A stretch of 64,000 nt of DNA, from positions 27,399 through 91,398 of the forward strand of contig CAMUHY010000014.1 of NCBI GenBank assembly GCA_947088865.1, read 5' to 3'. This stretch comes from an uncultured Eubacterium sp. Lineage in GTDB: Bacteria > Bacillota > Clostridia > Lachnospirales > Lachnospiraceae. A program made the translations under genes and the position numbers. Shown here piece by piece: positions 1-64,000 of this stretch (positions are counted from its first letter, which is position 1; each line of letters starts with the position of its first letter). The notes beneath the pieces were generated by a model. The model did no database searches. It saw only the letters and a list, made by a program, of their open reading frames with translations, and was not told the DNA's origin.

Positions 1-1109
1 CAAATGCAAAAGATATTTTGATTGCAAAAGAAAATGGAATGAAGCCAGCGCTTTTAGATAGATTAACACTTACCGATGCGCGTATTGACGGAATGGTAGA
101 GGGACTTTTACAGTTGGTTCAACTAGAAGACCCTGTCGGTGAAATTCAATCCATGAAGACAAGACCAAATGGTTTAATGATTGGATACAAAAAAGTACCA
201 TTAGGTGTTGTTGCTATTATATATGAATCAAGACCAAATGTGACAGTCGATGCCTTTGGGCTGACCTTTAAATCAGGAAATGCCGTTATTTTAAGAGGTG
301 GCAGTGATTCTATCTACTCCAATAAAAAATTGGTCGAGGTTATCCGAAAAAGTCTTGAAGAGTCTGGTATCCATCCCGATGCAGTTATACTAGTGACAGA
401 AACAGACCGAAAATATGTGGATGAATTGATGAAATTAAATCAATATGTTGATGTGATTATACCTAGAGGTGGTTATGGGTTAATTCAAAATGTTGTACAA
501 AATGCTACGGTACCCGTTATTGAAACAGGTACAGGCAACTGTCATATTTATGTTGATAAAAGTGCCAATTTAGAGATGGCGAGAGATATTATATACAATG
601 CAAAGACACAGCGGATTGGAGTTTGCAATGCGTGTGAATCGCTTGTTATACACAGTGTTGTGGCAGATAGAGCAATACCTATGATTGTGGATAAATTAAA
701 GGAAAAAAATGTAGAGATAAGAGGTGATAAAAGAGCCTGTGAAATAGATTCAAGGATTGTGGAAGCTTCATCAGATGATTGGGGAAGAGAATATCTGGAC
801 TATATTCTTTCATTGAAAGTTGTGGACAGTATCGAGGAGGCAATAAACCATATTAATACATATAATACAGGGCATTCGGAAGCCATTATTACAAATGATT
901 ATGATATGGCAAGAAAATTTACAGATGAAATTGATGCCGCCGCCGTTTATGTCAATGCTTCAACTCGATTTACAGATGGATTTGAGTTCGGTTTTGGTGC
1001 AGAGATAGGAATAAGCACGCAAAAAATGCACGCTAGAGGTCCTATGGGTCTTGATGCTTTAACCACAGGAAAATATATTGTTTTGGGAAATGGTCAAATT
1101 AGAGAGTAG
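1..1109 (+). CDS. proA: Glutamate-5-semialdehyde dehydrogenase (gamma-glutamyl phosphate reductase), 5' end outside window
   Basis: NADPH-dependent reduction of gamma-glutamyl phosphate to glutamate semialdehyde, second step of proline synthesis in the cytosol. The reading frame is open from base 3 and matches ProA from its first residue, so about 45-50 N-terminal residues lie upstream of the window; an internal TTG at 18 is not the real start. Visible family features are the ALLDRLTL segment, the [10 protein letters not shown] stretch, the catalytic cysteine in [10 protein letters not shown] and the [20 protein letters not shown]-terminal block. proB is expected just upstream. A short AT-rich gap separates it from the next gene. 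Confidence 0.96.
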
Positions 1110-1127
1110 TGTAAAAAATAGGGATTC

Positions 1128-1151
1128 GTGTGAAAAATAAATTTTTCATAC
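1128..1151 (+). terminator. Possible weak hairpin after proA
   Basis: GTGTGAAAAAT is followed directly by an almost perfect complementary arm ATTTTTCATAC. There is no clear T tract after it, so termination here is uncertain. Confidence 0.25.
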
Positions 1152-1203
1152 TACATTTTACGTACAAAAAACAGCGCAGAAACAAGGATTATGGGGGAGA
1201 ATT

Positions 1204-2877
1204 ATGTGGAAAAATGATGATATTTCGCATTTTATGAAATATGATGATATATTGTCCGTTTTAGACGAATGCAATGACAGCTGCATATTTATATGGAACA
1301 TAACAGACGACCATTATTCAATTAGCCGAAAGGCCGTAGATAAGTTTAATCTGAGCAACCATTCTTTTAATGATGTGTTAAAAACGTTAGAAGATGTTGT
1401 CTATCCTGATGATGCAGAGTTGTTGAATGAAGATGTAAAACGGCTTATTCGTGATAAGGCAGGAATACATAATTTGGAGTATCGATGGTTTAATAAAAAT
1501 CATCAGCCTGTATGGATACGATGCAAAGGGCAGGTTGTAAATGATAATGAAAATGACCGTTTATTTTTAATTGGGAGTATTTCAGAGCTTGGAACAAGAA
1601 GCAAGTATGATAATAATACAAGTCTTAGCAAGGAATTGGTGCTTGAACATGAATATAAAAAATTGACCAATCAAAATAAAACAGCAAAAGGTTATTTTTT
1701 GATTATTGGGGTTGATAAATTTAAATCTATCAATGAGCGATATGGAGCAGATGTAGGAGACCAAGTACTTGCCGATGTGGCACAATGTATTGTCAATGTT
1801 ATAGGGACTAGAAAAAATGTTTATCGGCTAAGAGGAGATGAGTTTGGCATATTGGTTACAGGCGATAGGACAGATTTTGATATGGAGGCAAAAAAACTCT
1901 ATAAAGAGGTGCGATGTGAGATAGATGAAATGATTAAAAGTAGAAATTTTAATTTGTTTTATACGATTTCTGGAGGCGCTTATAGTTTTGATGCCAAAAA
2001 TGATGATTTTGCCATAATGATAAAAAATGCTCGTTTTGCGCTTCATAGAGCAAAACTGACAGGACGTAATATATTTGTGGCATATAATCATGAAGATTAT
2101 CATAATTACATTAAGAAAATTGAGCTTCAAGACAAATTAAGAGATAGTATTGTCAATGATTTTGAGGGATTTGAAGTTTATTATCAACCTGTTTATAAGA
2201 CCAATAAAAATAAAGTAGAAGGGGCAGAAGCGCTTATCCGATGGAATAGTAAAGACTATGGATTTATGTCTCCTGCGGAGTTTATCCCGCTGCTTGAAGA
2301 AAGTTATCTTATTATTCCATTGGGCAGATGGATTATTAAACAGGCAACCATGCAGTGTAAAAAGTGGATGGCAATCAGTCATGATTTTTCAATTAATATT
2401 AATCTTTCTTTTGTTCAAATATTAAAAAGTGATGTTGTAAAAGATATTGTCAACTGTGTGAATGAGACGGGTATTGACCATGACCATATTGTGTTTGAAG
2501 CTACGGAGAGCGGCAAGCTAGACAGCAATATTATGGTAAAAAATGTCTTGTCGGAACTTAGCGGACAAGGTTTTGACTTAGCAGTTGACGATTTTGGAAC
2601 AGGCTATTCTAATTTAAGATATATACGTGATATGCTGTTTAAAATTATTAAAGTAGACAGAGCATTTATTCAACATATTGATTCCAACAAAGATAATTAT
2701 ACAATGGTAAAATTTATTATTAATATGGCACATGACTTAAATTTAAAAGTGTGTGTTGAAGGTGTTGAGACGGAGGATGAATTAAGCTGTGTACTTGAAT
2801 TGGGAGCGGATAGTGTTCAGGGATATTATTACGGAAAACCTATGCCAGCAGGAGAATTTGAAAAAAAATATTTTTAA
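1204..2877 (+). CDS. PAS-like/GGDEF/EAL cyclic-di-GMP signalling protein
   Basis: 557 residues without membrane segments, so a cytosolic c-di-GMP protein. Residues about 20-130 look like a PAS fold (YRWF...PVWIRCKG). GGDEF domain about 140-290: the signature is RGDEF at 210-214, with Arg replacing the first Gly. EAL domain about 310-550: EAL at 342-344, NLSF, FEATES, DDFGTGYSNL, KVDRAF, EGVET and a GYYYGKPMP end are all present, so phosphodiesterase activity is likely. The GGDEF half may be a weak cyclase or a GTP sensor. ATG start follows GGGGGAGA. It is followed by a LysR gene in the same direction. Confidence 0.93.
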   Translation: MWKNDDISHFMKYDDILSVLDECNDSCIFIWNITDDHYSISRKAVDKFNLSNHSFNDVLKTLEDVVYPDDAELLNEDVKRLIRDKAGIHNLEYRWFNKNHQPVWIRCKGQVVNDNENDRLFLIGSISELGTRSKYDNNTSLSKELVLEHEYKKLTNQNKTAKGYFLIIGVDKFKSINERYGADVGDQVLADVAQCIVNVIGTRKNVYRLRGDEFGILVTGDRTDFDMEAKKLYKEVRCEIDEMIKSRNFNLFYTISGGAYSFDAKNDDFAIMIKNARFALHRAKLTGRNIFVAYNHEDYHNYIKKIELQDKLRDSIVNDFEGFEVYYQPVYKTNKNKVEGAEALIRWNSKDYGFMSPAEFIPLLEESYLIIPLGRWIIKQATMQCKKWMAISHDFSININLSFVQILKSDVVKDIVNCVNETGIDHDHIVFEATESGKLDSNIMVKNVLSELSGQGFDLAVDDFGTGYSNLRYIRDMLFKIIKVDRAFIQHIDSNKDNYTMVKFIINMAHDLNLKVCVEGVETEDELSCVLELGADSVQGYYYGKPMPAGEFEKKYF

Positions 2878-2895
2878 TTATGAGATTTGAGTCTA

Positions 2896-2952
2896 TGTGT
2901 TGCTTGTTACAAACTTATAAGAATATTTTATTTTTTGTACAAAAGCAGCGCA
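2896..2952 (+). promoter_or_regulatory. Intercistronic loop/anti-loop element, copy 1 (before LysR)
   Basis: TGTGTTGCTT at 2896-2905 can pair with AAGCAGCGCA at 2943-2952 (two G-U pairs). The second segment sits directly before the start region of the downstream gene in the context AGCGCAGAAATGG. Related copies lie before minE, the amidohydrolase gene and yhbY. In this copy the enclosing stem is weak. Confidence 0.45.
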
Positions 2953-2967
2953 GAAATGGAAATAAAA

Positions 2968-3879
2968 ATGACACTGCAACAGTTAAAATATGTCACCGTA
3001 GTGGCACAGACAGGAACGATTACAGAAGCGGCGGCTAAACTTTATATATCGCAGCCAAGCCTTACAAATGCTATCCATGAATTGGAAAAAGAGATGAATG
3101 TACAAATTTTTAATCGAACCAACAAGGGAATTTGTCTTTCTAAAGAAGGAGAAGATTTTTTAGGATATGCTAGGCAAGTGCTGGAACAGGCTGCTATTCT
3201 TGAAGATAAATATAAAGGCAGTGATGGAGGAAAAAAACAATTTTGTGTGTCGACACAGCACTATTCTTTTGCGGTCAATGCTTTTATAGATTTAATTAAA
3301 AAATATGGACAAGAAGAATATGATTTTAGTATAAGAGAAACTCAAACCTATGAGATTATTGAAGATGTGGCACGAATGAGAAGTGAAATCGGAATTTTAT
3401 TTTTAAATGATTTTAATAAAGTCGTTCTTTATAAAATCTTGAAATCGCATCATTTAGAATTTCATTCACTGTTTGTTGCAACGCCTCATGTATTTATTAG
3501 CAGAAGGCATCCGCTGGCTGATAAGAAATTCATTACCAATCAGGAATTAGAACCATATCCATATTTGTCCTTTGAACAAGGCGAGCATAATTCTTTTTAT
3601 TTTTCTGAGGAAATATTTTCTGTTTCAGAGCGGAAGAAAAATATACGAGTAAGAGACAGAGCTACATTGTTTAATCTTTTGATTGGATTGAATGGATATA
3701 CCATATGCAGCGGCGTGATTGACAAAAAATTAAATGGAAAAGATATTATTGCAGTTCCTATGGCTGAAGAAGAAAATTCTTTAAAAAATGAGATGCATAT
3801 TGGTTATGTTACTCATTGTAAAGGATGTCTTAGTAAATTGGGAAACACATATATAGAGTCATTGAAAAAATATATTTAA
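2968..3879 (+). CDS. LysR-family transcriptional regulator
   Basis: 303 residues. N-terminal winged HTH: TLQQLKYVTVVAQTGTITEA, then the recognition helix in AAAKLYISQPSLTNAIHELE, followed by the LysR substrate-binding domain. The ATG at 2968 was chosen because the family starts with MTLQQL and GGA sits at the right distance. The in-frame ATG at 2956 is the alternative, and upstream TTG starts would add a hydrophobic non-conserved leader. The ligand is unknown. The neighbour upstream is the GGDEF/EAL gene, and a repeat plus strong terminator follow. Confidence 0.93.
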   Translation: MTLQQLKYVTVVAQTGTITEAAAKLYISQPSLTNAIHELEKEMNVQIFNRTNKGICLSKEGEDFLGYARQVLEQAAILEDKYKGSDGGKKQFCVSTQHYSFAVNAFIDLIKKYGQEEYDFSIRETQTYEIIEDVARMRSEIGILFLNDFNKVVLYKILKSHHLEFHSLFVATPHVFISRRHPLADKKFITNQELEPYPYLSFEQGEHNSFYFSEEIFSVSERKKNIRVRDRATLFNLLIGLNGYTICSGVIDKKLNGKDIIAVPMAEEENSLKNEMHIGYVTHCKGCLSKLGNTYIESLKKYI

Positions 3880-3884
3880 TCTTA

Positions 3885-3955
3885 TCAAGGAAGTCTCCCC
3901 CCTACGTCAATGTTGCAAAGGCATAAGTGGGAAGGGGACTTCCTTGTTTCAGTGT
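3885..3955. repeat. Dispersed intergenic hairpin repeat, copy R1
   Basis: AAGGAAGTCTCCCC is answered by GGGGACTTCCTT about 35 bases on, giving a long stem. The block GCAAAGGCATAA and the following CTTGTTTCAGTG are shared with the copy near 7030-7100. Confidence 0.65.
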
Positions 3956-3987
3956 GAGCATAAGCTCCTACTTAAAAGCAATGAGTA

Positions 3988-4033
3988 AATACAAGTTTGC
4001 CATAGTTTAAAGCTATGACAAACTTGTATTTTT
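3988..4033 (+). terminator. Rho-independent terminator after LysR
   Basis: AAATACAAGTTTG pairs with CAAACTTGTATTT, with an inner CATAG/CTATG stem, followed by TTTTTATAT. The stem is long and nearly perfect. It separates the LysR gene from metF. Confidence 0.85.
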
Positions 4034-4039
4034 ATATAT

Positions 4040-4068
4040 TATACAAATTTATCCAGTCACATTATAAT
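4040..4068 (+). promoter_or_regulatory. Candidate promoter of metF
   Basis: A perfect -10 box TATAAT at 4063-4068 is preceded at 17 bases by TATACA. It lies just after the upstream terminator and before metF. Confidence 0.4.
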
Positions 4069-4150
4069 AAAATCCATGTTTGAGATGGATAATAATGTTA
4101 TAAATAGGGTAAAAGAAAAAATGAAAGATAAAAGAAAGGTGATACAAAAA

Positions 4151-5011
4151 ATGAAGATTTCAGATATTTATAAGGAAAATAAGAGAAGTTTATCTTTTGA
4201 GATTTTTCCGCCTAAAAAGGATAGTGAACTTAAAAACATTGATGAGACACTATCTATTTTATGCGAGTTAAATCCGGATTATATCAGTGTGACTTTTGGT
4301 GCAGGCGGCAGCTCAAACTGTAATCGCACCATAGAGCTTGCCAAGAAAATTAAATGTGAATATCATATAGAGCCTGTTGTACATTTAACCTGTCTAAATT
4401 ATAACAAAAAAGAAATTGATGAATTTGCAAAGATTTTAGTAGATGAGGGGATTCAAAATATACTTGCTCTACGTGGGGATAAAAATGCAGATATTGAGGC
4501 AAAAGAAGATTTTAAACATGCCTCCGATTTAATTGCTTATTTAAAGTCAACCTATGATTTTTGTTTTTTAGGCGCATGTTATCCAGAATGTCATCCTGAA
4601 TCTGAAAATAGAGTTTATGAGATGAAATATATAAAAGAAAAAGTAAATGCAGGTGCGCAAATTTTATTGTCGCAGTTATTTTTTGATAATGAACAATTTT
4701 TCCGTTTTGTTGAGGATTGCCGAATTGCAGAAATTAATGTGCCAATTATTCCGGGTATTATGCCTGTTATCAATGCCGCTCAAATCAAAAGAATGATAAC
4801 AACATGTGGTGCAACATTTCCAATACGTTTCCAGAAAATTATCAGCAAATATGAAAATAATAAAGAGGCACTTTTTGATGCTGGAATGTCGTATGCGTTA
4901 AGTCAAATTATTGATTTGCTTGTAAGCGATATTGATGGGATTCATTTATATACGATGAATAATCCAGTTGTTGCAAGAAAAATATGCGAAGGTATAAGAA
5001 ATATTATATAA
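4151..5011 (+). CDS. metF: Methylenetetrahydrofolate reductase
   Basis: Flavoprotein reducing 5,10-methylene-THF to 5-methyl-THF for methionine synthesis, or working in the reverse sense in the Wood-Ljungdahl route. 286 residues, the usual bacterial length. Family motifs: SFEIFPPK, SVTFGAGGS, ILALRGDKN, GACYPECHPE and QLFFDNEQFF. The ATG at 4151 follows AGAAAGGTGAT. An in-frame ATG at 4076 would add a charged 25-residue leader with no family counterpart. It stands alone between a terminator and a decayed convergent gene. Confidence 0.93.
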   Translation: MKISDIYKENKRSLSFEIFPPKKDSELKNIDETLSILCELNPDYISVTFGAGGSSNCNRTIELAKKIKCEYHIEPVVHLTCLNYNKKEIDEFAKILVDEGIQNILALRGDKNADIEAKEDFKHASDLIAYLKSTYDFCFLGACYPECHPESENRVYEMKYIKEKVNAGAQILLSQLFFDNEQFFRFVEDCRIAEINVPIIPGIMPVINAAQIKRMITTCGATFPIRFQKIISKYENNKEALFDAGMSYALSQIIDLLVSDIDGIHLYTMNNPVVARKICEGIRNII

Positions 5012-5072
5012 AAAAAGCATAACCAATATGAGATTGCTATAATGGTTGGTGAATAAGCGGTGTCTTTTCTGA

Positions 5073-5105
5073 TTTGGCAGAAGTTTAGTTTAAACTCCTG
5101 CCAAA
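5073..5105. terminator. Inverted repeat downstream of metF
   Basis: TTTGGCAG and CTGCCAAA enclose AGTTTA/TAAACT. The stem is strong, but neither strand has a good T tract, so the terminator role is tentative. Confidence 0.4.
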
Positions 5106-5370
5106 ATGCTGTAAAGTGGTAATAAGATTATAAGTAAACAGCAAACAAAGGACAAAGAAAAAGAAAGCAAAGAAAATTGTAAGCATTTGTTTGATACGAA
5201 CAGTCCCATTGATAGCTACGGCATAAGCTATATTTAACAATCCGGCAGCAGGACGAATTAGCAAAGAGTAATCTATTCGATAAATGCCTGCTGTATGAAC
5301 GATAATTTCTGCTGTATTTGGAGTGAATGAAAAATCGCCAGATTGAAAGGCAAGTATTATGATTGTTATT
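5085..5370 (-). pseudogene. Remnant of a BclA/C1q-like C-terminal domain protein
   Basis: On the minus strand the frame that runs directly out of a TGA reads ...FTPNTAEIIVHTAGIYRIDYS, then ...AGLLNIAYAVAINGTV. This resembles the C-terminal jelly-roll domain of BclA/exosporium and collagen-like surface proteins (TxNTAGxYRIDYxxxx...VAINGT). There is no start codon or upstream domain, and the sequence after INGTV turns into a hydrophobic run without family resemblance before a stop. It is read as a 5'-truncated, degenerate fragment. The match is by eye to the family pattern only. Confidence 0.4.
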
Positions 5371-5416
5371 CATGCTATTGGTTCTTTTCTGTAAATAACG
5401 ATATTGTTATTTCATC

Positions 5417-6760
5417 TTATGCGTGCAATGATGGTTTATGCAAAGTATAAAATTTCTTTCGATAAAACCATACAGATAATATGACGCCAATGCACCAGCC
5501 AATAGGCCAAGAACACCAAATTCCCACATATCCCCATTGATTTGAGAGAATCATTGCCAGTATGACGCGCAAGGTTAAATCGGTAAATGTTGCTATCATA
5601 AATTGCCGCATTAATCCTGCACCGCGAAGAACGCCGTCTGCAACTAGTTTTACAGCTATAATAAAATAAAATGGAGCGACAATTTTAAGGAATTGTGTGC
5701 CTGATGAAAGTGCTATTTCAGATGGTTTATCCATAAAAAATTGGATGAGTATATCATTTGCTAAAATATATAGTACTACAATAGGTATACATAATATCCA
5801 TACGATTTTAGTAGCAGCTTTAAAACCGTCTTTGATACGAGGTAATATATTTGCTCCCAGATTTTGTGCAGTGTAATTTGAAACGCCATTTCCTAGTGTT
5901 GTAAGAGAGGTAATAACTAGATTATTTAATTTAATTGCAGCAGAATAACCAGCAATTACTTCTGAACCAAATCCATTGATAACACCTTGAATAATAATAT
6001 TTCCTATTGAAATAAAGCTTTGCTGTAAGATACTTGGTATTGCGATGATAGCTATTTTTTTTAACAATGGTGCTGAAAAGAAAGTAATTTTTCCATCTGT
6101 ATGTATAGCAGTCAGTCTTTTTAATACTATAATGATTGCAAAAATACAACTGATTCCTTGACACAGAAAAGTTGCCCATGCCACGCCTGCTACACCCATA
6201 TGAAAGGCAGAGACAAATAAGATATCAACTGCTATATTGGATGTAGACGAAATTGCCAAGAAAATAAATGGTGTTTTGGAATCGCCAAGCGCTGAAAAAA
6301 TACCTGTTGCAACATTATAAAAAAGCAAAAATGGAAATCCTAATATATAAATATCCAAATATAATTTAGAATCTGCAAAAATACTATCTGGCGTGCGAAT
6401 TAAATAAAGAAGTTTGGTACAGCCAAGTATACCTGCAAGCATAAGAAAAACACATAATATAACACTGGCGATTGCTGATGTATATATGGCTGTTTTCATA
6501 TCTTTATATTTTTTTGCACCAAATAATTGAGAGACAATAACGGAACAACCTATATTGCATCCAAAAGCAAAAGCAATAAAAATCAGTGTGATTTCATAAC
6601 TGTTGCCAACTGCTGCAAGTGCATTTTCACCTATAAATTTACCTGCCACAAAACTGTCAGCAATATTATATAACTGTTGAAAAATAATGCTTCCAAACAG
6701 TGGTATACAAAATTTCCATAAGACCGTTTCTGGTTTTCCTACGGTTAAATCCTTATTCAT
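5417..6760 (-). CDS. MATE-family multidrug/Na+ efflux transporter
   Basis: 447-residue integral membrane protein with about 12 hydrophobic segments. The N-terminal MATE pattern is clear: KPETVLWKFCIPLFGSIIFQ, then LYNIADSFVAGKFIGENALAAVG and a later VSQLFGAKKY. The ATG at 6760 was chosen because GGAGGATTTAT precedes it; a longer in-frame start lacks a ribosome site. It probably expels cationic drugs or metabolites using a cation gradient. A LysR regulator is encoded divergently about 480 bases away and is a plausible controller. Confidence 0.93.
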   Translation of the reverse strand: MNKDLTVGKPETVLWKFCIPLFGSIIFQQLYNIADSFVAGKFIGENALAAVGNSYEITLIFIAFAFGCNIGCSVIVSQLFGAKKYKDMKTAIYTSAIASVILCVFLMLAGILGCTKLLYLIRTPDSIFADSKLYLDIYILGFPFLLFYNVATGIFSALGDSKTPFIFLAISSTSNIAVDILFVSAFHMGVAGVAWATFLCQGISCIFAIIIVLKRLTAIHTDGKITFFSAPLLKKIAIIAIPSILQQSFISIGNIIIQGVINGFGSEVIAGYSAAIKLNNLVITSLTTLGNGVSNYTAQNLGANILPRIKDGFKAATKIVWILCIPIVVLYILANDILIQFFMDKPSEIALSSGTQFLKIVAPFYFIIAVKLVADGVLRGAGLMRQFMIATFTDLTLRVILAMILSNQWGYVGIWCSWPIGWCIGVILSVWFYRKKFYTLHKPSLHA

Positions 6761-6944
6761 ATAAATCCTCCATTCTAAAGTGTAGAGTAAATATTGCATA
6801 TTTTTCTAATGGATATTATACTTTTTACAAACTAATTTACAAAATATATGTTTGATATTGCTGCCATATCATTTTTATATATCAAATATTGTTCTATATG
6901 AAATTATTTATATATTAATTCTTCTGATGATTTTTAATGTCATT

Positions 6945-7180
6945 AAGGAAGTCTCCTGTTTTAATATCATAGAAGTATGAGTGAGAACAGAAACTTGCAC
7001 TTTGATAGAAGCTAGATAATTTAATCTCATCAAGGAAATCCCATTTCAATGCTGCAAAGGCATAAATGGAAGGATTGCTTGTTTCAGTGAAAGTATAAGC
7101 TTCCATTGAAAAGTAGTGATAGTAGCTAGTTGGTCTAAACAAACAGCATAGCAGTTTGCGAATATCCGTTTAACGTAAGT
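6945..7180. repeat. Composite of dispersed intergenic repeats, copies R3 and R2
   Basis: The 480-base divergent region between the MATE and LysR genes holds no gene. 6945-7015 carries the AAGGAAGTCTCC...TTAATATCATAGAA block. 7025-7105 carries TCAAGGAAATCCC...TGCAAAGGCATAA...CTTGTTTCAGTG, as in copy R1. 7110-7180 is an inverted relative of 43351-43415: in reverse complement it reads GTTAAACGGATATTCGCAA, then ACCAACTAGCTACTA. It is a patchwork of the same family. Confidence 0.55.
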
Positions 7181-7243
7181 AGTAAAGTGGATTGCAAATA
7201 TTTTACATATAAAATTATAAGATATTTTAGGATGGAAAAAGGA

Positions 7244-8137
7244 ATGAATATTAGTTATGAATATTATCATGTTTTTTATTATGTTGCAAAATATAAAAAT
7301 CTTACACTTGCTGCAGATACATTACACAGCAGTCAACCCAATATTTCTCGAACCATAAAATTGCTGGAACATAATTTAGGTTGTCAATTGCTTGTTCGTT
7401 CTAATCGTGGAATTTCATTGACACCAGAAGGGGAACAATTATATACACATGTAAAAATTGCTGTTGAGCAGCTTCAAACAGCAGAGGAAGAATTAAAAAT
7501 GTTGACGGGTTTACATAGGGGCGTTGTCTGTGTTGGTGCCAGTGAGACTGCTTTACATTTGCTGCTTCTTCCTGCATTAAAAATTTTTAAAGAAACACAC
7601 CCTAAAATTCGTATTCGCATTCAAAATCATCTTACTATTCAAGCAATTGAATCCGTAAAACAGGGAGTAGTTGATTTTGCTGTGGTTGCTTCACCAGCAG
7701 ATATACCAGATTCTTTAAAGGCGACCTCTCTTGTTGATTTTCAGGATATTCTTATAGGAGGAAGTGATTTCAAAAAATTATCAAAAAATCCAGTTTCTTT
7801 GCATGATATTTATCGTTATCCTCTTGTATGTTTAAGTGAAAACACAATGAGTTATCGTTTTTATGAGCAGTTTTATCGCAAAAATGGTTTGTTTTTAAAA
7901 CCAGAATTTGAAGCAGCCACAACAGACCAAATTTTGCCTATGGTAAAAAATAATTTAGGACTTGGTTTTTTTCCAAAAAAATTGGCTAAAGAAGCTTTGA
8001 TTGCAGGTGAAGTTTATTCAATTGATTTATTAGAGATTATTCCTTGTCGAGAAATTTTCCTTGTAGAAAATAAAGAGCGTCCCTTAACCGTTACGGCAGG
8101 CGCATTAAAAGAGTTGCTTTGTAAAGTGAAGGAGTAA
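7244..8137 (+). CDS. LysR-family transcriptional regulator
   Basis: 297 residues. The HTH region is YYHVFYYVAKYKNLTLAADT with recognition helix SSQPNISRTIKLLEHNLG, followed by a LysR effector domain (RGVVCVGASETALHLLLLPA). The ATG at 7244 matches the family start MNISYEYY. The in-frame ATG at 7232 is four codons longer and possible, and the frame stays open further upstream. The gene is divergent from the MATE exporter, which suggests control of that exporter. The inducer is unknown. Confidence 0.93.
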   Translation: MNISYEYYHVFYYVAKYKNLTLAADTLHSSQPNISRTIKLLEHNLGCQLLVRSNRGISLTPEGEQLYTHVKIAVEQLQTAEEELKMLTGLHRGVVCVGASETALHLLLLPALKIFKETHPKIRIRIQNHLTIQAIESVKQGVVDFAVVASPADIPDSLKATSLVDFQDILIGGSDFKKLSKNPVSLHDIYRYPLVCLSENTMSYRFYEQFYRKNGLFLKPEFEAATTDQILPMVKNNLGLGFFPKKLAKEALIAGEVYSIDLLEIIPCREIFLVENKERPLTVTAGALKELLCKVKE

Positions 8138-8334
8138 TTTCAACATAAAAATTTTGTTTATATAGGCATAAGATTTTGTTAACAATATTGCTGAATATAA
8201 TAAAATGAATTTTTAAAAAATAATATAATTATGTTATAAGAAAGAAAAATAGTGAGTAATCTGTACTAGACAGAAGAATTACAAAAAATTGTACTTGGAG
8301 ATGTGTATATTAAAAGTACTAACAGTGTGGCAAT

Positions 8335-8439
8335 ATGATACTAAAACGTATGGATGGTTATGTGTCTGGATTAATAAAAAGTGTTACAGATGGAAAAATA
8401 TTAGAAAAGAAAATAGAGGAACTTGCAATTGAAAAATAG
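8335..8439 (+). CDS. Possible small gene or gene remnant (34 aa)
   Basis: A short frame starts with ATG and ends in ...EKKIEELAIEK just inside a terminator hairpin. The ribosome site is weak and I do not recognise the family. A preceding frame (TEELQKIVLGDVYIKS) ends nearby, so it may be the tail of a frameshifted gene. No function is proposed. Confidence 0.2.
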   Translation: MILKRMDGYVSGLIKSVTDGKILEKKIEELAIEK

Positions 8440-8474
8440 CATATGCAATTTTCCAATTGCAATATTCTTTTTTC
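8423..8474 (+). terminator. Rho-independent terminator
   Basis: TTGCAATTG...AAAAAT pairs with ATTTTCCAATTGCAA, followed by TATTCTTTTTTC. It overlaps the end of the small open frame, suggesting a former transcript here. Confidence 0.6.
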
Positions 8475-8543
8475 AAAATCATTGAATGATGATAATTTGT
8501 ATTTTCAACTATTTTTGTTAATATAGAACTTTTTATTTACTCC

Positions 8544-8586
8544 ATCACTCCCTAATGAATATAAAATTATTAGGGAGTGATTTTGT
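8544..8586 (+). terminator. Strong hairpin terminator
   Basis: ATCACTCCCTAAT and ATTAGGGAGTGAT form a 13-bp stem followed by TTTTGTATAT. No gene ends directly before it now. Confidence 0.7.
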
Positions 8587-9143
8587 ATATATACCAATTT
8601 TTAACATAAGAAATATGTAACTCAGGTCTCCATACCAAAAATATAAAAACATATGGATACCTTATGAAAAAAATGCAATAGAGTCTTTCTTAATTAAATT
8701 TATATTTTTATTTGAAAAGTATGAAAAAATTGGTGATATATTAAAATGAATACTAAAAATTATGTATTATAAACAATTGATAATAATACGTAATCTTATT
8801 ATTGTTTTCTTTAATTAAAAAATAGTATAACAGATATAAACACATAAATCAACTAAAAATAAAAAACAGTAAAAAAGGCAGAATGATGGTTGATAATTGA
8901 TTTATTAAACATGTTATTTTAAGGCTATTAGTAAGTAATATTAGTAGCTTTTTTATGTTTAGTTCTTCAAGTTATTATTTTGTATATAATTAAAGCTTAT
9001 ATTTTGAATAATAACTATTGTAAATATAAATATTTACTTAAAATAATTAATAAAAGAAAGATATAAATGAATTTGTTAGTAATGTAGGTTTGTATAACTG
9101 CATTCGGTAGAATATAACAAATTTCGATATAAAATAACAAAAG

Positions 9144-9196
9144 ACACAAAATTGTGTTGAAAAATGATATTGTATAGAGAAAGGAGCAAAGAGATA
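9144..9196 (+). promoter_or_regulatory. Orphan operator-like palindrome and ribosome site
   Basis: ACACAAAATTGTGT at 9144-9157 is a perfect palindrome. It is followed at about 25 bases by AGAAAGGAGCAAAGAG and an ATG that opens MIRGLLF, but that frame then runs antisense through the gamma-glutamylcyclotransferase pseudogene. It looks like the control region of a gene whose body has been lost. Confidence 0.35.
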
Positions 9197-9224
9197 TGAT
9201 AAGAGGTTTACTATTTATAAATAT

Positions 9225-9667
9225 TTATTTATATTTAATAGAATTTTTTTGTGAAGATTCCCCAAAAATCTTAATATTTAGGTTATTATCAATATATCCT
9301 TGTCGAATAGAGTTTATATATGTAGTAGGTGGTTTACCAGGAAGTTGACACAAATCCATAATATAGACCATAGCCTTTTTTCGGATACCGCCAACATTTA
9401 CCATAACATTTTTCTTGAAATAATGAAGAGGGTATCCCTCATATATATTTAATCTCTTTTTATCTTCTGAATCAATTTCTATAAAAGGACTAGTACAACA
9501 GAGCCTGATTTTCGCTTTATGGTTGTGTATGAATTGTTCATGCTGCCTCTGTATATAAGTTCCCAATTATTTAATAATCCTGTTCCTAAAATTGTTGCAG
9601 AGGGGCATCTATGAGCCATTTGCTCTAAATTAAGATTGCTTCCATATGCTACATATAATTTACTCAT
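9225..9667 (-). pseudogene. Gamma-glutamylcyclotransferase (AIG2-like) family gene, frameshifted
   Basis: The first part, from ATG at 9667, reads MSKLYVAYGSNLNLEQMAHR, the family's opening with the YGSNL substrate loop, up to about 9485. Resemblance then continues in another frame (PFIEIDSEDKKRLNIYEGYP, then KKAMVYIMD and a GYIDNNL tail) to 9225. One frameshift near 9485-9500 breaks the gene. An amidoligase fragment lies upstream in the same direction. Gamma-glutamylcyclotransferase-like and amidoligase genes are known neighbours in Firmicutes, which supports both identifications. Confidence 0.75.
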
Positions 9668-9714
9668 TGACAAATTCCAATTTCCCGTTATGCCAATAGG
9701 TCAGCTATTATTTA

Positions 9715-10011
9715 TTAGGCTACTGTACAATTCATTCCTGCGGCTTTTTTTAATGGTGTCATAAGATGTAATCGACATGTTTTAAATTCATCTCCATAAA
9801 TACCTAAACGACGAGTAAGGATATTCCTTATAATCGTAATTTTTTTTTCGGGGGGGGGGGGAGGGGGTATAACCAACCATTGAACGGAATATAATGTTTT
9901 CTTGTGATGTAATAGACCATGCTGATACGGCTAAATAAAATTGAATATAGGCTTTAATTTTTCCAGCATGTAAGGTGCTGTTCAAAAATCTAAATTCGAT
10001 TGTATCTTTTG
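9715..10011 (-). pseudogene. Amidoligase-family C-terminal fragment, frameshifted
   Basis: The minus strand reads [20 protein letters not shown] and then QFYLAVSAW, typical of the C-terminal catalytic half of the amidoligase family ([19 protein letters not shown]). After a G/C homopolymer the resemblance resumes in a different frame: [20 protein letters not shown], then MTPLKKAAGMNC and a TAA at 9715. The N-terminal two thirds are missing; the 5' edge abuts an NLR pseudogene on the opposite strand at about 10012-10019. It was presumably once paired with the neighbouring gamma-glutamylcyclotransferase-like gene. Confidence 0.65.
9841..9867. repeat. Homopolymer run T8-C-G12-A-G5
   Basis: Eight T, one C, twelve consecutive G (9850-9861), an A and five more G inside the amidoligase pseudogene. 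Such G runs are exceptional in this AT-rich DNA. It lies exactly where the frame of the pseudogene changes. Confidence 0.9.
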
Positions 10012-10018
10012 AAAAATA

Positions 10019-10617
10019 GTGTAGAAGAATTGAGGAAAGAGTTGGAGCAAAATGGATTTCAACTGGAATACAAAAATGAGAAAAATAAGCTGATAAATAT
10101 TCAACAGTCATATGAAACATTATATGATTTATCTAAATTAACAAAGGCGGAGAAAAATATTTTAGAAGCTTTTCTGTTTTTCCATATTTGCCTTTGGTTG
10201 TTTAGGTGTGTAATCAATGGTTACTTTTCGATGCGAGCCAACAATGAAAAAACATGTAGGATTAATTGAGTCATGTTAAAAGAGTTTAGAAATATCAGAA
10301 AATGATTCTGCTTTAGAATGTCAAAATTATGTACCTTTTGCAGAAAGTATAATTGAAAAAATAGATATGAGACAAGGTATAGAAAAAGCTGAATTTATGT
10401 TTAGGCTTGCTTCTTTATTATAATACATTGCAGACTATAAGAAAACAGAAAAATTATATCAACAAAATCTTGAAATATATAAACAAGAATTAGGGGAGAA
10501 TTATCCTGATACTGTCACAAATTATACTAATCTGGGAGGAGTGTATGAAAGTTAGGGAAAATACAAAATGGCATTGGTTTATTACTTAAAAGCATATAAG
10601 ATTTTTGTTTTTTCATA
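10019..10617 (+). pseudogene. Decayed partial copy of the NB-ARC/TPR gene
   Basis: Nearly identical at DNA level to parts of the intact gene at 11999-15007. It begins at the [16 protein letters not shown] segment (copy of about 12770), lacks the N-terminal NTPase region, and has lost about 130 bases after LEAF. It then runs through the linker and first TPR with stop codons (TTAAAAGAG, TTATAATAC, GTTAGGG) and jumps straight from the first TPR to the last (GKYKMALVYYLKAYKIF). The TPR array has therefore collapsed. It is a relic of a tandem duplication with the miaB fragment downstream. Confidence 0.88.
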
Positions 10618-10699
10618 AATATTAGTGTATTGCACTAATGTAACATTACCAACAGGAGCCTTAAACAAAAAAATAATCGTTTATGTTTATACATACCCT

Positions 10700-10771
10700 A
10701 TAATGATGACATATGCAATAAACTTACCTAAATTTTATAAAAAAGACATTTGACATTTACAATGTTATCTT
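10700..10771 (+). promoter_or_regulatory. Degenerate duplicate of the miaB upstream region
   Basis: 10700-10730 matches the ATGACGACATATGCAATA block found upstream of intact miaB, but the CCTCCCACCACAC part is deleted. TTGACA (10750-10755) and TATCTT (10766-10771) are now only 10 bases apart instead of 17, so this promoter copy should be dead. Confidence 0.6.
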
Positions 10772-10827
10772 AATTTATAGTATGTAATCCTACATATTTG
10801 AAGAGGAACATTAAAGGAAAAAAGAAC

Positions 10828-11025
10828 ATGCACGATTATAATATAGAAAGAATGAACTTACTGGAAGAAACTCCAACAACCGAGCCAGAACGCCAGTTAT
10901 ACTATGTAGCAAAGTGCCAACAGCACGTTCAAGCATTAGAAAAAAGATTAGGACGTAACGTAAGCTGTTATGTAGAGACGTTTGGGTGTGCAAATATTAT
11001 AGCTACACAGAAAATGAGAAAGTGA
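10828..11025 (+). pseudogene. 5' fragment of miaB (duplicate)
   Basis: The first 54 codons match intact miaB (15458 onward) with one residue change, from MHDYNIERMNLLEE to SCYVETFGC. Identity stops abruptly at about 10992, just before the QMNARD motif, and 11 unrelated codons lead to TGA. It lacks the radical-SAM and TRAM domains, so it cannot modify tRNA. It marks the right edge of the duplicated segment. Confidence 0.93.
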
Positions 11026-11332
11026 AGTATAAAGAAAAATAAATAAAATGTATAGATATTATATTTTTAAACAGAATGATTATATATTCAAGGCAGGCAT
11101 TAAAACCCTGCTTTTTTGCATCTTATATGTTATAACAGAAATAGAGTGCTTTTAAATATTTATATAAAGTATATCTCAAATAAAAGTATTTTGTAAATAT
11201 TGTTTATAATATTGTATTTAATATTGATTATAAATAATGATGATGTTATTATAGTTTGTAATTAAATATTTACTATAAGTAATATATAATTAAATATTAT
11301 AATATAAATTTTTATAGAATAGGTAAATTTTT
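11026..11332. other. Intergenic region before the TIR/NLR pair
   Basis: About 300 very AT-rich bases. A short frame just past the miaB break ends in SYTENEKVKYKEK before TAA and may be the tail of a lost gene, with its terminator at 11093-11117. The rest (11120-11330) is almost pure A/T and should contain the promoter of the TIR gene. Several TATAAT-like strings are present but none can be singled out. Confidence 0.4.
11093..11117 (+). terminator. Rho-independent terminator
   Basis: GCAGG-CATTAAAAC-CCTGC followed by six T. It isolates the TIR/NLR pair from upstream transcription. Confidence 0.75.
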
Positions 11333-11980
11333 ATGGGACAACACATTATAAACAATTTACAAGGCGTTACCATAGGAGGCAATTATACAGGAGGAAATAG
11401 TATAATAAATGATTATAATCCTTCAATGGAAGAACATGTAAAGGAAAGCAACGATAAAACAATCTTTCTTTCTTACAATTGGCATGATGGAGAAATAGCA
11501 GATAAAATTCATAAACATTTATCAAGTTTTTCTAATATTACTGTAAAAAGAGATATTTGCTATATTGGCATATGGAAAAGTATCCGAGAATTTATGAAAA
11601 GTATTAGAAATCAAAGTTATGCTGTTTTGATTGTTAGTGATTATTATTTAAAATCAAAAAATTGTATGTTTGAAGTAACAGAGATTATGAAAGAACAAGC
11701 ATATAAAGACAGGATATTTCCAGCAGTAGTGGAACACAGAATATATGACCCATTGATACGAGCAAAATATATAAAGCATTGGCAAGAAGAATGTAATAAG
11801 TTAGAAGTAGCTATAAAGGGATTGGATTTAGCAAATGTTACAGAATTGACAGCTGATTTAAAATATTATAAAAGTATTGCTTCTTCTATGGGAGAATTTT
11901 TAAGTATTGTTGCGGATAAGAATAATCCAGATATTCAAGAAGTAGAAATTCAAATAGAGAAAGCAATATTAAAGAATTAA
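11333..11980 (+). CDS. TIR-domain effector with N-terminal NLR-shared motif
   Basis: 215 residues. Residues 5-24 carry INNLQGVTIGGNYTGGNSI, which recurs at the N-terminus of the next gene's product. Residues about 42-170 are a TIR domain: TIFLSYNWHDGE (strand A/box 1), VKRDICYIGIW, then SYAVLIVSDYYLKSKNCMFE, where E114 after NCM is in the position of the NADase glutamate. No membrane segment. Family knowledge: bacterial TIR effectors degrade or cyclise NAD+ on activation. The next gene, 18 bases downstream, is an NB-ARC/TPR protein and the probable sensor. The ribosome site is weak (ATAGGT). Confidence 0.85.
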   Translation: MGQHIINNLQGVTIGGNYTGGNSIINDYNPSMEEHVKESNDKTIFLSYNWHDGEIADKIHKHLSSFSNITVKRDICYIGIWKSIREFMKSIRNQSYAVLIVSDYYLKSKNCMFEVTEIMKEQAYKDRIFPAVVEHRIYDPLIRAKYIKHWQEECNKLEVAIKGLDLANVTELTADLKYYKSIASSMGEFLSIVADKNNPDIQEVEIQIEKAILKN

Positions 11981-11998
11981 TACAAAGGAGTACTTGTT

Positions 11999-14900
11999 AT
12001 GGAACAAGATATAGATAATCATCTTCAAGGCAATAATATTGGAGAATATACAGGTGGTAATAGCATAAAAAATTATATAGTATTATATCAGGACAAAGAC
12101 CGTGAATTTATTGTTACACATAATGTCAATATCAAGCCTGTATCTTATTTTACTGGACGTGAAGTAGAATTGAACAAGTTATGTCAAATGGTAGAAGAAA
12201 GTCATAAGGCTGTTTTAGTAAGTGGAATGGGTGGAATTGGAAAAACCAACATTTGTAAAAAATTGTTTGAAAAATATACAGATAAGAATATAGCATATAA
12301 AAATAGACTCTTTCATCATGTTGGATATATTGAGTATAATGGAAATATGGATAATAGTTTACTCAACTGTTTGAAGTATAAGAAACAAGACAATCCAGAG
12401 CTGAATAAAGAAGCTGCTTGGATGGAACTAGAATACTTGGCATCCGATGGAAAGTTATTGTTATTTGTGGATAATGTAAATGTGCCTATTAGTAATGACC
12501 CAAGTTTAAAAAAATTAAATGAACTTCCAGGAGCAATTGTTTTAACATCTAGGCGGACAGTATTTAGTAAAGAATTTGAACCATTCCAAATTGGCTTTCT
12601 TAGTACCAAACAATGTAGAGAAATTTATGAGAAAATTCGATTTGGGAGCAGTACGAAAAAAGTCAATGAGGAAGAAGAACCTCATTTGAATTACATAATA
12701 GAAAAATTAGCGGCTAGACATACCATTACGATTGAATTTTTGGCACATTTAGCCAAAACAAAACATTGGTCAGTAGAAAAATTGAGGAAAGAGTTGGAGC
12801 AAAATGGATTTCAACTGGAATATAAAGATGAGGAAGATAAGCTGATAAATATTCAACAGTCGTATGAAACATTATATGATTTATCTAAATTAACAGAGAC
12901 AGAGCAAAATATTTTAGAGGCTTTTTCTGTTTTTCCATATTTACCTTTGGCTATTAAGGTGTGTAATCAATGGTTACTTTCCGATGCAGGTGTTGAGGAA
13001 AAAGAGGATATTTTAGAAGGATTATATCGAAAAGGTTGGCTACAATTTGATATAGAACAAGAAAGTTATAGTTTGCATCCAGTATTTTCAACATTTATTT
13101 ATGAAAAATGCAAGCCAACGATGAAAAAACATGTAGGATTAATGAAGTCATGTCAAAAGAGTTTAGAAATACCAGAAAGTGGTTCTGCTTTAGAATGTCA
13201 AAATTATGTACCTTTTGCAGAAAGTATAGTTGAAAAAGTAGATATGGGACAAGGTATAGAAAAAGCTGAATTTATGTTTAAGCTTGCTTATTTGTTACAA
13301 TACATTGCAGATTATAAGAAAGCAGAAAAATTATATGAACAAAGTCTTGAAATATATAAACAAGAATTAGGGGAGAATCATCCAGATACTGCCACAAATT
13401 ATAATAATCTGGGAGGAGTGTATGCTAGTCAGGGAAAATACAAGGAAGCAGAAAGCTTGTACAAAAAAGGATTAGAAATACGTGAAAAGATATTAGGAGA
13501 GAATCATCCAGATATTGCTACAAGCTATAATAATCTGGGAGGAGTGTATGCTAGTCAGGGAAAATATAAGGAAGCGGAAAAATTGTATAAAAAGGGATTA
13601 GAAATAAATGAAAAGATATTAGGAGAGAATCACCCAGATATTGTTATAAGCTATAATAATTTGGGAGGAGTGTATGCTAGTCAGGGAAAATATAAGGAAG
13701 CAGAAAGCTTGTACAAAAAAGGATTAGAAATACGTGAAAAGATATTAGGAGAGAATCATCCAGATATTGTTATAAGCTATAATAATTTGGGAGGAGTGTA
13801 TGAAAATCAGGGAAAATACAAGGAAGCGGAAAGCTTGTATAAAAAAGGATTAGAAATAAGTGAAAAGGCATTAGGAGGAAATCATCCTTATACTGCTATA
13901 AGCTATAATAATCTGGGAGGAGTGTATGTTAGACAGGGAAAATACAAGGAAGCAGAAAGTTTATATAAAAAAGGATTAGAAATAAATGAAAAGATATTCG
14001 GGGAGAATCATCCAGATCCAGCTACAAGCTATAATAATCTGGCATATGTATATGCTAGTCAGGGAAAATACAAGGAAGCGGAAAGCTTGTATAAAAAAGG
14101 ATTAGAAATAAGTGAAAAGATATTCGGGGAAAATCATCCAGATTCAGCTACAAGCTATAATAATCTGGCATATGTATATGCTAGTCAGGGAAAATACAAG
14201 GAAGCAGAAAGTTTGTATAAAAAAGGATTAGAAATAAGTGAAAAGATATTCGGGGAGAATCATCCAGATACTGCCATAAGCTATACTAATCTAGCAGAAG
14301 TGTATGCTAGTCAGGGAAAATACAAGGAAGCGGAAAGCTTGTATAAAAAAGGATTAGAAATACGTGAAAAAATATTAGGAGAAAATCATCCTTATACTGG
14401 TATAAGCTATAATAATCTGGGAGGAGTGTATGATAAACAGGGAAAATACAAGGAAGCGGAAAGCTTGTATAAAAAAGGATTAGAAGTAAGTGAAAAGATA
14501 TTCGGGGAGAATCATCCAGATGCTGCCATAAGCTATATTAATCTAGCAGGAGTGTATGTTAAACAGGAAAAATACAATGAAGCAGAAAGATTATATAAAA
14601 AAGGATTAGAAATAAGTAAAAAGACATTAGGAGAAAATCATCCTTATATAGCTACAAGCTATAATAATCTAGCAGGAGTGTATGCTAGACAGAGAAAATA
14701 CAACAAAGCGGAAAGCTTGTATAAAAAAGGATTAGAAATAAGTGAAAAGATATTCGGGGAGAATCATCCCGATACTGCTATAAGTTATAATAATCTGGGA
14801 GGAGTGTATGATAGACAGGGAAAATACAAAATAGCATTGATTTATTACTTAAAAGCATATAAGATTTTTGTTTTTAAATTAGGGTTGCAACATCCAAATA

Positions 14901-15007
14901 CACAGATTGTTTATGGAAATATGGAAATAGCTTATTCTAAATGGAATCCAGAAGGTGATTTTAACCAGTGGTTGGAAGAAGAAATGAAAGAAATAAAACA
15001 AGAATAA
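11999..15007 (+). CDS. NLR-like STAND NTPase: N-terminal motif, NB-ARC, 13-unit TPR array
   Basis: 1002 residues. 5-23: DNHLQGNNIGEYTGGNSI, matching the TIR protein's N-terminus. About 50-350: NB-ARC/STAND module with FTGREVEL, Walker A GMGGIGKT at 76-83, Walker B LLLFVDNV near 152-159, VLTSRR sensor and LPLAIKVC. About 438-980: thirteen 42-residue TPR_12 units, eleven of them near-identical (YKEAESLYKKGLEI...GENHPD...). ATG follows AAAGGAGT. In such proteins the repeats usually sense the trigger, the NTPase oligomerises and the N-terminal motif recruits the effector. A decayed relative lies at 10019. Confidence 0.9.
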   Translation: MEQDIDNHLQGNNIGEYTGGNSIKNYIVLYQDKDREFIVTHNVNIKPVSYFTGREVELNKLCQMVEESHKAVLVSGMGGIGKTNICKKLFEKYTDKNIAYKNRLFHHVGYIEYNGNMDNSLLNCLKYKKQDNPELNKEAAWMELEYLASDGKLLLFVDNVNVPISNDPSLKKLNELPGAIVLTSRRTVFSKEFEPFQIGFLSTKQCREIYEKIRFGSSTKKVNEEEEPHLNYIIEKLAARHTITIEFLAHLAKTKHWSVEKLRKELEQNGFQLEYKDEEDKLINIQQSYETLYDLSKLTETEQNILEAFSVFPYLPLAIKVCNQWLLSDAGVEEKEDILEGLYRKGWLQFDIEQESYSLHPVFSTFIYEKCKPTMKKHVGLMKSCQKSLEIPESGSALECQNYVPFAESIVEKVDMGQGIEKAEFMFKLAYLLQYIADYKKAEKLYEQSLEIYKQELGENHPDTATNYNNLGGVYASQGKYKEAESLYKKGLEIREKILGENHPDIATSYNNLGGVYASQGKYKEAEKLYKKGLEINEKILGENHPDIVISYNNLGGVYASQGKYKEAESLYKKGLEIREKILGENHPDIVISYNNLGGVYENQGKYKEAESLYKKGLEISEKALGGNHPYTAISYNNLGGVYVRQGKYKEAESLYKKGLEINEKIFGENHPDPATSYNNLAYVYASQGKYKEAESLYKKGLEISEKIFGENHPDSATSYNNLAYVYASQGKYKEAESLYKKGLEISEKIFGENHPDTAISYTNLAEVYASQGKYKEAESLYKKGLEIREKILGENHPYTGISYNNLGGVYDKQGKYKEAESLYKKGLEVSEKIFGENHPDAAISYINLAGVYVKQEKYNEAERLYKKGLEISKKTLGENHPYIATSYNNLAGVYARQRKYNKAESLYKKGLEISEKIFGENHPDTAISYNNLGGVYDRQGKYKIALIYYLKAYKIFVFKLGLQHPNTQIVYGNMEIAYSKWNPEGDFNQWLEEEMKEIKQE
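13313..14824 (+). repeat. Twelve tandem 126-bp TPR-coding units
   Basis: Units of exactly 126 bp, each coding one 42-residue TPR_12 repeat, starting at 13313, 13439, 13565 and so on to 14699; a divergent thirteenth begins at 14825. Units 2-12 are nearly identical at DNA level, including silent positions, which points to recent expansion or gene conversion. The decayed copy at 10019 retains only first and last units. Confidence 0.95.
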
Positions 15008-15284
15008 AAAGAGATGTGATAGTATCAGACAAGACCAAAACATATGGGTAACAAACGAGTAACTAACAATATCCTTGTTAAGCCTAGTATTTACTGGGGT
15101 GACGGTTTCTGTTGAGGAGGCAGTAACTATGTATAAAATATACATATAATTTTTATAGGAAACAGCCAAATTTTTAAAGTTTGGCTGTTTTTAAACAATA
15201 AACATAAATAAAAATATGGTACTAATGTAACATGACTGATAGAAACTTTAGATAAAATAATCTTTTATATTTATATATATTCCT
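15008..15284. other. Intergenic region after the NLR gene
   Basis: Contains a seven-codon frame (ATG at 15129) behind an excellent ribosome site GAGGAGGCAGTAACT, which may be the leader of a lost small gene such as a type I toxin. The terminator at 15160-15193 follows. No longer gene is visible. Confidence 0.35.
15160..15193 (+). terminator. Rho-independent terminator of the TIR/NLR operon
   Basis: AAACAGCCAAA pairs with TTTGGCTGTTT around a nine-base loop and is followed by TTTTTAAAC. The first, decayed copy has lost it. Confidence 0.85.
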
Positions 15285-15332
15285 ATAATGACGACATATG
15301 CAATAAACTTACCTAAAATCCTCCCACCACAC
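15285..15332 (+). promoter_or_regulatory. Upstream block shared by the miaB and rplU promoters
   Basis: ATAATGACGACATATGCAAT, then TTACC and AAAATCCTCCCACCACAC. The same block occurs upstream of the rplU promoter (60110-60158, minus) and, truncated, at 10700. Here it ends 42 bases before the -35 box. Confidence 0.6.
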
Positions 15333-15374
15333 CCTCACAACCACCACTTTACCCAAATTTTATAAAAAAGACAT

Positions 15375-15403
15375 TTGACATCTGATATTTACAATGTTAT
15401 CTT
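15375..15403 (+). promoter_or_regulatory. Sigma-A promoter of miaB
   Basis: Consensus -35 TTGACA at 15375-15380, a 17-base spacer, and -10 TATCTT at 15398-15403, about 55 bases before the miaB start codon. Confidence 0.7.
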
Positions 15404-15457
15404 AATTTATAGTATGTAATCCAACATATTTGAAGAGAAAAATTAAAGGAAAAAACC

Positions 15458-16912
15458 ATGCACGATTATAATATAGAAAGAATGAACTTACTGGAAGAAG
15501 CTCCAACAACCGAGCCAGAACGCCAGTTATACTATGTAGCAAAGTGCCAACAGCACGTTCAAGCATTAGAAAAAAGATTAGGACGTAACGTAAGCTGTTA
15601 TGTAGAGACGTTCGGGTGTCAGATGAATGCCAGAGACTCTGAAAAATTACTTGGAATTTTGCAAAAGATTGGCTATAAAGTTGTCGATTCTGAAAATGCA
15701 GATATAGTTTTATACAACACATGTACTGTACGCGAAAACGCAAATTTAAGAGTATATGGAAGATTGGGACAGCTTCATGTCTTAAAAAAGAAAAATCCAC
15801 ATATGATAATTGGTTTGTGCGGTTGTATGATGCAAGAGTCTGAAGTTGTTGAAAAGATTAAAAAATCTTATAAATTTGTTAATATTATTTTTGGAACTTT
15901 TAATATATTTAAAATTGCTGAACTTTTATGCAGTTATTTTGATACGAAAAAACAAGTTATTGACATTTGGAATGATACAAAAGAAGTGGTAGAAGAGTTG
16001 CCAACTGCCAGAAAATATCCTTTTAAGTCCGGTGTGAATATTATGTATGGATGCAATAATTTTTGCAGTTATTGCATTGTACCATATGTTAGAGGACGTG
16101 AAAAATCACGCCCACCGATAGAGATTGTAAGAGAAATTGAACGATTAGTTGAAGATGGCGTCAAGGAAGTGATGCTTTTAGGACAAAATGTAAATTCTTA
16201 TGGAAAAACATTTGAAGAACCATTTACTTTTGCAATGCTTCTTAAAGAGGTTGAAAAAATTGAAGGGCTAAAACGAATCCGTTTTATGACGCCTCACCCA
16301 AAAGATTTTTCCGATGACTTGCTTGAGGTTATGGAACATTCAGAAAAAATATGTAACCATATTCATTTTCCATTACAATCAGGAAGCAGTAAAATTCTTA
16401 AAATAATGAATCGAAAATATACAAAAGAACAGTATCTTAACTGGGTGAAAAAAATTCGTGAAAAATTGCCGGATGTATCTTTGACAACCGATATTATTGT
16501 GGGATTTCCTGGTGAGACGGAAGAGGATTTTCAGGATACATTGGACGTTATTAAAAAGGCAAAATTTGATAGCGCCTATACATTTATTTATTCTAAACGA
16601 ACAGGAACGCCTGCTGCCAGCATGGAAGGACAAATTCCAGAATCGGTTGTTAAAGACCGATTTAACCGATTGCTAGAAACGGTTGGGTGTGTATCACATG
16701 AAGTCCATGCAAGATATACAGGACAGACCGTAGATGTTTTAGTTGAATGTGTAAATGCTCAAGATTCTTCACTCGTTACAGGAAGACTTACAAATAATAT
16801 GTTGGTTCATTTTCCGGGTGATGCATCGTTGATTGGAAAAATTGTTACCGTAAAATTAACCGAAAGCAAAGGATTTTATTATATTGGCTGTATAGAACAA
16901 AAATCTGAATAA
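15458..16912 (+). CDS. miaB: tRNA-2-methylthio-N6-dimethylallyladenosine synthase
   Basis: Radical-SAM methylthiotransferase that adds a methylthio group to i6A37 of tRNA, acting after MiaA (encoded downstream). 484 residues. UPF0004 domain with cysteines in ETFGCQMNARDSE, NTCTVREN and GLCGCMMQES (auxiliary 4Fe-4S). Radical SAM motif CNNFCSYC with IVPYVRGRE after it, and a C-terminal TRAM region. The start ATG at 15458 follows AAAGGAAA. The first 54 codons are duplicated at 10828. It heads the miaB-mutS-mutL-miaA block. Confidence 0.97.
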   Translation: MHDYNIERMNLLEEAPTTEPERQLYYVAKCQQHVQALEKRLGRNVSCYVETFGCQMNARDSEKLLGILQKIGYKVVDSENADIVLYNTCTVRENANLRVYGRLGQLHVLKKKNPHMIIGLCGCMMQESEVVEKIKKSYKFVNIIFGTFNIFKIAELLCSYFDTKKQVIDIWNDTKEVVEELPTARKYPFKSGVNIMYGCNNFCSYCIVPYVRGREKSRPPIEIVREIERLVEDGVKEVMLLGQNVNSYGKTFEEPFTFAMLLKEVEKIEGLKRIRFMTPHPKDFSDDLLEVMEHSEKICNHIHFPLQSGSSKILKIMNRKYTKEQYLNWVKKIREKLPDVSLTTDIIVGFPGETEEDFQDTLDVIKKAKFDSAYTFIYSKRTGTPAASMEGQIPESVVKDRFNRLLETVGCVSHEVHARYTGQTVDVLVECVNAQDSSLVTGRLTNNMLVHFPGDASLIGKIVTVKLTESKGFYYIGCIEQKSE

Positions 16913-16927
16913 TATTTAATACAATCC

Positions 16928-16962
16928 AGAATTTGTGCTGAAGCGTCACAAATTCTATTTTA
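16928..16962 (+). terminator. Terminator after miaB
   Basis: AGAATTTGTG and CACAAATTCT form a perfect 10-bp stem followed by ATTTTATAAAA. Confidence 0.7.
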
Positions 16963-16979
16963 TAAAAAGCAGAATTGAA

Positions 16980-17040
16980 TCTTATCCAGTAAGTCTCCCG
17001 CTTCAATATCATAGAGATATAAGCAGGGGGCTTGTCTGTT
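16980..17040. repeat. Dispersed intergenic hairpin repeat, copy R4
   Basis: AGTCTCCCGCTTCAATATC, ATAGA, GATATAAGCAGGGGG: a nested stem CCCGCTT/AAGCAGGGG around ATATC/GATAT. It is nearly identical at the core to 43289-43330. Confidence 0.75.
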
Positions 17041-17098
17041 TGCTCACTAATTCTGTGTATTTTTTTACATATTAAACGCTTCGGAATGGAAGGAAAAA

Positions 17099-19756
17099 AT
17101 GAGTGAATATTCACCAATGATGCAGCATTATTTAAACACGAAAGAAAATTATAAAGATTGTATCTTATTTTACAGACTTGGTGATTTTTATGAGATGTTT
17201 TTTGATGATGCGCTGATTATTTCAAAAGAACTGGAATTGACGCTTACTGGCAAAGACTGCGGACAAAAAGAAAGAGCGCCTATGTGCGGCGTTCCATATC
17301 ATGCGGCGGATTCCTATATTAATAAACTTGTCACCAACGGTCATAAAGTGGCAATTTGTGAACAAGTAGAAGACCCCAAAGAAGCAAAAGGAATTGTTAA
17401 GCGTGAGGTAATTAAAGTAATTACACCCAGCACCAATTTAAATACACAAGCTTTAGATGAGACGAAAAATAACTATTTGTTTAGCATCTATTTTCAAAAC
17501 AAACGATACGGAATATCTATTTGTGATTTTTCAACAGGCGATTATTATATCACAGAGGTTGATAGTGCATCTCTTCTTATTGATGAAATCAATAAATTTA
17601 TGCCGTCTGAAATTATTGTCAATGATTATTTTAACGTTAGTGGAATTGATTTGACAATGATTAATGAAAAACTTGGAATTACTATGTCGACACTTGAAAA
17701 TCGTTATTTTGATGAAAGAAACTGCAAAACAAAATTAATGGAGCATTTTCATATCGGTTCCATAGATGGTCTTGGAATAAAAGATTATGAAAATGGAACG
17801 ATTGCTGCCGGAGCGCTTCTTACCTATCTGTATGAAACACAAAAAAATAATTTGTCTCATATCGTCTCTATCAAGCCTTATACCACCAATAAATATATGA
17901 TTATAGACAGTTCTTCTAGGCGCAATCTTGAACTCGTTGAAACAATGCGTGAAAAACAAAAAAAAGGCTCTCTTATATGGGTGTTAGACAAGACAAAAAC
18001 AGCTATGGGCGCCCGTACTTTAAGAACAATGGTGGAACAGCCTTTGATGAGTAAAATAGATATCAATGAACGATTAGATATTATTGAAGAATTAAATCAG
18101 CATCAAATTGACAGAGATGAATTGAGAGAATATCTAAATTCGATATATGATTTAGAGCGATTAATGGCAAAAATCAGTTGTAAAAGTGCTAATCCAAGAG
18201 ATTTGATTTCTTTTAGAAATTCATTGCAGATGCTTCCATATATTAAGCATATTATTGAGGGATTACATTCTAAACTGCTTTTAGAATACAATGAACAACT
18301 TGATGATTTGTCGGATTTATATGAATATATTAATTTATCAATTGTAGAAGAACCACCTATTGCTATTCGAGAAGGCGGGATTATCAAAGAAGGATTTTCA
18401 AAAGAAGCCGATACTTTTAGAAAAGCAAAAACAGATGGAAGGCAATGGCTTGCTGATTTAGAAGCAAAAGAACGCGAAAATACTGGTATTAAAAATTTAA
18501 AGATAAAATATAATAAAGTTTTTGGATATTATCTTGAAGTGACCAATTCTTTTAAAAATCTTGTCCCTGATACATGGACAAGAAAACAGACATTAACCAA
18601 TGCAGAACGCTATACAACAGATGAATTAAAGACATTGGAAGAAATGATACTTGGCGCTGAAGATAAATTAAACAATCTTGAATTTGAATTATTTTGTAAG
18701 GTAAGAGATACCATTGCCAAAGAAGTTTTGCGAATCCAAAAAACAGCAAAAGCAATTGCAATGATTGATGCATTTGCCACACTTTCTGTTGTGGCTGTAC
18801 AAAATCATTATGTGCGCCCCAAAATTAATGAAAAGGGGATTATTGAAATAAAAGGCGGCAGACATCCTGTTGTAGAAAAGATGATTAACAATGAGATGTT
18901 TATTGCAAATGATACACTGTTAAATAATAACAATAATCGAATCTCCATTATTACTGGTCCAAACATGGCTGGAAAATCAACTTATATGAGACAAGTCGCA
19001 CTTATTGTATTGATGGCTCAAATTGGCAGTTTTGTGCCTGCTGATTTTGCTAACATAGGGATTGTTGACCGAATATTTACCCGAGTGGGCGCTTCGGATG
19101 ATTTGGCTTCTGGACAGTCTACTTTTATGGTAGAAATGACGGAAGTTGCCAATATATTGCGCAATGCTACCCGAAACAGTTTAATTATTCTTGATGAGAT
19201 AGGTCGCGGAACAAGTACATTTGATGGATTAAGTATTGCTTGGGCAGTTGTCGAATATATCGCCAACATCAAAATACTTGGCGCAAAAACACTGTTTGCA
19301 ACACATTACCATGAATTGACCGAATTTGAAGGAACAGTAGAAGGTGTACATAATTATTGTATTGCCGTCAAAGAAAATGGAGATGATATTGTATTTTTGC
19401 GAAAAATTGTAAAAGGCGGCGCTGACAAAAGCTATGGCATACAAGTGGCAAAACTTGCAGGTGTTCCCGATATGGTTATTGACCGAGCAAAAGAATTGGT
19501 ATTAGAATTAAGCGATGCAGATATATCGCAGAAGGCAAAAGATATTGCACAGTATTCTAAAACAGCACAAAAGCTTGATTCACAGTATCACAAAGAAGAT
19601 GAACTTGAGGTAAAACAAATGTCCTTATTTGACACCGTAAGTGACAGTGATATTATTGAGGAAATAAAGCATATTGATATAGGACGTATGACGCCGATTG
19701 ATGCATTAAATACATTATATAAATTGCAGGGAAAAATTGTAAATCGGTGGAAATAA
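17099..19756 (+). CDS. mutS: DNA mismatch repair ATPase MutS
   Basis: 885 residues, MutS1 type. Mismatch-reading motif in FYRLGDFYEMFFDDA near residue 28-42, then core and lever domains, and a C-terminal ABC ATPase with Walker A GPNMAGKSTYMRQ, Walker B LIILDEIGRGTSTFDG and ATHYHEL. It binds mismatches and recruits MutL, whose gene follows after 43 bases. ATG follows GGAAGGAAAA. It is probably co-transcribed with mutL, miaA and the next gene. Confidence 0.98.
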   Translation: MSEYSPMMQHYLNTKENYKDCILFYRLGDFYEMFFDDALIISKELELTLTGKDCGQKERAPMCGVPYHAADSYINKLVTNGHKVAICEQVEDPKEAKGIVKREVIKVITPSTNLNTQALDETKNNYLFSIYFQNKRYGISICDFSTGDYYITEVDSASLLIDEINKFMPSEIIVNDYFNVSGIDLTMINEKLGITMSTLENRYFDERNCKTKLMEHFHIGSIDGLGIKDYENGTIAAGALLTYLYETQKNNLSHIVSIKPYTTNKYMIIDSSSRRNLELVETMREKQKKGSLIWVLDKTKTAMGARTLRTMVEQPLMSKIDINERLDIIEELNQHQIDRDELREYLNSIYDLERLMAKISCKSANPRDLISFRNSLQMLPYIKHIIEGLHSKLLLEYNEQLDDLSDLYEYINLSIVEEPPIAIREGGIIKEGFSKEADTFRKAKTDGRQWLADLEAKERENTGIKNLKIKYNKVFGYYLEVTNSFKNLVPDTWTRKQTLTNAERYTTDELKTLEEMILGAEDKLNNLEFELFCKVRDTIAKEVLRIQKTAKAIAMIDAFATLSVVAVQNHYVRPKINEKGIIEIKGGRHPVVEKMINNEMFIANDTLLNNNNNRISIITGPNMAGKSTYMRQVALIVLMAQIGSFVPADFANIGIVDRIFTRVGASDDLASGQSTFMVEMTEVANILRNATRNSLIILDEIGRGTSTFDGLSIAWAVVEYIANIKILGAKTLFATHYHELTEFEGTVEGVHNYCIAVKENGDDIVFLRKIVKGGADKSYGIQVAKLAGVPDMVIDRAKELVLELSDADISQKAKDIAQYSKTAQKLDSQYHKEDELEVKQMSLFDTVSDSDIIEEIKHIDIGRMTPIDALNTLYKLQGKIVNRWK

Positions 19757-19799
19757 AATTCTATGTTCCTAAAAATCAGTTGCAGTGTGGAGGCTAAAA

Positions 19800-21701
19800 A
19801 TGATAGAAATACTCAGTCAAGATACCATTAATAAAATAGCTGCCGGCGAAGTGATAGACCGACCATCTTCCGTTGTAAAAGAATTGGTGGAAAATGCTAT
19901 CGATGCCAACGCCACTGCAATTACAATTGAGATTAAAGAGGGCGGTATCTCATTTATACGAATTACAGACAATGGCACAGGTATTCATGGAGATGAGATA
20001 AAAACTGCTTTTTTGCGTCATGCTACCAGTAAAATTAAGCGTATTGAAGACCTTGTTAGTGTCTCCTCACTTGGTTTTCGAGGAGAAGCTCTGTCAAGTA
20101 TTGCAGCTATATCACAAGTTGAATTGATTACAAAACAACAGCATAGTATAACGGGTTACCGATATGTGATGGAAGGCGGTATAGAGCAATGTTTTGAAGA
20201 AGTTGGCGTTCCGGATGGAACTACTTTTATTGTAAAAAATTTATTTTACAATACGCCTGTGCGAAGAAAATTTTTAAAATCCGCCCAGACTGAAGCAGGC
20301 TATGTTAGCTCATTAGTGGAACATCTTGCACTGTCTCACCCAGACATTTCTTTTCGATTTATAAGCAATAATCAAAATAAGCTGCATACGGCTGGCAATA
20401 TGAATCTTAAAGATATTATATATGAAATTTATGGTCGGGAGATAACTAGGAATTTATTGGATATAAACGGGAAGACACAAGATATTTCAATCAATGGATA
20501 TATTGGCAGACCTGCTATATGCAGAGGAAACCGGTCGTATGAAAATTATTTTATCAATGGACGATATATAAAAAATAGTATGGTAACAAAAGCGATAGAG
20601 GAAGCTTATAAAGGCTATATGATGCCTCATAATTATCCATTTACCGCTATTCATTTTGAGATGAATCCATTAATTATGGATGTCAATGTACATCCTGCTA
20701 AAATGGAACTGCGCTTTACACAGAGTGATTACGTATATCATTTTGTGTTTGATACAATAAGAAACCTATTAAGAAATGCTGAATTAGCAGTAGAAACACA
20801 ACTTCCTTTAAATAAAAATATATTGTCAGAAACAACCGATAATAATTTATCAAAATCGGTTTATCCGACACACTCATTTGAATCATTTAACAATATAAAA
20901 AATTTAAATGTACAAAACAGTTTAAATGACATACCAGATTTAGAAAAGAATTTTAATGTAAATGAATCAAAAAAGGAAGCACCAAAGAAAACACGATTTC
21001 CAGAACCTTTTGAAATAAATCGCTCTAATGAGATGATACAAGAAGATACTAAAGAATATAAAAGAAAACAGGACAAGGATGAACAATTATCTTTATTTGA
21101 GAATCCATTACTAAAGGCACAGAAAGAGTCGGATTATAAAATAATCGGTCAACTATTTGAAACGTATTGGCTGATTGAATATGAAGATAAATTTTATATG
21201 ATGGACCAACATGCTGCCCATGAAAAAGTGATATATGAACGATATATTCGTCGTTTACAAGAAAAGACAATCGATTGTCAAATGATTGCACCGCCTATTA
21301 TTATTGAACTTAGTATGCGCCAAGAGCAATCACTAAACGATAATATGGATGTTTTTCAAAAAATAGGTTTTGAGATTGAAGCTTTTGGCGGCAAATCTTA
21401 TAAAATTACAGGTATTCCTGCGGATTTGCCTAATATTGATTTAAATCAACTGTTTATTGATATTTTAGACAGCATTGGAAAAGACAATCCGCTGGTTCTT
21501 GATATCGTTACACAGCGTGTGGCAACAATGGCATGTAAGGCAGCCGTAAAGGGCAATAATCGACTGTCCGAAAAAGAGGCAAAACAATTAATTGGTGAAT
21601 TGATGCAAGCTGAAAATCCTTACAATTGTCCTCACGGCAGACCAACCCTTCTTGTAATGTCAAAATATGAGGTAGAAAGGAAATTTAAACGACTCGTTTA
21701 A
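19800..21701 (+). CDS. mutL: DNA mismatch repair endonuclease MutL
   Basis: 633 residues. GHKL ATPase N-terminus: NKIAAGEVIDRPSSVVKELV, DNGTGI, TSKI and GFRGEALSSI. A low-complexity linker spans about 335-440. The C-terminal nicking domain carries DQHAAHEKVIYE and CPHGRP, so this is the endonuclease-type MutL of organisms lacking MutH. The ATG at 19800 was chosen for the GGAGG seven bases upstream; the frame opens slightly earlier without a ribosome site. It lies between mutS and miaA. Confidence 0.97.
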   Translation: MIEILSQDTINKIAAGEVIDRPSSVVKELVENAIDANATAITIEIKEGGISFIRITDNGTGIHGDEIKTAFLRHATSKIKRIEDLVSVSSLGFRGEALSSIAAISQVELITKQQHSITGYRYVMEGGIEQCFEEVGVPDGTTFIVKNLFYNTPVRRKFLKSAQTEAGYVSSLVEHLALSHPDISFRFISNNQNKLHTAGNMNLKDIIYEIYGREITRNLLDINGKTQDISINGYIGRPAICRGNRSYENYFINGRYIKNSMVTKAIEEAYKGYMMPHNYPFTAIHFEMNPLIMDVNVHPAKMELRFTQSDYVYHFVFDTIRNLLRNAELAVETQLPLNKNILSETTDNNLSKSVYPTHSFESFNNIKNLNVQNSLNDIPDLEKNFNVNESKKEAPKKTRFPEPFEINRSNEMIQEDTKEYKRKQDKDEQLSLFENPLLKAQKESDYKIIGQLFETYWLIEYEDKFYMMDQHAAHEKVIYERYIRRLQEKTIDCQMIAPPIIIELSMRQEQSLNDNMDVFQKIGFEIEAFGGKSYKITGIPADLPNIDLNQLFIDILDSIGKDNPLVLDIVTQRVATMACKAAVKGNNRLSEKEAKQLIGELMQAENPYNCPHGRPTLLVMSKYEVERKFKRLV

Positions 21702-21708
21702 ACATATT

Positions 21709-22692
21709 ATGAAAAATATTATTATTCTAACTGGTCCAACAGCCGTTGGAAAAACAGAACTTTCCATTCAACTGGCAAAAAGGGTTGGAGCGGAAATAAT
21801 AAGCGCAGATTCCATGCAAGTATATAAGGGTATGGACATTGGAACAGCAAAGATAACAAAAGAGGAGATGTGTGATGTCAATCACTATTTGATTGATATA
21901 TTATCGCCTAATCAAGCCTTTGATGTTGTGCAGTTTCAAACCTTAGCAAAAAAAGCTATCAACCAAATCTATCAAAATGGACATATTCCAATGATTGTTG
22001 GCGGCACAGGATTTTATATACAGTCTGTATTGTATGATATTGATTTTAGCAAAAGTATATCTGATAGTGAATTTGAAAATAAAGCAACGATTGATGAAGA
22101 ATATCGCAAGTCTTTATATAATATTGCACAAACGGAGGGAAATGTTGTTTTGCATCGTATGCTGGCAGAGGTGGACAAAGAGTCTGCCAAACATATACAT
22201 CCTAATAATGTGAAACGTGTTATCCGAGCATTGGAATATTTTAAAGAAACAGGCAGTAAAATATCAGCTCATAATGAAACACAGCGGCAAAAAGAATCCC
22301 CTTATAATTTTGCCTATTTTGTATTAAATGATGACCGCCAAAAACTTTATAAAAAAATTGATACAAGAGTGGAAATGATGTTTCAAAAAGGACTTGTCGA
22401 TGAGACCAAAAAATTGATAGACAGCGGTTTAAAAAAAGAGAGTACTGCAATGAGTGGTATTGGATATAAGGAATTATTTGATTACCATGAAGGAAAAGCC
22501 TCTTTAGAACAAACTATCGAATTAATAAAGCAAAATACAAGGCATTTTGCAAAAAGACAGATTACTTGGTTTAAAAGAGAACGTGATGTATTGTGGATAA
22601 ATTATCCGGAATATGATTATTCAAAAGAAAAAATACTAAAAGCTATGCTTGAAAAATTACAGGAAAGGAATATTATAAACGAAAATGGATAA
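21709..22692 (+). CDS. miaA: tRNA dimethylallyltransferase
   Basis: Transfers a dimethylallyl group to A37 of tRNAs reading UNN codons, making the substrate for MiaB. 327 residues. P-loop GPTAVGKTELS, DSMQVYKGMDIGTAK, GGTGFYIQ and HNVKRVIRALE-type region (HPNNVKRVIRALEYFK), and the C-terminal KQNTRHFAKRQITWFKRE. It starts 7 bases after mutL and its last 8 bases overlap the next gene, so translation is probably coupled. Confidence 0.97.
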   Translation: MKNIIILTGPTAVGKTELSIQLAKRVGAEIISADSMQVYKGMDIGTAKITKEEMCDVNHYLIDILSPNQAFDVVQFQTLAKKAINQIYQNGHIPMIVGGTGFYIQSVLYDIDFSKSISDSEFENKATIDEEYRKSLYNIAQTEGNVVLHRMLAEVDKESAKHIHPNNVKRVIRALEYFKETGSKISAHNETQRQKESPYNFAYFVLNDDRQKLYKKIDTRVEMMFQKGLVDETKKLIDSGLKKESTAMSGIGYKELFDYHEGKASLEQTIELIKQNTRHFAKRQITWFKRERDVLWINYPEYDYSKEKILKAMLEKLQERNIINENG

Positions 22693-23977
22693 TATAAATT
22701 GTACAGAAAGTCTATATAAAGATTTAGGTATCTCAGAACCTGTGTATTCCTTTTGCAGCAAGATACTTATTGAATTGACAAAACGATTTGAAGAGATTGA
22801 TAAAATTTCGGAATACAATCAATTAAAAGTACTTCATGCTATGCAAAAAAACAGAGTTGCCCAGATGCATTTAAATGGAACAAGTGGCTATGGATATAAT
22901 GATGATGGCAGAGACACGCTGGAAAAAATATATGCAGATATTTTTAAAACACAAGATGCTTTAGTAAGACCACAAATTATGTGTGGAACACATGCTTTAA
23001 ATGTTGCGTTATCTGCAAACTTAAGACCAAACGATGAATTGCTTTCACCAGTTGGCAAGCCTTATGATACGATGGACGAGATTATTGGAATCCGTCCCTC
23101 AAAGGGCAGTCTTGCCGAATATGGCGTAACTTACAGACAAGTTGATTTAAAAGAAAATGGTGATTTTGACTATGAGGGAATAAAAAATGCAGTCAATGAA
23201 CGGACAAAACTGGTGACTATCCAGCGTTCTAAAGGATATGCCAACAGACCAACACTGTCCGTTGCCAAAATAGGTGAACTAATTTCTTTTATCAAAAATA
23301 TTAAATCCGATGTGATATGTATGGTTGACAATTGTTATGGTGAATTTGTTGAATTGACAGAACCTTGCGAAGTTGGCGCTGATTTAGTCGTGGGGTCTCT
23401 TATTAAAAATCCTGGCGGCGGACTTGCTCCTTGCGGCGGTTATATTGCAGGAAAAAAAGAATATGTTGAACAGGCTGCTTATCGATTGTCTTCTCCGGGA
23501 CTTGGCAAGGAAGTTGGCGCTACATTAGGAGTCAATCCAAGTTTTTATCAGGGCTTGTTTTTGGCGCCTACCGTTACAGCAGGAGCGCTTAAAGGCGCTA
23601 TATTTGCCGCAAATGTCTATGAGCGATTAGGTTTTCAAGTTATTCCTGACAGTAAGGAGAGCAGACATGATATTATACAGGCAGTAGAATTAGGCTCAAA
23701 AGAGGGATTGATTGCATTTTGCAAAGGCATTCAAGCTGCTGCCCCCGTAGACAGTTTTGTGACACCAGAACCTTGGCCAATGCCTGGATATGATTGTGAT
23801 GTCATTATGGCAGCGGGTGCATTTGTTCAAGGTTCATCGATTGAATTGTCGGCTGACGGTCCTTTGAAAGAACCTTTTACTGTATTTTTTCAAGGCGGCT
23901 TAACATGGTATCATGCTAAATATGGTATTATAATGAGTCTTCAAAAAATGTTTGAACAAGGACTTATAAAGATATAA
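22685..23977 (+). CDS. Methionine gamma-lyase / aluminium-resistance family PLP protein
   Basis: 430 residues, fold type I PLP enzyme of the Met_gamma_lyase (Alr) family that commonly follows miaA in Clostridia. Visible marks: the N-terminal YNQLKVLHAMQKNRVAQMH, SGYGYNDDGRDTLEKIYA, MCGTHAL, the MVDNCYGEF segment and the PLP lysine in GSLIKNPGGGLAPCGGYIAG. The substrate of this family in vivo is not certain. Overlaps miaA by 8 bases; a weak hairpin follows. Confidence 0.92.
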   Translation: MDNINCTESLYKDLGISEPVYSFCSKILIELTKRFEEIDKISEYNQLKVLHAMQKNRVAQMHLNGTSGYGYNDDGRDTLEKIYADIFKTQDALVRPQIMCGTHALNVALSANLRPNDELLSPVGKPYDTMDEIIGIRPSKGSLAEYGVTYRQVDLKENGDFDYEGIKNAVNERTKLVTIQRSKGYANRPTLSVAKIGELISFIKNIKSDVICMVDNCYGEFVELTEPCEVGADLVVGSLIKNPGGGLAPCGGYIAGKKEYVEQAAYRLSSPGLGKEVGATLGVNPSFYQGLFLAPTVTAGALKGAIFAANVYERLGFQVIPDSKESRHDIIQAVELGSKEGLIAFCKGIQAAAPVDSFVTPEPWPMPGYDCDVIMAAGAFVQGSSIELSADGPLKEPFTVFFQGGLTWYHAKYGIIMSLQKMFEQGLIKI

Positions 23978-24103
23978 ACGATTTATTGTATTAGAATAAA
24001 TGTTCATATAACTATTGTAAATCATTTGATAATGAATCCTGAATTTTTTTACGAAATGTCGAAAAAACGTATATTATAGCATAAATTTATAATAAAATCT
24101 TTC

Positions 24104-24132
24104 TATACATAATATGGAAAATATGCTATAAT
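24104..24132 (+). promoter_or_regulatory. Candidate promoter of the radC-mre operon
   Basis: Extended -10 TGCTATAAT with TATAAT at 24127-24132, about 50 bases before radC; the -35 (TATACA at 17 bases) is weak. Confidence 0.5.
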
Positions 24133-24180
24133 CCAAACAGCTATGCTTGTACAATATCCGCCTTGAACAGAAAGGATTGT

Positions 24181-24903
24181 ATGGAGTTTAATAAAAACGC
24201 AGCAATACACCTAAATACAGCAGAAAATGAGACAAGACCTTATGAGCGATGTATGTCTTTAGGTGCAGCGTCTTTAAGCGATGCACAGCTTTTAGCAGCA
24301 ATTTTAAGAACAGGAACAACAGGAATGGACGCAACCGAGTTGGCTTTAAAAGTGATGGGACTTTGTAAGGATGGCATCAATGATAGAGATAATTCATTGC
24401 TTGAACTTACGCGTTTGTCTATTCCTCAACTGATGCGCATTAAAGGAATTGGCAAAGTAAAGGCGATTCAAATTCAATGTATCTGTGAATTATCCAGACG
24501 CATTGCAAAGCAGACTGCCGCAAAAAATCTTGATTTTTCGTCTTCTGATTCCATTGCAGCTTACTATATGCAGGATTTGCGTAATTTAGACAGAGAACAT
24601 TTGATTCTGGCAATGCTTGACAACAAATGTTGTTTAATACATGATTGCATCATTTCAATTGGCACTGTAAATGCTTCACTGGTAAATCCCAGAGAAATAT
24701 TTACACAGGCATTACGATATGGAGCTGTGTCCATCGTTATGCTGCACAATCATCCAAGCGGTGATGTCACACCAAGCAGAAATGATATTATTGTTACAGG
24801 ACGAGTAAAAGAAGCCGGTGATATCTTGGGAATAAGACTTATAGACCATATCATAATTGGAAATAATACATTTACAAGTCTAAAAGAAAAAGAATATATA
24901 TAA
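24181..24903 (+). CDS. radC: RadC family JAB1/MPN domain protein
   Basis: 240 residues. N-terminal helix-hairpin-helix region (RIKGIGKVKAIQIQ) and C-terminal JAMM metalloprotease-like motif HNHPSGDVTPSRND with an upstream glutamate. The DNA-repair role is historical and its real biochemical function is unproven. ATG at 24181 has AAAGGA at 5 bases; a TTG six codons upstream lacks a site. It heads the mre/min cluster, a common place for radC in Firmicutes. Confidence 0.95.
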   Translation: MEFNKNAAIHLNTAENETRPYERCMSLGAASLSDAQLLAAILRTGTTGMDATELALKVMGLCKDGINDRDNSLLELTRLSIPQLMRIKGIGKVKAIQIQCICELSRRIAKQTAAKNLDFSSSDSIAAYYMQDLRNLDREHLILAMLDNKCCLIHDCIISIGTVNASLVNPREIFTQALRYGAVSIVMLHNHPSGDVTPSRNDIIVTGRVKEAGDILGIRLIDHIIIGNNTFTSLKEKEYI

Positions 24904-24923
24904 AACGAAAGGAGTCCACGCCG

Positions 24924-25943
24924 ATGAGTAATATATACGGAGTTGATATAGGGACAAGTAATTTTAAAATGTGTTGTAAGGAAAAAGACCAAATCTTAAA
25001 TGAAAAAAATATGATTGCAATTGCCAATAAAACGGAATTGTTAGCATTTGGAGACGAGGCATATGAAATGTATGAGAAAGCTCCTGAAAATATTGAGGTG
25101 TCGTATCCTGTTAAATTTGGTGTGATTGCTGATATTGAGAATATGCAGACGCTTCTTCTTAATTTTTTCAATAAGATTAATGGTGACAAAAAGCAGCCTG
25201 GCAACACGGACTTTTATATCGCCGTGCCAACCGATGTAACCGAAGTGGAAAAAAGAGCATTTTATGAACTTGTTGCCGATTCAAAGGTAAAGGCTAAAAA
25301 TATATTTATTGTTGACAAGCCAGTTGCCGATGCAATAGGGGCTGGGCTTGACGTTACAAAATCGCGTGGTATTATGATTGTCAATATTGGCGCTGAGACA
25401 ACAGAGATATCCGTATTGTCATTAGGCGGCATTGTTATCAGCAAATCCGTTAAAATTGGAGGCAATAAATTAGATGACGTTATTATAAGCCAGATTCGTA
25501 AAGTTTATAATCTTGTTATTGGAAGCAAAACCGCTGAATCCTTAAAAAAAGAATTGGGCAGTGCAATTAAAGGAGAAGAACATTTTGCACCTGGTTTTGG
25601 ACGCAATATCTTGTCTGGTCTTCCTGTGAGCATTGATATTTCTTCCGATGTAATATATCAAGCCATTGTTGACCCGCTGCATTCAATTATGGATTCAATA
25701 AAAGTGATTCTTGAACGTACACCGCCAGAATTAGCGGCTGATATCATTAAAAACGGCATTTATGTTTCTGGAGGTACTTCAAGCATTAACAGTCTTGAAA
25801 AATATATTAATCAAGAGACCAATATTAATGTCAATATTGTAGAAAATCCTTCAGAAAGTGTCGTAAGAGGTTTGATGGGTGTCGTATCAAACCCTGATTT
25901 TGCCGGTGTTGCATATACACCTCAGGATAAGACATACGATTAA
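24924..25943 (+). CDS. mreB: Rod-shape actin homologue MreB
   Basis: 339 residues. Actin-fold ATPase: phosphate-1 IYGVDIGTSNFKM, the VDKPVADAIGAGLDV connect segment, phosphate-2 IMIVNIGAETTEIS and adenosine-site ISGG-like YVSGGTSSINSLE. It forms membrane-bound filaments directing lateral wall synthesis with MreC, MreD, RodA and PBP2, all encoded downstream. It follows radC after 20 bases with GGAG before ATG. It is somewhat divergent from canonical MreB. Confidence 0.93.
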   Translation: MSNIYGVDIGTSNFKMCCKEKDQILNEKNMIAIANKTELLAFGDEAYEMYEKAPENIEVSYPVKFGVIADIENMQTLLLNFFNKINGDKKQPGNTDFYIAVPTDVTEVEKRAFYELVADSKVKAKNIFIVDKPVADAIGAGLDVTKSRGIMIVNIGAETTEISVLSLGGIVISKSVKIGGNKLDDVIISQIRKVYNLVIGSKTAESLKKELGSAIKGEEHFAPGFGRNILSGLPVSIDISSDVIYQAIVDPLHSIMDSIKVILERTPPELAADIIKNGIYVSGGTSSINSLEKYINQETNINVNIVENPSESVVRGLMGVVSNPDFAGVAYTPQDKTYD

Positions 25944-25972
25944 AAACCTTTTAAATAAGATGGGAGTTTTGT

Positions 25973-26821
25973 ATGTTAAAGAAGATTTCATCATTTTTTA
26001 CATCAAAATATATTTTAATTTTGGTAGTACTACTGTGTTCTGCTCTTATCGTTGCCAGTTTTTTTACAGATAAGCTCGTAGCACCTGTACGAAATGTTGT
26101 CTCCACACTGGTTATGCCCATTCAAGACGGTATGAATTATATCGGTTTATGGGTGTCTGACGGCTATGAGAAAATTCAAGAAGCCACCAAACTTCTTGAA
26201 GAAAATCAATCCTTAAAATCAAAAGTGGATGAATTAACCGAAGAAAATAATAAATTAAAACAGGATACGTATGAATTAAAACGACTAAGGGACTTGTACA
26301 AGCTTGATGAAAGTTATGCTGATTACGCAAAAGTAGGAGCAAGAATTATTGGTACAAGTTCGGATAACTGGTATTCAACATTTACAATCGATAAAGGAAG
26401 CGATGATGGAATTGCTGTGAATATGAATGTTATTGCTGACGGAGGACTGGTGGGAATTGTCACTAGTGTAGGCAAAACCTATGCGACCGTTAAAAGTATT
26501 ATAGAAGATGGCAGTTTTGTCAGCGGACAATTAATTGATACAGGTGATAAATGTACCATTCAAGGCAATATTGACTTGATGGATTCTGGAATGATTCGCA
26601 TACAACACTTTAAACATTCAGTCACCGTAAGAAATGGTGATAAGATTGTAACTTCCAATATAAGTGACCGATATCTTCCTGGAATATTGATTGGTTATAC
26701 CAAAGATGTATCTCTTGACAGCAATAATTTAACACAATCCGGTTATCTTATTCCTGCTGTGGATTTTGGACATCTGCAAGAGGTGCTGGTTATTACACAA
26801 TTAAAGGAAGTTGGAGAATAA
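25973..26821 (+). CDS. mreC: Rod-shape protein MreC
   Basis: 282 residues. One N-terminal membrane segment (ILILVVLLCSALIVASFF, about 13-31), a coiled coil around residues 65-100 (EENQSLKSKVDELTEENN), then the MreC beta-barrel region (GARIIGTSSDNWYSTFTIDK, GGLVGIVTSV). It links MreB to the periplasmic-side elongation enzymes. Its stop codon shares one base with the mreD start. Confidence 0.95.
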   Translation: MLKKISSFFTSKYILILVVLLCSALIVASFFTDKLVAPVRNVVSTLVMPIQDGMNYIGLWVSDGYEKIQEATKLLEENQSLKSKVDELTEENNKLKQDTYELKRLRDLYKLDESYADYAKVGARIIGTSSDNWYSTFTIDKGSDDGIAVNMNVIADGGLVGIVTSVGKTYATVKSIIEDGSFVSGQLIDTGDKCTIQGNIDLMDSGMIRIQHFKHSVTVRNGDKIVTSNISDRYLPGILIGYTKDVSLDSNNLTQSGYLIPAVDFGHLQEVLVITQLKEVGE

Positions 26822-27351
26822 TGAAAAGAAAGATTTTGGAATTGATTATCATTATACTTTTCTATTGCCTTTCCGTAACATTAGGCAGAGTGATTGAACT
26901 TGGAGGAATAAAGCCCAATATGCTTATTATACTTCCGATTTTGTTTGGATATCTGAATGGAAGCAATGAAGGTATGTTTGTCGGCTTTTTTTCCGGTTTA
27001 ATATATGATGTTTTCATATCGACAATAATAGGTTTTTCGCCGCTTGTATTTTCTATTCTTGGATATATTTCTGGACTTTTTTTTCAAAAATATGAAAAAA
27101 GTGAGCTTATCATTCCTTTAGTTATTGTAGCATTTGGCGATATTGTATATGAATTTTTATCTTATGTTGGTAATTTTTTATTACACAATCGCCTCAATGT
27201 ATTATATTTCGTTAAGCGTTTTATGATTCCAGAAATGATATATACCGTATTATTTTTTGTTTTAGTATTTAAACCCATTGTATTAATAAATCCATTGCTT
27301 TCAGGCAAGAAAAAAAGGAGAGTAAGTTACTTTGATGAGAGAGATAGTTGA
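26821..27351 (+). CDS. mreD: Rod-shape membrane protein MreD
   Basis: 176 residues with five to six hydrophobic segments and the family pattern RVIELGGIKPNMLIILPI, then GMFVGFFSGLIYDVF. Integral membrane partner of MreC in the elongasome. It is translationally coupled on both sides: one base overlap with mreC and 17 bases overlap with the PBP2 gene. Confidence 0.93.
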   Translation: MKRKILELIIIILFYCLSVTLGRVIELGGIKPNMLIILPILFGYLNGSNEGMFVGFFSGLIYDVFISTIIGFSPLVFSILGYISGLFFQKYEKSELIIPLVIVAFGDIVYEFLSYVGNFLLHNRLNVLYFVKRFMIPEMIYTVLFFVLVFKPIVLINPLLSGKKKRRVSYFDERDS

Positions 27352-30073
27352 CTACATACTAAGTTTGCTAAAATCACGATTTGTGCCGCTGATATTAATT
27401 TTTATCACTTTATTTTCCGTGTTAGTAGTCAAAGTTTTTTCATTACAGATTGTAAACGGAGAAGATTACGCGAACACGCTTACGGAATCAATACAGATGA
27501 CGACAAGTGTTCCAGCAACCAGAGGGCGCATATTTGATAAAAATGGAGTACTGCTTGCATATAATGAGCTGGCATTTGCTGTAACAATAAGCGACAGCGG
27601 TACTTATGAAAGCACTGAAGTTAAAAATGCAACGGTCAATGCAACCATTGAAGAAACGTTAAATATTATTGAGTCAAAAGGCGATTATTTTCAAAATGAT
27701 TTTTCAATAGAATATAATGATGGGTATGAATATAACGTTTCAGACAACGCACTGCTGCGTTTTAAACGTGATGTCTATGGCTGTAAGTATGTGGAGCAGT
27801 TGACCGAAGAACAACGAAATTCAACAGCAGAAGAAATGATAGATTATTTGTGCGATTATTACGAGATTGATAAAGATTCTATTTCTCCACAACATATAAC
27901 CAAGATGATTAGTTTACGATTAAATATGACGCACAATTTATACAATCGATACATTGCATTTACGATTTCCGATGAAGTGTCTGATGAAACCGTAGCTGCA
28001 ATTCTTGAAAATTCCGATAAACTGGTCGGTGTAACCGTTGAACAAAAATATATAAGAAAATATGTAGACAGCATTTATTGTTCACAGATTCTTGGATATA
28101 CAGGAACCGTGTCCAAATCGGAACTTGAAACGCTCTTAGAGACAGACGATAGTTACGAATTAAATGATGTTGTAGGCAAATCGGGAATAGAACATTCTAT
28201 GGAGAGTGTTTTATCTGGCACAAAAGGCAGTAAAAAAGTATATATTGATACGTTTGGTCGAATCACGGAAGTTTTGGAAGAAACCGATTCTGTTGCAGGA
28301 AATGATATTTATCTTACGATTGATATTGAATTGCAAAAAAGCATTTATAATGCAATTGAAGATAAACTTGTTGGTATATTATTACAACATATGACAGCAG
28401 GTGACAATAAATATACCTACACTGGAGATGGTGAAATTGATTCCATTTATATTACTGCAAAAGAAGTTTATTTTGCATTGATTGATAACAATTTAGTTTC
28501 ATTAGAAAAATTGTTCAAAGCCGAACATCCTACGGAATCTGATGTATATAACGCATTTCTTAACAAAAAAGAATCTACTATCAATTGGCTTCGTGAAGAA
28601 CTAATAAACAATTCTACACCATATGGTCAATTGTCAGAAGAAGAGCAAATATATATATGGTATATATACAGAGATATTTTAATGACAGAAAAAATATTTA
28701 ATATTAATAATGTTGATATTAATGATGAAGTTTATACAGATTGGACAGAAGGCAATTCAACCAGTTTACAAGAATTGCTTAAATATGGTATAACAAAAAA
28801 CTGGATTGATTTATCAAAGTTATCTTCTCAGCAATACACCAGTCTTTCTGAATCCTATAATGAATTTGTGGACTATATTTTTGAACAATTAGAAAACGAT
28901 ACAAGTTTTTATAAAAAAATGTTTCAATATATGATTAACAATGGCTCTATCAGCGGGCGTCAAGTATGTATGCTTTTATTTGAACAGGGCTTTCTTGAGG
29001 ATGAGGAAGATTATCAGGCATTAAATGCAGGAACGATTAGTGCCTATGATTTTATGAGAAGCGCCATTTCTTCTAAAAAAATTACGCCTGCACAGCTCGC
29101 ATTGGCACCTTGTTCTGGAGCATGTGTATTGACCAATGTAAATAACGGTGATGTATTGGCATTGGTTTCTTATCCTAGTTATGATAATAATAAGTTATCA
29201 GGATATATTGATGCCAATTATTATAGACAATTAAATAACGATAAATCCTATCCATTAAGAAATTGGGCAACACAGGCTCAAGTGGCGCCAGGTTCAACCT
29301 TTAAAATGTGTTCTTCTATCGCTGGGGTTGAGGCAGGCGTTATTGGAGTTGATACCTCTTTTTATTGCAGCGGTGCATTTACAGAGGTTACGCCAAACCC
29401 GCGATGTTGGAATAGAAGCGGACACGGCTCAAGAGATATGGCAACTTCTATAAGAGATTCCTGCAATGTTTTCTTTTACAATGTTGGTTATAGGCTTGCA
29501 TGTAGTAAAAATGGTGTATATAATAACACATATGGAACAAGTATCCTTCAAAAATATGCAGAAGAGATGGGGCTTGCCACTAAGTCTGGCATAGAAATAG
29601 CAGAAACAATACCAAGTCCTTCTAATATTGATGCAATTGCTTCCGCAATTGGACAAGGAAATCACCAATATAGCACATTAAACCTTGCACGATATGTAAC
29701 AACAATAGCAACCTCCGGAACATGTTATAATTTGACGCTGATTGACAAAATTGCTTCTAATACAGGTGAGGTTATAGAAGAGAAACAACCTGATATAGCA
29801 AATCAAATGAACATTAACCCTGCTGTCTGGAATGCCGTTCACTCTGGAATGTTGATGGATACTTCAATTAGTGGATTATCTATTTCAGTGGCTTCAAAGA
29901 CTGGTACCGCACAAGAAAATAAAAAACAACCTGACCATGCACATCTGGTTGCCTATGCACCTTTCGATAATCCACAGATAGGTATTGCAGTCTCCATACG
30001 AAATGGTTATGCCAGCGGCGAGGCAGCACAGTTGGCAACTACTGTTTTAAAAATGTACTTTGGATTAGAATAA
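27335..30073 (+). CDS. mrdA: Class B penicillin-binding protein 2 (elongation transpeptidase)
   Basis: 912 residues. Membrane anchor at about 18-38, PBP dimerisation domain with PATRGRIFDKNGVLLAYN, and C-terminal transpeptidase with SxxK in APGSTFKMCSS, SxN in DSCNVFFY and KTG in ASKTGTAQ. An insert of about 230 residues (roughly 360-590) separates the two domains, making it longer than the 600-700 residues of most PBP2s; this extended form is common in Clostridia. The ATG at 27335 is 14 bases from GGAG, so TTG at 27332 is an alternative start. It works with RodA. Confidence 0.95.
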   Translation: MREIVDYILSLLKSRFVPLILIFITLFSVLVVKVFSLQIVNGEDYANTLTESIQMTTSVPATRGRIFDKNGVLLAYNELAFAVTISDSGTYESTEVKNATVNATIEETLNIIESKGDYFQNDFSIEYNDGYEYNVSDNALLRFKRDVYGCKYVEQLTEEQRNSTAEEMIDYLCDYYEIDKDSISPQHITKMISLRLNMTHNLYNRYIAFTISDEVSDETVAAILENSDKLVGVTVEQKYIRKYVDSIYCSQILGYTGTVSKSELETLLETDDSYELNDVVGKSGIEHSMESVLSGTKGSKKVYIDTFGRITEVLEETDSVAGNDIYLTIDIELQKSIYNAIEDKLVGILLQHMTAGDNKYTYTGDGEIDSIYITAKEVYFALIDNNLVSLEKLFKAEHPTESDVYNAFLNKKESTINWLREELINNSTPYGQLSEEEQIYIWYIYRDILMTEKIFNINNVDINDEVYTDWTEGNSTSLQELLKYGITKNWIDLSKLSSQQYTSLSESYNEFVDYIFEQLENDTSFYKKMFQYMINNGSISGRQVCMLLFEQGFLEDEEDYQALNAGTISAYDFMRSAISSKKITPAQLALAPCSGACVLTNVNNGDVLALVSYPSYDNNKLSGYIDANYYRQLNNDKSYPLRNWATQAQVAPGSTFKMCSSIAGVEAGVIGVDTSFYCSGAFTEVTPNPRCWNRSGHGSRDMATSIRDSCNVFFYNVGYRLACSKNGVYNNTYGTSILQKYAEEMGLATKSGIEIAETIPSPSNIDAIASAIGQGNHQYSTLNLARYVTTIATSGTCYNLTLIDKIASNTGEVIEEKQPDIANQMNINPAVWNAVHSGMLMDTSISGLSISVASKTGTAQENKKQPDHAHLVAYAPFDNPQIGIAVSIRNGYASGEAAQLATTVLKMYFGLE

Positions 30074-30140
30074 AATATTCATTGAATAAAAGTATTTGTT
30101 GAATAAAATTATTCGTTGAATAAAATATTCGTTGAATATT
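30074..30140. repeat. Short tandem repeat, four units of about 17 bp
   Basis: Four imperfect units of the form ATTCGTTGAATAAAAT lie directly after the PBP2 stop codon. It is a small AT-rich array without spacers. Confidence 0.8.
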
Positions 30141-30201
30141 TGCTAAAATCATTATAAAATATTTTGTATGCCACATAAAATATGGCAGAATGTGAGGGAA
30201 C

Positions 30202-30885
30202 ATGAGTAATTCAGTTACAATCAAAAGTAACAAGCATGGTTTAACAGTTGTTTTAGATGAAAATCAAACTTTTGATAATTTGAAAGCGCAGGTGGAAGAA
30301 AAATTTAAAAAGTCTTCAGCATTTTTTGGTTCATCAAGCATGGCTCTTGCAATAGAAGGAAAAAACGTTACAATGGGACAATCCCGTGAGATTGTTGAAA
30401 TTATAGAAAGTGTTACAGACCTTGATATTGTATGTCTTATTGACGAAGATGCGACGAAAGATGAACGCTTTGAAAATGCAATATTATCACATGTAAATAA
30501 AGAAAAAGAAAACTTAGATAACGGTTTATTTTATAAAGGTACATTACGGTCTGGGCAGATATTGGAATCTGAGGCGAGCGTTGTTATTCTTGGAGATATT
30601 AATCCAGGTGGAAAAGTGATTTCTAAGGGCAGTGTTGTCGTTCTCGGAAGTCTTCGGGGCAATGTTTTTGCTGGTGTTAATGGAGATGAACATTCGTTTG
30701 TTGTGGCGCTGGAAATGAAGCCAATGCAAATTAAAATTGCAGATGTAATAGCAAGAAGTTCCGATTCAGCACCAGTGAATAAAAAAAATAAAAATTTAGA
30801 GCCTAAGATTGCATTTGTTGAAGATGGCAATATTTATATCGAAAATCTTTCAGCTGATGTGATTGAAGATTTAGTGATTAGCTAA
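30202..30885 (+). CDS. minC: Septum-site inhibitor MinC
   Basis: 227 residues. The N-terminal MinC_N domain is followed by the C-terminal beta-helix: RSGQILESEASVVILGDINP, then GGKVISKGSVVVLGSLRG and VFAG. It blocks FtsZ assembly away from midcell when recruited by MinD. GTGAGGGAAC precedes the ATG. It lies between the mre/PBP2 genes and minD. Confidence 0.96.
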   Translation: MSNSVTIKSNKHGLTVVLDENQTFDNLKAQVEEKFKKSSAFFGSSSMALAIEGKNVTMGQSREIVEIIESVTDLDIVCLIDEDATKDERFENAILSHVNKEKENLDNGLFYKGTLRSGQILESEASVVILGDINPGGKVISKGSVVVLGSLRGNVFAGVNGDEHSFVVALEMKPMQIKIADVIARSSDSAPVNKKNKNLEPKIAFVEDGNIYIENLSADVIEDLVIS

Positions 30886-30972
30886 AACTTATACTATTTT
30901 CGTTGATAAGTATAGTTTAACATAATAATATTATAACATAATAAATAGTACAATATAATATGGAGGTTAACA

Positions 30973-31779
30973 ATGAGTGAAGTTATAGTAGTGACATCTG
31001 GTAAAGGTGGCGTCGGTAAGACAACAACAACAGCCAATATTGGCACTGGTCTTGCTAAATTGGGAAAAAAGGTTGTTATGATTGATACAGATACAGGCCT
31101 TAGAAACTTAGATGTGGTGTTAGGACTCGAAAATAGAATTGTATATAATCTCGTTGATGTCGTTGAAGGAAATTGCCGTATTAAACAGGCTATGATTACA
31201 GATAAACGTTGTCCAAAACTTTATCTGCTGCCTACTGCTCAGACTAGAGATAAGTCAGCCATTTCTCCAGAACAAATGATTAAAGTTCTTGATGAGTTAA
31301 AAAGCGACCCTGAAGGATTTGATTATATTCTTCTTGATTCCCCTGCTGGTATTGAACAGGGATTTCAAAATGCGATTGCAGGTGCAGACCGTGCGTTAGT
31401 TGTGACGACGCCAGAAGTATCAGCTATAAGAGATGCCGACCGAATTGTGGGACTTCTCGACGCACATGGACTAAAAGAACATGAAGATTTGATTGTTAAT
31501 AGAATACGAATGGACATGGTTGGTCGTGGCGAAATGATGTCCATTGAAGATGTAAATGATATTTTACAGTTAAATGTTATTGGTGCTATTCCAGATGATG
31601 AAAGTATTGTCGTAGCAACAAATAAAGGTCAGCCTCTTGTTGGTGATGACACAATGGCTGGACAAGCATTTATGAATATATGTAAAAGGGTTATTGGAGA
31701 AGAAGTACCATTTCTTGATTTAAATGGAAAAGGTGGATTTTTCAAAAAATTATCTTCACTGTTTAAAAATGGAAAATAA
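30973..31779 (+). CDS. minD: Septum-site ATPase MinD
   Basis: 268 residues. Deviant Walker A SGKGGVGKTTTTANIG at the N-terminus, DTDTGLRNLDVVLGLENR, and a C-terminal amphipathic membrane-targeting helix (FFKKLSSLFKNGK). It binds the membrane as an ATP dimer, recruits MinC and is released by MinE. GGAGGTTAACA precedes the ATG. Confidence 0.98.
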   Translation: MSEVIVVTSGKGGVGKTTTTANIGTGLAKLGKKVVMIDTDTGLRNLDVVLGLENRIVYNLVDVVEGNCRIKQAMITDKRCPKLYLLPTAQTRDKSAISPEQMIKVLDELKSDPEGFDYILLDSPAGIEQGFQNAIAGADRALVVTTPEVSAIRDADRIVGLLDAHGLKEHEDLIVNRIRMDMVGRGEMMSIEDVNDILQLNVIGAIPDDESIVVATNKGQPLVGDDTMAGQAFMNICKRVIGEEVPFLDLNGKGGFFKKLSSLFKNGK

Positions 31780-31828
31780 CTTACATATAGAAAATAATAA
31801 AAAAATTTTAACAGAAATCCTTTTACAT

Positions 31829-31896
31829 ACAAGTTTGTGTAAGCGCTGTATACACAAACTTGTTTCGCCATATAACAGCGCAGAAATGGGGATAAG
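31829..31896 (+). promoter_or_regulatory. Intercistronic loop/anti-loop element, copy 4 (before minE)
   Basis: A perfect 12-bp stem ACAAGTTTGTGT (31829-31840) / ACACAAACTTGT (31852-31863) presents the loop AAGCGCTGTAT. GCGCTGT (31843-31849) in the loop is complementary to ACAGCGC (31875-31881), which lies right before CAGAAATGGGGATAAG and the minE start. It may form a pseudoknot or act as an attenuator tuning MinE relative to MinD. Confidence 0.55.
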
Positions 31897-32169
31897 ATGA
31901 GCTTGTTAGATTTATTTAAGAAAAAAGGCTCTAGTGATGTTGCCAAAGACAGACTTAAGCTTTTATTGGTATCAGACCGCGCAAACTGTTCGCCGGAAGT
32001 CATGGAAATGATTAAAAATGATATTATTAAGGTTATCTCAAAATACATGGTAATTGATGCAGACGGCTTGGATATTCAAATTACAACAACAGAGTCCGAC
32101 AGTGATAATGGTTCGGTTCCAGCATTATATGCGAATATCCCAATTAAAGATATAAGAAATAATGATTAG
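31897..32169 (+). CDS. minE: Cell division topological specificity factor MinE
   Basis: 90 residues, the typical length. N-terminal LDLFKKKGSSDVAKDRLKLL with anti-MinCD segment (LLLVSDRANCSPEVMEMIKN) followed by the dimerisation domain. It stimulates MinD ATPase and confines MinCD to the poles. It is separated from minD by a structured intercistronic element just before its start. Confidence 0.95.
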   Translation: MSLLDLFKKKGSSDVAKDRLKLLLVSDRANCSPEVMEMIKNDIIKVISKYMVIDADGLDIQITTTESDSDNGSVPALYANIPIKDIRNND

Positions 32170-32170
32170 A

Positions 32171-32199
32171 AAAAAACAATCATTAACATGATGTTTTTT
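32171..32199 (+). terminator. Possible attenuator between minE and rodA
   Basis: AAAAAAC-AATCAT pairs with ATGAT-GTTTTTT around a four-base loop, the right arm itself forming the T tract. Confidence 0.4.
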
Positions 32200-32216
32200 A
32201 TAATGTGGAGAAATGA

Positions 32217-33362
32217 ATGTTTAAGAAATATAAGTTGCGCTCATATAATTTCAGATTGGCAATCTTGGTCATTGTGGCATCACTATATGGAATTGTAGTT
32301 ATAAACAGTGCTGATTCCAGTTATACGTTAAAACAATGTTTGGGATTGGCGCTTGGCGTCGTAATTATGTTGGTGTTATCATTTGTTGATTACACATGGA
32401 TATTAAAATACTACTGGATAATTTATATTATGAATATATTGCTTTTAATGGCAGTTCCACTTATAGGCAAGGGAAGTCATGGGGCAAAAAGATGGATTAA
32501 TTTAAAAGTATTTCAATTTCAGCCATCAGAATTGTCAAAAATATTGATGATTCTTGTCACAGCAAAAATTCTTTCCATGTATAAAGATAAAATTAATGAT
32601 TGGAAGTTTTTGTGTATTCTTGCTGTGGTATTGGCAATTCCACTTGTACTTGTTGTTATAGAACCTGACCTTTCAACAACAATTATGACTTTTATTATAC
32701 TATTTTTTGTTGTTTTTTGTGCGGGATTAAGCTATAAAATTATTGGTCTTGTCTGTGTTGTTGTCGTTCCAATTTTAGTTGGCGGGTTTATCTATATCAG
32801 TAATCCAGACAATAAAGTATTTTTCTTACAAGACTATCAGCGAGAACGAATTATGGACTTTTTATATCCCGATGAAAATGATGATGGCATCTACCAGCAA
32901 AAGATGTCTGAAACAGCTATTGGTTCAGGAAGACTACGGGGAAAAGGTCTTGATACAGACGACCCTGCTTCGTTAAAAAACGCAAATTATATTCCGGAGG
33001 CGCAAACCGATTTTATTTTTACGATTATTGGAGAAGAATTAGGGTTTATTGGTTGTATATCTGCAATTTTGTTGTTGTTTTGGATTGTTATAGAGTGTAT
33101 AATTATAGCCATACGGACAAAGGATTTTGCAGGGCGTCTTATATGCTGCGGTGTTGCCGTATATATAGGCTTTCAGTCATTTATTAATATTGGGGTAGTG
33201 ACAAGGCTTCTTCCCAATACAGGATTGCCGCTGCCGTTCTTTAGTTATGGATTGACATCATTACTTGTATTGTTTATTTCTATCGGTGTAGTAATGAATA
33301 TTAATTTACAAATAAAATCAGAAAAAGATGATGATATTTTTGCAAAGGATTTTAGGGGATAG
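32217..33362 (+). CDS. rodA: Peptidoglycan polymerase RodA (SEDS family)
   Basis: 381 residues with about ten membrane segments. SEDS marks: KRWINLKVFQFQPSELSKI, an EPDLSTT segment (catalytic-loop type), EAQTDFIFTIIGEELGFIG and RLLPNTGLPLPFFSYG. SEDS polymerases extend glycan strands. RodA rather than FtsW/SpoVE is preferred from the mre/PBP2/min context. It is followed after 11 bases by the mgsA-like gene. Confidence 0.93.
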   Translation: MFKKYKLRSYNFRLAILVIVASLYGIVVINSADSSYTLKQCLGLALGVVIMLVLSFVDYTWILKYYWIIYIMNILLLMAVPLIGKGSHGAKRWINLKVFQFQPSELSKILMILVTAKILSMYKDKINDWKFLCILAVVLAIPLVLVVIEPDLSTTIMTFIILFFVVFCAGLSYKIIGLVCVVVVPILVGGFIYISNPDNKVFFLQDYQRERIMDFLYPDENDDGIYQQKMSETAIGSGRLRGKGLDTDDPASLKNANYIPEAQTDFIFTIIGEELGFIGCISAILLLFWIVIECIIIAIRTKDFAGRLICCGVAVYIGFQSFINIGVVTRLLPNTGLPLPFFSYGLTSLLVLFISIGVVMNINLQIKSEKDDDIFAKDFRG

Positions 33363-33373
33363 GTGAAAATTTT

Positions 33374-33769
33374 ATGAATATAGGTTTAATTGCTCATGAT
33401 ACCAAGAAAAAATTAATGCAAAATTTTTGTATAGCATACAAAGGTATTCTCAATAAAAATCAATTATTTGCTACTGGCACAACAGGGCAGTTAATAGAAG
33501 AAGTTACCAATTTATCTGTCCATAAATTTTTGGCAGGGCATTTAGGCGGCGAGCGTCAATTATGCGCTGAAATTGAACAAAATCGAGTGGATTTAGTGAT
33601 TTTTTTAAGAGAATCCATTGATTTAAACGACCATGAACCAAGTTCCGATAATGTGTGCAATTTATGCGATATGTATAATATTCCGTTAGCAACCAATCTT
33701 GCAACGGCTGAATTGCTTGTAAAGTCATTAGAACGCGGCGATATGGAATGGCGTGAGATTTATCAATAA
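33374..33769 (+). CDS. mgsA: Methylglyoxal synthase homologue with altered active site
   Basis: 131 residues, MGS fold, in the place mgsA usually has after rodA. Phosphate-binding LFATGTTGQL and N-terminal IAHDTKK (H8, D9) are kept, as is ATNLATAELL. However, the canonical GGDQQ with the catalytic base is GGERQ (E60), the RDPL/WDP position is RES (E80), and HEPD is HEPS (S90), although H87 remains. Methylglyoxal formation from DHAP is therefore doubtful; a divergent or regulatory MGS-like role is possible. ATG follows AGGTGAAAA. Confidence 0.85.
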   Translation: MNIGLIAHDTKKKLMQNFCIAYKGILNKNQLFATGTTGQLIEEVTNLSVHKFLAGHLGGERQLCAEIEQNRVDLVIFLRESIDLNDHEPSSDNVCNLCDMYNIPLATNLATAELLVKSLERGDMEWREIYQ

Positions 33770-33818
33770 AAAAATGCTACAAGCATGTACACTTGGCTTG
33801 TTGCTCGCAAAAATAAAA

Positions 33819-33853
33819 AAGCGAACAAGTTTATATCATAAGCTTGTTCGCTT
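33819..33853. terminator. Bidirectional terminator between mgsA and the DUF378 gene
   Basis: AAGCGAACAAG...CTTGTTCGCTT forms a 16-bp stem with one wobble. The minus strand has TTTTTTATTTTT after it and the plus strand a weaker T run. Confidence 0.85.
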
Positions 33854-33875
33854 GCAAATTTGTTTTATAAAACTT

Positions 33876-34085
33876 TTAATTGCTAAAATCTCTTATACGT
33901 CCATATACACTTATTTGATATAAACCACTTAATCCTACCAGTGCATATACAACACGAGTAAGCCATGTAAACTGTCCAAATAATACGGCTACAAGATTAA
34001 AGTTGAAAAATCCTATTAATCCCCAGTTTATAGCGCCAATAATAATGAGCGTTAATGTTGTGTAATCAATCCATTTTGAGTTCAT
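33876..34085 (-). CDS. DUF378 family small membrane protein
   Basis: 69 residues with two hydrophobic segments. The pattern TLIIIGAINWGLIGFFNFNL, then VAVLFG...VYALVGLSGLYQI, is the DUF378 signature. The function is unknown. The ATG at 34085 follows GGGAGGCGATAAT. It is the only minus-strand gene in this part and shares a terminator with mgsA. Confidence 0.9.
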   Translation of the reverse strand: MNSKWIDYTTLTLIIIGAINWGLIGFFNFNLVAVLFGQFTWLTRVVYALVGLSGLYQISVYGRIRDFSN

Positions 34086-34224
34086 ATTATCGCCTCCCTG
34101 TTTTTTATTTTCAACGGGCAAAAATTTATTATGATAAATGCAACATTTTTAACTATCGTTTATATTATGGCATGAAAAATATAATTTTATTCAGAGATAT
34201 TGTTTAGGAAAAAAAGGAAGAACT

Positions 34225-35715
34225 ATGGCTGAAACAAAGCGAAATGGCAGAAGAACGGTTCCTGCAAAAAATCATTCTGAAAAAAAAAGAAATACCAAAA
34301 AAAGTAATAAAAAATTGGCTCAATCTGCCAAAAAAAATAATAAAATTATTAAATACAAACGCAAACCAAAAGGAATTGTTCCTATATTTGCTGTTGTTAT
34401 TTTTTATGTTGTCAGCTTTATTGTCATGTATAACTCAAAAGCAAAAGTAAAAACCTATGAAGTGGATAATGGTTCACTTACCAGCAATACTCGTTTTACA
34501 GGAATTGCTCTTAGAAAGGAAGAAGTATTTTATTCGTCTTATTCTGGAAATATAAATTATTATCAAAAAGAAGGAAACCGTGTAAAAGTGGAAGATACGA
34601 TTTATACGGTAGATGAAACGGGGAGAGTTGCTGAAATACTGTCACAATATACAAAAAGTGATGAAAATTCATTGACAAAAGAGAATCTTCATTCTATTAA
34701 ATCCATGTTGAATAATTTTAGAACCAACTACGACGGCAGTAATTTTAATGCGTTGTATGATTTAAAGGCAGATATCAATTCGACGATTTTACAAGCTATG
34801 AATGAAAGTATTATCAATAATCTTGACAGCATTGTTTCTAATACAGGAAGCGAAAATTTATTTCAGACCATTTCTGCCAACTCAACAGGAATTATCGTAT
34901 ATTCCATTGATGGTTTTGAAGAAGTTACATCCGAAACAATTACTTCTTCTATGTTTGATAAAAATAATTATAAAAAACAAAATTTAAAAGCTGAAAGTAT
35001 TATTGTGTCCGATAATCCAGCATATAAACTAATAACCGATGAAACATGGGATATTGTTTTTTTATTGACACAAGATGAAATTGACAAAAATGACCTAACC
35101 AATAAAAAAACAGTCTCTATCAATATAAAAAAAGATAATATTCGTGCTGTATGCGGTTTTTCTTTATTAAATATAGATAATACCTATTATGGCAAATTAT
35201 CGCTCAATAAATATATGATTCGATATGCGACAGAGCGATTTTTAGATTTTGAATTACTATCTTCAACCGATAGCGGTCTTAAAATACCGACATCTGCTGT
35301 GACAGATGGTGAATTTTTTATTATCCCTAAAAGTTTTATGACTACGGGTGGTAATAGCAATACATATGGATTTATATGTGAAACTTATGAAAATGGAACC
35401 TTAAACTCTCAGTTTGTTGCTGCTGATATCTATAAATTGACGGATACTCTATGTTATGTCAGCAAAGATGATTTTACTGCTGGAAGCAATATTGTCAAAG
35501 TAGATTCACAAGAACGCTATATTATTGGTCCTACGGAAAAATTAAAAGGGGTATATTGCATTAATTCTGGATATACCATATTTAAACTGGTTGATATTGT
35601 TGATAGAAATAATGAGTATGTTATATCAAAAAAAGGCGGCTCACACAGCGTTGCCGTATATGACCGAATTGTGCTAGACGCCCATAAATATAATGCAAAC
35701 CAGATGATATATTAA
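34225..35715 (+). CDS. HlyD-like membrane-anchored protein
   Basis: 496 residues. A very basic N-terminus (about 1-52, rich in Lys/Asn) precedes one membrane segment (GIVPIFAVVIFYVVSFIVMY, about 53-72) and an outside domain. The segment YSGNINYYQKEGNRVKVEDTIYTVDE resembles the biotinyl-lipoyl half of HlyD adaptor proteins. No partner ABC transporter is adjacent; instead yggS and sepF follow, an order seen in Clostridia, which hints at an envelope or division role. Function unproven. Confidence 0.75.
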   Translation: MAETKRNGRRTVPAKNHSEKKRNTKKSNKKLAQSAKKNNKIIKYKRKPKGIVPIFAVVIFYVVSFIVMYNSKAKVKTYEVDNGSLTSNTRFTGIALRKEEVFYSSYSGNINYYQKEGNRVKVEDTIYTVDETGRVAEILSQYTKSDENSLTKENLHSIKSMLNNFRTNYDGSNFNALYDLKADINSTILQAMNESIINNLDSIVSNTGSENLFQTISANSTGIIVYSIDGFEEVTSETITSSMFDKNNYKKQNLKAESIIVSDNPAYKLITDETWDIVFLLTQDEIDKNDLTNKKTVSINIKKDNIRAVCGFSLLNIDNTYYGKLSLNKYMIRYATERFLDFELLSSTDSGLKIPTSAVTDGEFFIIPKSFMTTGGNSNTYGFICETYENGTLNSQFVAADIYKLTDTLCYVSKDDFTAGSNIVKVDSQERYIIGPTEKLKGVYCINSGYTIFKLVDIVDRNNEYVISKKGGSHSVAVYDRIVLDAHKYNANQMIY

Positions 35716-35734
35716 GTCATAAGGGAGGATAAAA

Positions 35735-36433
35735 ATGGCAAGTATTGAAGAAAATCTAAATACAGTAATTAAAAATATTGAAGATGCATGCAGACGAGTG
35801 GGGCGTAATCCAAAGGATGTTACACTGATTGCAGTTAGTAAAACAAAACCGGTTGAATTGTTAGAGCAAGTATATCACTGCAATATCCGAGAATTTGGTG
35901 AAAATTATGTACAGGAATTGACAGATAAAATAGAATATATGCCAAACGATATAAAATGGCATATGATTGGACATTTGCAGAGAAATAAGGTAAAATACAT
36001 TATTGACAAAGTTGCAATGATTCATTCCGTAGATTCGCTTCGACTGGCAGAAGAGATTAGCAAAGAGGCGGTTAAAAAAAATGTGGTTGCCAATATACTA
36101 ATAGAAGTAAATGTAGGACTTGAAGACAGCAAATTTGGCGTTATGGTACAGGAGGTTGAAGCCTTTATACAAGAGGCGGCTAAGCTGCCGTCTATCTGTA
36201 TTCGAGGACTTATGACAAGCGCTCCTTTTGTAGAAAATCCAGAGGATAACAGGGTGCTTTTTAAAAAATTAGCACAATTGTGTATTGACATAAAAGATAA
36301 AAACATTGATAATAGCACTATGGATGTGCTATCAATGGGAATGACAAATGATTATATAGTTGCCGTTGAAGAAGGTGCAACTATGGTACGCGTAGGTACT
36401 GCCATATTTGGTGCACGCGATTATAACAAGTAA
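35735..36433 (+). CDS. yggS: YggS/PLPBP pyridoxal-phosphate homeostasis protein
   Basis: 232 residues, alanine-racemase-like fold binding PLP without known catalysis. Motifs: VTLIAVSKTKP with the PLP lysine, REFGENYVQEL, WHMIGHLQRNK and SMGMTNDYIVAVEEGATMVR with GTAIFG. It buffers cellular PLP. GGGAGGATAAAA precedes ATG. It sits directly upstream of sepF, the standard Firmicute arrangement. Confidence 0.96.
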   Translation: MASIEENLNTVIKNIEDACRRVGRNPKDVTLIAVSKTKPVELLEQVYHCNIREFGENYVQELTDKIEYMPNDIKWHMIGHLQRNKVKYIIDKVAMIHSVDSLRLAEEISKEAVKKNVVANILIEVNVGLEDSKFGVMVQEVEAFIQEAAKLPSICIRGLMTSAPFVENPEDNRVLFKKLAQLCIDIKDKNIDNSTMDVLSMGMTNDYIVAVEEGATMVRVGTAIFGARDYNK

Positions 36434-36448
36434 GTAGGAGATTTTAAA

Positions 36449-36976
36449 ATGGGATTTTTTGACGGAGTTATTAACGTATTCAAAATGTCTAATGATGACT
36501 ATGACGATGAAGATTATGATGACGAAGAATACGATGATTATGACGATGAAGATGACAGACAACCAAAGAAAAAGTTATTTTCAGGCACTAAAAAAGGCAG
36601 AAGCACAGACGACGAGTATGATGAAGATGACTCAAGAGGCGGGAAGAACCTTACAAAGAAGGTTGTTCCTATAAGAACTTCAAGCCCAAGAGGACTTGAA
36701 GTTGTTGTCATTCGACCAGAATCGATGGAAGATGCCAGCGACATAACCGATACTTTATTGACTGGTAAAGCAGTTGTACTTAATCTTGAGGGTCTTGTTG
36801 TTGATACAGCACAAAGAATTATTGATTACTCTTCAGGCTCATGTTATGCTATGAGGGGAAATCTTCAAAAGATTACAAATCATATCTTTCTTGTAACACC
36901 GCCTAATGTAGATATATCTGGCGATATTCCAGAATTAGTGACAGGTGGCATTGATTTATCATCATTTAGTAAGTAA
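36449..36976 (+). CDS. sepF: Cell division protein SepF
   Basis: 175 residues. N-terminal amphipathic membrane helix (MGFFDGVINVFKMSN), an exceptionally acidic linker of Asp/Glu/Tyr at about 12-36, then the C-terminal SepF fold (VVIRPESMEDASDITDTLLT, GKAVVLNLEG, RIIDYSSGSCYAM). It bundles FtsZ filaments and tethers them to the membrane. AGGAG before ATG. A terminator hairpin follows. Confidence 0.95.
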   Translation: MGFFDGVINVFKMSNDDYDDEDYDDEEYDDYDDEDDRQPKKKLFSGTKKGRSTDDEYDEDDSRGGKNLTKKVVPIRTSSPRGLEVVVIRPESMEDASDITDTLLTGKAVVLNLEGLVVDTAQRIIDYSSGSCYAMRGNLQKITNHIFLVTPPNVDISGDIPELVTGGIDLSSFSK

Positions 36977-37001
36977 GATTAAAAATAAGAGTTGTATGAT
37001 G

Positions 37002-37035
37002 GCCACTTGATGCAACGATGCATTGAGTGGCTTTT
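37002..37035 (+). terminator. Terminator between sepF and aroB
   Basis: GCCACT-TG-ATGCA pairs with TGCAT-TG-AGTGGC, followed by TTTTAACTTTT. Confidence 0.65.
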
Positions 37036-37057
37036 AACTTTTCAGAATGGAGGAACT

Positions 37058-38146
37058 ATGTCAAAGTGTATTACCGTTCATTATGATTCAAAACCGATAT
37101 ATGATATTATAATTGAACATGATTTTTGTAAGTTAGCAGAATGTATCCATCATTTGGGTATAAAAAGAAGAAAATTATGTATTGTTACGGACAGCAATGT
37201 TGAAAAGCTCTATTGTGAAATGGTTAAAAAGGAATTGCAAAAAACAGATAACACTGTAATGTCCTACGCATTTAAGGCAGGTGAAGAACATAAAAATCTT
37301 GATACCGTTCAAGATATCTATGAATTTCTTATTCAAAACAAATTTGATAGAAACGATATCCTGATTGCATTAGGCGGTGGCGTTGTCGGAGATTTAACAG
37401 GTTTTACTGCTGCCAGTTACCTTCGAGGGATTGATTTTATTCAAATTCCTACATCGCTTCTTGCACAGGTTGATTCTAGTATTGGCGGAAAGACAGGCGT
37501 TGATTTTAGGGCATATAAAAATATGGTTGGCGCGTTTCACCAGCCCAAATTAGTATATATGAATACATCTGTATTAAAAACATTAAATAAACGGTTATTT
37601 AATTCCGGTTTTGGTGAAATACTAAAGCATGGACTCATTAAAGATATGGATTATTTTCAATGGCTTGACGATAATTCAGCTGAAATCAATGCTTTAGACA
37701 ATGATGTCCTAGAGGAGATGATTGCTAAAAGCTGCAATATCAAACGAATGGTTGTTGAAAATGACCCTACTGAAAAGGGAGAACGGGCATTATTAAATTT
37801 TGGACATACGTTAGGTCATGCCATTGAAAAATTAATGAATTTTTCACTTTATCACGGAGAATGTGTTGTTTTAGGTATGATAGCAGCATTAAATATATGT
37901 GTTTCAAAAGGATTTATTGATACTTTAGAATATCAAAAAATAATGGATACATTTAAGTCGTATGATTTTTTATTAACAGTAAAGGGTATTTCAAAAGAAG
38001 CGGTTATACAAGTTTCAAAAAATGATAAAAAGATGGATTCTGGACAAATAAAGTTTATATTATTAAAAAAATGTGGGCAAGCTTATATTGATAAGACAAT
38101 TACAGATAATGATATGATGAAAGCATTGGATGGTATTATAAAATGA
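37058..38146 (+). CDS. aroB: 3-dehydroquinate synthase
   Basis: 362 residues, second step of the shikimate pathway (DAHP to 3-dehydroquinate; NAD and divalent metal). Motifs: ALGGGVVGDLTGFTAASYLR, QIPTSLLAQVDSSIGGKTGV, SGFGEILKHGLI and metal-binding LNFGHTLGHAIE with YHGECVVLGM. The ATG at 37058 follows GGAGGAAC. It overlaps lspA by four bases (ATGA). Confidence 0.97.
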   Translation: MSKCITVHYDSKPIYDIIIEHDFCKLAECIHHLGIKRRKLCIVTDSNVEKLYCEMVKKELQKTDNTVMSYAFKAGEEHKNLDTVQDIYEFLIQNKFDRNDILIALGGGVVGDLTGFTAASYLRGIDFIQIPTSLLAQVDSSIGGKTGVDFRAYKNMVGAFHQPKLVYMNTSVLKTLNKRLFNSGFGEILKHGLIKDMDYFQWLDDNSAEINALDNDVLEEMIAKSCNIKRMVVENDPTEKGERALLNFGHTLGHAIEKLMNFSLYHGECVVLGMIAALNICVSKGFIDTLEYQKIMDTFKSYDFLLTVKGISKEAVIQVSKNDKKMDSGQIKFILLKKCGQAYIDKTITDNDMMKALDGIIK

Positions 38147-38670
38147 AACGATATTATAATATAATGATATTTGCCATCAGTGTTTTTGTTCTTGCTGCTT
38201 TCGACCAAATAAGCAAAATTGTTGCTGCAAATGCACTAAAAGGCAATTCAGGTATTGCTATATGGGATGATGTGCTAGAATTTTATTACCTTGAAAACAC
38301 AGGTACAGCTTGGGGATTGTTTGGGGGAGCCAGAATATTTTTCATCATTATTACAATCATTATTTTTTTATTTATTGCATTTTTTATATACAGACTTCCA
38401 TTTACCAAAAGAAATATTCCATTATTGCTCAATGCTATTTTATTAGGAGCAGGGGCGATTGGCAATTTTATAGATAGAGTATTTCTTGGATATGTAAGAG
38501 ATTTTATCTATTTTAAGCTGATTAACTTTCCAGTCTTTAATGTAGCGGATGTCTATGTTACCGTTGGAATATGTTTATTTGCTATTCTTGTATTTTTTGT
38601 ATATAAAGATGAAGAATTGACATCTATAATAAAACCTCAAAAAGATGGTGGTACAAAAACATATGAATGA
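38143..38670 (+). CDS. lspA: Lipoprotein signal peptidase II
   Basis: 175 residues with four membrane segments. Family motifs: FDQISKIVA, NTGTAWGLF, GAIGNFIDRVFLGYVRDFI with one catalytic Asp, and FNVADVYVTVG with the other. It cleaves prolipoproteins before the lipidated cysteine. It is coupled to aroB by a four-base overlap and overlaps rluD at its end. Confidence 0.96.
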   Translation: MKRYYNIMIFAISVFVLAAFDQISKIVAANALKGNSGIAIWDDVLEFYYLENTGTAWGLFGGARIFFIIITIIIFLFIAFFIYRLPFTKRNIPLLLNAILLGAGAIGNFIDRVFLGYVRDFIYFKLINFPVFNVADVYVTVGICLFAILVFFVYKDEELTSIIKPQKDGGTKTYE

Positions 38671-39595
38671 ACATAAAGAAAAAATTATTGTGAAATATGT
38701 CACAAGAGAATATGAGGGAATGCGAATTGATAAATATTTATCAGAAGTTTTAAACGATTATTCCCGTTCTTTTATACAGAGAATTGTTAGGCTTGATGGT
38801 ATTCTTGTCAATGAAAAAACGATAAAAAATAATTATAAAGTTCAAGATGGCGATTTATTAAAAATTTCATTGCCTGATTTAGTTGAGCCAGAAATTTTGC
38901 CAGAAAATATACCATTGGACATTATTTATGAAGATGATGATATTATTGTTGTAAATAAGCCGAAAGGAATGGTGGTACATCCGGCAGCAGGACATTATTC
39001 AGGGACATTAGTCAATGCTTTATTATATCATTGTAAAGAAAATTTAAGCGGAATTAATGGCGTTATGCGACCAGGAATTGTACACCGAATTGATATGAAT
39101 ACAACGGGAGTGCTTGTCGCCTGTAAAAATGATTTCTCTCATAACGAATTATCAAAACAGCTTGAAGTTCATTCAATTGTAAGAAAATACAATGCTATTG
39201 TCTGTAATTCTTTTAAAATCACAGATGGAACCGTCGATGCACCGATTGGTCGAAATACGGTAGACCGAAAGAAAATGGCTATTGACCATAAGAACGGAAA
39301 GAGAGCTGTTACACATTATCATGTTTTAGAAAACTTTGGCAAATATGCCTATATTGAATGTCAGCTTGAAACGGGAAGAACCCATCAAATACGAGTTCAC
39401 ATGCACAGTATAGGACATCCGCTTCTTGGAGATGATGTTTATGGCAATTCAAAATCTGCATTTCATTTAGAGGGACAGACCCTTCATGCAAGGGTGTTGG
39501 GATTTATTCATCCAAGAACCGGCAAATATATGGAGTTTGAGGCAAAACTTCCAGAATATTTTGAACATCTTTTGTCTGTACTGAAACAACAATAA
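38663..39595 (+). CDS. rluD: Ribosomal large subunit pseudouridine synthase, RluD type
   Basis: 310 residues. N-terminal S4 RNA-binding domain (MRIDKYLSEVLNDYSRSFIQ), then the RluA catalytic fold: IVVNKPKGMVVHPAAGHYSG, HRIDMNTTGVLV with the catalytic Asp, and LETGRTHQIRVHM. It makes pseudouridine in 23S rRNA. The ATG at 38663 overlaps the end of lspA; an in-frame ATG at 38645 is possible, with no better ribosome site. Confidence 0.93.
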   Translation: MNEHKEKIIVKYVTREYEGMRIDKYLSEVLNDYSRSFIQRIVRLDGILVNEKTIKNNYKVQDGDLLKISLPDLVEPEILPENIPLDIIYEDDDIIVVNKPKGMVVHPAAGHYSGTLVNALLYHCKENLSGINGVMRPGIVHRIDMNTTGVLVACKNDFSHNELSKQLEVHSIVRKYNAIVCNSFKITDGTVDAPIGRNTVDRKKMAIDHKNGKRAVTHYHVLENFGKYAYIECQLETGRTHQIRVHMHSIGHPLLGDDVYGNSKSAFHLEGQTLHARVLGFIHPRTGKYMEFEAKLPEYFEHLLSVLKQQ

Positions 39596-39631
39596 TATAA
39601 ATTTCTATTTGTAAAAATAAAGAAGGATGTC

Positions 39632-40180
39632 ATGAGAAGAAAAGAATTTATTGATATTATTCTTAACAATATATCCGATAAATTTGATATTTATCATAAT
39701 TATTGGTTTAAAGATAAAAAATTTGTTATTTATGCGTATTGTTATAATCATAATAATAAATATGATGGTGCAGGAGAATCCTTAAAATTATGGGAAGCAA
39801 AATCATTTGAACATTTATTTTTTATTAATCGTGATAATTTAGATATGAAGGATTTTGAAGCTCTTAAAAATTTTGCAATCCATGAAATTGAACCCCACTT
39901 TGTTCGAGGAGATGGAAAATGCCCTGTGAAACATCATTTATATTCTTATATTTCATTTATTATTATCACAAGAAATAAGCCTTCTAAAGAAGTGGAGGAG
40001 GCCATTCAAAATGTTCGATGGACAAAAAATTATAAACTCTCTACCAAAGGATACTGCGAATTGCGTTTTGCCTGCGTTACGCCGCGTGAATATCATGTTA
40101 TTTCAAACGACTGCGCAAAAGATATAAACGATTATTTAATGGAAAGTTTATTACATGTTGAACATTATGAGGACAATTAA
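39632..40180 (+). CDS. Hypothetical protein (182 aa)
   Basis: I do not recognise this family. It is a soluble, aromatic- and His/Cys-bearing protein. Notable segments are IYAYCYNHNNKYDGAGESLK, IHEIEPHFVRGDGKCPVKHH and YCELRFACVTPREYHVISND. No signal peptide or membrane span. GAAGGATGTC before ATG supports a real gene, and its codon use fits its neighbours. It lies between rluD and the cytidylate-kinase-like gene with short gaps. Confidence 0.7.
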   Translation: MRRKEFIDIILNNISDKFDIYHNYWFKDKKFVIYAYCYNHNNKYDGAGESLKLWEAKSFEHLFFINRDNLDMKDFEALKNFAIHEIEPHFVRGDGKCPVKHHLYSYISFIIITRNKPSKEVEEAIQNVRWTKNYKLSTKGYCELRFACVTPREYHVISNDCAKDINDYLMESLLHVEHYEDN

Positions 40181-40269
40181 CAATATTGTTTGTTTTTTTA
40201 TGGATTTTTTTCGTATTATATTATATAATGAATTTAGTATACTATTATGAACTTCAGGAGGTGAACGCT

Positions 40270-40902
40270 ATGGATAGTAGAACAGTTATAACAATTGGCA
40301 GAGAATTTGGAAGCGGCGGTCATGAAATCGGCAGTAAATTAGCTAAAAAACTTGGCATTAAATGCTATGACAAAGAATTATTAGAATTGGCTGCTAAACA
40401 GAGTGGTTTATGTGAGGAATTATTTGCTTCACAAGATGAAAAACCTACAAATAGTTTTCTTTATTCTCTCGTGATGGATACATATTCATTGGGGTATTCC
40501 AATTCATATGTAGATATGCCAATCAATCATAAAGTTTTTTTGGCACAGTTTGATACAATAAAGAGACTGGCAGAACAAGAATCTTGTATTATTGTTGGAA
40601 GATGTGCTGATTATGCTTTAGAGGATAATCCTTTTGCCGTTAGCGTCTGGATTAAAGCAAGTCTGGATAGGAGAATTGAGCGTATAAAGAAGCTTTATGA
40701 ATTGAGCGATTCAAAGGCTGCTGATTTAATTCAAAAAACAGATAAGAGAAGAGCAAGTTATTACAATTATTACTCTAGTAAAAAATGGGGTGAGGCAAAA
40801 GGATACGATTTATGTATCGATAGCGGCGAACTAGGCATTGATGGAAGTATTGAATTAATTATAAAATATATTGAACTTAAAGAAAAAAATTTTAAGAAAT
40901 AA
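40270..40902 (+). CDS. Cytidylate kinase-like family protein
   Basis: 210 residues. P-loop ITIGREFGSGGHEIGSKLAK, then LGIKCYDKELLELAAKQSG, CIIVGRCADYAL and a DKRRASYYNYYSSKKWG lid-like region, characteristic of the cytidylate_kin2 family. It is distinct from canonical Cmk; the substrate is unknown. The ATG at 40270 was chosen because a perfect AGGAGGTGA precedes it; the upstream in-frame part is a hydrophobic run without a ribosome site. Confidence 0.9.
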   Translation: MDSRTVITIGREFGSGGHEIGSKLAKKLGIKCYDKELLELAAKQSGLCEELFASQDEKPTNSFLYSLVMDTYSLGYSNSYVDMPINHKVFLAQFDTIKRLAEQESCIIVGRCADYALEDNPFAVSVWIKASLDRRIERIKKLYELSDSKAADLIQKTDKRRASYYNYYSSKKWGEAKGYDLCIDSGELGIDGSIELIIKYIELKEKNFKK

Positions 40903-40939
40903 AGAGGCTAATTAGGAAGGGTTTTTTTTATATAACGTT

Positions 40940-41650
40940 ATGGAATGGAAGTATAAAAAAATCAAGCGAGTTAACTTTAAAAAATGGCTACTAGGAGGAA
41001 ATGCAAAATTATATTTCGTAATATTAATTTTCTTCCTAGTAGCTGTGGTTTTTGCGCTTATAAGTTTAAGAACAATTGAAAGTGAAACACCACCAGAAGA
41101 TGAGACAGATAGTTTACAGCATGAAACGACAACACAAGTTTTAACAAAAACGGAATCAACAATTCCCAATAATTTAGGTTATAAAATTGTTATTAATAAA
41201 CAAATAAATATTTTGTTTGTTTATAAAAAAGAGAACAATCAAGAATATAGCTTTTTTAAGGCAATGTATTGTGCTATTAACCCTAATGTGGATGTTTCAT
41301 TGACAAAAATTTCAAGCAAACAATCATGGTATGCACTTGATAAATATTCATTTGGACATTATGCAACTATCTTAGATGATGGCGCTGTTATACATTCTGC
41401 TCCATATTGGACACGAGATAAAAATAACTTGGATTATGAATCCTACAATAAAATTGGTTCGGAAGAGGCACGCAGGGGTTCTATTTATGTCAAAGCTGCC
41501 GATGCGAAATGGATATATGAAAATTGTGGTATTAATATTGATGTTGAAATTGTTGACCGCAGTGAAGATGTGAATAGTATACCAGGATTTACAATAGAAG
41601 AGATTACAAAATTACCAAAAGGTTCGTACTATGACCCTAGTGACCGGTAA
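40940..41650 (+). CDS. Membrane-anchored L,D-transpeptidase (YkuD)-like protein lacking the catalytic cysteine
   Basis: 236 residues. Basic N-terminus, one membrane segment (about 23-44), a Thr/Glu-rich stalk (46-76), then a YkuD-type domain: YKIVINKQINILFVYKK, GHYATILDDGAVIHSAPYW with the first conserved His (H152), and DAKWIYENC at the end. Where active enzymes have SHGCxR this has RRGSIY: His to Arg179, Cys to Ser181, Arg to Tyr183. Peptidoglycan cross-linking by the usual mechanism is therefore unlikely; a binding or inhibitory role is possible. Confidence 0.75.
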   Translation: MEWKYKKIKRVNFKKWLLGGNAKLYFVILIFFLVAVVFALISLRTIESETPPEDETDSLQHETTTQVLTKTESTIPNNLGYKIVINKQINILFVYKKENNQEYSFFKAMYCAINPNVDVSLTKISSKQSWYALDKYSFGHYATILDDGAVIHSAPYWTRDKNNLDYESYNKIGSEEARRGSIYVKAADAKWIYENCGINIDVEIVDRSEDVNSIPGFTIEEITKLPKGSYYDPSDR

Positions 41651-41685
41651 ATGGTTTGCAAAAGAATAAATGAGTGGAGGTAAAT

Positions 41686-43206
41686 ATGTCGCAAATATTA
41701 ATTTTACTAGCGATAGCATTATATTTAATTTTTGTTGTAATTGTTGGGGTGTTCTTTTCAAAAAAGAATAATTCAACAGAAGATTTTTATTTAGGAGGAC
41801 GTAAATTAGGTCCTTTAGTGACAGCAATGAGCGCTGAAGCGTCGGATATGAGCAGTTGGCTTTTGATGGGACTGCCTGGTGTCGCTTATCTGTCTGGAAT
41901 TGCCGATGCCGCATGGACTGCGATTGGTCTTGCCATTGGCACGTATGTAAACTGGTTAATTGTTGCTAAAAAAATTAGGACATATTCTCATGGCTATAAT
42001 GCTGTTACATTGCCTGATTTCTTTTCTAAACGTTTTGGCGGAAGTAAGACTATCACTTGTATATCTGCTTTGATGATAGTCATCTTTTTTGTTCCATACA
42101 CCGCTTCAGGATTTGCAGCTTGCGGCAAGTTATTTGCCAGTTTATTTGATGTAGATTATTTCACTGCAATGGCTATCAGCGCTGCAATTATTGTATGTTA
42201 TTGTGCTTTGGGCGGATTTCTCGCCGCAAGTACAACGGATTTTATACAAAGTATTGTTATGTCTATCGCTTTGGTAATCGTTGTTGTGTTTGGTGTCAAT
42301 ATAGCTGGCGGATTTGGAGCCGTCGTTGACAATGCAAAGAGTTTGCCGGGATATTTGGACTTTTTTAACACTTATTCACCTGCAACAAACAGTTCGGTTC
42401 CTTACGGCGGTTTATCCATTTTTTCTATGTTAGCTTGGGGACTTGGGTATTTTGGTATGCCTCATATTCTTTTGCGTTTTATGGCAATTGAAGATAAAAA
42501 CAAATTGAAATTATCAAGAAGAGTAGCCAGTGTTTGGGTTGTTATATCTTTAACTGTCGCTGTATTTATTGGTATTGTCGGTCTTGCAATGTCAAAGGTT
42601 GGCGCCGTTGAAACGTTGGTAGGTTCTAATTCCGAGACTATTATTGTAAAGATAGCACATCTTTTAAGTACATATGGACCTTTAGCAGCAATTACAGCAG
42701 GTGTTATTCTTGCGGGAATCCTTGCCGCTACGATGTCAACAGCCGATTCTCAATTACTTGCAGCGGCTTCTAGTATTTCTCAAAATTTAATGAAAGAATG
42801 TTTTGGTGTTAAGTTGACTGAAAAAATGTCATTGATTGTAGCTAGAATAACCGTAGTTGTTATATCTGTTATAGCTGTATTGTTAGCAAGCAATCCAAAC
42901 AGCTCTGTATTTGGAATTGTATCTTTTGCATGGGCAGGCTTTGGCGCAACATTTGGTCCGGTTGTATTATTATCTCTATTTTGGAGAAGAGCAAATAAAT
43001 ATGGAGCAATAGCAGGTATGATTTCAGGCGGCGTTATGATTTTCTTATGGAAATATGTTATTTCAGGGATAGCGCCTGTATTTGCTATTTATGAGCTGCT
43101 TCCTTCGTTTATTGTGGCTATTGTGATTAATATTGTTGTGAGTTTACTTACAAAGCAACCAGAAAAAGAAGTACTTGATAAATTTGATGAATTAAAGAGG
43201 GCATAA
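41686..43206 (+). CDS. putP: Sodium/proline symporter
   Basis: 506 residues with about 13 membrane segments; SSS family. PutP marks: DFYLGGRKLGPLVTAMSAEA, then SDMSSWLLMGLPG, GMPHILLRFMAIED and ATMSTADSQLLAAASS, which hold the Na+ ligands. It imports proline with Na+. The ATG at 41686 follows GGAGGTAAAT. The upstream neighbour is the YkuD-like gene; a dispersed repeat follows. Confidence 0.93.
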   Translation: MSQILILLAIALYLIFVVIVGVFFSKKNNSTEDFYLGGRKLGPLVTAMSAEASDMSSWLLMGLPGVAYLSGIADAAWTAIGLAIGTYVNWLIVAKKIRTYSHGYNAVTLPDFFSKRFGGSKTITCISALMIVIFFVPYTASGFAACGKLFASLFDVDYFTAMAISAAIIVCYCALGGFLAASTTDFIQSIVMSIALVIVVVFGVNIAGGFGAVVDNAKSLPGYLDFFNTYSPATNSSVPYGGLSIFSMLAWGLGYFGMPHILLRFMAIEDKNKLKLSRRVASVWVVISLTVAVFIGIVGLAMSKVGAVETLVGSNSETIIVKIAHLLSTYGPLAAITAGVILAGILAATMSTADSQLLAAASSISQNLMKECFGVKLTEKMSLIVARITVVVISVIAVLLASNPNSSVFGIVSFAWAGFGATFGPVVLLSLFWRRANKYGAIAGMISGGVMIFLWKYVISGIAPVFAIYELLPSFIVAIVINIVVSLLTKQPEKEVLDKFDELKRA

Positions 43207-43288
43207 TTGCTTTACAATAGAGCAGTAGTAGTCTTATAAACTATTAAGCATTTGTGTCAAAGAAATTTATAACTTTTTAGCAAAAAAA

Positions 43289-43415
43289 TATAAGAATCCT
43301 CCGCTTCAATATCATAGAGATATAAGCGGGGGATTACTTGATAAAGTTTAAAGTTAAGCGGATATTGGCAATCCGCGCTACTTGCTTAAACCATCTAGCT
43401 ACTACCATAGCAGAT
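43289..43415. repeat. Dispersed intergenic hairpin repeat, copy R5
   Basis: AATCCTCCGCTTCAATATC, ATAGA, GATATAAGCGGGGGATT forms a 12-bp outer stem and 5-bp inner stem. It continues into GCGGATATTGGCAATCCGC and TAAACCATCTAGCTACTA, which recur inverted near 7110-7180. It lies between putP and the convergent recombinase gene and could also act as a terminator. Confidence 0.75.
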
Positions 43416-43417
43416 GA

Positions 43418-44476
43418 TTAATCCTTTCTAAGTCGAACAACATCTTTTGCTCTTCGCTTATTTTCATCGACAAGTTCTGCATAATGCTTTCTTGTTGTAT
43501 TAACGTCTTTATGTCCCAACACATCAGCAACTAAATAAATATCTTTTGTTTCTTGATATAAATTCGTTCCATATGTACTCCGTAATTTATGCGGCGTGAT
43601 ATGTTTGACCGTAGTGACCGTATGGGCATATTTTTTTACTAAAAGTTCCACAGAACGCACACAGAGCCGTTTATTTTTTGCTGATATAAACAGTGCATTT
43701 CTATGTTCTGGCTCAGGATTTAACAATTTGCGTTCTTCCATATAGTCGGCAAGCGCTGTGTGAACCTCATCGCTAAAATATACAAAACTTTCTGAACCGC
43801 CTTTGCGAATAACCTTGATACGGTCATTGTCAAAATCTACATTATCAATATCTAATCCAACACACTCTGATACACGAATCCCTGTTCCAAGCAGTAGGGT
43901 AAGCAGTGCTAAATCACGGCATTTTAATTTTTCATGGCGTTTTAATTGATTGGCAGTCAGTTTGTTTCCAGATTCAACATTGTCAAGAAATTCTGCCACT
44001 TCATTGGTTTCAAGTCTTATAATTGCCTGGTCATGCACTTTAGGCATATCCACTTGTTGTGTAGGATTTTTAGAAATCAATTCATACCGATAATAATATG
44101 AATAAAAACTTCTCAGCGAACATAATTTGCGTTTTGCAGCTCGTTCGGAATTAGTTACGATAGAGCCGTCTTTATTATAAGCTTTTACATAACGCATATA
44201 ATTGTTGATATCTAAACCGGATAGTTGTCCGATATCTTCGAGAGTGAAGTCCTTGATTGTATAATTGGCAAATTTAGGGATATCGGCTATAAGATATTCA
44301 AAAAACCCCTTGATATCCATTGCATAGGCAATTTTTGTTCTCGGTTGTTTAGAATATTCCATACTATTAAAATATTGCTCGCAAAAATTTGGAAGCATAT
44401 TGATAAGTTCACGCAATTTCATTGTATATTTTATATTTTGCTGTTCTGTATAAGTTTTAGTACGTTTATCAGACAT
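43418..44476 (-). CDS. Tyrosine recombinase/integrase, XerC/D-like
   Basis: 352 residues. N-terminal SAM-like core-binding domain (about 20-150) and catalytic domain with all key residues: R in LLGTGIRVSECVGL, K in VIRKGG, HxxR in TPHKLRSTYG, H/W-box LGHKDVNTTRKHY with the nucleophilic Tyr in HYAEL. It is likely a chromosomal Xer-type resolvase rather than a phage integrase, since no other mobile genes or att repeats adjoin it. The ATG at 44476 follows GGAGGTTTGT. Confidence 0.92.
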   Translation of the reverse strand: MSDKRTKTYTEQQNIKYTMKLRELINMLPNFCEQYFNSMEYSKQPRTKIAYAMDIKGFFEYLIADIPKFANYTIKDFTLEDIGQLSGLDINNYMRYVKAYNKDGSIVTNSERAAKRKLCSLRSFYSYYYRYELISKNPTQQVDMPKVHDQAIIRLETNEVAEFLDNVESGNKLTANQLKRHEKLKCRDLALLTLLLGTGIRVSECVGLDIDNVDFDNDRIKVIRKGGSESFVYFSDEVHTALADYMEERKLLNPEPEHRNALFISAKNKRLCVRSVELLVKKYAHTVTTVKHITPHKLRSTYGTNLYQETKDIYLVADVLGHKDVNTTRKHYAELVDENKRRAKDVVRLRKD

Positions 44477-44556
44477 ACAAACCTCCAAATCGTAAAATAA
44501 AATAACATAAATAAGCTAAAATTTCAGGTGAGATAGTACTATAAAACGCTTTGCAA

Positions 44557-44586
44557 AACTTCGCTAAATGCGTGTTTAGCGAAGTT
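44557..44586 (-). terminator. Terminator of the DEAD-box gene
   Basis: AACTTCGCTAAA and TTTAGCGAAGTT form a 12-bp stem; on the minus strand TTTTGC follows. Confidence 0.6.
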
Positions 44587-44623
44587 GTATGCTAAAAATT
44601 TACAAACAATGGTTTTAGCTATA

Positions 44624-45778
44624 TTATTTACCTACAATCTTCCCTTGAAAAAGCTTCTTTTGAACAAAGTTTACATGAAATAATTTTTGATATTTTTTAA
44701 TTTTTGGCAATTCATTTTCTGTAATAATCGATATACACAAACCACTATTTCCATTGCGACCACATCTTCCTGCACGATGTTGATACTCAATAGGTTCTTC
44801 TGGTAAATTCAAATTGATAACCGTTGAAATATGTTCAATCTGTAAACCTCTTGATGCCACATCCGTCGCTAATAAATATTGAATCTTGCCTGACTTAAAA
44901 TCTTCAATTACTTTCTTTTTTGTATGATTGTCAAGATTGCCTGCTATGGAACCAACATTATAATGATGATATTGAAGTTTTTGAAAAGTCTCTTCCAAAT
45001 CATATTTTGTGTTAATAAAAATCAACGTTTTACCACCATTATTTGCCTTTACAATTTTGCGCAGCATTTCAATGCGCTGCCGTCTATCACTAATAAAATA
45101 AATATGTTTGATGGTTTTTGGAATACACTCTTTATTTTCACTGATTAAATCAAGTATAACTGGTTTATATGCAAGTACATTTGCTGATTTTATAGTCTTC
45201 TTATTCATACTTGCCGAAAACAAAAGAACCTGTGTTCTTTTCATAAGGGACTTACGTATAAATAAAACATCATCATAACAAGCCTTGTCCATCAATCTGT
45301 CTGCTTCATCCAAAACAAGCGTCTTTACTTGATGAACTTTAATCTTTTTTAATTTAATTAATTTCGCTAATCTTGACGGTGTACAAACTACAACATTAGG
45401 TTTATTATGTTTGATAGATTCTATCTGACGATTGATATTGCCATCACCAATAAGCAATAACGTTTTTATACAAATATCTGATAATTCACAGAGTTTATGA
45501 ACCTCTCCTGCTACCTGCGCTCCCAATTCCTGTGTCGGAACTAAAATAATAATCTGCACTGCATTGGTATTATTTTGATTGATAACAAGAGCATTTATCA
45601 AAGGAATCAAATACGCCATCGTCTTTCCTGTACCAGTTGCAGAACAAGCTATTAAATCTCTGTTGTTATTAATTGTTAAAAATGTTTTTTCCTGTATTGA
45701 TGTTGGCTTTTTCAATCCAAGTTTATCTAACCCTAAAAGTATATTATTATTTAAATGAAAATCATAAAATGTTGACAA
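44624..45778 (-). CDS. DEAD-box RNA helicase
   Basis: 384 residues. Q motif region GLKKPTSIQEKTF, motif I CSATGTGKT, Ia VPTQELG, II VLDEADRL, III SAS (usually SAT), IV TLIFINTKYD, V TDVASRGLQIE and VI HRAGRCGRNG. It lacks long C-terminal extensions. It probably remodels rRNA or mRNA, perhaps in the cold. It is a stand-alone minus-strand gene with a terminator downstream. Confidence 0.95.
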   Translation of the reverse strand: MSTFYDFHLNNNILLGLDKLGLKKPTSIQEKTFLTINNNRDLIACSATGTGKTMAYLIPLINALVINQNNTNAVQIIILVPTQELGAQVAGEVHKLCELSDICIKTLLLIGDGNINRQIESIKHNKPNVVVCTPSRLAKLIKLKKIKVHQVKTLVLDEADRLMDKACYDDVLFIRKSLMKRTQVLLFSASMNKKTIKSANVLAYKPVILDLISENKECIPKTIKHIYFISDRRQRIEMLRKIVKANNGGKTLIFINTKYDLEETFQKLQYHHYNVGSIAGNLDNHTKKKVIEDFKSGKIQYLLATDVASRGLQIEHISTVINLNLPEEPIEYQHRAGRCGRNGNSGLCISIITENELPKIKKYQKLFHVNFVQKKLFQGKIVGK

Positions 45779-45879
45779 TGCTACTCTCCCTTTTGTTTTA
45801 TCTCAAATAATCTTTTTTATCGCTCTAATTTTATCATAGCCATTCCATTGATTCAAGTTTTAGCAATATGGTATTTGCA

Positions 45880-46401
45880 TTACTTATTTTTTATATAATC
45901 TAATATTTTAAATGCTAAGGGTTTAAATATTAAATATATCAAATAACCAATCATCCCGCCTACCACATTCGTTATTAAATCCGTTATATCGGATGACCTG
46001 CCGCCATCTATTAAAGGCTGTAATATTTCAATACCAAAGCTTAATAAAAATGTATAAAATATGGTTTTAAACAATTTGGCTTTTGATTTTTTAACAAGCG
46101 GAAACAAAAATCCAAACGGAACTGTCATGATTACATTTAAAACGATTTGTCTAATAAAATCCCCTCTGCCAGATATAACATCAACAAAAGGTATTAAATT
46201 CATTGGCGTATAGGGATGATTTAATATGAACGGCAAAGATGTTACAATGGGCATTAATGTAAAATAGAGTACAAAAGATAAATATATATACATGATAGTA
46301 TTTGTAAATAATACATCGTTCCCTTTTGCTTTCCACTTTTTATAAAATATAAAAATATACAAAATAATTAAAATAATAAAATCCACTAGTTGTTTTCTCA
46401 T
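45880..46401 (-). CDS. VanZ family membrane protein
   Basis: 173 residues with four to five membrane segments. VanZ pattern: YFTLMPIV, NLIPFVDVISG, IVLNVIMTVPFGFLFPL, FGIEILQPLI, GRSSDITDLITNVVGGMIGY. Homologues can alter teicoplanin susceptibility, but the native role is unclear. The ATG at 46401 follows AGGAGGTAGAAGAG. No van operon genes are present, so this is a chromosomal paralogue. Confidence 0.92.
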   Translation of the reverse strand: MRKQLVDFIILIILYIFIFYKKWKAKGNDVLFTNTIMYIYLSFVLYFTLMPIVTSLPFILNHPYTPMNLIPFVDVISGRGDFIRQIVLNVIMTVPFGFLFPLVKKSKAKLFKTIFYTFLLSFGIEILQPLIDGGRSSDITDLITNVVGGMIGYLIYLIFKPLAFKILDYIKNK

Positions 46402-46511
46402 CTCTTCTACCTCCTGCAAATTCCTATTTGAGCAATGATTTTATCATTTAATTATACTACTTTTTTCCATTTTTAGATAGTGTTTTTATTATTACTTTAA
46501 ATTTTATAGCT

Positions 46512-46886
46512 TTATTTATAATAATAAACTATTATGCTATTCCCTGCATATATCGTATCTTCATTCATATTATTTAATTTTTTGACATTATCCACATAAG
46601 AAGAGATACTTTCATATTGAACATATTTTTCTGCAATTTTCCATAAATTATCTTGTGGCTGTACTATAATAGAAGAATACTGTTTTTTAACTTGTTGATT
46701 TGCCTTATCTTCTGAAGCGCTGGCATTAAATAATCCCAGTATACATACAGATAAGAGGATAACAAAAAATATAATAGAAGGAAACACTAATTTTTTTAAA
46801 GTCCATTTTTTTAAATGCTTACCGCTTAAACACCTTTTTGATGCGTACTGAATTGATGAAATTAATTTTATTTGATGATTATTCAT
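46512..46886 (-). CDS. YneA-like SOS-regulated LysM membrane protein
   Basis: 124 residues. Basic N-terminus, one membrane segment (about 36-56), then a LysM domain (IIVQPQDNLWKIAEKYVQYE...NNMNEDTIYAGNSIIVYY). Its size, topology and position divergent from lexA match B. subtilis YneA, which delays division during DNA damage. The ATG at 46886 follows GGAGGTGCATT. A consensus promoter with a LexA box inside lies upstream. Identification as a YneA counterpart rests on architecture and context. Confidence 0.82.
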   Translation of the reverse strand: MNNHQIKLISSIQYASKRCLSGKHLKKWTLKKLVFPSIIFFVILLSVCILGLFNASASEDKANQQVKKQYSSIIVQPQDNLWKIAEKYVQYESISSYVDNVKKLNNMNEDTIYAGNSIIVYYYK

Positions 46887-46944
46887 AATGCACCTCCACA
46901 TATATCCTTTGTTAGAAACCAATGTCAAAACAAACATTTTTTCG

Positions 46945-46956
46945 GAACAAACGTTC
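46945..46956. promoter_or_regulatory. LexA (SOS) box 1
   Basis: GAACAAACGTTC fits the Gram-positive LexA consensus GAAC-N4-GTTC perfectly. It lies just downstream of the LysM gene's expected transcription start. Confidence 0.85.
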
Positions 46957-46969
46957 TTTTTATGTTGAT

Positions 46970-46998
46970 ATTATAGTACGCGAACATTTGTTTGTCAA
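46970..46998 (-). promoter_or_regulatory. Consensus promoter of the YneA-like gene
   Basis: On the minus strand TTGACA (46998-46993), a 17-base spacer and TATAAT (46975-46970). Both hexamers are perfect. The second LexA box covers the -35 side of the spacer, so LexA should block it strongly. Confidence 0.85.
46981..46994. promoter_or_regulatory. LexA (SOS) box 2
   Basis: CGAACATTTGTTTG: GAAC-N4-GTTT, one mismatch from the consensus, within the divergent lexA/LysM promoter region. Confidence 0.75.
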
Positions 46999-47041
46999 TA
47001 TTTGTTAATCATTTTTTAGAACATTTTTTCGGAAAATGTGT

Positions 47042-47069
47042 TTGCAATTTTAATATATTGTGTTAGAAT
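47042..47069 (+). promoter_or_regulatory. Candidate lexA promoter
   Basis: TTGCAA at 47042-47047 and TAGAAT at 47064-47069 with a 16-base spacer, about 30 bases before the lexA start. Confidence 0.5.
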
Positions 47070-47102
47070 TAATATATTCAATTAAGAAAGGAGAAAACAT
47101 AT

Positions 47103-47723
47103 ATGGCATATGGAAGAATAACTAAAAAACAGACAGAAATTCTTGATTATATCAAATTACAGATTTTAAATAAAGGTTATCCGCCTTCTGTAAGAGATAT
47201 ATGTGAAGCTGTCAATTTAAAGTCAACATCTTCAGTTCATGCACATTTAGAGACGCTGGAGAAGAACGGATATATCCGAAGAGACCCAACAAAACCAAGA
47301 GCTATTGAAATTATAGATGACAATTTTAATCTTACTAGACGCGAAGTAGTCAACGTTCCGCTTGTTGGCAAAGTTGCCGCTGGAGAGCCGCTTTTAGCCG
47401 TAGAAAATGTTGTGAGCTACTTCCCTATTCCTGCTGAATATATGCCAAATCAAGAGCTTTTTATGCTTACAGTAAAAGGTGACAGCATGATTAATGCAGG
47501 TATTTTTAATGGTGATAATATTATTGTTTCAAAACAAAATGCTGCTCACAATGGAGAGATTATTGTTGCTTTAGTTGACGATTCTGCAACCGTTAAACGA
47601 TTTTATAAAGAGGATGGACACATTCGACTTCAACCAGAAAATGACACGATGCAACCTATTATTGTGTCCGATTGTGAAATATTAGGCAAAGTAATTGGAC
47701 TTGTCCGATTAAATATAGACTAA
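47103..47723 (+). CDS. lexA: SOS repressor LexA
   Basis: 206 residues. N-terminal winged HTH (YPPSVRDICEAVNLKSTSSV), autocleavage site Ala-Gly in VGKVAAGEPLL, catalytic Ser in KGDSMINAGI and Lys in ATVKRFYKE. RecA filaments trigger self-cleavage and release SOS genes. GAAAGGAGAAAAC precedes the ATG. Two LexA boxes in the divergent intergenic region imply autoregulation. Confidence 0.98.
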   Translation: MAYGRITKKQTEILDYIKLQILNKGYPPSVRDICEAVNLKSTSSVHAHLETLEKNGYIRRDPTKPRAIEIIDDNFNLTRREVVNVPLVGKVAAGEPLLAVENVVSYFPIPAEYMPNQELFMLTVKGDSMINAGIFNGDNIIVSKQNAAHNGEIIVALVDDSATVKRFYKEDGHIRLQPENDTMQPIIVSDCEILGKVIGLVRLNID

Positions 47724-47756
47724 GAATGAATCCTTATTTATGGAATTGCTGCAAAA

Positions 47757-47805
47757 ACACTCTACTGAATTTATTATCACCATTCAGTAGAGTGTCTTTG
47801 TTTTT
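47757..47805 (+). terminator. lexA terminator
   Basis: ACACTCTACTGAAT and ATTCAGTAGAGTGT form a perfect 14-bp stem followed by CTTTGTTTTT. Confidence 0.92.
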
Positions 47806-47893
47806 ATATCAATATTTTTATTTTCACAAAAAAGAAATTTATTGTTCAAAAGTCAATATCATATTTGTTCTTATGCTATAAATATAATATGTT

Positions 47894-49453
47894 TTAGTAT
47901 TTATTACTTTTTTGTTCTTTTGGCAAGGCGATTTTTTTATCCACAACGACTTGTTCTTCTAAACAGCTAAAGATTTCATCTACTTCTTTTTTGTTCATCT
48001 TTGGCGTTATGAAACTAACAATAGGCACTACAATTAAGCCTACTATCATAGCAATAGCTCCTGCATTGATAGGCGAAGCAATATACGATAAAAACAAGTT
48101 TGATACGGTAATGCCAATACCGCAAATAAAGCTTGCCCAGACTGCTGCCCTTGTAACGCCTTTCCAGTATAATCCATAGAGAAAAGGTGCTAAAAATGCT
48201 CCGGCAAGAGCGCCCCAAGAAATTCCCATAAGCTGTGCGATAAACTGTGCAATCGACTTTGGCGGAAACAGTGCAAGCACAACAGAACATACAATAAAGA
48301 ATACAAGCAAAAGGCGCATACATAAAAGCTGCTTTTTTTCACTCATTTTCTTGATAAAATTGTCCTTTAAAAAGTCTAATGTCAAAGTAGAGCTTGAAGT
48401 TAATACAAGAGAAGACAATGTTGACATTGAAGCGGACAATACTAATACAATTACAACACCTACCAAAATATCAGGCAATGTAGACAACATTTCTGGTATA
48501 ATGGCATCATAAATTACACTTCCATCTGCTTTATGGATAGCTGCTGTATCAAAGAGTCTTCCAAAGCCGCCCAAAAAATAACAGCCTCCAGAGACAATTA
48601 CTGCAAAAAGCGTAGAAATAATGGTTCCCGATTGTATTGATTTTTCGTCTTTAATAGCATAAAACTTATGTATCATTTGAGGTAAGCCCCACGTTCCCAA
48701 AGAAGTTAAGATAATAACCCCTAACAAATTGAGAGGGTCTGGTCCAAAAAATGAAGTAAAAGCACCTTTTTGCCCCATTGTCACGGCAACGTCGCTCTCC
48801 ATCTCTGCAAGAGAACGAACCGCCTCCATAAAACCGCCATGTCCGCTTAACACTGCTGCAATAACAGCTACAATTCCCACTAGCATAACAATGCCTTGAA
48901 TAAAATCATTAATTGCTGTTGCCATATAACCGCCTAATATTACATAGACACAAGTTAATACTGCCATAACAATAACACAGACCTCGTAAGGTATGTCAAA
49001 CGCCATGCCAAACAGACGTGACAGACCATTATATACCGATGCCGTGTAAGGAATCAAAAAGATAAATGCAATTGCTGAAGCAGCAATGCGAAGAGCTTTG
49101 CTTTTATAACGCTTTCCAAAATAATCTGGCATAGTGGCAGCAGTCAAATGATTACTCATAATACGGGTACGTCTGCCAAGTATCACCCACGCCAGCAACG
49201 AGCCAATCAACGCATTTCCAATTCCAATCCATGTAGAAGCAAGACCATATTTATAGCCAAATTGCCCTGCATATCCAACAAACACCACAGCCGAAAAATA
49301 CGATGTTCCATAGGCAAAAGCGGTAAGCCACGGACCTACGCTTCTGCCTCCTAACACAAAGTCATTTACATTTGTAGCATGTTTTCTGGAATATAAACCC
49401 ACTCCAATCATTACTACAAAAAATATAACTAAAAATATACTTTTAATGAACAC
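47894..49453 (-). CDS. Sodium:solute symporter (SSS family)
   Basis: 519 residues with about 13 membrane segments. SSS marks: DFVLGGRSVGPWLTAFAYGT, then SYFSAVVFVGYAG, GLPQMIHKFYAIKDE and SASMSTLSSLVLTSSS. The substrate cannot be read from the sequence; its place at the end of the indolepyruvate oxidoreductase/CoA ligase operon suggests an aromatic or other organic acid. The GTG at 49453 is chosen as start, with AGGAGGACAAT directly upstream. Confidence 0.9.
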   Translation of the reverse strand: MFIKSIFLVIFFVVMIGVGLYSRKHATNVNDFVLGGRSVGPWLTAFAYGTSYFSAVVFVGYAGQFGYKYGLASTWIGIGNALIGSLLAWVILGRRTRIMSNHLTAATMPDYFGKRYKSKALRIAASAIAFIFLIPYTASVYNGLSRLFGMAFDIPYEVCVIVMAVLTCVYVILGGYMATAINDFIQGIVMLVGIVAVIAAVLSGHGGFMEAVRSLAEMESDVAVTMGQKGAFTSFFGPDPLNLLGVIILTSLGTWGLPQMIHKFYAIKDEKSIQSGTIISTLFAVIVSGGCYFLGGFGRLFDTAAIHKADGSVIYDAIIPEMLSTLPDILVGVVIVLVLSASMSTLSSLVLTSSSTLTLDFLKDNFIKKMSEKKQLLCMRLLLVFFIVCSVVLALFPPKSIAQFIAQLMGISWGALAGAFLAPFLYGLYWKGVTRAAVWASFICGIGITVSNLFLSYIASPINAGAIAMIVGLIVVPIVSFITPKMNKKEVDEIFSCLEEQVVVDKKIALPKEQKSNKY

Positions 49454-49498
49454 ATTGTCCTCCTTTATAGCCTCCTATTTCAATTTTATAAACTTCTT

Positions 49499-50359
49499 TT
49501 AAAGGACAAATGAAGTTGGAGACCCTTTATCCAGAAGCCTTATGGCATTCTGTCCTGTTATTTTTTCTAAATCTGAAAAACAGATGTTTTCTTTATTTTT
49601 ATCTTCTGCATAACCAGCAAGATGGCGAAGATGTGAAAGGGATTCTTTTTGCCCGCTCCAAGGACTGTCGGTTGCAAATAAAATTTTATCTACCCCATGA
49701 TTCTTAAGAATCCTTAAAAATTGCTCATCTTTAATAAATCCAAACGTATATGCTGTATCGAAATAAACCTTTTGTCCAATAAGAAGTTCCTCCACTTCTT
49801 CCCATAAACCAAAACTGCCATAATGGGCAAGTACCATATTTTCTGGAGCAACCTCGTCAAGAACCTTGCGGATACGTTTTGGCGTACACCGCACATTGTC
49901 TGGAAATGCAACATCAATCCCTGCATGAATTACCATAATCAACCCAAGTTGTGAGGCATAATCAAAAATTCGCATATATTTTAAGTCATCGATATAAGTA
50001 TTTTGATAATCGGGATGAAGCTTAATTCCAGACAATCCCCAATTATGAATAAGCTGGAGCTGTTCTTTATAATTGGGCGTATCTGGATGAATACCTCCAA
50101 ACGATAAAAGGCGTCTTTTTTTATCTTGATATTTCTCATTGAGCTGTACGGCAAATTTATTGACCGTATCAAATTGTTCTGGTCTTGTAACGACTGGAAG
50201 AACGACAGATAAATCCACTCCTGCCTGTTCCATTGAAGCAATAAGACTTTCTTCCCTTCCATCAGTAAACGCCTTAATACCAGACATATTTTCTAACTTT
50301 TCAATGGTTCTTGCCGCTATTTTTTCTGGAAAAATATGCGTATGAAAATCAATTATCAT
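49499..50359 (-). CDS. Amidohydrolase (TIM-barrel metal-dependent hydrolase)
   Basis: 286 residues, amidohydrolase_2 type. Metal ligands: HTH in IIDFHTHIFP, Lys/His in GIKLHPDYQNTY, His in MVIHAGID, His in VLAHYGSFG and Asp in LFATDSPW. Members include decarboxylases and hydrolases of aromatic or carboxylic substrates; the exact substrate is unknown. The ATG at 50359 follows GGGAATTTTT; an in-frame ATG at 50371 is an alternative. A structured intercistronic element precedes it. Confidence 0.88.
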   Translation of the reverse strand: MIIDFHTHIFPEKIAARTIEKLENMSGIKAFTDGREESLIASMEQAGVDLSVVLPVVTRPEQFDTVNKFAVQLNEKYQDKKRRLLSFGGIHPDTPNYKEQLQLIHNWGLSGIKLHPDYQNTYIDDLKYMRIFDYASQLGLIMVIHAGIDVAFPDNVRCTPKRIRKVLDEVAPENMVLAHYGSFGLWEEVEELLIGQKVYFDTAYTFGFIKDEQFLRILKNHGVDKILFATDSPWSGQKESLSHLRHLAGYAEDKNKENICFSDLEKITGQNAIRLLDKGSPTSFVL

Positions 50360-50374
50360 AAAAATTCCCATTTC

Positions 50375-50460
50375 TGCGTTGCTTTTTATATAAAAGATTT
50401 GAACTAAAACGTCCATGACTCCCTCAATCACTTTATATCAAGCAACGCACAGACATAAAG
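50375..50460 (-). promoter_or_regulatory. Intercistronic loop/anti-loop element, copy 3 (before amidohydrolase gene)
   Basis: Minus strand: CTTTATGTC (50460-50452) pairs with GATATAAAG (50439-50431) and exposes the loop TGTGCGTTGCTT. The downstream AAGCAACGCA (50384-50375), right before GAAATGGG and the start codon, is complementary. Relative to copy 2 both partners changed (C to T and G to A), keeping the pairing. Confidence 0.55.
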
Positions 50461-50470
50461 CAAGGTTTTC

Positions 50471-50905
50471 CTAGCAAAATGTTTTCATAATATCTTCTTG
50501 ACTGTAAAATTCCACTTCTTTGCTCTTTAATAATGTTGCCGCCTCATCTGCATTAGAAATTTTGCAAATAATAGAAGCTTCGTTATCCTTATTGGATAAA
50601 GCATACATATATTCCACATTAAGTCCAGCCTTACATACATAACTCAACACTTCCTGAAGCTTTCCCACCTGATGAGAAAGCTTGACAGCAAGCACATCTG
50701 TCAGCATTGCAGCAAATCCCTTTTCTTTCAGTGCGTTCTGTCCTGCCTCTGGATTAGAAGTAATCATGCGCAACAGACCATATTCACTGGTATCTGCTAG
50801 ACTTAAAGAAATAATACTAATCTGTTCCTGTTTCAAGACGTCTAACACTTCCTCAAGACGTCCTTCCTGATTTTCAATAAATACGGATAATTGTTTAATA
50901 AACAT
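50471..50905 (-). CDS. Tandem ACT-domain protein
   Basis: 144 residues made of two ACT domains (QLSVFIENQEGRLEEVLDVL and VGKLQEVLSYVCKAGLNVEY). ACT domains bind amino acids. Such a protein is often encoded next to phenylacetate-CoA ligase in indolepyruvate oxidoreductase operons, where it may sense aromatic amino acids. It lies 12 bases after paaK. Confidence 0.9.
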   Translation of the reverse strand: MFIKQLSVFIENQEGRLEEVLDVLKQEQISIISLSLADTSEYGLLRMITSNPEAGQNALKEKGFAAMLTDVLAVKLSHQVGKLQEVLSYVCKAGLNVEYMYALSNKDNEASIICKISNADEAATLLKSKEVEFYSQEDIMKTFC

Positions 50906-50917
50906 TCTTTTTCTCCC

Positions 50918-52216
50918 CTATACCAATTTACGTTTGTCAATAACATGAACGGCTTTGCCCATACTGCGCTCTAACGTCTTTGGCGCTACTAACTTGATTT
51001 TTACGGCAAGTCCAATTGCATTTTGAATGACATGCGCAATTTTCTTAGAAAGCGTTTCTAAACTTTTAATTTCATCTGAGAAAAAACGCTCATCCACTTC
51101 TACCTGAATTTCAAGTGTATCGAGATTATTCTGGCGGTCTACAATCATCATATAATGAGGAGTAACTTCACCCATCTCCAACAAAGCCGCCTCAATTTGT
51201 GACGGAAATACATTGACGCCGCGAATAATTAACATATCATCAGAACGACCTTTGAATCGGCTGATTCTTGCCAGTGTTCTGCCACACTCGCATTTATCAT
51301 AAGAAATGCTTGTTAAATCTTTTGTTCGATAACGCAGCAGAGGCAATCCTTCTTTTGTCAACGTTGTAAATACCAATTCTCCCGTTTCGCCTTTTTCCAT
51401 AGGTTCTAATGTGTCAGGGTCAATAATTTCTGGCAAAAAGTGGTCTTCATACACATGAAGCCCTTTATGATATTCACAGTCACAGGCAACGCCTGGTCCC
51501 ATAACCTCAGAAAGTCCATAAATATCAAACGCTTTGATATGTAACTGCTCCTCAATTTGTCTGCGCATATTGTCCGTCCAAGGCTCTGCGCCGCAAATAG
51601 CAGCCTTTAATTTAATATTTGGAATATCGCCTGCTTCTTCAAGCACTTCTGCAATATGAAGCAGATACGAAGGCGTACACGCAATCGCTGTAACGCCAAA
51701 ATCTTTCATCATCGTTGTTAATTTTTTAGTATTTCCCGTAGACATAGGCACTACCATTGCTCCAAGCTTCTCTGCACCGCCGTGTGCGCCAAGTCCGCCT
51801 GTAAATAAGCCATAACCATATGCCACTTGAATAATATCACCCCTAGTAACGCCCGCCTGTGACAATGCTCTTGCCACACATTCACTCCAAATATCCAAAT
51901 CTCTTCTTGTATACCCTACTACCGTAGCCTTTCCAGTAGTGCCGGAGGACGCATGAATACGGATAATTTCAGACTGAGGAGCGGCAAATAATCCAAAAGG
52001 ATAGGTATCTCGCAAATCATTTTTTGTTGTAAAAGGCAGCTTATGTAAATCCTCGATGCCTTTGATATCGCCTGGTTCAATGCCAAGCTGCTGCATCTTC
52101 TTGCGGTAAAACTCTACATTATGATAGACTCTATCCACCGTCTTAACTAAACGTTTGCTTTGCAGAAATTCCATTTCATCTCTGCTCATACATTCTTTTG
52201 TCTCATTCCAAATCAT
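50918..52216 (-). CDS. paaK: Phenylacetate-CoA ligase
   Basis: 432 residues, AMP-forming acyl-CoA synthetase fold. Phosphate loop in [41 protein letters not shown] and the C-terminal [19 protein letters not shown] with a final SMGKAV hinge lysine region. It joins CoA to arylacetates; with IorAB it can yield ATP in fermentation of aromatic amino acids when run in reverse by other ligases. GGAGATTTTAT precedes ATG. Confidence 0.93.
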
Positions 52217-52287
52217 ATAAAATCTCCATTCTTACATAATTGATAAATTTTATAACAGCTTACTGCTTACATTTAAACTTATATTTT

Positions 52288-52854
52288 TTATCCCTCATAT
52301 CCTTTTAAAAATGCTTTTTTATTGATTTCTATTGTCTTAGGAGGAACGGTTTTTTCAATAATTTTAAGCCATGCTTCCTTAGAAAAATCCATATGCTTTG
52401 CCGCCATACCTAATACAATAATATTAAATACTTTAGAATTTCCCAATTTTTTTGCTTCTTCCATAGCATCAATTTTATAAACAGTATGTTCTTGCTCCAA
52501 TCCTTCTATAATACCCTCTGGATACTTGGCAGCGCCTGTCACAACAGTAATAGGTTCAATTTTTTGCTCGTTCACTACTAAAACACCATCTTTTTTCAAA
52601 AAATGTGCATAGCGCAGCGCTTCTAACTGTTCAAAGGCGATTAATACATCGGCATGTCCTTTCTCAACAATTGGCTCTGCAACTTTTTCTCCATAACGCA
52701 CAAACGTTACAACACTTCCGCCTCTCTGTGCCATACCATGCACTTCAGACAATTTTACATCATATCCGGCATCTAAAGTGATTCCTCCCAAAATTCGGCT
52801 TGTCAATAAGGTTCCCTGTCCGCCTACACCTACAATCATTATATTTTTTGTCAT
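52288..52854 (-). CDS. iorB: Indolepyruvate ferredoxin oxidoreductase, beta subunit
   Basis: 188 residues, the gamma-type POR/KOR domain: NIMIVGVGGQGTLLTSRILG, SEVHGMAQRGGSVVTFVRYG, ADVLIAFEQLEALRY. It partners with IorA to oxidise aryl-pyruvates to aryl-acetyl-CoA with reduction of ferredoxin. The ATG at 52854 follows GGAGGCAGAC, 13 bases after the iorA stop. Confidence 0.96.
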   Translation of the reverse strand: MTKNIMIVGVGGQGTLLTSRILGGITLDAGYDVKLSEVHGMAQRGGSVVTFVRYGEKVAEPIVEKGHADVLIAFEQLEALRYAHFLKKDGVLVVNEQKIEPITVVTGAAKYPEGIIEGLEQEHTVYKIDAMEEAKKLGNSKVFNIIVLGMAAKHMDFSKEAWLKIIEKTVPPKTIEINKKAFLKGYEG

Positions 52855-52867
52855 GTCTGCCTCCAAT

Positions 52868-54604
52868 CTATGCCTGTACGCGTTCTATTGCATCAAATTT
52901 ACAAAGCTGTTCACAAAGTCCACATCCATTGCACATCGTATCATCAATAGCAATGCTTCCGTCAGGATTTTTTGTCAATGCCGGACAGCCTGGTTTTAGA
53001 CAAGCCCCACATTTCTTACACTTTTCTTCTACTGGTTTGCATTTATATGGAAATACATTACCTTTGAGTAAAACACAAGGCGATTTTGTAATAATAACTG
53101 AAACGGCATCTCGTGCGACTTCTTCTTTAACAATCTTTTCTAATTCTGTAATATCAAAAGCATTGACTTCAACTACATGCTCAATCCCCATTGCCTTACA
53201 TAATTCATAAATATTTATTGCTGGAACAATCTCTCCTTTTAACGTCTTTCCTGTTGCTGCATGGTCTTGATGTCCTGTCATTCCTGTGGTAGAGTTATCT
53301 AAAATCAACACGGTTCCCGTAGCTTGATTATATACCATATTCATCAGTGAATTAACGCCTGTATGTAAAAAGGTAGAATCACCAATAACTGCCACCCAAT
53401 TCTTAATATACTCTTTTCCTTTTGCCTTTTCCATTCCGTGCAGTGTAGAAATGCTTGCACCCATACATACCGTAGTGTCAATAACATTTAATGGAGGCAC
53501 AGCGCCAAGTGTATAACAGCCAATATCGCCTGCCGCATGAATTTTTAATTTATTTAATACAGAATACACACTTCTATGAGGACAGCCTGGACACAAAATA
53601 GGTGGTCTTGCAGGAACTTGCGCAGGTTCTTTTGAATCTACTTTTTCATTCAGTATCTTTTCTCGAATCATATTCGCTGAATATTCACCTTGTACTGTAA
53701 AAATATCTTTGCCTGAAGCCTTAATTCCCCATGATTTTACTTGTTCTTCAATAACAGGTTCTAACTCCTCAAATATATACAGTTTATCTACCTTAGAAGC
53801 AAATTCTTCAATTAATTTCTTAGGGAGAGGATGAACCATACCAAGTTTTAATACAGAAGCGTTTGGACATGCCTCTTTTACATACTGATAAGGGATTCCA
53901 CTGGTGATAAATCCGATTGATGTATCGTTATATTCAGCTTTGTTAATTTCAAAGTTACTGCTATCTTCTGCCATTGCTTTCATTCTCTTTTCTACATAGA
54001 GATGGCGTCCAATAGCATTGCCTGGCATCATAACAAATTTAGCAGGATTTCTCTCATAAAGCTTATCTTCTGGTTCTACTCGTTCTTCTAAAGTAACGGT
54101 TCCTTGTGAGTGTGCAAGTCTGGTTGTTGTTCTAACAATAACAGGGGTATCATATTTTTCACTGATTTCATAAGCAAATTTTACAAAGTCCTTTGCTTCT
54201 TGACTGTCGGATGGCTCTAAGACAGGCACCATTGCCGCTCTTGCCACACATCGAGTATCTTGTTCATTTTGGGAGCTGTAAAGTCCTGGGTCGTCTGCCG
54301 CTACCAATACCAAACCGCCATTTACTCCACCGTAAGAAATCGTATATAAAGGGTCGCTTGCTACATTTACTCCTACATGTTTCATCGAAGCCATAGCACG
54401 CACACCACTAATAGAAGCGCCAATTGCTACTTCCATTGCCACTTTTTCATTTGGCGACCATTCTGCATAAATTTCATCATACTTAACAATATTTTCGCTG
54501 ATTTCAGTGCTGGGTGTACCCGGATATGCCGCTGAAACCTTTACGCCTGCTTCATAGGCACCTCTGGCAATCGCCTCATTTCCTAACATAATTTTTTTAT
54601 CCAC
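52868..54604 (-). CDS. iorA: Indolepyruvate ferredoxin oxidoreductase, alpha subunit
   Basis: 578 residues. N-terminal pyrimidine-binding domain (GNEAIARGAYEAGVKVSAAY, PGTPSTEI), transketolase C-like part, TPP domain with CPGCPHRSVYS, GDIGCYTLG and VIGDSTFLHTGVNSL, and a C-terminal two-cluster ferredoxin (CKKCGACLKPGC... and CNGCGLCEQLC). It catalyses oxidative decarboxylation of indolepyruvate or phenylpyruvate. Starts at GTG with AAAGGAAG upstream; first gene of the operon with iorB, paaK, ACT. Confidence 0.97.
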   Translation of the reverse strand: MDKKIMLGNEAIARGAYEAGVKVSAAYPGTPSTEISENIVKYDEIYAEWSPNEKVAMEVAIGASISGVRAMASMKHVGVNVASDPLYTISYGGVNGGLVLVAADDPGLYSSQNEQDTRCVARAAMVPVLEPSDSQEAKDFVKFAYEISEKYDTPVIVRTTTRLAHSQGTVTLEERVEPEDKLYERNPAKFVMMPGNAIGRHLYVEKRMKAMAEDSSNFEINKAEYNDTSIGFITSGIPYQYVKEACPNASVLKLGMVHPLPKKLIEEFASKVDKLYIFEELEPVIEEQVKSWGIKASGKDIFTVQGEYSANMIREKILNEKVDSKEPAQVPARPPILCPGCPHRSVYSVLNKLKIHAAGDIGCYTLGAVPPLNVIDTTVCMGASISTLHGMEKAKGKEYIKNWVAVIGDSTFLHTGVNSLMNMVYNQATGTVLILDNSTTGMTGHQDHAATGKTLKGEIVPAINIYELCKAMGIEHVVEVNAFDITELEKIVKEEVARDAVSVIITKSPCVLLKGNVFPYKCKPVEEKCKKCGACLKPGCPALTKNPDGSIAIDDTMCNGCGLCEQLCKFDAIERVQA

Positions 54605-54746
54605 GAATTACACTTCCTTTCTTATGTCTTTAATATTCTTTTGCTCAAATCATCACTATTTTCTTGTTCAATTCAAGATTCTGCACAAACAATATTATTT
54701 TATCACAAAATACTTTATGATTCCACATAATTATAATTGAACATAT

Positions 54747-54797
54747 AAAAAGCCAACTTATCTAGCTGATTGTGATTGCCAGATAAGTTGGCTTTTT
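54747..54797. terminator. Bidirectional-looking terminator downstream of rsfS
   Basis: AAAAAGCCAACTTATCT and AGATAAGTTGGCTTTTT form a perfect 17-bp stem with A/T flanks. It ends the rplU-rsfS cluster (minus strand) just before the iorA operon's control region. Confidence 0.9.
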
Positions 54798-54817
54798 GGA
54801 AAAATATTTCAAATTTT

Positions 54818-55177
54818 TTATAATTCATCTAAGTTGACATCAATTCCATCTCGCCAAATTCTTTCCAAGTCGTAAAACAGACGGTCTTCAGTATTAAATA
54901 CATGAATGATAATATCTTTGTAATCCAATAATATCCAATTGGCTGTGTTATAGCCTTCCATTCTTGGATTTTCATATCCTTGCTCATAAAGTTTTTCTTG
55001 AACATTATCTGTAATAGCCTGTACATGTTTTTGATTTTTTCCATCAGTTATAATAAAGTAATCTGCTATTACGGATATATTGCTGATATCAATCACTTTG
55101 ATATCTTCTGCTTTTTTGTCGCGCATAGCTTCTACGGCTATCTTTACCATTTCTTTTGTATCAGTTTTATCTATCAT
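54818..55177 (-). CDS. rsfS: Ribosomal silencing factor RsfS
   Basis: 119 residues, the usual length. Family pattern: VIDISNISVIADYFIITDGK with NQKHVQAITDNV, then ANWILLDYKDIIIHVFN and FYDLERIW. It binds L14 and blocks 50S/30S joining under starvation. Last gene of the cluster after yqeK, as is usual in Firmicutes. Confidence 0.96.
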   Translation of the reverse strand: MIDKTDTKEMVKIAVEAMRDKKAEDIKVIDISNISVIADYFIITDGKNQKHVQAITDNVQEKLYEQGYENPRMEGYNTANWILLDYKDIIIHVFNTEDRLFYDLERIWRDGIDVNLDEL

Positions 55178-55200
55178 TTATTATTTATTCCTTTCCTGAT

Positions 55201-55244
55201 TAACTTATTTTAATAGACAATTTAACTTATTTTAATAGACAATT
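55201..55244. repeat. Perfect 22-bp tandem duplication
   Basis: TAACTTATTTTAATAGACAA plus TT occurs twice in direct succession between yqeK and rsfS. Confidence 0.9.
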
Positions 55245-55300
55245 TAAACAATTGCATTTTGACAGTTTATTACGATTATAAAAAATGCAAATTTTATCTT

Positions 55301-55894
55301 TTAGCCCTTACATTGTTCTTTATAATAGTCATAGGTCTGCACAGAAAGTGCATCAATAAATTGTTCCCTGCCCTTATTTTTTAAATAATTTAATGTATCT
55401 TCTGTCGCTTTTAGTATCGCCTTTTGTATATCTTTATAAGCCAATTTTCGGATAATATCAAGGTCATCGGCTCTATTGCGGTAGGGTTCAATATAATCTG
55501 CTATAAATATAATTTCTTCCAATTTGGACATTTTAGGTCGTCCTGTTGTATGAAATAAAATAGCATTGATAATATCTTCATCTTCAATACCATATTTATT
55601 TTTAGCAAAATATGCCCCTAATTTACTGTGCAGCAGATATGGGCTAGCTTGTTCATATTCATTCATTTCAATTTGATATTCCAAACAATAATGTAACAAT
55701 TGCTCATTGGTGTAACATTTAGCACAATCATGCAGCAGCCCTGCTATAAATGCTTTTTCGATATCTGCCTCATAACACATCGCCAAATTGGCAGCAGTTT
55801 GAGCAACACCAATGGTATGCCAATATCTTGATTTATCTTTTTTAAATTCTTTTTTTACTTTTTTTCTCAACTCATGTACATACTCATTATTCAT
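55301..55894 (-). CDS. yqeK: HD-domain Ap4A hydrolase YqeK
   Basis: 197 residues. HD metal-binding residues: His in YWHTIGVAQTA, HD in GLLHDCAKC, His in LLHSKLGAYF and in AILFHTTGRP. YqeK proteins split Ap4A symmetrically to ADP. The ATG at 55894 follows GGAGAATGTT; in-frame ATGs at 55906 and 55924 are weaker choices. It lies between the MazG-like gene and rsfS. Confidence 0.93.
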   Translation of the reverse strand: MNNEYVHELRKKVKKEFKKDKSRYWHTIGVAQTAANLAMCYEADIEKAFIAGLLHDCAKCYTNEQLLHYCLEYQIEMNEYEQASPYLLHSKLGAYFAKNKYGIEDEDIINAILFHTTGRPKMSKLEEIIFIADYIEPYRNRADDLDIIRKLAYKDIQKAILKATEDTLNYLKNKGREQFIDALSVQTYDYYKEQCKG

Positions 55895-55916
55895 AACATT
55901 CTCCATGCCACCAACA

Positions 55917-56246
55917 TTAAACACCTCTGGATTTTAAGTATCTGTCTTCATCTTCTCTTGCTTCAATAAAAGCTTTTTCTAAATCTATTTTATAGAAACA
56001 AGCTAATCTCATTACCTGTGCAATTACATCTGCCATTTCGTTGCCTAAACGCTCATCTACATCACTCATGTCATTTTCCAGTGCATAATATTTTTCTTTT
56101 ATCATAACTTGTTTTGCTAATTCGCCAACTTGTTTCGATAATTCAATCATTGCACCTTCTGCTTTCCACTCTTGTAACTCGATTTTATTAAATCTTTTTA
56201 CAACTTTTTGATACATTTCTTCCATTTCTGCAAAAGTTTTACTCAT
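55917..56246 (-). CDS. MazG-like nucleotide pyrophosphohydrolase
   Basis: 109 residues, all-alpha NTP-PPase type. The helix pair MIELSKQVGELAKQV and NEMADVIAQVMRLACFYKID holds the metal-binding Glu/Asp residues typical of MazG-like proteins. It may remove aberrant nucleotides. It is inserted between nadD and yqeK, with GGAGGGGCT before the ATG. The family match is good but the substrate is unknown. Confidence 0.8.
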   Translation of the reverse strand: MSKTFAEMEEMYQKVVKRFNKIELQEWKAEGAMIELSKQVGELAKQVMIKEKYYALENDMSDVDERLGNEMADVIAQVMRLACFYKIDLEKAFIEAREDEDRYLKSRGV

Positions 56247-56342
56247 AGCCCCTCCATAAATCCCAAATTATAGCTTTAATAATTTAAACCTATTATCATA
56301 TAAAATAATAGATTTAACAAATACATAATAATGAAAAACAAT

Positions 56343-56957
56343 TTATAAATGATACAATGTATTGTCTTTTATATACCTTTCTACTTCTGCTCCCACCATT
56401 TTATCAATACTTTTATTTTTAGATACTCTATCGCGTATATCAGTGGAGCTAAAAGGATATTCTTTTGTTTCAATTAAATCTATTTTTGCATGATACGTTG
56501 CTTTTAAATAGTCGATTCGATTGAATAACTCTTGTCTTTTATATTGATTTCGATTTGCCGCCAAAAAATGACAATGGCTCATAACATATGCCGCCTTATG
56601 CCATGTTTCTAAAGCAAATAAAGAGTCTGCGCCTATAATAAAATAAATGGTATCATAAAATGGTTTTAATTGTTCTAACGTATCAGAAGTAAATGTTTTT
56701 CCCCGTCTATCTATCTCAAGCGTTGACAATTTCATATAAGGATAATTCTTTATTGCCAGATAAATCATATTACAGCGGTGATTTGCACTTGCAAGCGCAT
56801 GTGTATCCTTATAAGAAGAAGGATTGCCGCTTGGCATAATAAGAATTTCTGGCAAATGAAACTGCTTATATGCAGCAATTGCTATCTGAATATGTCCTAC
56901 ATGTATTGGGTTAAACGTTCCCCCCATAATTCCTACTGCTCTTTTTTCTTGAAACAT
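56343..56957 (-). CDS. nadD: Nicotinate-nucleotide adenylyltransferase
   Basis: 204 residues. Nucleotidyltransferase motif GIMGGTFNPIHVGHIQIA and C-terminal SSTDIRDRV (SxTxxR). It converts nicotinate mononucleotide to deamido-NAD. The ATG at 56957 follows GGAGGCTAAAA; this places its first 47 bases inside the end of yhbY. It precedes the MazG-like and yqeK genes. Confidence 0.96.
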   Translation of the reverse strand: MFQEKRAVGIMGGTFNPIHVGHIQIAIAAYKQFHLPEILIMPSGNPSSYKDTHALASANHRCNMIYLAIKNYPYMKLSTLEIDRRGKTFTSDTLEQLKPFYDTIYFIIGADSLFALETWHKAAYVMSHCHFLAANRNQYKRQELFNRIDYLKATYHAKIDLIETKEYPFSSTDIRDRVSKNKSIDKMVGAEVERYIKDNTLYHL

Positions 56958-57426
56958 TTTTAGCCTCCATGCCACGACTATTATTATTTTTAGAAGCGGC
57001 ATTTTTTGCTTTATTTTTAAATTCTTTTTTAGATTGTTCTGTGTTGTTTTGAACTTTATTTTTAAAACTTTTTTTGGATTGTTTTTTTTCGCTGCCTTTT
57101 AATTTATTTGCAGTAAATGTTTTTGATGATTGTTTTGTATTTGATTTTTCTTTTGATTTAGACTTTGTTTTTGGTTTATAGAGAACAATTTTTTTGCCGA
57201 TTACTTGGACTATTTGTGAATGTGTCCTTTCTGCAATTATTACAGCAATCTCTTTTGGATTGTCAGCACAATTTTGCAAAACATTAATTTTTATTAATTC
57301 TCTCGCTTCTAACGCCTCATTTATCGCTTTTGTATTTTCTGGTGTAAGACTTGCTTTACCTAATTGAAAAATAGGTTCTATCGTCATTGCAAGTCCTTTT
57401 AAATATGCACGCTGTTTGCTGGTCAT
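56911..57426 (-). CDS. yhbY: YhbY/CRM-domain RNA-binding protein with basic tail
   Basis: 171 residues. Residues 1-90 are a CRM domain (TSKQRAYLKGLAMTIEPIFQ, LGKASLT, with GKKIVLYKP at the end) that associates with pre-50S particles. The remaining 80 residues form a Lys/Ser/Asn-rich low-complexity tail, uncommon in YhbY (usually near 100 residues), whose end overlaps nadD. The ATG at 57426 is preceded by GAGGATAAATAGT; an in-frame ATG at 57441 is an alternative. Confidence 0.9.
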   Translation of the reverse strand: MTSKQRAYLKGLAMTIEPIFQLGKASLTPENTKAINEALEARELIKINVLQNCADNPKEIAVIIAERTHSQIVQVIGKKIVLYKPKTKSKSKEKSNTKQSSKTFTANKLKGSEKKQSKKSFKNKVQNNTEQSKKEFKNKAKNAASKNNNSRGMEAKNVSRKKSSRNYGGNV

Positions 57427-57444
57427 ACTATTTATCCTCATTTC

Positions 57445-57556
57445 TGCGCTGCTTTTGTAAAAATGTCAATTGGGAAGGGGATATTCGCACTCCATTCCAC
57501 TACTTGATAAATTTAATTTTTTTATAAAACTTGTGTCAAGCAGCGCACAGACACAA
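57445..57556 (-). promoter_or_regulatory. Intercistronic loop/anti-loop element, copy 2 (before yhbY)
   Basis: Minus strand: TTGTGTC (57556-57550) / GACACAA (57537-57531) stem, terminator-like with GTTTTAT after it, exposing the loop TGTGCGCTGCTT. The complementary AAGCAGCGCA lies at 57454-57445 immediately before GAAATGAGGATAAATAG and yhbY. It could be an obgE terminator whose loop is captured by the downstream strand. Confidence 0.55.
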
Positions 57557-57587
57557 AACATTTATTGAATGATAGTTTGCTAAAAAA

Positions 57588-58880
57588 TCAATCATAATAG
57601 TCAAATTCAAGATATTCTCCTACACAAACGGTATCGCCTTCCTGTATGCCTAAATCCTTTAATTCTTGTAAAATACCTGTCTCTTTTAAAAACTTTTGGA
57701 AAAAGCTAAATCCTTTCTCTGAATCAAGATTTGTGTAGCCTAACATGCGGTCAACACGCGGACCATATACAAGATAAATGCCTTCTGGCGATTTCTCTAC
57801 ATAAAATGCTTCAACTGCATTGTCAAATAACGTATTGATATCTAATTCTTTTTCAAACATAACTGGATTATCGTCCATAGAATCTAAAATATGACGAACT
57901 GCGTACAAAAGCTCTTTTAATCCTTTTCCTGTAACGGCTGAAATAGGATATACTTTAATGCCTAATGGCTCAAATGTTTCTTTTAATATATCAACAGGAT
58001 TTTTTTCTCCATTATCATATATCGCATCAATTTTATTGGCAGCAATGACTTGCGGTCTTTTCAGCAAATCTGGGTTATACTGTTCAAGCTCTGCATTAAT
58101 AGCCTGAATATCGTCTACTGGATTTCTACCTTCCACAGAAGCCGCATCAACCATGTGTATAATAACTTTTGTGCGTTCGATATGACGTAAAAAATCATGT
58201 CCCAATCCAACGCCTTCCGATGCCCCTTCTATTAATCCAGGAATATCTGCTATAACAAACCCTTTGCCGCCTTCAATATCAACTACGCCAAGATTTGGAT
58301 TTAATGTTGTAAAATGATAATTGGCAATTTTAGGCTTTGCATTAGTTACTCTTGATAAAAGCGTTGATTTGCCAACATTCGGAAATCCAACTAAACCAAC
58401 GTCAGCAATTACTTTTAATTCAAGCCGTATCCACAATTCTTTTGCATCTTGACCTGGCTGTGCATACTGAGGCGCCTGCATGGTTGCAGTGGCATAATTC
58501 ATATTTCCTTTGCCACCACGTCCTCCTTTTAATATAACTTCTCGAAGATTATTATTGGACATATCCGCAATGACTTTATTGCTTTCATCATCATATAAAA
58601 CGGTTCCTTCTGGAACTTTTATAATTAAATCCTCGCCATTTTTGCCCGTGCAGCGTCTTTTTCCGCCCTCAGCGCCACTTTCAGCGATATATTTACTATT
58701 GTGTCGAAAATCGCCCAATGTATTCAAGCCTTTGTCAACTTCAAATATAATATCGCCGCCTTTACCGCCATTGCCACCATCAGGACCGCCGTCAGGAACA
58801 TAAATTTCTCTTCTAAAACTCACATGCCCGTCGCCGCCTTTGCCTGATTTAATAAATATGCGTACTCTGTCTGAAAACAT
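57588..58880 (-). CDS. obgE: GTPase ObgE/CgtA
   Basis: 430 residues. Glycine-rich Obg fold (SGKGGDGHVSFRREIYVPDG, GGPDGGNGGKGGD), G domain with GFPNVGKSTL, DIPGLIEGA and ANKID, and a C-terminal OCT domain (KSPEGIYLVYGPRVDRML). It acts in 50S maturation and stress signalling. Its neighbours rpmA upstream and yhbY downstream are the standard context. Confidence 0.97.
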   Translation of the reverse strand: MFSDRVRIFIKSGKGGDGHVSFRREIYVPDGGPDGGNGGKGGDIIFEVDKGLNTLGDFRHNSKYIAESGAEGGKRRCTGKNGEDLIIKVPEGTVLYDDESNKVIADMSNNNLREVILKGGRGGKGNMNYATATMQAPQYAQPGQDAKELWIRLELKVIADVGLVGFPNVGKSTLLSRVTNAKPKIANYHFTTLNPNLGVVDIEGGKGFVIADIPGLIEGASEGVGLGHDFLRHIERTKVIIHMVDAASVEGRNPVDDIQAINAELEQYNPDLLKRPQVIAANKIDAIYDNGEKNPVDILKETFEPLGIKVYPISAVTGKGLKELLYAVRHILDSMDDNPVMFEKELDINTLFDNAVEAFYVEKSPEGIYLVYGPRVDRMLGYTNLDSEKGFSFFQKFLKETGILQELKDLGIQEGDTVCVGEYLEFDYYD

Positions 58881-58902
58881 ATTTTTTTACCTTTCTATTT
58901 CT

Positions 58903-58933
58903 AAAAAAAGCTCCAAGCCAAAAGACTTGGAGC
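58903..58933 (-). terminator. Terminator after rpmA
   Basis: Minus strand GCTCCAAG-TCTTTTGG-CTTGGAGC followed by seven T. It should limit read-through from the ribosomal genes into obgE. Confidence 0.88.
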
Positions 58934-58952
58934 CATAAAAACTTAACAAACA

Positions 58953-59243
58953 TTATTCGTTAGCGGCCACAGGATAAACAGAAACCTGCTTTTTATCTCT
59001 GCCCTTTCTCTCGAATCGAACAGTGCCGTCAACAAGTGCAAATAATGTATCATCACTGCCGCGACCAACATTAACACCTGGAAGAATCTTTGTTCCACGC
59101 TGTCTGTAAAGAATATTGCCAGCTAAAACGAACTGTCCGTCAGCTCTCTTTGCGCCTAATCTTTTAGATTCTGAATCTCTACCATTCTTAGTAGAACCAA
59201 CACCTTTTTTATGAGCAAAAAACTGAAGATTCAAATTCAACAT
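58953..59243 (-). CDS. rpmA: 50S ribosomal protein L27 with cleavable N-terminus
   Basis: 96 residues. The start [20 protein letters not shown] carries the Firmicute extension ending in LQFFA, which the Prp protease (encoded just upstream) removes so the mature N-terminus can reach the peptidyl-transferase centre. The ATG at 59243 follows AGGAGGTGTAATGTT; an upstream in-frame start would overlap prp. Confidence 0.96.
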
Positions 59244-59247
59244 AACA

Positions 59248-59592
59248 TTACACCTCCTCAATCATTATCGATAAATGCTTAGGATTACCGGCTGCTATCT
59301 GGCTTAAACCAAGCTCTAGTGCATTGAGTAATACCCTTGCTTCATTAGAAACATGTATTTCACTTACAAATGGATTTAACTTAAACTCGATTAACGCCAA
59401 ATCCTCATTGACTTGTGTCTCATATTTATCAACCGTATACAAATCGATTGCATTAATGGTATTGACAACAAGTACCGAAATTGAAGCACATACAATATCA
59501 CTGCCTTTCTCGGCAAAATTGGCATGTCCTTCTGTCTTAAATCCCAAAATTTCACCGTTAAGTGAACTCTTATAAATAGTAGCATGAGTCAT
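59248..59592 (-). CDS. prp: L27-processing cysteine protease Prp (YsxB)
   Basis: 114 residues. Catalytic His23 in [13 protein letters not shown] and Cys35 in [10 protein letters not shown] fit the Prp family. It cleaves the N-terminal extension of L27 before ribosome assembly. Position between rplU and rpmA is diagnostic. Confidence 0.95.
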
Positions 59593-59629
59593 AATAATTT
59601 CATGCCTTTCTTAATTAGAGTTACAAGAA

Positions 59630-59938
59630 TTAAGCGTTAATTTTTTCAATCTTAACCTTAGTGAAAGGCTGTCTATGACCATTCTTTTTATGATAGCCTG
59701 TCTTTCTCTTGTACTTGTAAACGATAACCTTTTTTGCTTTTCCTTCTTCTACAACACTTGCTGTAACAGAAGCACCTGCTATTGTAGGTTCACCAACTTT
59801 AGCTTCACCGTTATTTACAAAAAGTACTTGGTCGAATGTAACCGTATCACCAGCATTTTTGCCAAGCTTTTCGATATAAATAACATCACCTTCTGAAACT
59901 GTGTACTGTTTACCACCTGTTGCTATAATTGCGTACAT
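59630..59938 (-). CDS. rplU: 50S ribosomal protein L21
   Basis: 102 residues, full length: [20 protein letters not shown] at the start and [20 protein letters not shown] at the C-terminal RNA-binding end. First gene of the cluster, preceded by TAGGAGGTCC, a structured leader and a consensus promoter. Confidence 0.98.
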
Positions 59939-59939
59939 A

Positions 59940-60044
59940 TGGACCTCCTAATTCAATACTCGCCAGCTTTGGGGAGATTACTCTACTTGGATAAAGATAA
60001 CGGTTTATAAAACATATTATCTATTCCCTAGCTGTGCGGCACAC
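59940..60044 (-). ncRNA. Candidate ribosomal protein L21 leader
   Basis: The transcribed leader contains CAGCT-A-GGGA and, about 60 bases on, TCCCC-AA-AGCTG, which pair to enclose the region; the second arm ends about 20 bases before the rplU start. L21 leaders in Firmicutes give autogenous control. I recognise the position and a conserved-looking stem, not a verified match to the L21 leader model. Confidence 0.5.
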
Positions 60045-60050
60045 TAAAAT

Positions 60051-60079
60051 ATAATATAACAGTGTGTTTTGTTTGTCAA
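60051..60079 (-). promoter_or_regulatory. Sigma-A promoter of the rplU cluster
   Basis: Minus strand TTGACA (60079-60074), 17-base spacer, TATTAT (60056-60051). Confidence 0.8.
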
Positions 60080-60109
60080 TAAATTTTATGTAATTTTTTG
60101 GTGGAAATT

Positions 60110-60158
60110 GTGTGGTGGGAGGATTTTTGGTAATCATATTGCATATGTCGTCATTTTT
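60110..60158 (-). promoter_or_regulatory. Upstream block shared with miaB
   Basis: Minus strand reads ATGACGACATATGCAATA, then TTACC and AAAATCCTCCCACCACAC, as at 15285-15332. It ends 30 bases before the -35 box of the rplU promoter. On the other strand it presents GTGTGGTGGGAGG. Confidence 0.6.
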
Positions 60159-60174
60159 AGTATATAAATAACTA

Positions 60175-60206
60175 CTGACACCCAAATTTTTCTTTTTGAA
60201 TGTCAG
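60175..60206 (-). terminator. Hairpin downstream of the HTH gene
   Basis: CTGACA...CAAA and TTTG...TGTCAG pair on the minus strand; no long T tract follows, so termination is uncertain. Confidence 0.3.
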
Positions 60207-60299
60207 CAATATTAATATTTTAATTTCTTCCAAGCTGGAATTTATTTAAACCAAGAAAATTTTTGACAACTGCTACTTAGGCATAACACGTGAACGCTT

Positions 60300-60518
60300 C
60301 TACTCTCTTGGCTTAAAATCAATTACCAAATCACAATCCATAGCATCACACCATTTTGACAAATCGGACAAAGCCAACCTGTTATTGTTAAAACGATTGT
60401 TTAGCTGCTGCCTATTGATTCCACATTTTTCCGCAATTGCTACCATAGTTGTATCATGGTCAATTACTGCTTTTTTAAATTCTTTTTTTATTTGACTGTT
60501 ACTTACATATTTAAACAT
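60300..60518 (-). CDS. Small HTH (XRE-like) DNA-binding protein
   Basis: 72 residues. The segment MVAIAEKCGINRQQLNNRFN reads as a helix-turn-helix with recognition helix RQQLNNRFNN, followed by LSDLSKWCDAMDCDLVIDF, a pattern of phage- or transposon-derived XRE regulators. ATG at 60518 follows GGGAGGGTATC. It stands at the boundary between the conserved ribosomal cluster and the accessory region on the right. Confidence 0.8.
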   Translation of the reverse strand: MFKYVSNSQIKKEFKKAVIDHDTTMVAIAEKCGINRQQLNNRFNNNRLALSDLSKWCDAMDCDLVIDFKPRE

Positions 60519-61146
60519 GATACCCTCCCTTTCTATGCAACTTTTAAGCAAAAGCAATATTATATCAAGCAATCTTGACACAATATTGCCACACGTAAAA
60601 CTATGAATATAAGCGACAATATATACTTAACAGCAATGTATGAAACATACATAATATACTTGATAAAATATACCTTTTCCAAGTTTTTCACCTACAATAT
60701 ATTTTTGTATAATTTCTATAAATATATTCTTGATTTTTATAATTTTTCTTGGTACAATCACTTAAATTAAAATATTAATTTTTTAAACATGAAAAAGTAT
60801 ACTTAAATAATCTATATATCTCTTAATATTCATAAAGAATCGAATACATTAATAATATTATCAAATTAAAGTAATTATTATATGTTATTGAGATTGTTAA
60901 ATGCTATGTTATTAGATAAAATCGTTTTCATAGGTTTAATAAAGCAGTTGAAAACCACCTTCATAGGTACCAAAAAACATATAGATATTTTAAATATAAC
61001 AAATTTTTACAATAAAACATTTCCTGTAACATAAATTTCATCTTTAAATTTTATAGCTCATTATATATAAAATCACTCCTTCCACAAATAAACATATTCA
61101 TTTATGGAAGGAGTGATTTTGATTTACACATTAAGTGTCTTTATTT
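60519..61146. other. Gene-free AT-rich region
   Basis: About 630 bases without a coding frame of note. Seen: a run of poor AT sequence, a short direct repeat TTCATAGGT at about 60928 and 60960, and a strong terminator hairpin at 61070-61120. Confidence 0.6.
61070..61124. terminator. Strong hairpin terminator
   Basis: AAATCACTCCTTCCA and TGGAAGGAGTGATTT form a 15-bp stem with T-rich plus-strand flank. It lies downstream (minus strand) of the surface-protein remnant and its arm TCACTCC resembles the hairpin at 8544. Confidence 0.75.
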
Positions 61147-61320
61147 TTAATTATCATGGTTTTTCTTTGATAAAGCTGTAATTCCTGCTAATCCCAAAAT
61201 GGATGAACCAAGTAATACAACATACAACACTGCCATACAACTTTGACTTTACCGCTTTGTGCATCACCTGCTACGTTGCTCTCTGCATAGCTACTTACAG
61301 GACTTTGAACATTATAATTT
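61147..61320 (-). pseudogene. Remnant of a cell-surface protein C-terminus
   Basis: Minus strand: SPVSSYAESNVAGDAQSGKV in one frame, then, after a frame change, a hydrophobic segment LYVVLLGSSILGLAGITAL followed by SKKNHDN and TAA. A hydrophobic anchor with a basic tail is the usual end of Gram-positive surface proteins. No start or sorting signal is preserved. It sits directly behind the TM-effector gene. Confidence 0.4.
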
Positions 61321-61323
61321 AAA

Positions 61324-61848
61324 TTATTTTAAAACAAACATAATAATAAACATTGGTAATATAATAAATTCTACTTTTAAAGCATAATTAAACCATTTAT
61401 CTTTTCTAATGACTATATTAGAATTATAAATAATTTCCTCAGCAAAATCTTCTTCTAACTTAAGTATTTCATTATAAGGAATATTTATTTTTTCATATTG
61501 TTTAAATATTGCCTTAATATATTCTTTTTTATCATATTTAGCAATATCTTTATAAAAAATCAAATTATCACTTTCGTAAGGATTGCCTTTATTTAATATA
61601 TTTTTATTTGTTTTAGACATAAAAGAAATTAATGACATTATTGTTGATATTGTTATACCAATACAAATTATATAAAATACAATTTTTCCTTCATTTGATA
61701 ATGTTACATTGCATATTACTGCCATACATGCCACATTAAAAGCAATCAATGCTGCATTTTTAGCTTCCATAAATACAAGCCAATCATTCACATTTTTAAA
61801 AATTTCTTTTAATAGTTCCTGCACTGCCTTATGTTTATCATCATTCAT
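61324..61848 (-). CDS. Three-TM effector, PycTM-like (Pycsar-type)
   Basis: 174 residues. DWLVFMEAKNAALIAFNVAC opens the first membrane segment (about 31-50), the second is at about 53-78, a cytosolic loop of about 70 residues follows, and a third segment closes the protein (about 152-173). The W...AKNAALIAFN entry and 2+1 membrane layout match the PycTM (former DUF5706) effector family, thought to disrupt the membrane when bound by cyclic pyrimidine nucleotide. The gene start overlaps the cyclase gene by 8 bases. Assignment by eye. Confidence 0.72.
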   Translation of the reverse strand: MNDDKHKAVQELLKEIFKNVNDWLVFMEAKNAALIAFNVACMAVICNVTLSNEGKIVFYIICIGITISTIMSLISFMSKTNKNILNKGNPYESDNLIFYKDIAKYDKKEYIKAIFKQYEKINIPYNEILKLEEDFAEEIIYNSNIVIRKDKWFNYALKVEFIILPMFIIMFVLK

Positions 61849-63286
61849 TAATAATTACCTCATTTATCTTATCAAACGCTAATCTTAATGTATTTTTAAA
61901 ATCTTTTACCGCTAATTCTGAGAAATCATCAATTTCTGACTTTGTAATCCATCGAATTTCTGAATGTTTTGTACCATTAAAATTTTGAATTTCAAAATTT
62001 TCTACAATTTCAGCTAAAGTAATGATCCCTTTATCTTTTCCCTGTTCACTTTCTAGTTCATACATTGCCAAAGGAATAGGCTGCTTATCTTCACGCTCTG
62101 CATTACAGTGAACTTTGATTTTTATTCCAAAATCATTGTTATATTCTTCTTCTATTTGCTCAACTAAAGATTTTTCTAATGTTCCCTTAGCACATCCAAA
62201 TTCCCAATATCCAGCAAGTTTTTCTCTATCACAAGCTCTTTTCATAATGAGAATTCTTTTATTACTTTTATCATAACATACTGCCACACAATGTAATCTC
62301 AATAAAAATTTATTTGGATCCAATAAATGTTTTTCATCTGTTTGAGATTCTTTTATTATTTTCTCAATTTTAATAAATTTATCTTTAAATTGTTGGTCTT
62401 TTAAAATCTTATTTAATGCAAAAGCTACATTCTCAAACATATTTTTATGAAATATAGGTGTTACCTTATTAGAAAAGTATGCCCTCACTAATTCATTATT
62501 TTCTTTTTCATCATAATAGAAACTATTTTCAAAAGATACTCCTTTAACAAACTTTTCATCATGATACCAAATAATAGGATAAAATCTATCATGCCAAATT
62601 CCTTTTAAACGTTTATATGTAATGATATGTATATTTTTTAAGAAATCTGTATTTTTTGATAATATGTAAGCTAATTCATAACTAATAGTTAATCGTCTAT
62701 CTTGTGTATTTTCTTTTATTCTAAATCCAGCATCTATGTCATTTCCTAAAAATTCAAAAATACCATATCCCTCTTGTAATTTAAATCTTTGTATTAAATT
62801 ATCATATTGTTCTAACTTTTTAATCTTTTCTCCAATAATAGCTATCCATGCTGTTGATTTTAAAGAAATAATATTTTGCATTTTCATTAAATCCTGTTCT
62901 AAAGGTTCAAGTTCTAAATTATCAAAAAAAGTTCCTTCTTTCAATTGAAATGAAATGTTATTTAATATTTCAAAAATATTACTTATATATGCAAAAATAT
63001 CTTGTTTTTCTCTAATTGGAACTATAAAAATAATTTCATCACCTAAAATTCTCCACATTTCAGCACTTGGCATTTTCTTTGCAACCATCTGACGTATTTT
63101 ATCAAATAATTTAATTATAACTTGAGACCAACCTGTAAAATTTAATGTTTTATATGCAGTAGAATTAACTATATCAAAAGAAAAAAATATTTCTACACTT
63201 CTGCGCTCAAGCAATTCCTTTTTTTCTACATCGTTTAAATTTTGTATTGTATCACTATATTTTTGTAATTCAGATTTTACTACCAT
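61841..63286 (-). CDS. Class III nucleotide cyclase fused to a degenerate NUDIX domain
   Basis: 481 residues. About 30-240: class III cyclase-like fold with metal-binding Asp38 in FFSFDIVNSTAYK and Asp83 in WRILGDEIIF, then GIFEFLGNDIDAGFRIKE and LTISYELAYI. About 345-475: NUDIX-like domain (LHCVAVCYD, RILIMKRACDREKLAGYWEF). Its Nudix box reads GCAKGTLEK...EEYNNDFGI, where REUXEEXGU glutamates are replaced, so hydrolysis is doubtful. It probably makes a cyclic nucleotide signal for the TM effector encoded next. It overlaps both neighbours by 7-8 bases. Confidence 0.8.
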   Translation of the reverse strand: MVVKSELQKYSDTIQNLNDVEKKELLERRSVEIFFSFDIVNSTAYKTLNFTGWSQVIIKLFDKIRQMVAKKMPSAEMWRILGDEIIFIVPIREKQDIFAYISNIFEILNNISFQLKEGTFFDNLELEPLEQDLMKMQNIISLKSTAWIAIIGEKIKKLEQYDNLIQRFKLQEGYGIFEFLGNDIDAGFRIKENTQDRRLTISYELAYILSKNTDFLKNIHIITYKRLKGIWHDRFYPIIWYHDEKFVKGVSFENSFYYDEKENNELVRAYFSNKVTPIFHKNMFENVAFALNKILKDQQFKDKFIKIEKIIKESQTDEKHLLDPNKFLLRLHCVAVCYDKSNKRILIMKRACDREKLAGYWEFGCAKGTLEKSLVEQIEEEYNNDFGIKIKVHCNAEREDKQPIPLAMYELESEQGKDKGIITLAEIVENFEIQNFNGTKHSEIRWITKSEIDDFSELAVKDFKNTLRLAFDKINEVIINE

Positions 63287-63798
63287 TCCAAATACCCCAA
63301 AAATTTCCCTCTATTGGATGCTGCTTCCACTGATACATTAAAATATTCTGCTATTTTAGATGTATCAACTTCATTTTTTTCAATCACATTTTCATTCATC
63401 ACTTTTAGATATTCAGCTTTAGGCATTAGAAATGCTGCTGCAAATTCATTAGCTTGATATTCTTTTTCTGAACTTCCAACTCTATGATAAATATTTTTAT
63501 CTTGACGATTCCAAATCTCTTGATTTATTAAATATCCCATATGCAAAAACAAATGTCCTAATTCATGAGCAATAGTAAATCTACGTCTTTTTTCATCTTG
63601 AAATGGAGATACAATAATTTTAAATGAATTATTACCATCTTTTACAACTGCTCCGTCAGAATATTTAAAATCCGTTTGTATAGTTCCTCCTAATGCCCGA
63701 ACAAGAGCATCTATATCTTGAATAGGAATCTCTATATTAAAAAGACATATAATATCTTCTGTTAATGAATTTATCATATTTCTGGTTGCATGATCCAT
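63280..63798 (-). CDS. ImmA/IrrE family metallopeptidase
   Basis: 172 residues. Zinc motif HELGH in FTIAHELGHLFLHMG, with the downstream YQANEFAAAFLMP segment supplying the third ligand. Such peptidases cleave or inactivate repressors (ImmA/ImmR, IrrE/DdrO). No repressor gene adjoins in the window. It is the first gene of a three-gene operon, its end overlapping the cyclase start by 7 bases, so it may control or protect the cyclase-effector pair. AAGGATGTGATGAA precedes the ATG. Confidence 0.9.
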   Translation of the reverse strand: MDHATRNMINSLTEDIICLFNIEIPIQDIDALVRALGGTIQTDFKYSDGAVVKDGNNSFKIIVSPFQDEKRRRFTIAHELGHLFLHMGYLINQEIWNRQDKNIYHRVGSSEKEYQANEFAAAFLMPKAEYLKVMNENVIEKNEVDTSKIAEYFNVSVEAASNRGKFLGYLEW

Positions 63799-64000
63799 TT
63801 CATCACATCCTTACATAATTTTTTATAATAACATAAAGTTACACTAAATTTATAAAAACATATGTTCTGTATATACAATTACCATAACATATAAAAATAT
63901 AAATTTCAATAATTTTATTTAATTATATCATAAAATCCAAAAATAATAATATTATTCTATAATTATTATAATATTATTTCACTACTCTTTTAATAAAATA
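63799..64000. other. Upstream region of the Pycsar-like operon
   Basis: Two hundred almost purely A/T bases that must carry the operon's promoter; no single promoter can be picked out and no gene is visible before the window ends. Confidence 0.4.

Follow-up and report, generated by a model that had tools for sequence, protein, structure and literature searches.

The window, a 64,000-nt stretch of a contig from an uncultured Eubacterium sp., encodes a TIR-domain protein and an NB-ARC/TPR receptor (NLR) joined by a short N-terminal motif, and we lean, if only slightly, towards reading the two as a motif-coupled NLR–TIR defence pair that works like the pairs of bacterial amyloid signalling sequences (BASS), though not as textbook BASS. 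The open reading frames and their Pfam matches agree with the two-gene TIR plus NB-ARC/TPR system proposed in the first-pass annotation (Table 1). Both genes lie on the + strand, 18 nt apart, amid chromosomal genes; nine neighbours of the pair were tested and gave no match to phage structural, lysis or integration families, and a promoter/terminator scan of the locus was no richer than shuffles. The pair is flanked by a decayed and an intact copy of the miaB side (miaB was identified through NCBIfam). The best pieces of the decayed NLR copy are 92% identical to 12773-12987 and 13108-13443 and 87% identical to 14735-14875, while the decayed miaB-side copy shares 91% identity with 15254-15317 and 94% with 15349-15619.

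Table 1 Features of the TIR–NLR locus, in window coordinates.
Feature	Position	Strand	Remarks
Decayed partial NLR gene copy (NB-ARC end, first TPR part, gene end)	10021..10612	+	
Decayed duplicate of the miaB 5' end and the sequence preceding it	10670..10989	+	
TIR-domain effector gene	11333..11980	+	215 aa ORF
Shared motif, TIR N-terminus, residues 2-27	11336..11413	+	predicted disordered
Predicted catalytic glutamate E114 in SDYYLKSKNCMFE	11672..11674	+	invariant in 13 aligned sequences, window's included
Shine-Dalgarno-like AAAGGAG	11984..11990	+	in the 18-nt gap ahead of the NLR gene; from sequence
NLR gene, NB-ARC plus TPR array	11999..15007	+	1002 aa ORF; Pfam
Shared motif, NLR N-terminus, residues 2-24	12002..12070	+	predicted disordered
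NB-ARC domain, residues 60-285	12176..12853	+	Pfam NB-ARC 4e-9
Walker A GMGGIGKT	about 12224-12247	+	invariant in 18 aligned sequences, window's included
TPR array, 13 copies in register	13187..14998	+	126-nt spacing; TPR_12 and TPR_10 very strong in Pfam

The upstream protein matched Pfam TIR_2 (1e-12), and its predicted structure supports a TIR fold similar to the TIR part of plant TIR-NLRs. Judged from its sequence it is likely an NAD-destroying enzyme, with E114 in the catalytic role expected for a TIR NADase. The NLR combines a P-loop NB-ARC domain with C-terminal repeats, as STAND/NLR receptors do, and a model of its residues 1-440 showed an Apaf-1/CED-4-like NB-ARC domain. The in-register copies confirm the 13-unit TPR array described earlier: compared with a reference copy, nine of the other 12 are 82-88% identical and three are 61-77% identical. 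This array is predicted to be the sensor. Sequence searches of solved structures returned only weak matches for the TIR protein and none for the NLR at 1e-5, and PADLOC gave only weak TIR matches and TPR-type matches. The NCBIfam family FxSxx_TPR, which scored 303.6 against a cut-off of 300 via the TPRs alone, was set aside as a function of the NLR.

The two motif cores of the window pair are identical at 15 of 24 aligned columns, and their alignment contains a single gap. Residues 1-40 of the TIR and NLR proteins aligned with a local score of 67 (shuffled mean 25, maximum 61 in 5000 shuffles), while the remainders scored 38 against a shuffled mean of 39; the earlier observation of a common N-terminal motif on otherwise unrelated proteins thus holds, over about 24 residues. 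The motif roughly follows [IV]xNxxxxxx[I/V or F/Y]xGx[YF]xG[G/R][N/D]. In the predicted models it lies in disordered regions, with pLDDT under 50 at residues 1-39 of the TIR protein and 1-26 of the NLR, and in such single-chain models a low pLDDT remains compatible with folding of the motif upon binding. Eight motif-bearing queries found no amyloid-signalling family in Pfam at E up to 10, a search in which the HMMER filters limit queries so short; generic amyloid predictors fail to discriminate such motifs, according to sections of PMC8086366.

Across NLR/effector neighbours, a survey the first-pass annotation had proposed, motif sharing beat shuffles at p<0.01 in all 10 TIR–NLR pairs examined, two of them from Akkermansia, and in 22 of 23 pairs with a membrane-helix protein (below). 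These 10 TIR pairs amount to fewer than 10 independent cases, since L034 and L048 share a genome and their TIRs are nearly identical. On the effector side, the window TIR and the TIRs of all 10 pairs carry the motif at the N-terminus; YIGRD accompanies a TIR in L052, and YIGRS occurs in the TIR of L120. Wide occurrence outside NLR/effector pairs, named at the outset as a result that would count against the proposal, was not what we found. A profile scan detected the motif in none of eight TIR homologues with no NLR within 1.5 kb on either side. In 299 family genomes, a motif-only profile had seven places with E below 1e-4, all of them TIR/NLR pairs (one truncated), in the window's genome and one other, both of which contribute rows to the profile. 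The next best E was 0.012, and the matches at E up to 0.5, present in 52 of the 299 genomes, look like chance. A TIR profile matched three of 348 genomes of the phylum, the window's own included, and added no motif pair; an NLR profile at 1e-40 matched four of 344 genomes of the order, again counting the window's, and the motif was seen by eye in none of the other three. The plasmid and phage record collections contained no TIR match.

NLR relatives that seemed to stand alone have a small upstream gene, usually overlapping, which encodes a predicted membrane helix followed by a C-terminal copy of the motif; these short ORFs ruled out a lone-NLR reading of the non-TIR relatives. In one scan of the 31 closest NLR loci, a motif-bearing TIR lay upstream in seven and a mini membrane protein in 19, including L040, where the motif is decayed; the remaining five were three metallophosphoesterase fusions, one other fusion and one locus whose upstream side holds just a remnant. 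The two 24-codon cores of a membrane-helix pair are separated by 1 nt in 21 of 22 cases, forming a 73-nt tandem repeat read in two frames, and in the L050 pair they lie 275 nt apart with the motif still common to both. Likeness through overlapping reading frames was rejected, because no DNA is shared between the two cores in any of the 22 membrane pairs measured. Motif-like linkers were seen by eye in the metallophosphoesterase fusions (L043-L045) and were not counted as evidence, since the motif profile does not detect them at E up to 1. DUF3611 touches one of the small membrane proteins with E 0.061, below its cut-off. A mini-membrane profile found matches at E up to 0.01 in six of 397 family genomes. 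The single clear one (3.6e-39) proved from its identical sequence to be the L025 locus, and L114, second at 1.6e-5, showed no motif by eye.

The effector type has been exchanged repeatedly among these receptors. On an NB-ARC tree built without the motif, and containing long branches (L127, L052, L049), the effector type changes 7-8 times; the TIR label requires eight changes against a shuffled mean of 9.0, at least three of them forced by well-supported branches. Eight comparisons between types all showed divergence in the upstream region and in roughly the first 30 NLR codons, with the NLR body alike (upstream 300 nt, 32-39% identical; NLR nt 1-90, 23-60%; later 30-nt NLR blocks, mostly 60-93%, with extremes of 43 and 100), so effector and matching receptor head move as one cassette. 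Among 27 pairs (L049, L052, L050, L053, L123 and L040 left out), at body identities of 0.78 or more, the first-66-nt identity averaged 0.49 for comparisons between types (n=10) and 0.75 for those inside the membrane-helix type (n=23). TIR-TIR pairs do not reach that body identity; at 0.65-0.72 they averaged 0.63 (n=17) versus 0.49 across types (n=79). This exchange of the tag together with the killer gene suggests that the sensor activates its killer through the tag, which would serve as a plug.

Partner matching was examined in 33 two-gene pairs, or in 32 after exclusion of L040 with its decayed effector motif; the fusions L043-L045 and L047, the remnant L051 and L127, which has another motif, were also excluded, and L022 (truncated) and L124 and L128 (near copies) never entered. 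The near copies L039 and L123 were both retained except in the relatedness-controlled test. At motif column 12, which was picked with its grouping post hoc after the columns had been inspected, the aromatic or aliphatic state agrees between partners in 32/32 pairs, and all four well-supported independent contrasts point in the same direction; column 17 showed no association (p 0.24). Sign tests are unable to reach 0.05 here because the independent contrasts on well-supported branches are few (2 to 4). When NB-ARC relatedness was controlled, pair-specific matching vanished in the membrane-helix type (partial r 0.10, p 0.17) and stayed in the TIR type (r 0.51, p 0.0026), where the effector body behaved likewise (r 0.48, p 0.0034). 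Co-inheritance therefore suffices within types, given the effect of the control on the membrane-helix pairs and the motif-like behaviour of the TIR effector body, and within-type co-variation was dropped as proof of partner choice.

We propose that the NLR acts as a sensor whose TPR array would bind a trigger, probably phage-derived. The NB-ARC domain would then oligomerise and gather several copies of the disordered N-terminal motif, which may fold together and recruit the like motif of the TIR protein; a templated cross-beta stack is the likeliest form of this assembly. Clustering in this way would turn the TIR domains into an active NADase, and the cell would stop or die, as in abortive infection. 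In relatives, the same receptor chassis would drive a membrane-helix effector, with effector gene and receptor head exchanged as one cassette. Several results speak against this reading: the Pfam search turned up no amyloid-signalling family, the window pair sits in a chromosomal setting whose tested neighbours matched no phage family, and L052 and L120 show the YIGRD and YIGRS forms. A somewhat unlikely but serious alternative is that the motif is a stoichiometric docking tag that binds either its like or an NB-ARC oligomer site at a one-to-one ratio and forms no polymer or amyloid, with a resistosome-like NLR ring clustering the TIRs as in plant TIR-NLRs. However, the motif serves two unrelated effectors at opposite ends (N-terminal in the TIR, C-terminal in the membrane protein), an arrangement that a self-stacking motif would accommodate more readily than an oriented dock, and the partner match at column 12 suggests like-with-like packing.

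That the pair serves something other than phage defence, as toxin-like addiction or competition cargo of prophages and mobile elements in which the NLR would hold the effector in check, we regard as improbable. Copies of the motif system in predicted viral contigs (IMG/VR), lysis-type genes a short way upstream in five loci (the five picked for that test) and the decaying duplicate in the window fit such cargo, the first two of these also speaking for the defence reading; yet NLR-effector pairs with an intact P-loop and sensor repeats have the usual layout of an inducible immune switch, and prophage cargo genes are often themselves anti-phage. Least probable of all, and very unlikely in our judgement, is that the motif is a mere by-product of tandem duplication, gene conversion or junction recombination with no role in protein pairing: its place at a recombination boundary, the 73-nt repeats and the duplications visible at the window locus suit this origin, but motif copies in TIR pairs stay alike a whole gene apart, as do the separated cores of L050, and the hydrophobic/aromatic positions and the GxYxG core are kept while other positions diverge.

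More tentatively, and with rather less confidence than in the pair itself, the motifs may form a family of address tags in gut Firmicutes and Akkermansia that recognise their own kind and are orthogonal to one another. A cassette would then consist of a killer (TIR or membrane helix) and a matching receptor head, the NLR chassis would be re-armed by recombination, several insulated circuits could share a genome or a viral contig, and in phages and unicellular bacteria the tags would act through templated, amyloid-like assembly. A wider, open-ended code is suggested by related NLRs that carry other tag families (L088/L170, L127 and L085). If this is true, amyloid-type NLR signalling extends past filamentous bacteria to gut anaerobes and predicted viral contigs. 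The natural cassette swaps would then be ready-made head-swap experiments, with two heads and two killers on receptor bodies that are closely related; through them one could test directly if effector choice by an NLR depends on the short motif alone, and how insulated circuits come about.

Among known systems, BASS, in which an NLR is paired with a Bell effector (families BASS1-10), is the closest comparison. In both, adjacent effector and NLR genes have only a short protein-end motif in common, N-terminal on the receptor side. The hosts of the motif pairs, which we take to be unicellular, are gut anaerobes and Akkermansia, and no Bell domain was noticed in them. Matched N-termini had been called a hallmark of BASS at first; this does not stand, since sections of PMC7889193 place the motif at the NLR N-terminus and the effector C-terminus, mainly in filamentous bacteria (actinobacteria and cyanobacteria), in contrast to the N-terminal effector motif and the hosts of the TIR pairs here. 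The same sections list TIR and CHAT effectors for some BASS. What survives of the BASS-like reading is a TIR and an NLR joined solely by a short motif that moves with the effector; the N-terminal effector motif counts against it, and the logic is strengthened because the membrane-helix relatives have the true BASS topology of effector C-terminus and NLR N-terminus. Part of PMC9815663 locates a 3-mer, ARD, C-terminally in BASS2; this 3-mer resembles the GRD form of our motif, compared by description only. The portions of PMC8086366, PMC12261475, PMC7889193, PMC7159879, PMC8195603, PMC9815663, PMC12881547 and PMC10907252 that were compared contain no description of this motif family, a weak comparison with the main BASS paper outside it. 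The EADs of Kaur et al. likewise place one non-catalytic unit on a core NTPase and a neighbouring effector, and parts of PMC7159879 and PMC8195603 report that neighbouring copies are most alike and that the same effector may instead be directly fused; however, EADs are small folded, mostly helical domains, and the unit here is a predicted-disordered segment some 24 residues long. Plant TIR-NLRs and other NB-ARC receptors have similar TIR and NB-ARC folds, whereas here two separate genes are joined by a motif and TPRs replace LRRs. Fungal NLR amyloid signalling (HET-s, sigma, PP) differs in its effector types and from motifs here that lack a Pfam match, but, as outlined in sections of PMC7889193 and PMC9815663, it too pairs a short motif on the NLR N-terminus with a separate effector.

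The first-pass annotation had described adjacent genes for a TIR protein and an NB-ARC/TPR protein (NLR), joined by a short shared N-terminal motif, and both genes proved to be real, with 18 nt between them. The motif comprises 15 identities over the first ~24 residues; residues 1-40 of the two proteins aligned with a score of 67, compared with a mean of 25 and a maximum of 61 in 5000 shuffles. Beyond the motif the proteins are unrelated, as had been claimed, their remainders scoring 38 (shuffled mean 39). The TPR array was likewise confirmed, with 13 copies in register. At the DNA level, nine of the 12 other copies are 82-88% identical to the reference copy, which points to the putative sensor having expanded or been homogenised recently.

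Coordinates of the features discussed (window or locus positions)
Feature	Sequence	Position	Details
TIR gene	window	11333-11980	215 aa
NB-ARC/TPR (NLR) gene	window	11999-15007	1002 aa
TPR array, putative sensor	window	13187-14998	13 copies, 126-nt spacing
Decayed partial duplicate (NLR pieces and miaB 5' end)	window	10021-10989	upstream of TIR gene; 87-94% identity by piece
Effector-tag/NLR-tag tandem repeat (example)	L024	about 5886-6030	
NB-ARC/TPR relative	L088	92-2124 (-)	
NB-ARC/TPR relative	L170	919-3369 (+)	
NLR on viral contig	L127	5695-8499	L128 is a near copy
Richelia (cyanobacterial) NLR	L085	from about 5944	upstream ORF ends 5835
SIR2-like protein adjoining small TIR-like protein	L004	1225-3298	window genome, contig C8

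Scanning genome contigs with the N-terminal region of the NLR yielded 63 loci, and all 31 of the close set (L023-L053, at least 44% identity) were read. A TIR gene carrying the motif at its N-terminus lies immediately upstream in seven of these, including Akkermansia muciniphila and A. glycaniphila. At 19 loci, forming membrane-helix pairs, the upstream ORF encodes 63-73 residues with a C-terminal motif copy (decayed in L040) and, towards the N-terminus, one segment of strong hydrophobicity (19-residue Kyte-Doolittle means of 1.85-2.44); three members tested had no Pfam or NCBIfam match at E ≤0.01. The overlap of these ORFs with the NLR start is 23-29 nt in 16 cases, 4 nt in L040 and 44 nt in L053, and L050 has none. 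Three loci (L043-L045) have an N-terminal metallophosphoesterase fused to the NLR (by Pfam in L043 and L044, by resemblance in L045), with a linker that looks motif-like by eye, yet was missed by the motif profile; these fusions on the same NB-ARC/TPR chassis hint that effectors have shifted between a separate and a fused state. One locus (L047) has a different N-terminal fusion without the motif, and one (L051) keeps the NLR motif with only a remnant upstream. Further pairs came from scans of viral contigs, two of the TIR type (L119, L120) and five with a membrane helix (L121, L123-L126).

A motif-only profile was run against 299 family genomes. All seven places at E <1e-4 fell in TIR/NLR pairs (one truncated) of two genomes, and the next-best match had E = 0.012; because the profile holds rows from both genomes, this result speaks for specificity and not for discovery. 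The TIR-NLR pair is rare in the family; a TIR match at E ≤0.001 was present in 10 of the 299 genomes, and among the loci read from those ten the motif occurred only in the window's genome and one other (G242). When a profile was built on a subset of the pairs, it recovered both motif copies in the held-out pairs (L048, L121, L125, L126, L026, L029, L036), and found no motif (best E 0.89; 1.5 kb per side) at ten loci having TIR homologues without an adjoining NLR (L012-L019, L167, L168). With 2000 shuffles per pair, motif sharing reached p<0.01 in 10/10 TIR pairs and 22/23 membrane-helix pairs, the exception being L040 (0.012).

Motif and effector move together. Across the 24 aligned columns, the average agreement of an NLR motif is 9-10 positions with effector motifs of the same type and ~6 with those of the opposite type. 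In a tree of 39 NB-ARC segments, each beginning after the motif, the TIR label changes eight times (seven with TIR and membrane-helix rows alone), which is near the shuffled mean of 9.0 (133/500 shuffles as low), so that effector type shows no clear clustering; well-supported branches by themselves force at least three changes. On this tree the window NLR clusters with the TIR-type L033 and the membrane-helix L024/L030; L033, L024 and L030 come from one assembly. When TIR-type NLRs were set against close membrane-type ones (eight comparisons), the upstream 300 nt are 32-39% and NLR nt 1-90 23-60% identical, whereas later 30-nt NLR blocks are mostly 60-93% identical (extremes 43 and 100). Among all 351 pairings of 27 loci, those with body identity of at least 0.78 had a mean identity over the first 66 nt of the NLR (head) of 0.49 between types (n=10) versus 0.75 where both were membrane-type (n=23); at body identity 0.65-0.72, TIR-TIR pairings averaged 0.63 (n=17), membrane-membrane pairings 0.69 (n=87) and cross-type pairings 0.49 (n=79). 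L032 and L042 share an assembly and differ in motif subtype, and a single viral contig holds a TIR pair followed ~1.6 kb on by a membrane pair. Given diverging upstream regions and heads on similar bodies, and mixed types per assembly, it appears that the effector gene travels jointly with the receptor head, as a single cassette, onto a shared chassis. The motif probably decides which NLR and effector are paired.

Residue-level patterns were also compared. The NLR residue after YxG is R/H in 22/22 membrane pairs and is neither in 9/10 TIR pairs (Fisher 3.6e-7, with rows related by kinship). Column 12, picked after inspection of all 24 columns, never mismatches in the 32 pairs: both partners have an aromatic residue there in 17 and an aliphatic one in 15. 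On the tree it changes eight times per side, and 4/4 well-supported independent contrasts agree, a number with which a sign test cannot reach significance. Partner association was present in five of six columns tested and absent in column 17 (p 0.24). Within types, partner-specific similarity gave permutation p values of 0.014 (TIR) and 5e-5 (membrane) by BLOSUM, and 0.033 and 0.0004 by identity. Since the membrane signal disappeared once NB-ARC relatedness was controlled (p 0.17) and the TIR signal was equalled by that of the effector body, co-inheritance explains this within-type similarity.

The shared motif could also be an outcome of duplication, conversion or recombination at the gene junction, without a role in pairing. 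Its best support is the layout of the membrane pairs, where in 21/22 the effector core is followed by the NLR core across a 1-nt DNA gap, so that a 73-nt tandem repeat is translated in two frames; in TIR pairs the two copies lie a gene apart. The pairing motif may have originated when sequence spanning the gene junction was duplicated in tandem, the repeat hinting at how a shared tag can arise where genes overlap, and given such an origin gene conversion could also keep both copies alike. The profile-undetected linkers of L043-L045 were weighed towards the same explanation. Because of these two points, we lowered our confidence in a motif-coupled NLR-effector defence module to slightly better than even and raised that in the by-product explanation, which we still regard as improbable.

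In the mechanism we favour for the motif-coupled module, the TPR array would sense a trigger and the NB-ARC domain would then oligomerise; motif-motif templating from the NLR onto the TIR protein would cluster the TIR domains, leading to NAD+ depletion and abortive infection. The analysis establishes the components, the sharing of the motif and its movement with the effector, whereas the biochemical steps are all inferred. The TIR protein is probably an NADase, as predicted, and a putative anti-phage role of the pair is reasonably likely, while templated cross-beta assembly of the motifs is a tentative and somewhat doubtful proposal.

Five loci (L034, L043, L044, L126, L127), picked because lysis-like genes lie shortly upstream, all gave an endolysin or amidase match in PHROG (weak in L034, 5e-5), and other genes tested there matched anti-repressor, phage regulator, sigma factor, DnaC-like and integrase families. 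The window pair is chromosomal, ahead of miaB, mutS, mutL and miaA (names by NCBIfam); nine neighbours tested had no phage structural, lysis or integration family match, and the window TIR had no match in plasmid and phage record collections. The pair sits between miaB-end repeats, the upstream one a decayed copy, an arrangement suggesting either insertion driven by homology or a tandem duplication that then decayed. At L004, NCBIfam matches are weak and far below cut-off (Dsr2, 26 of 1400 bits; Thoeris ThcB4, 21 of 220 bits).

More distant NLRs share further tags with their neighbours (L127, L088, L170, L085), each scoring above all 2000 shuffles. In L127, the N-terminal KQNQKVGDNSTAIQVNGD of the NLR corresponds to KQNQKIGNNSKGIQVGGN at the C-terminus of a membrane-type protein of 59 aa encoded upstream, with an amidase gene further upstream beyond one ORF. 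L088 and L170 carry an NxGDVHxGDNN-like motif at the N-termini of both the NLR and its 140-151-aa partner, an N/N layout of another tag family. In L172 (reverse strand), an NLR relative, an N-terminal hydrophobic helix precedes a series of NKGKGNT repeats, an arrangement in which a single protein may combine effector and tag.

Matched N-termini had been taken as the hallmark of bacterial amyloid signalling sequences (BASS), which does not agree with the BASS reports: there, the motif lies at the NLR N-terminus and the Bell C-terminus, described effectors carry it C-terminally, hosts are mainly filamentous actinobacteria and cyanobacteria, and TIR or CHAT occurs sometimes (PMC7889193, PMC8086366). 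L085 has this described layout, with NENWQGINIK at the effector C-terminus and NLR N-terminus, and the membrane-helix relatives have the same topology, with a small effector. The TIR-pair effector motif, in contrast, is N-terminal, and the TIR-NLR pair is therefore best regarded as BASS-like in its predicted working without assignment to BASS1-10. The same coupling logic underlies effector-associated domains (PMC7159879, PMC8195603), but those are folded domains.
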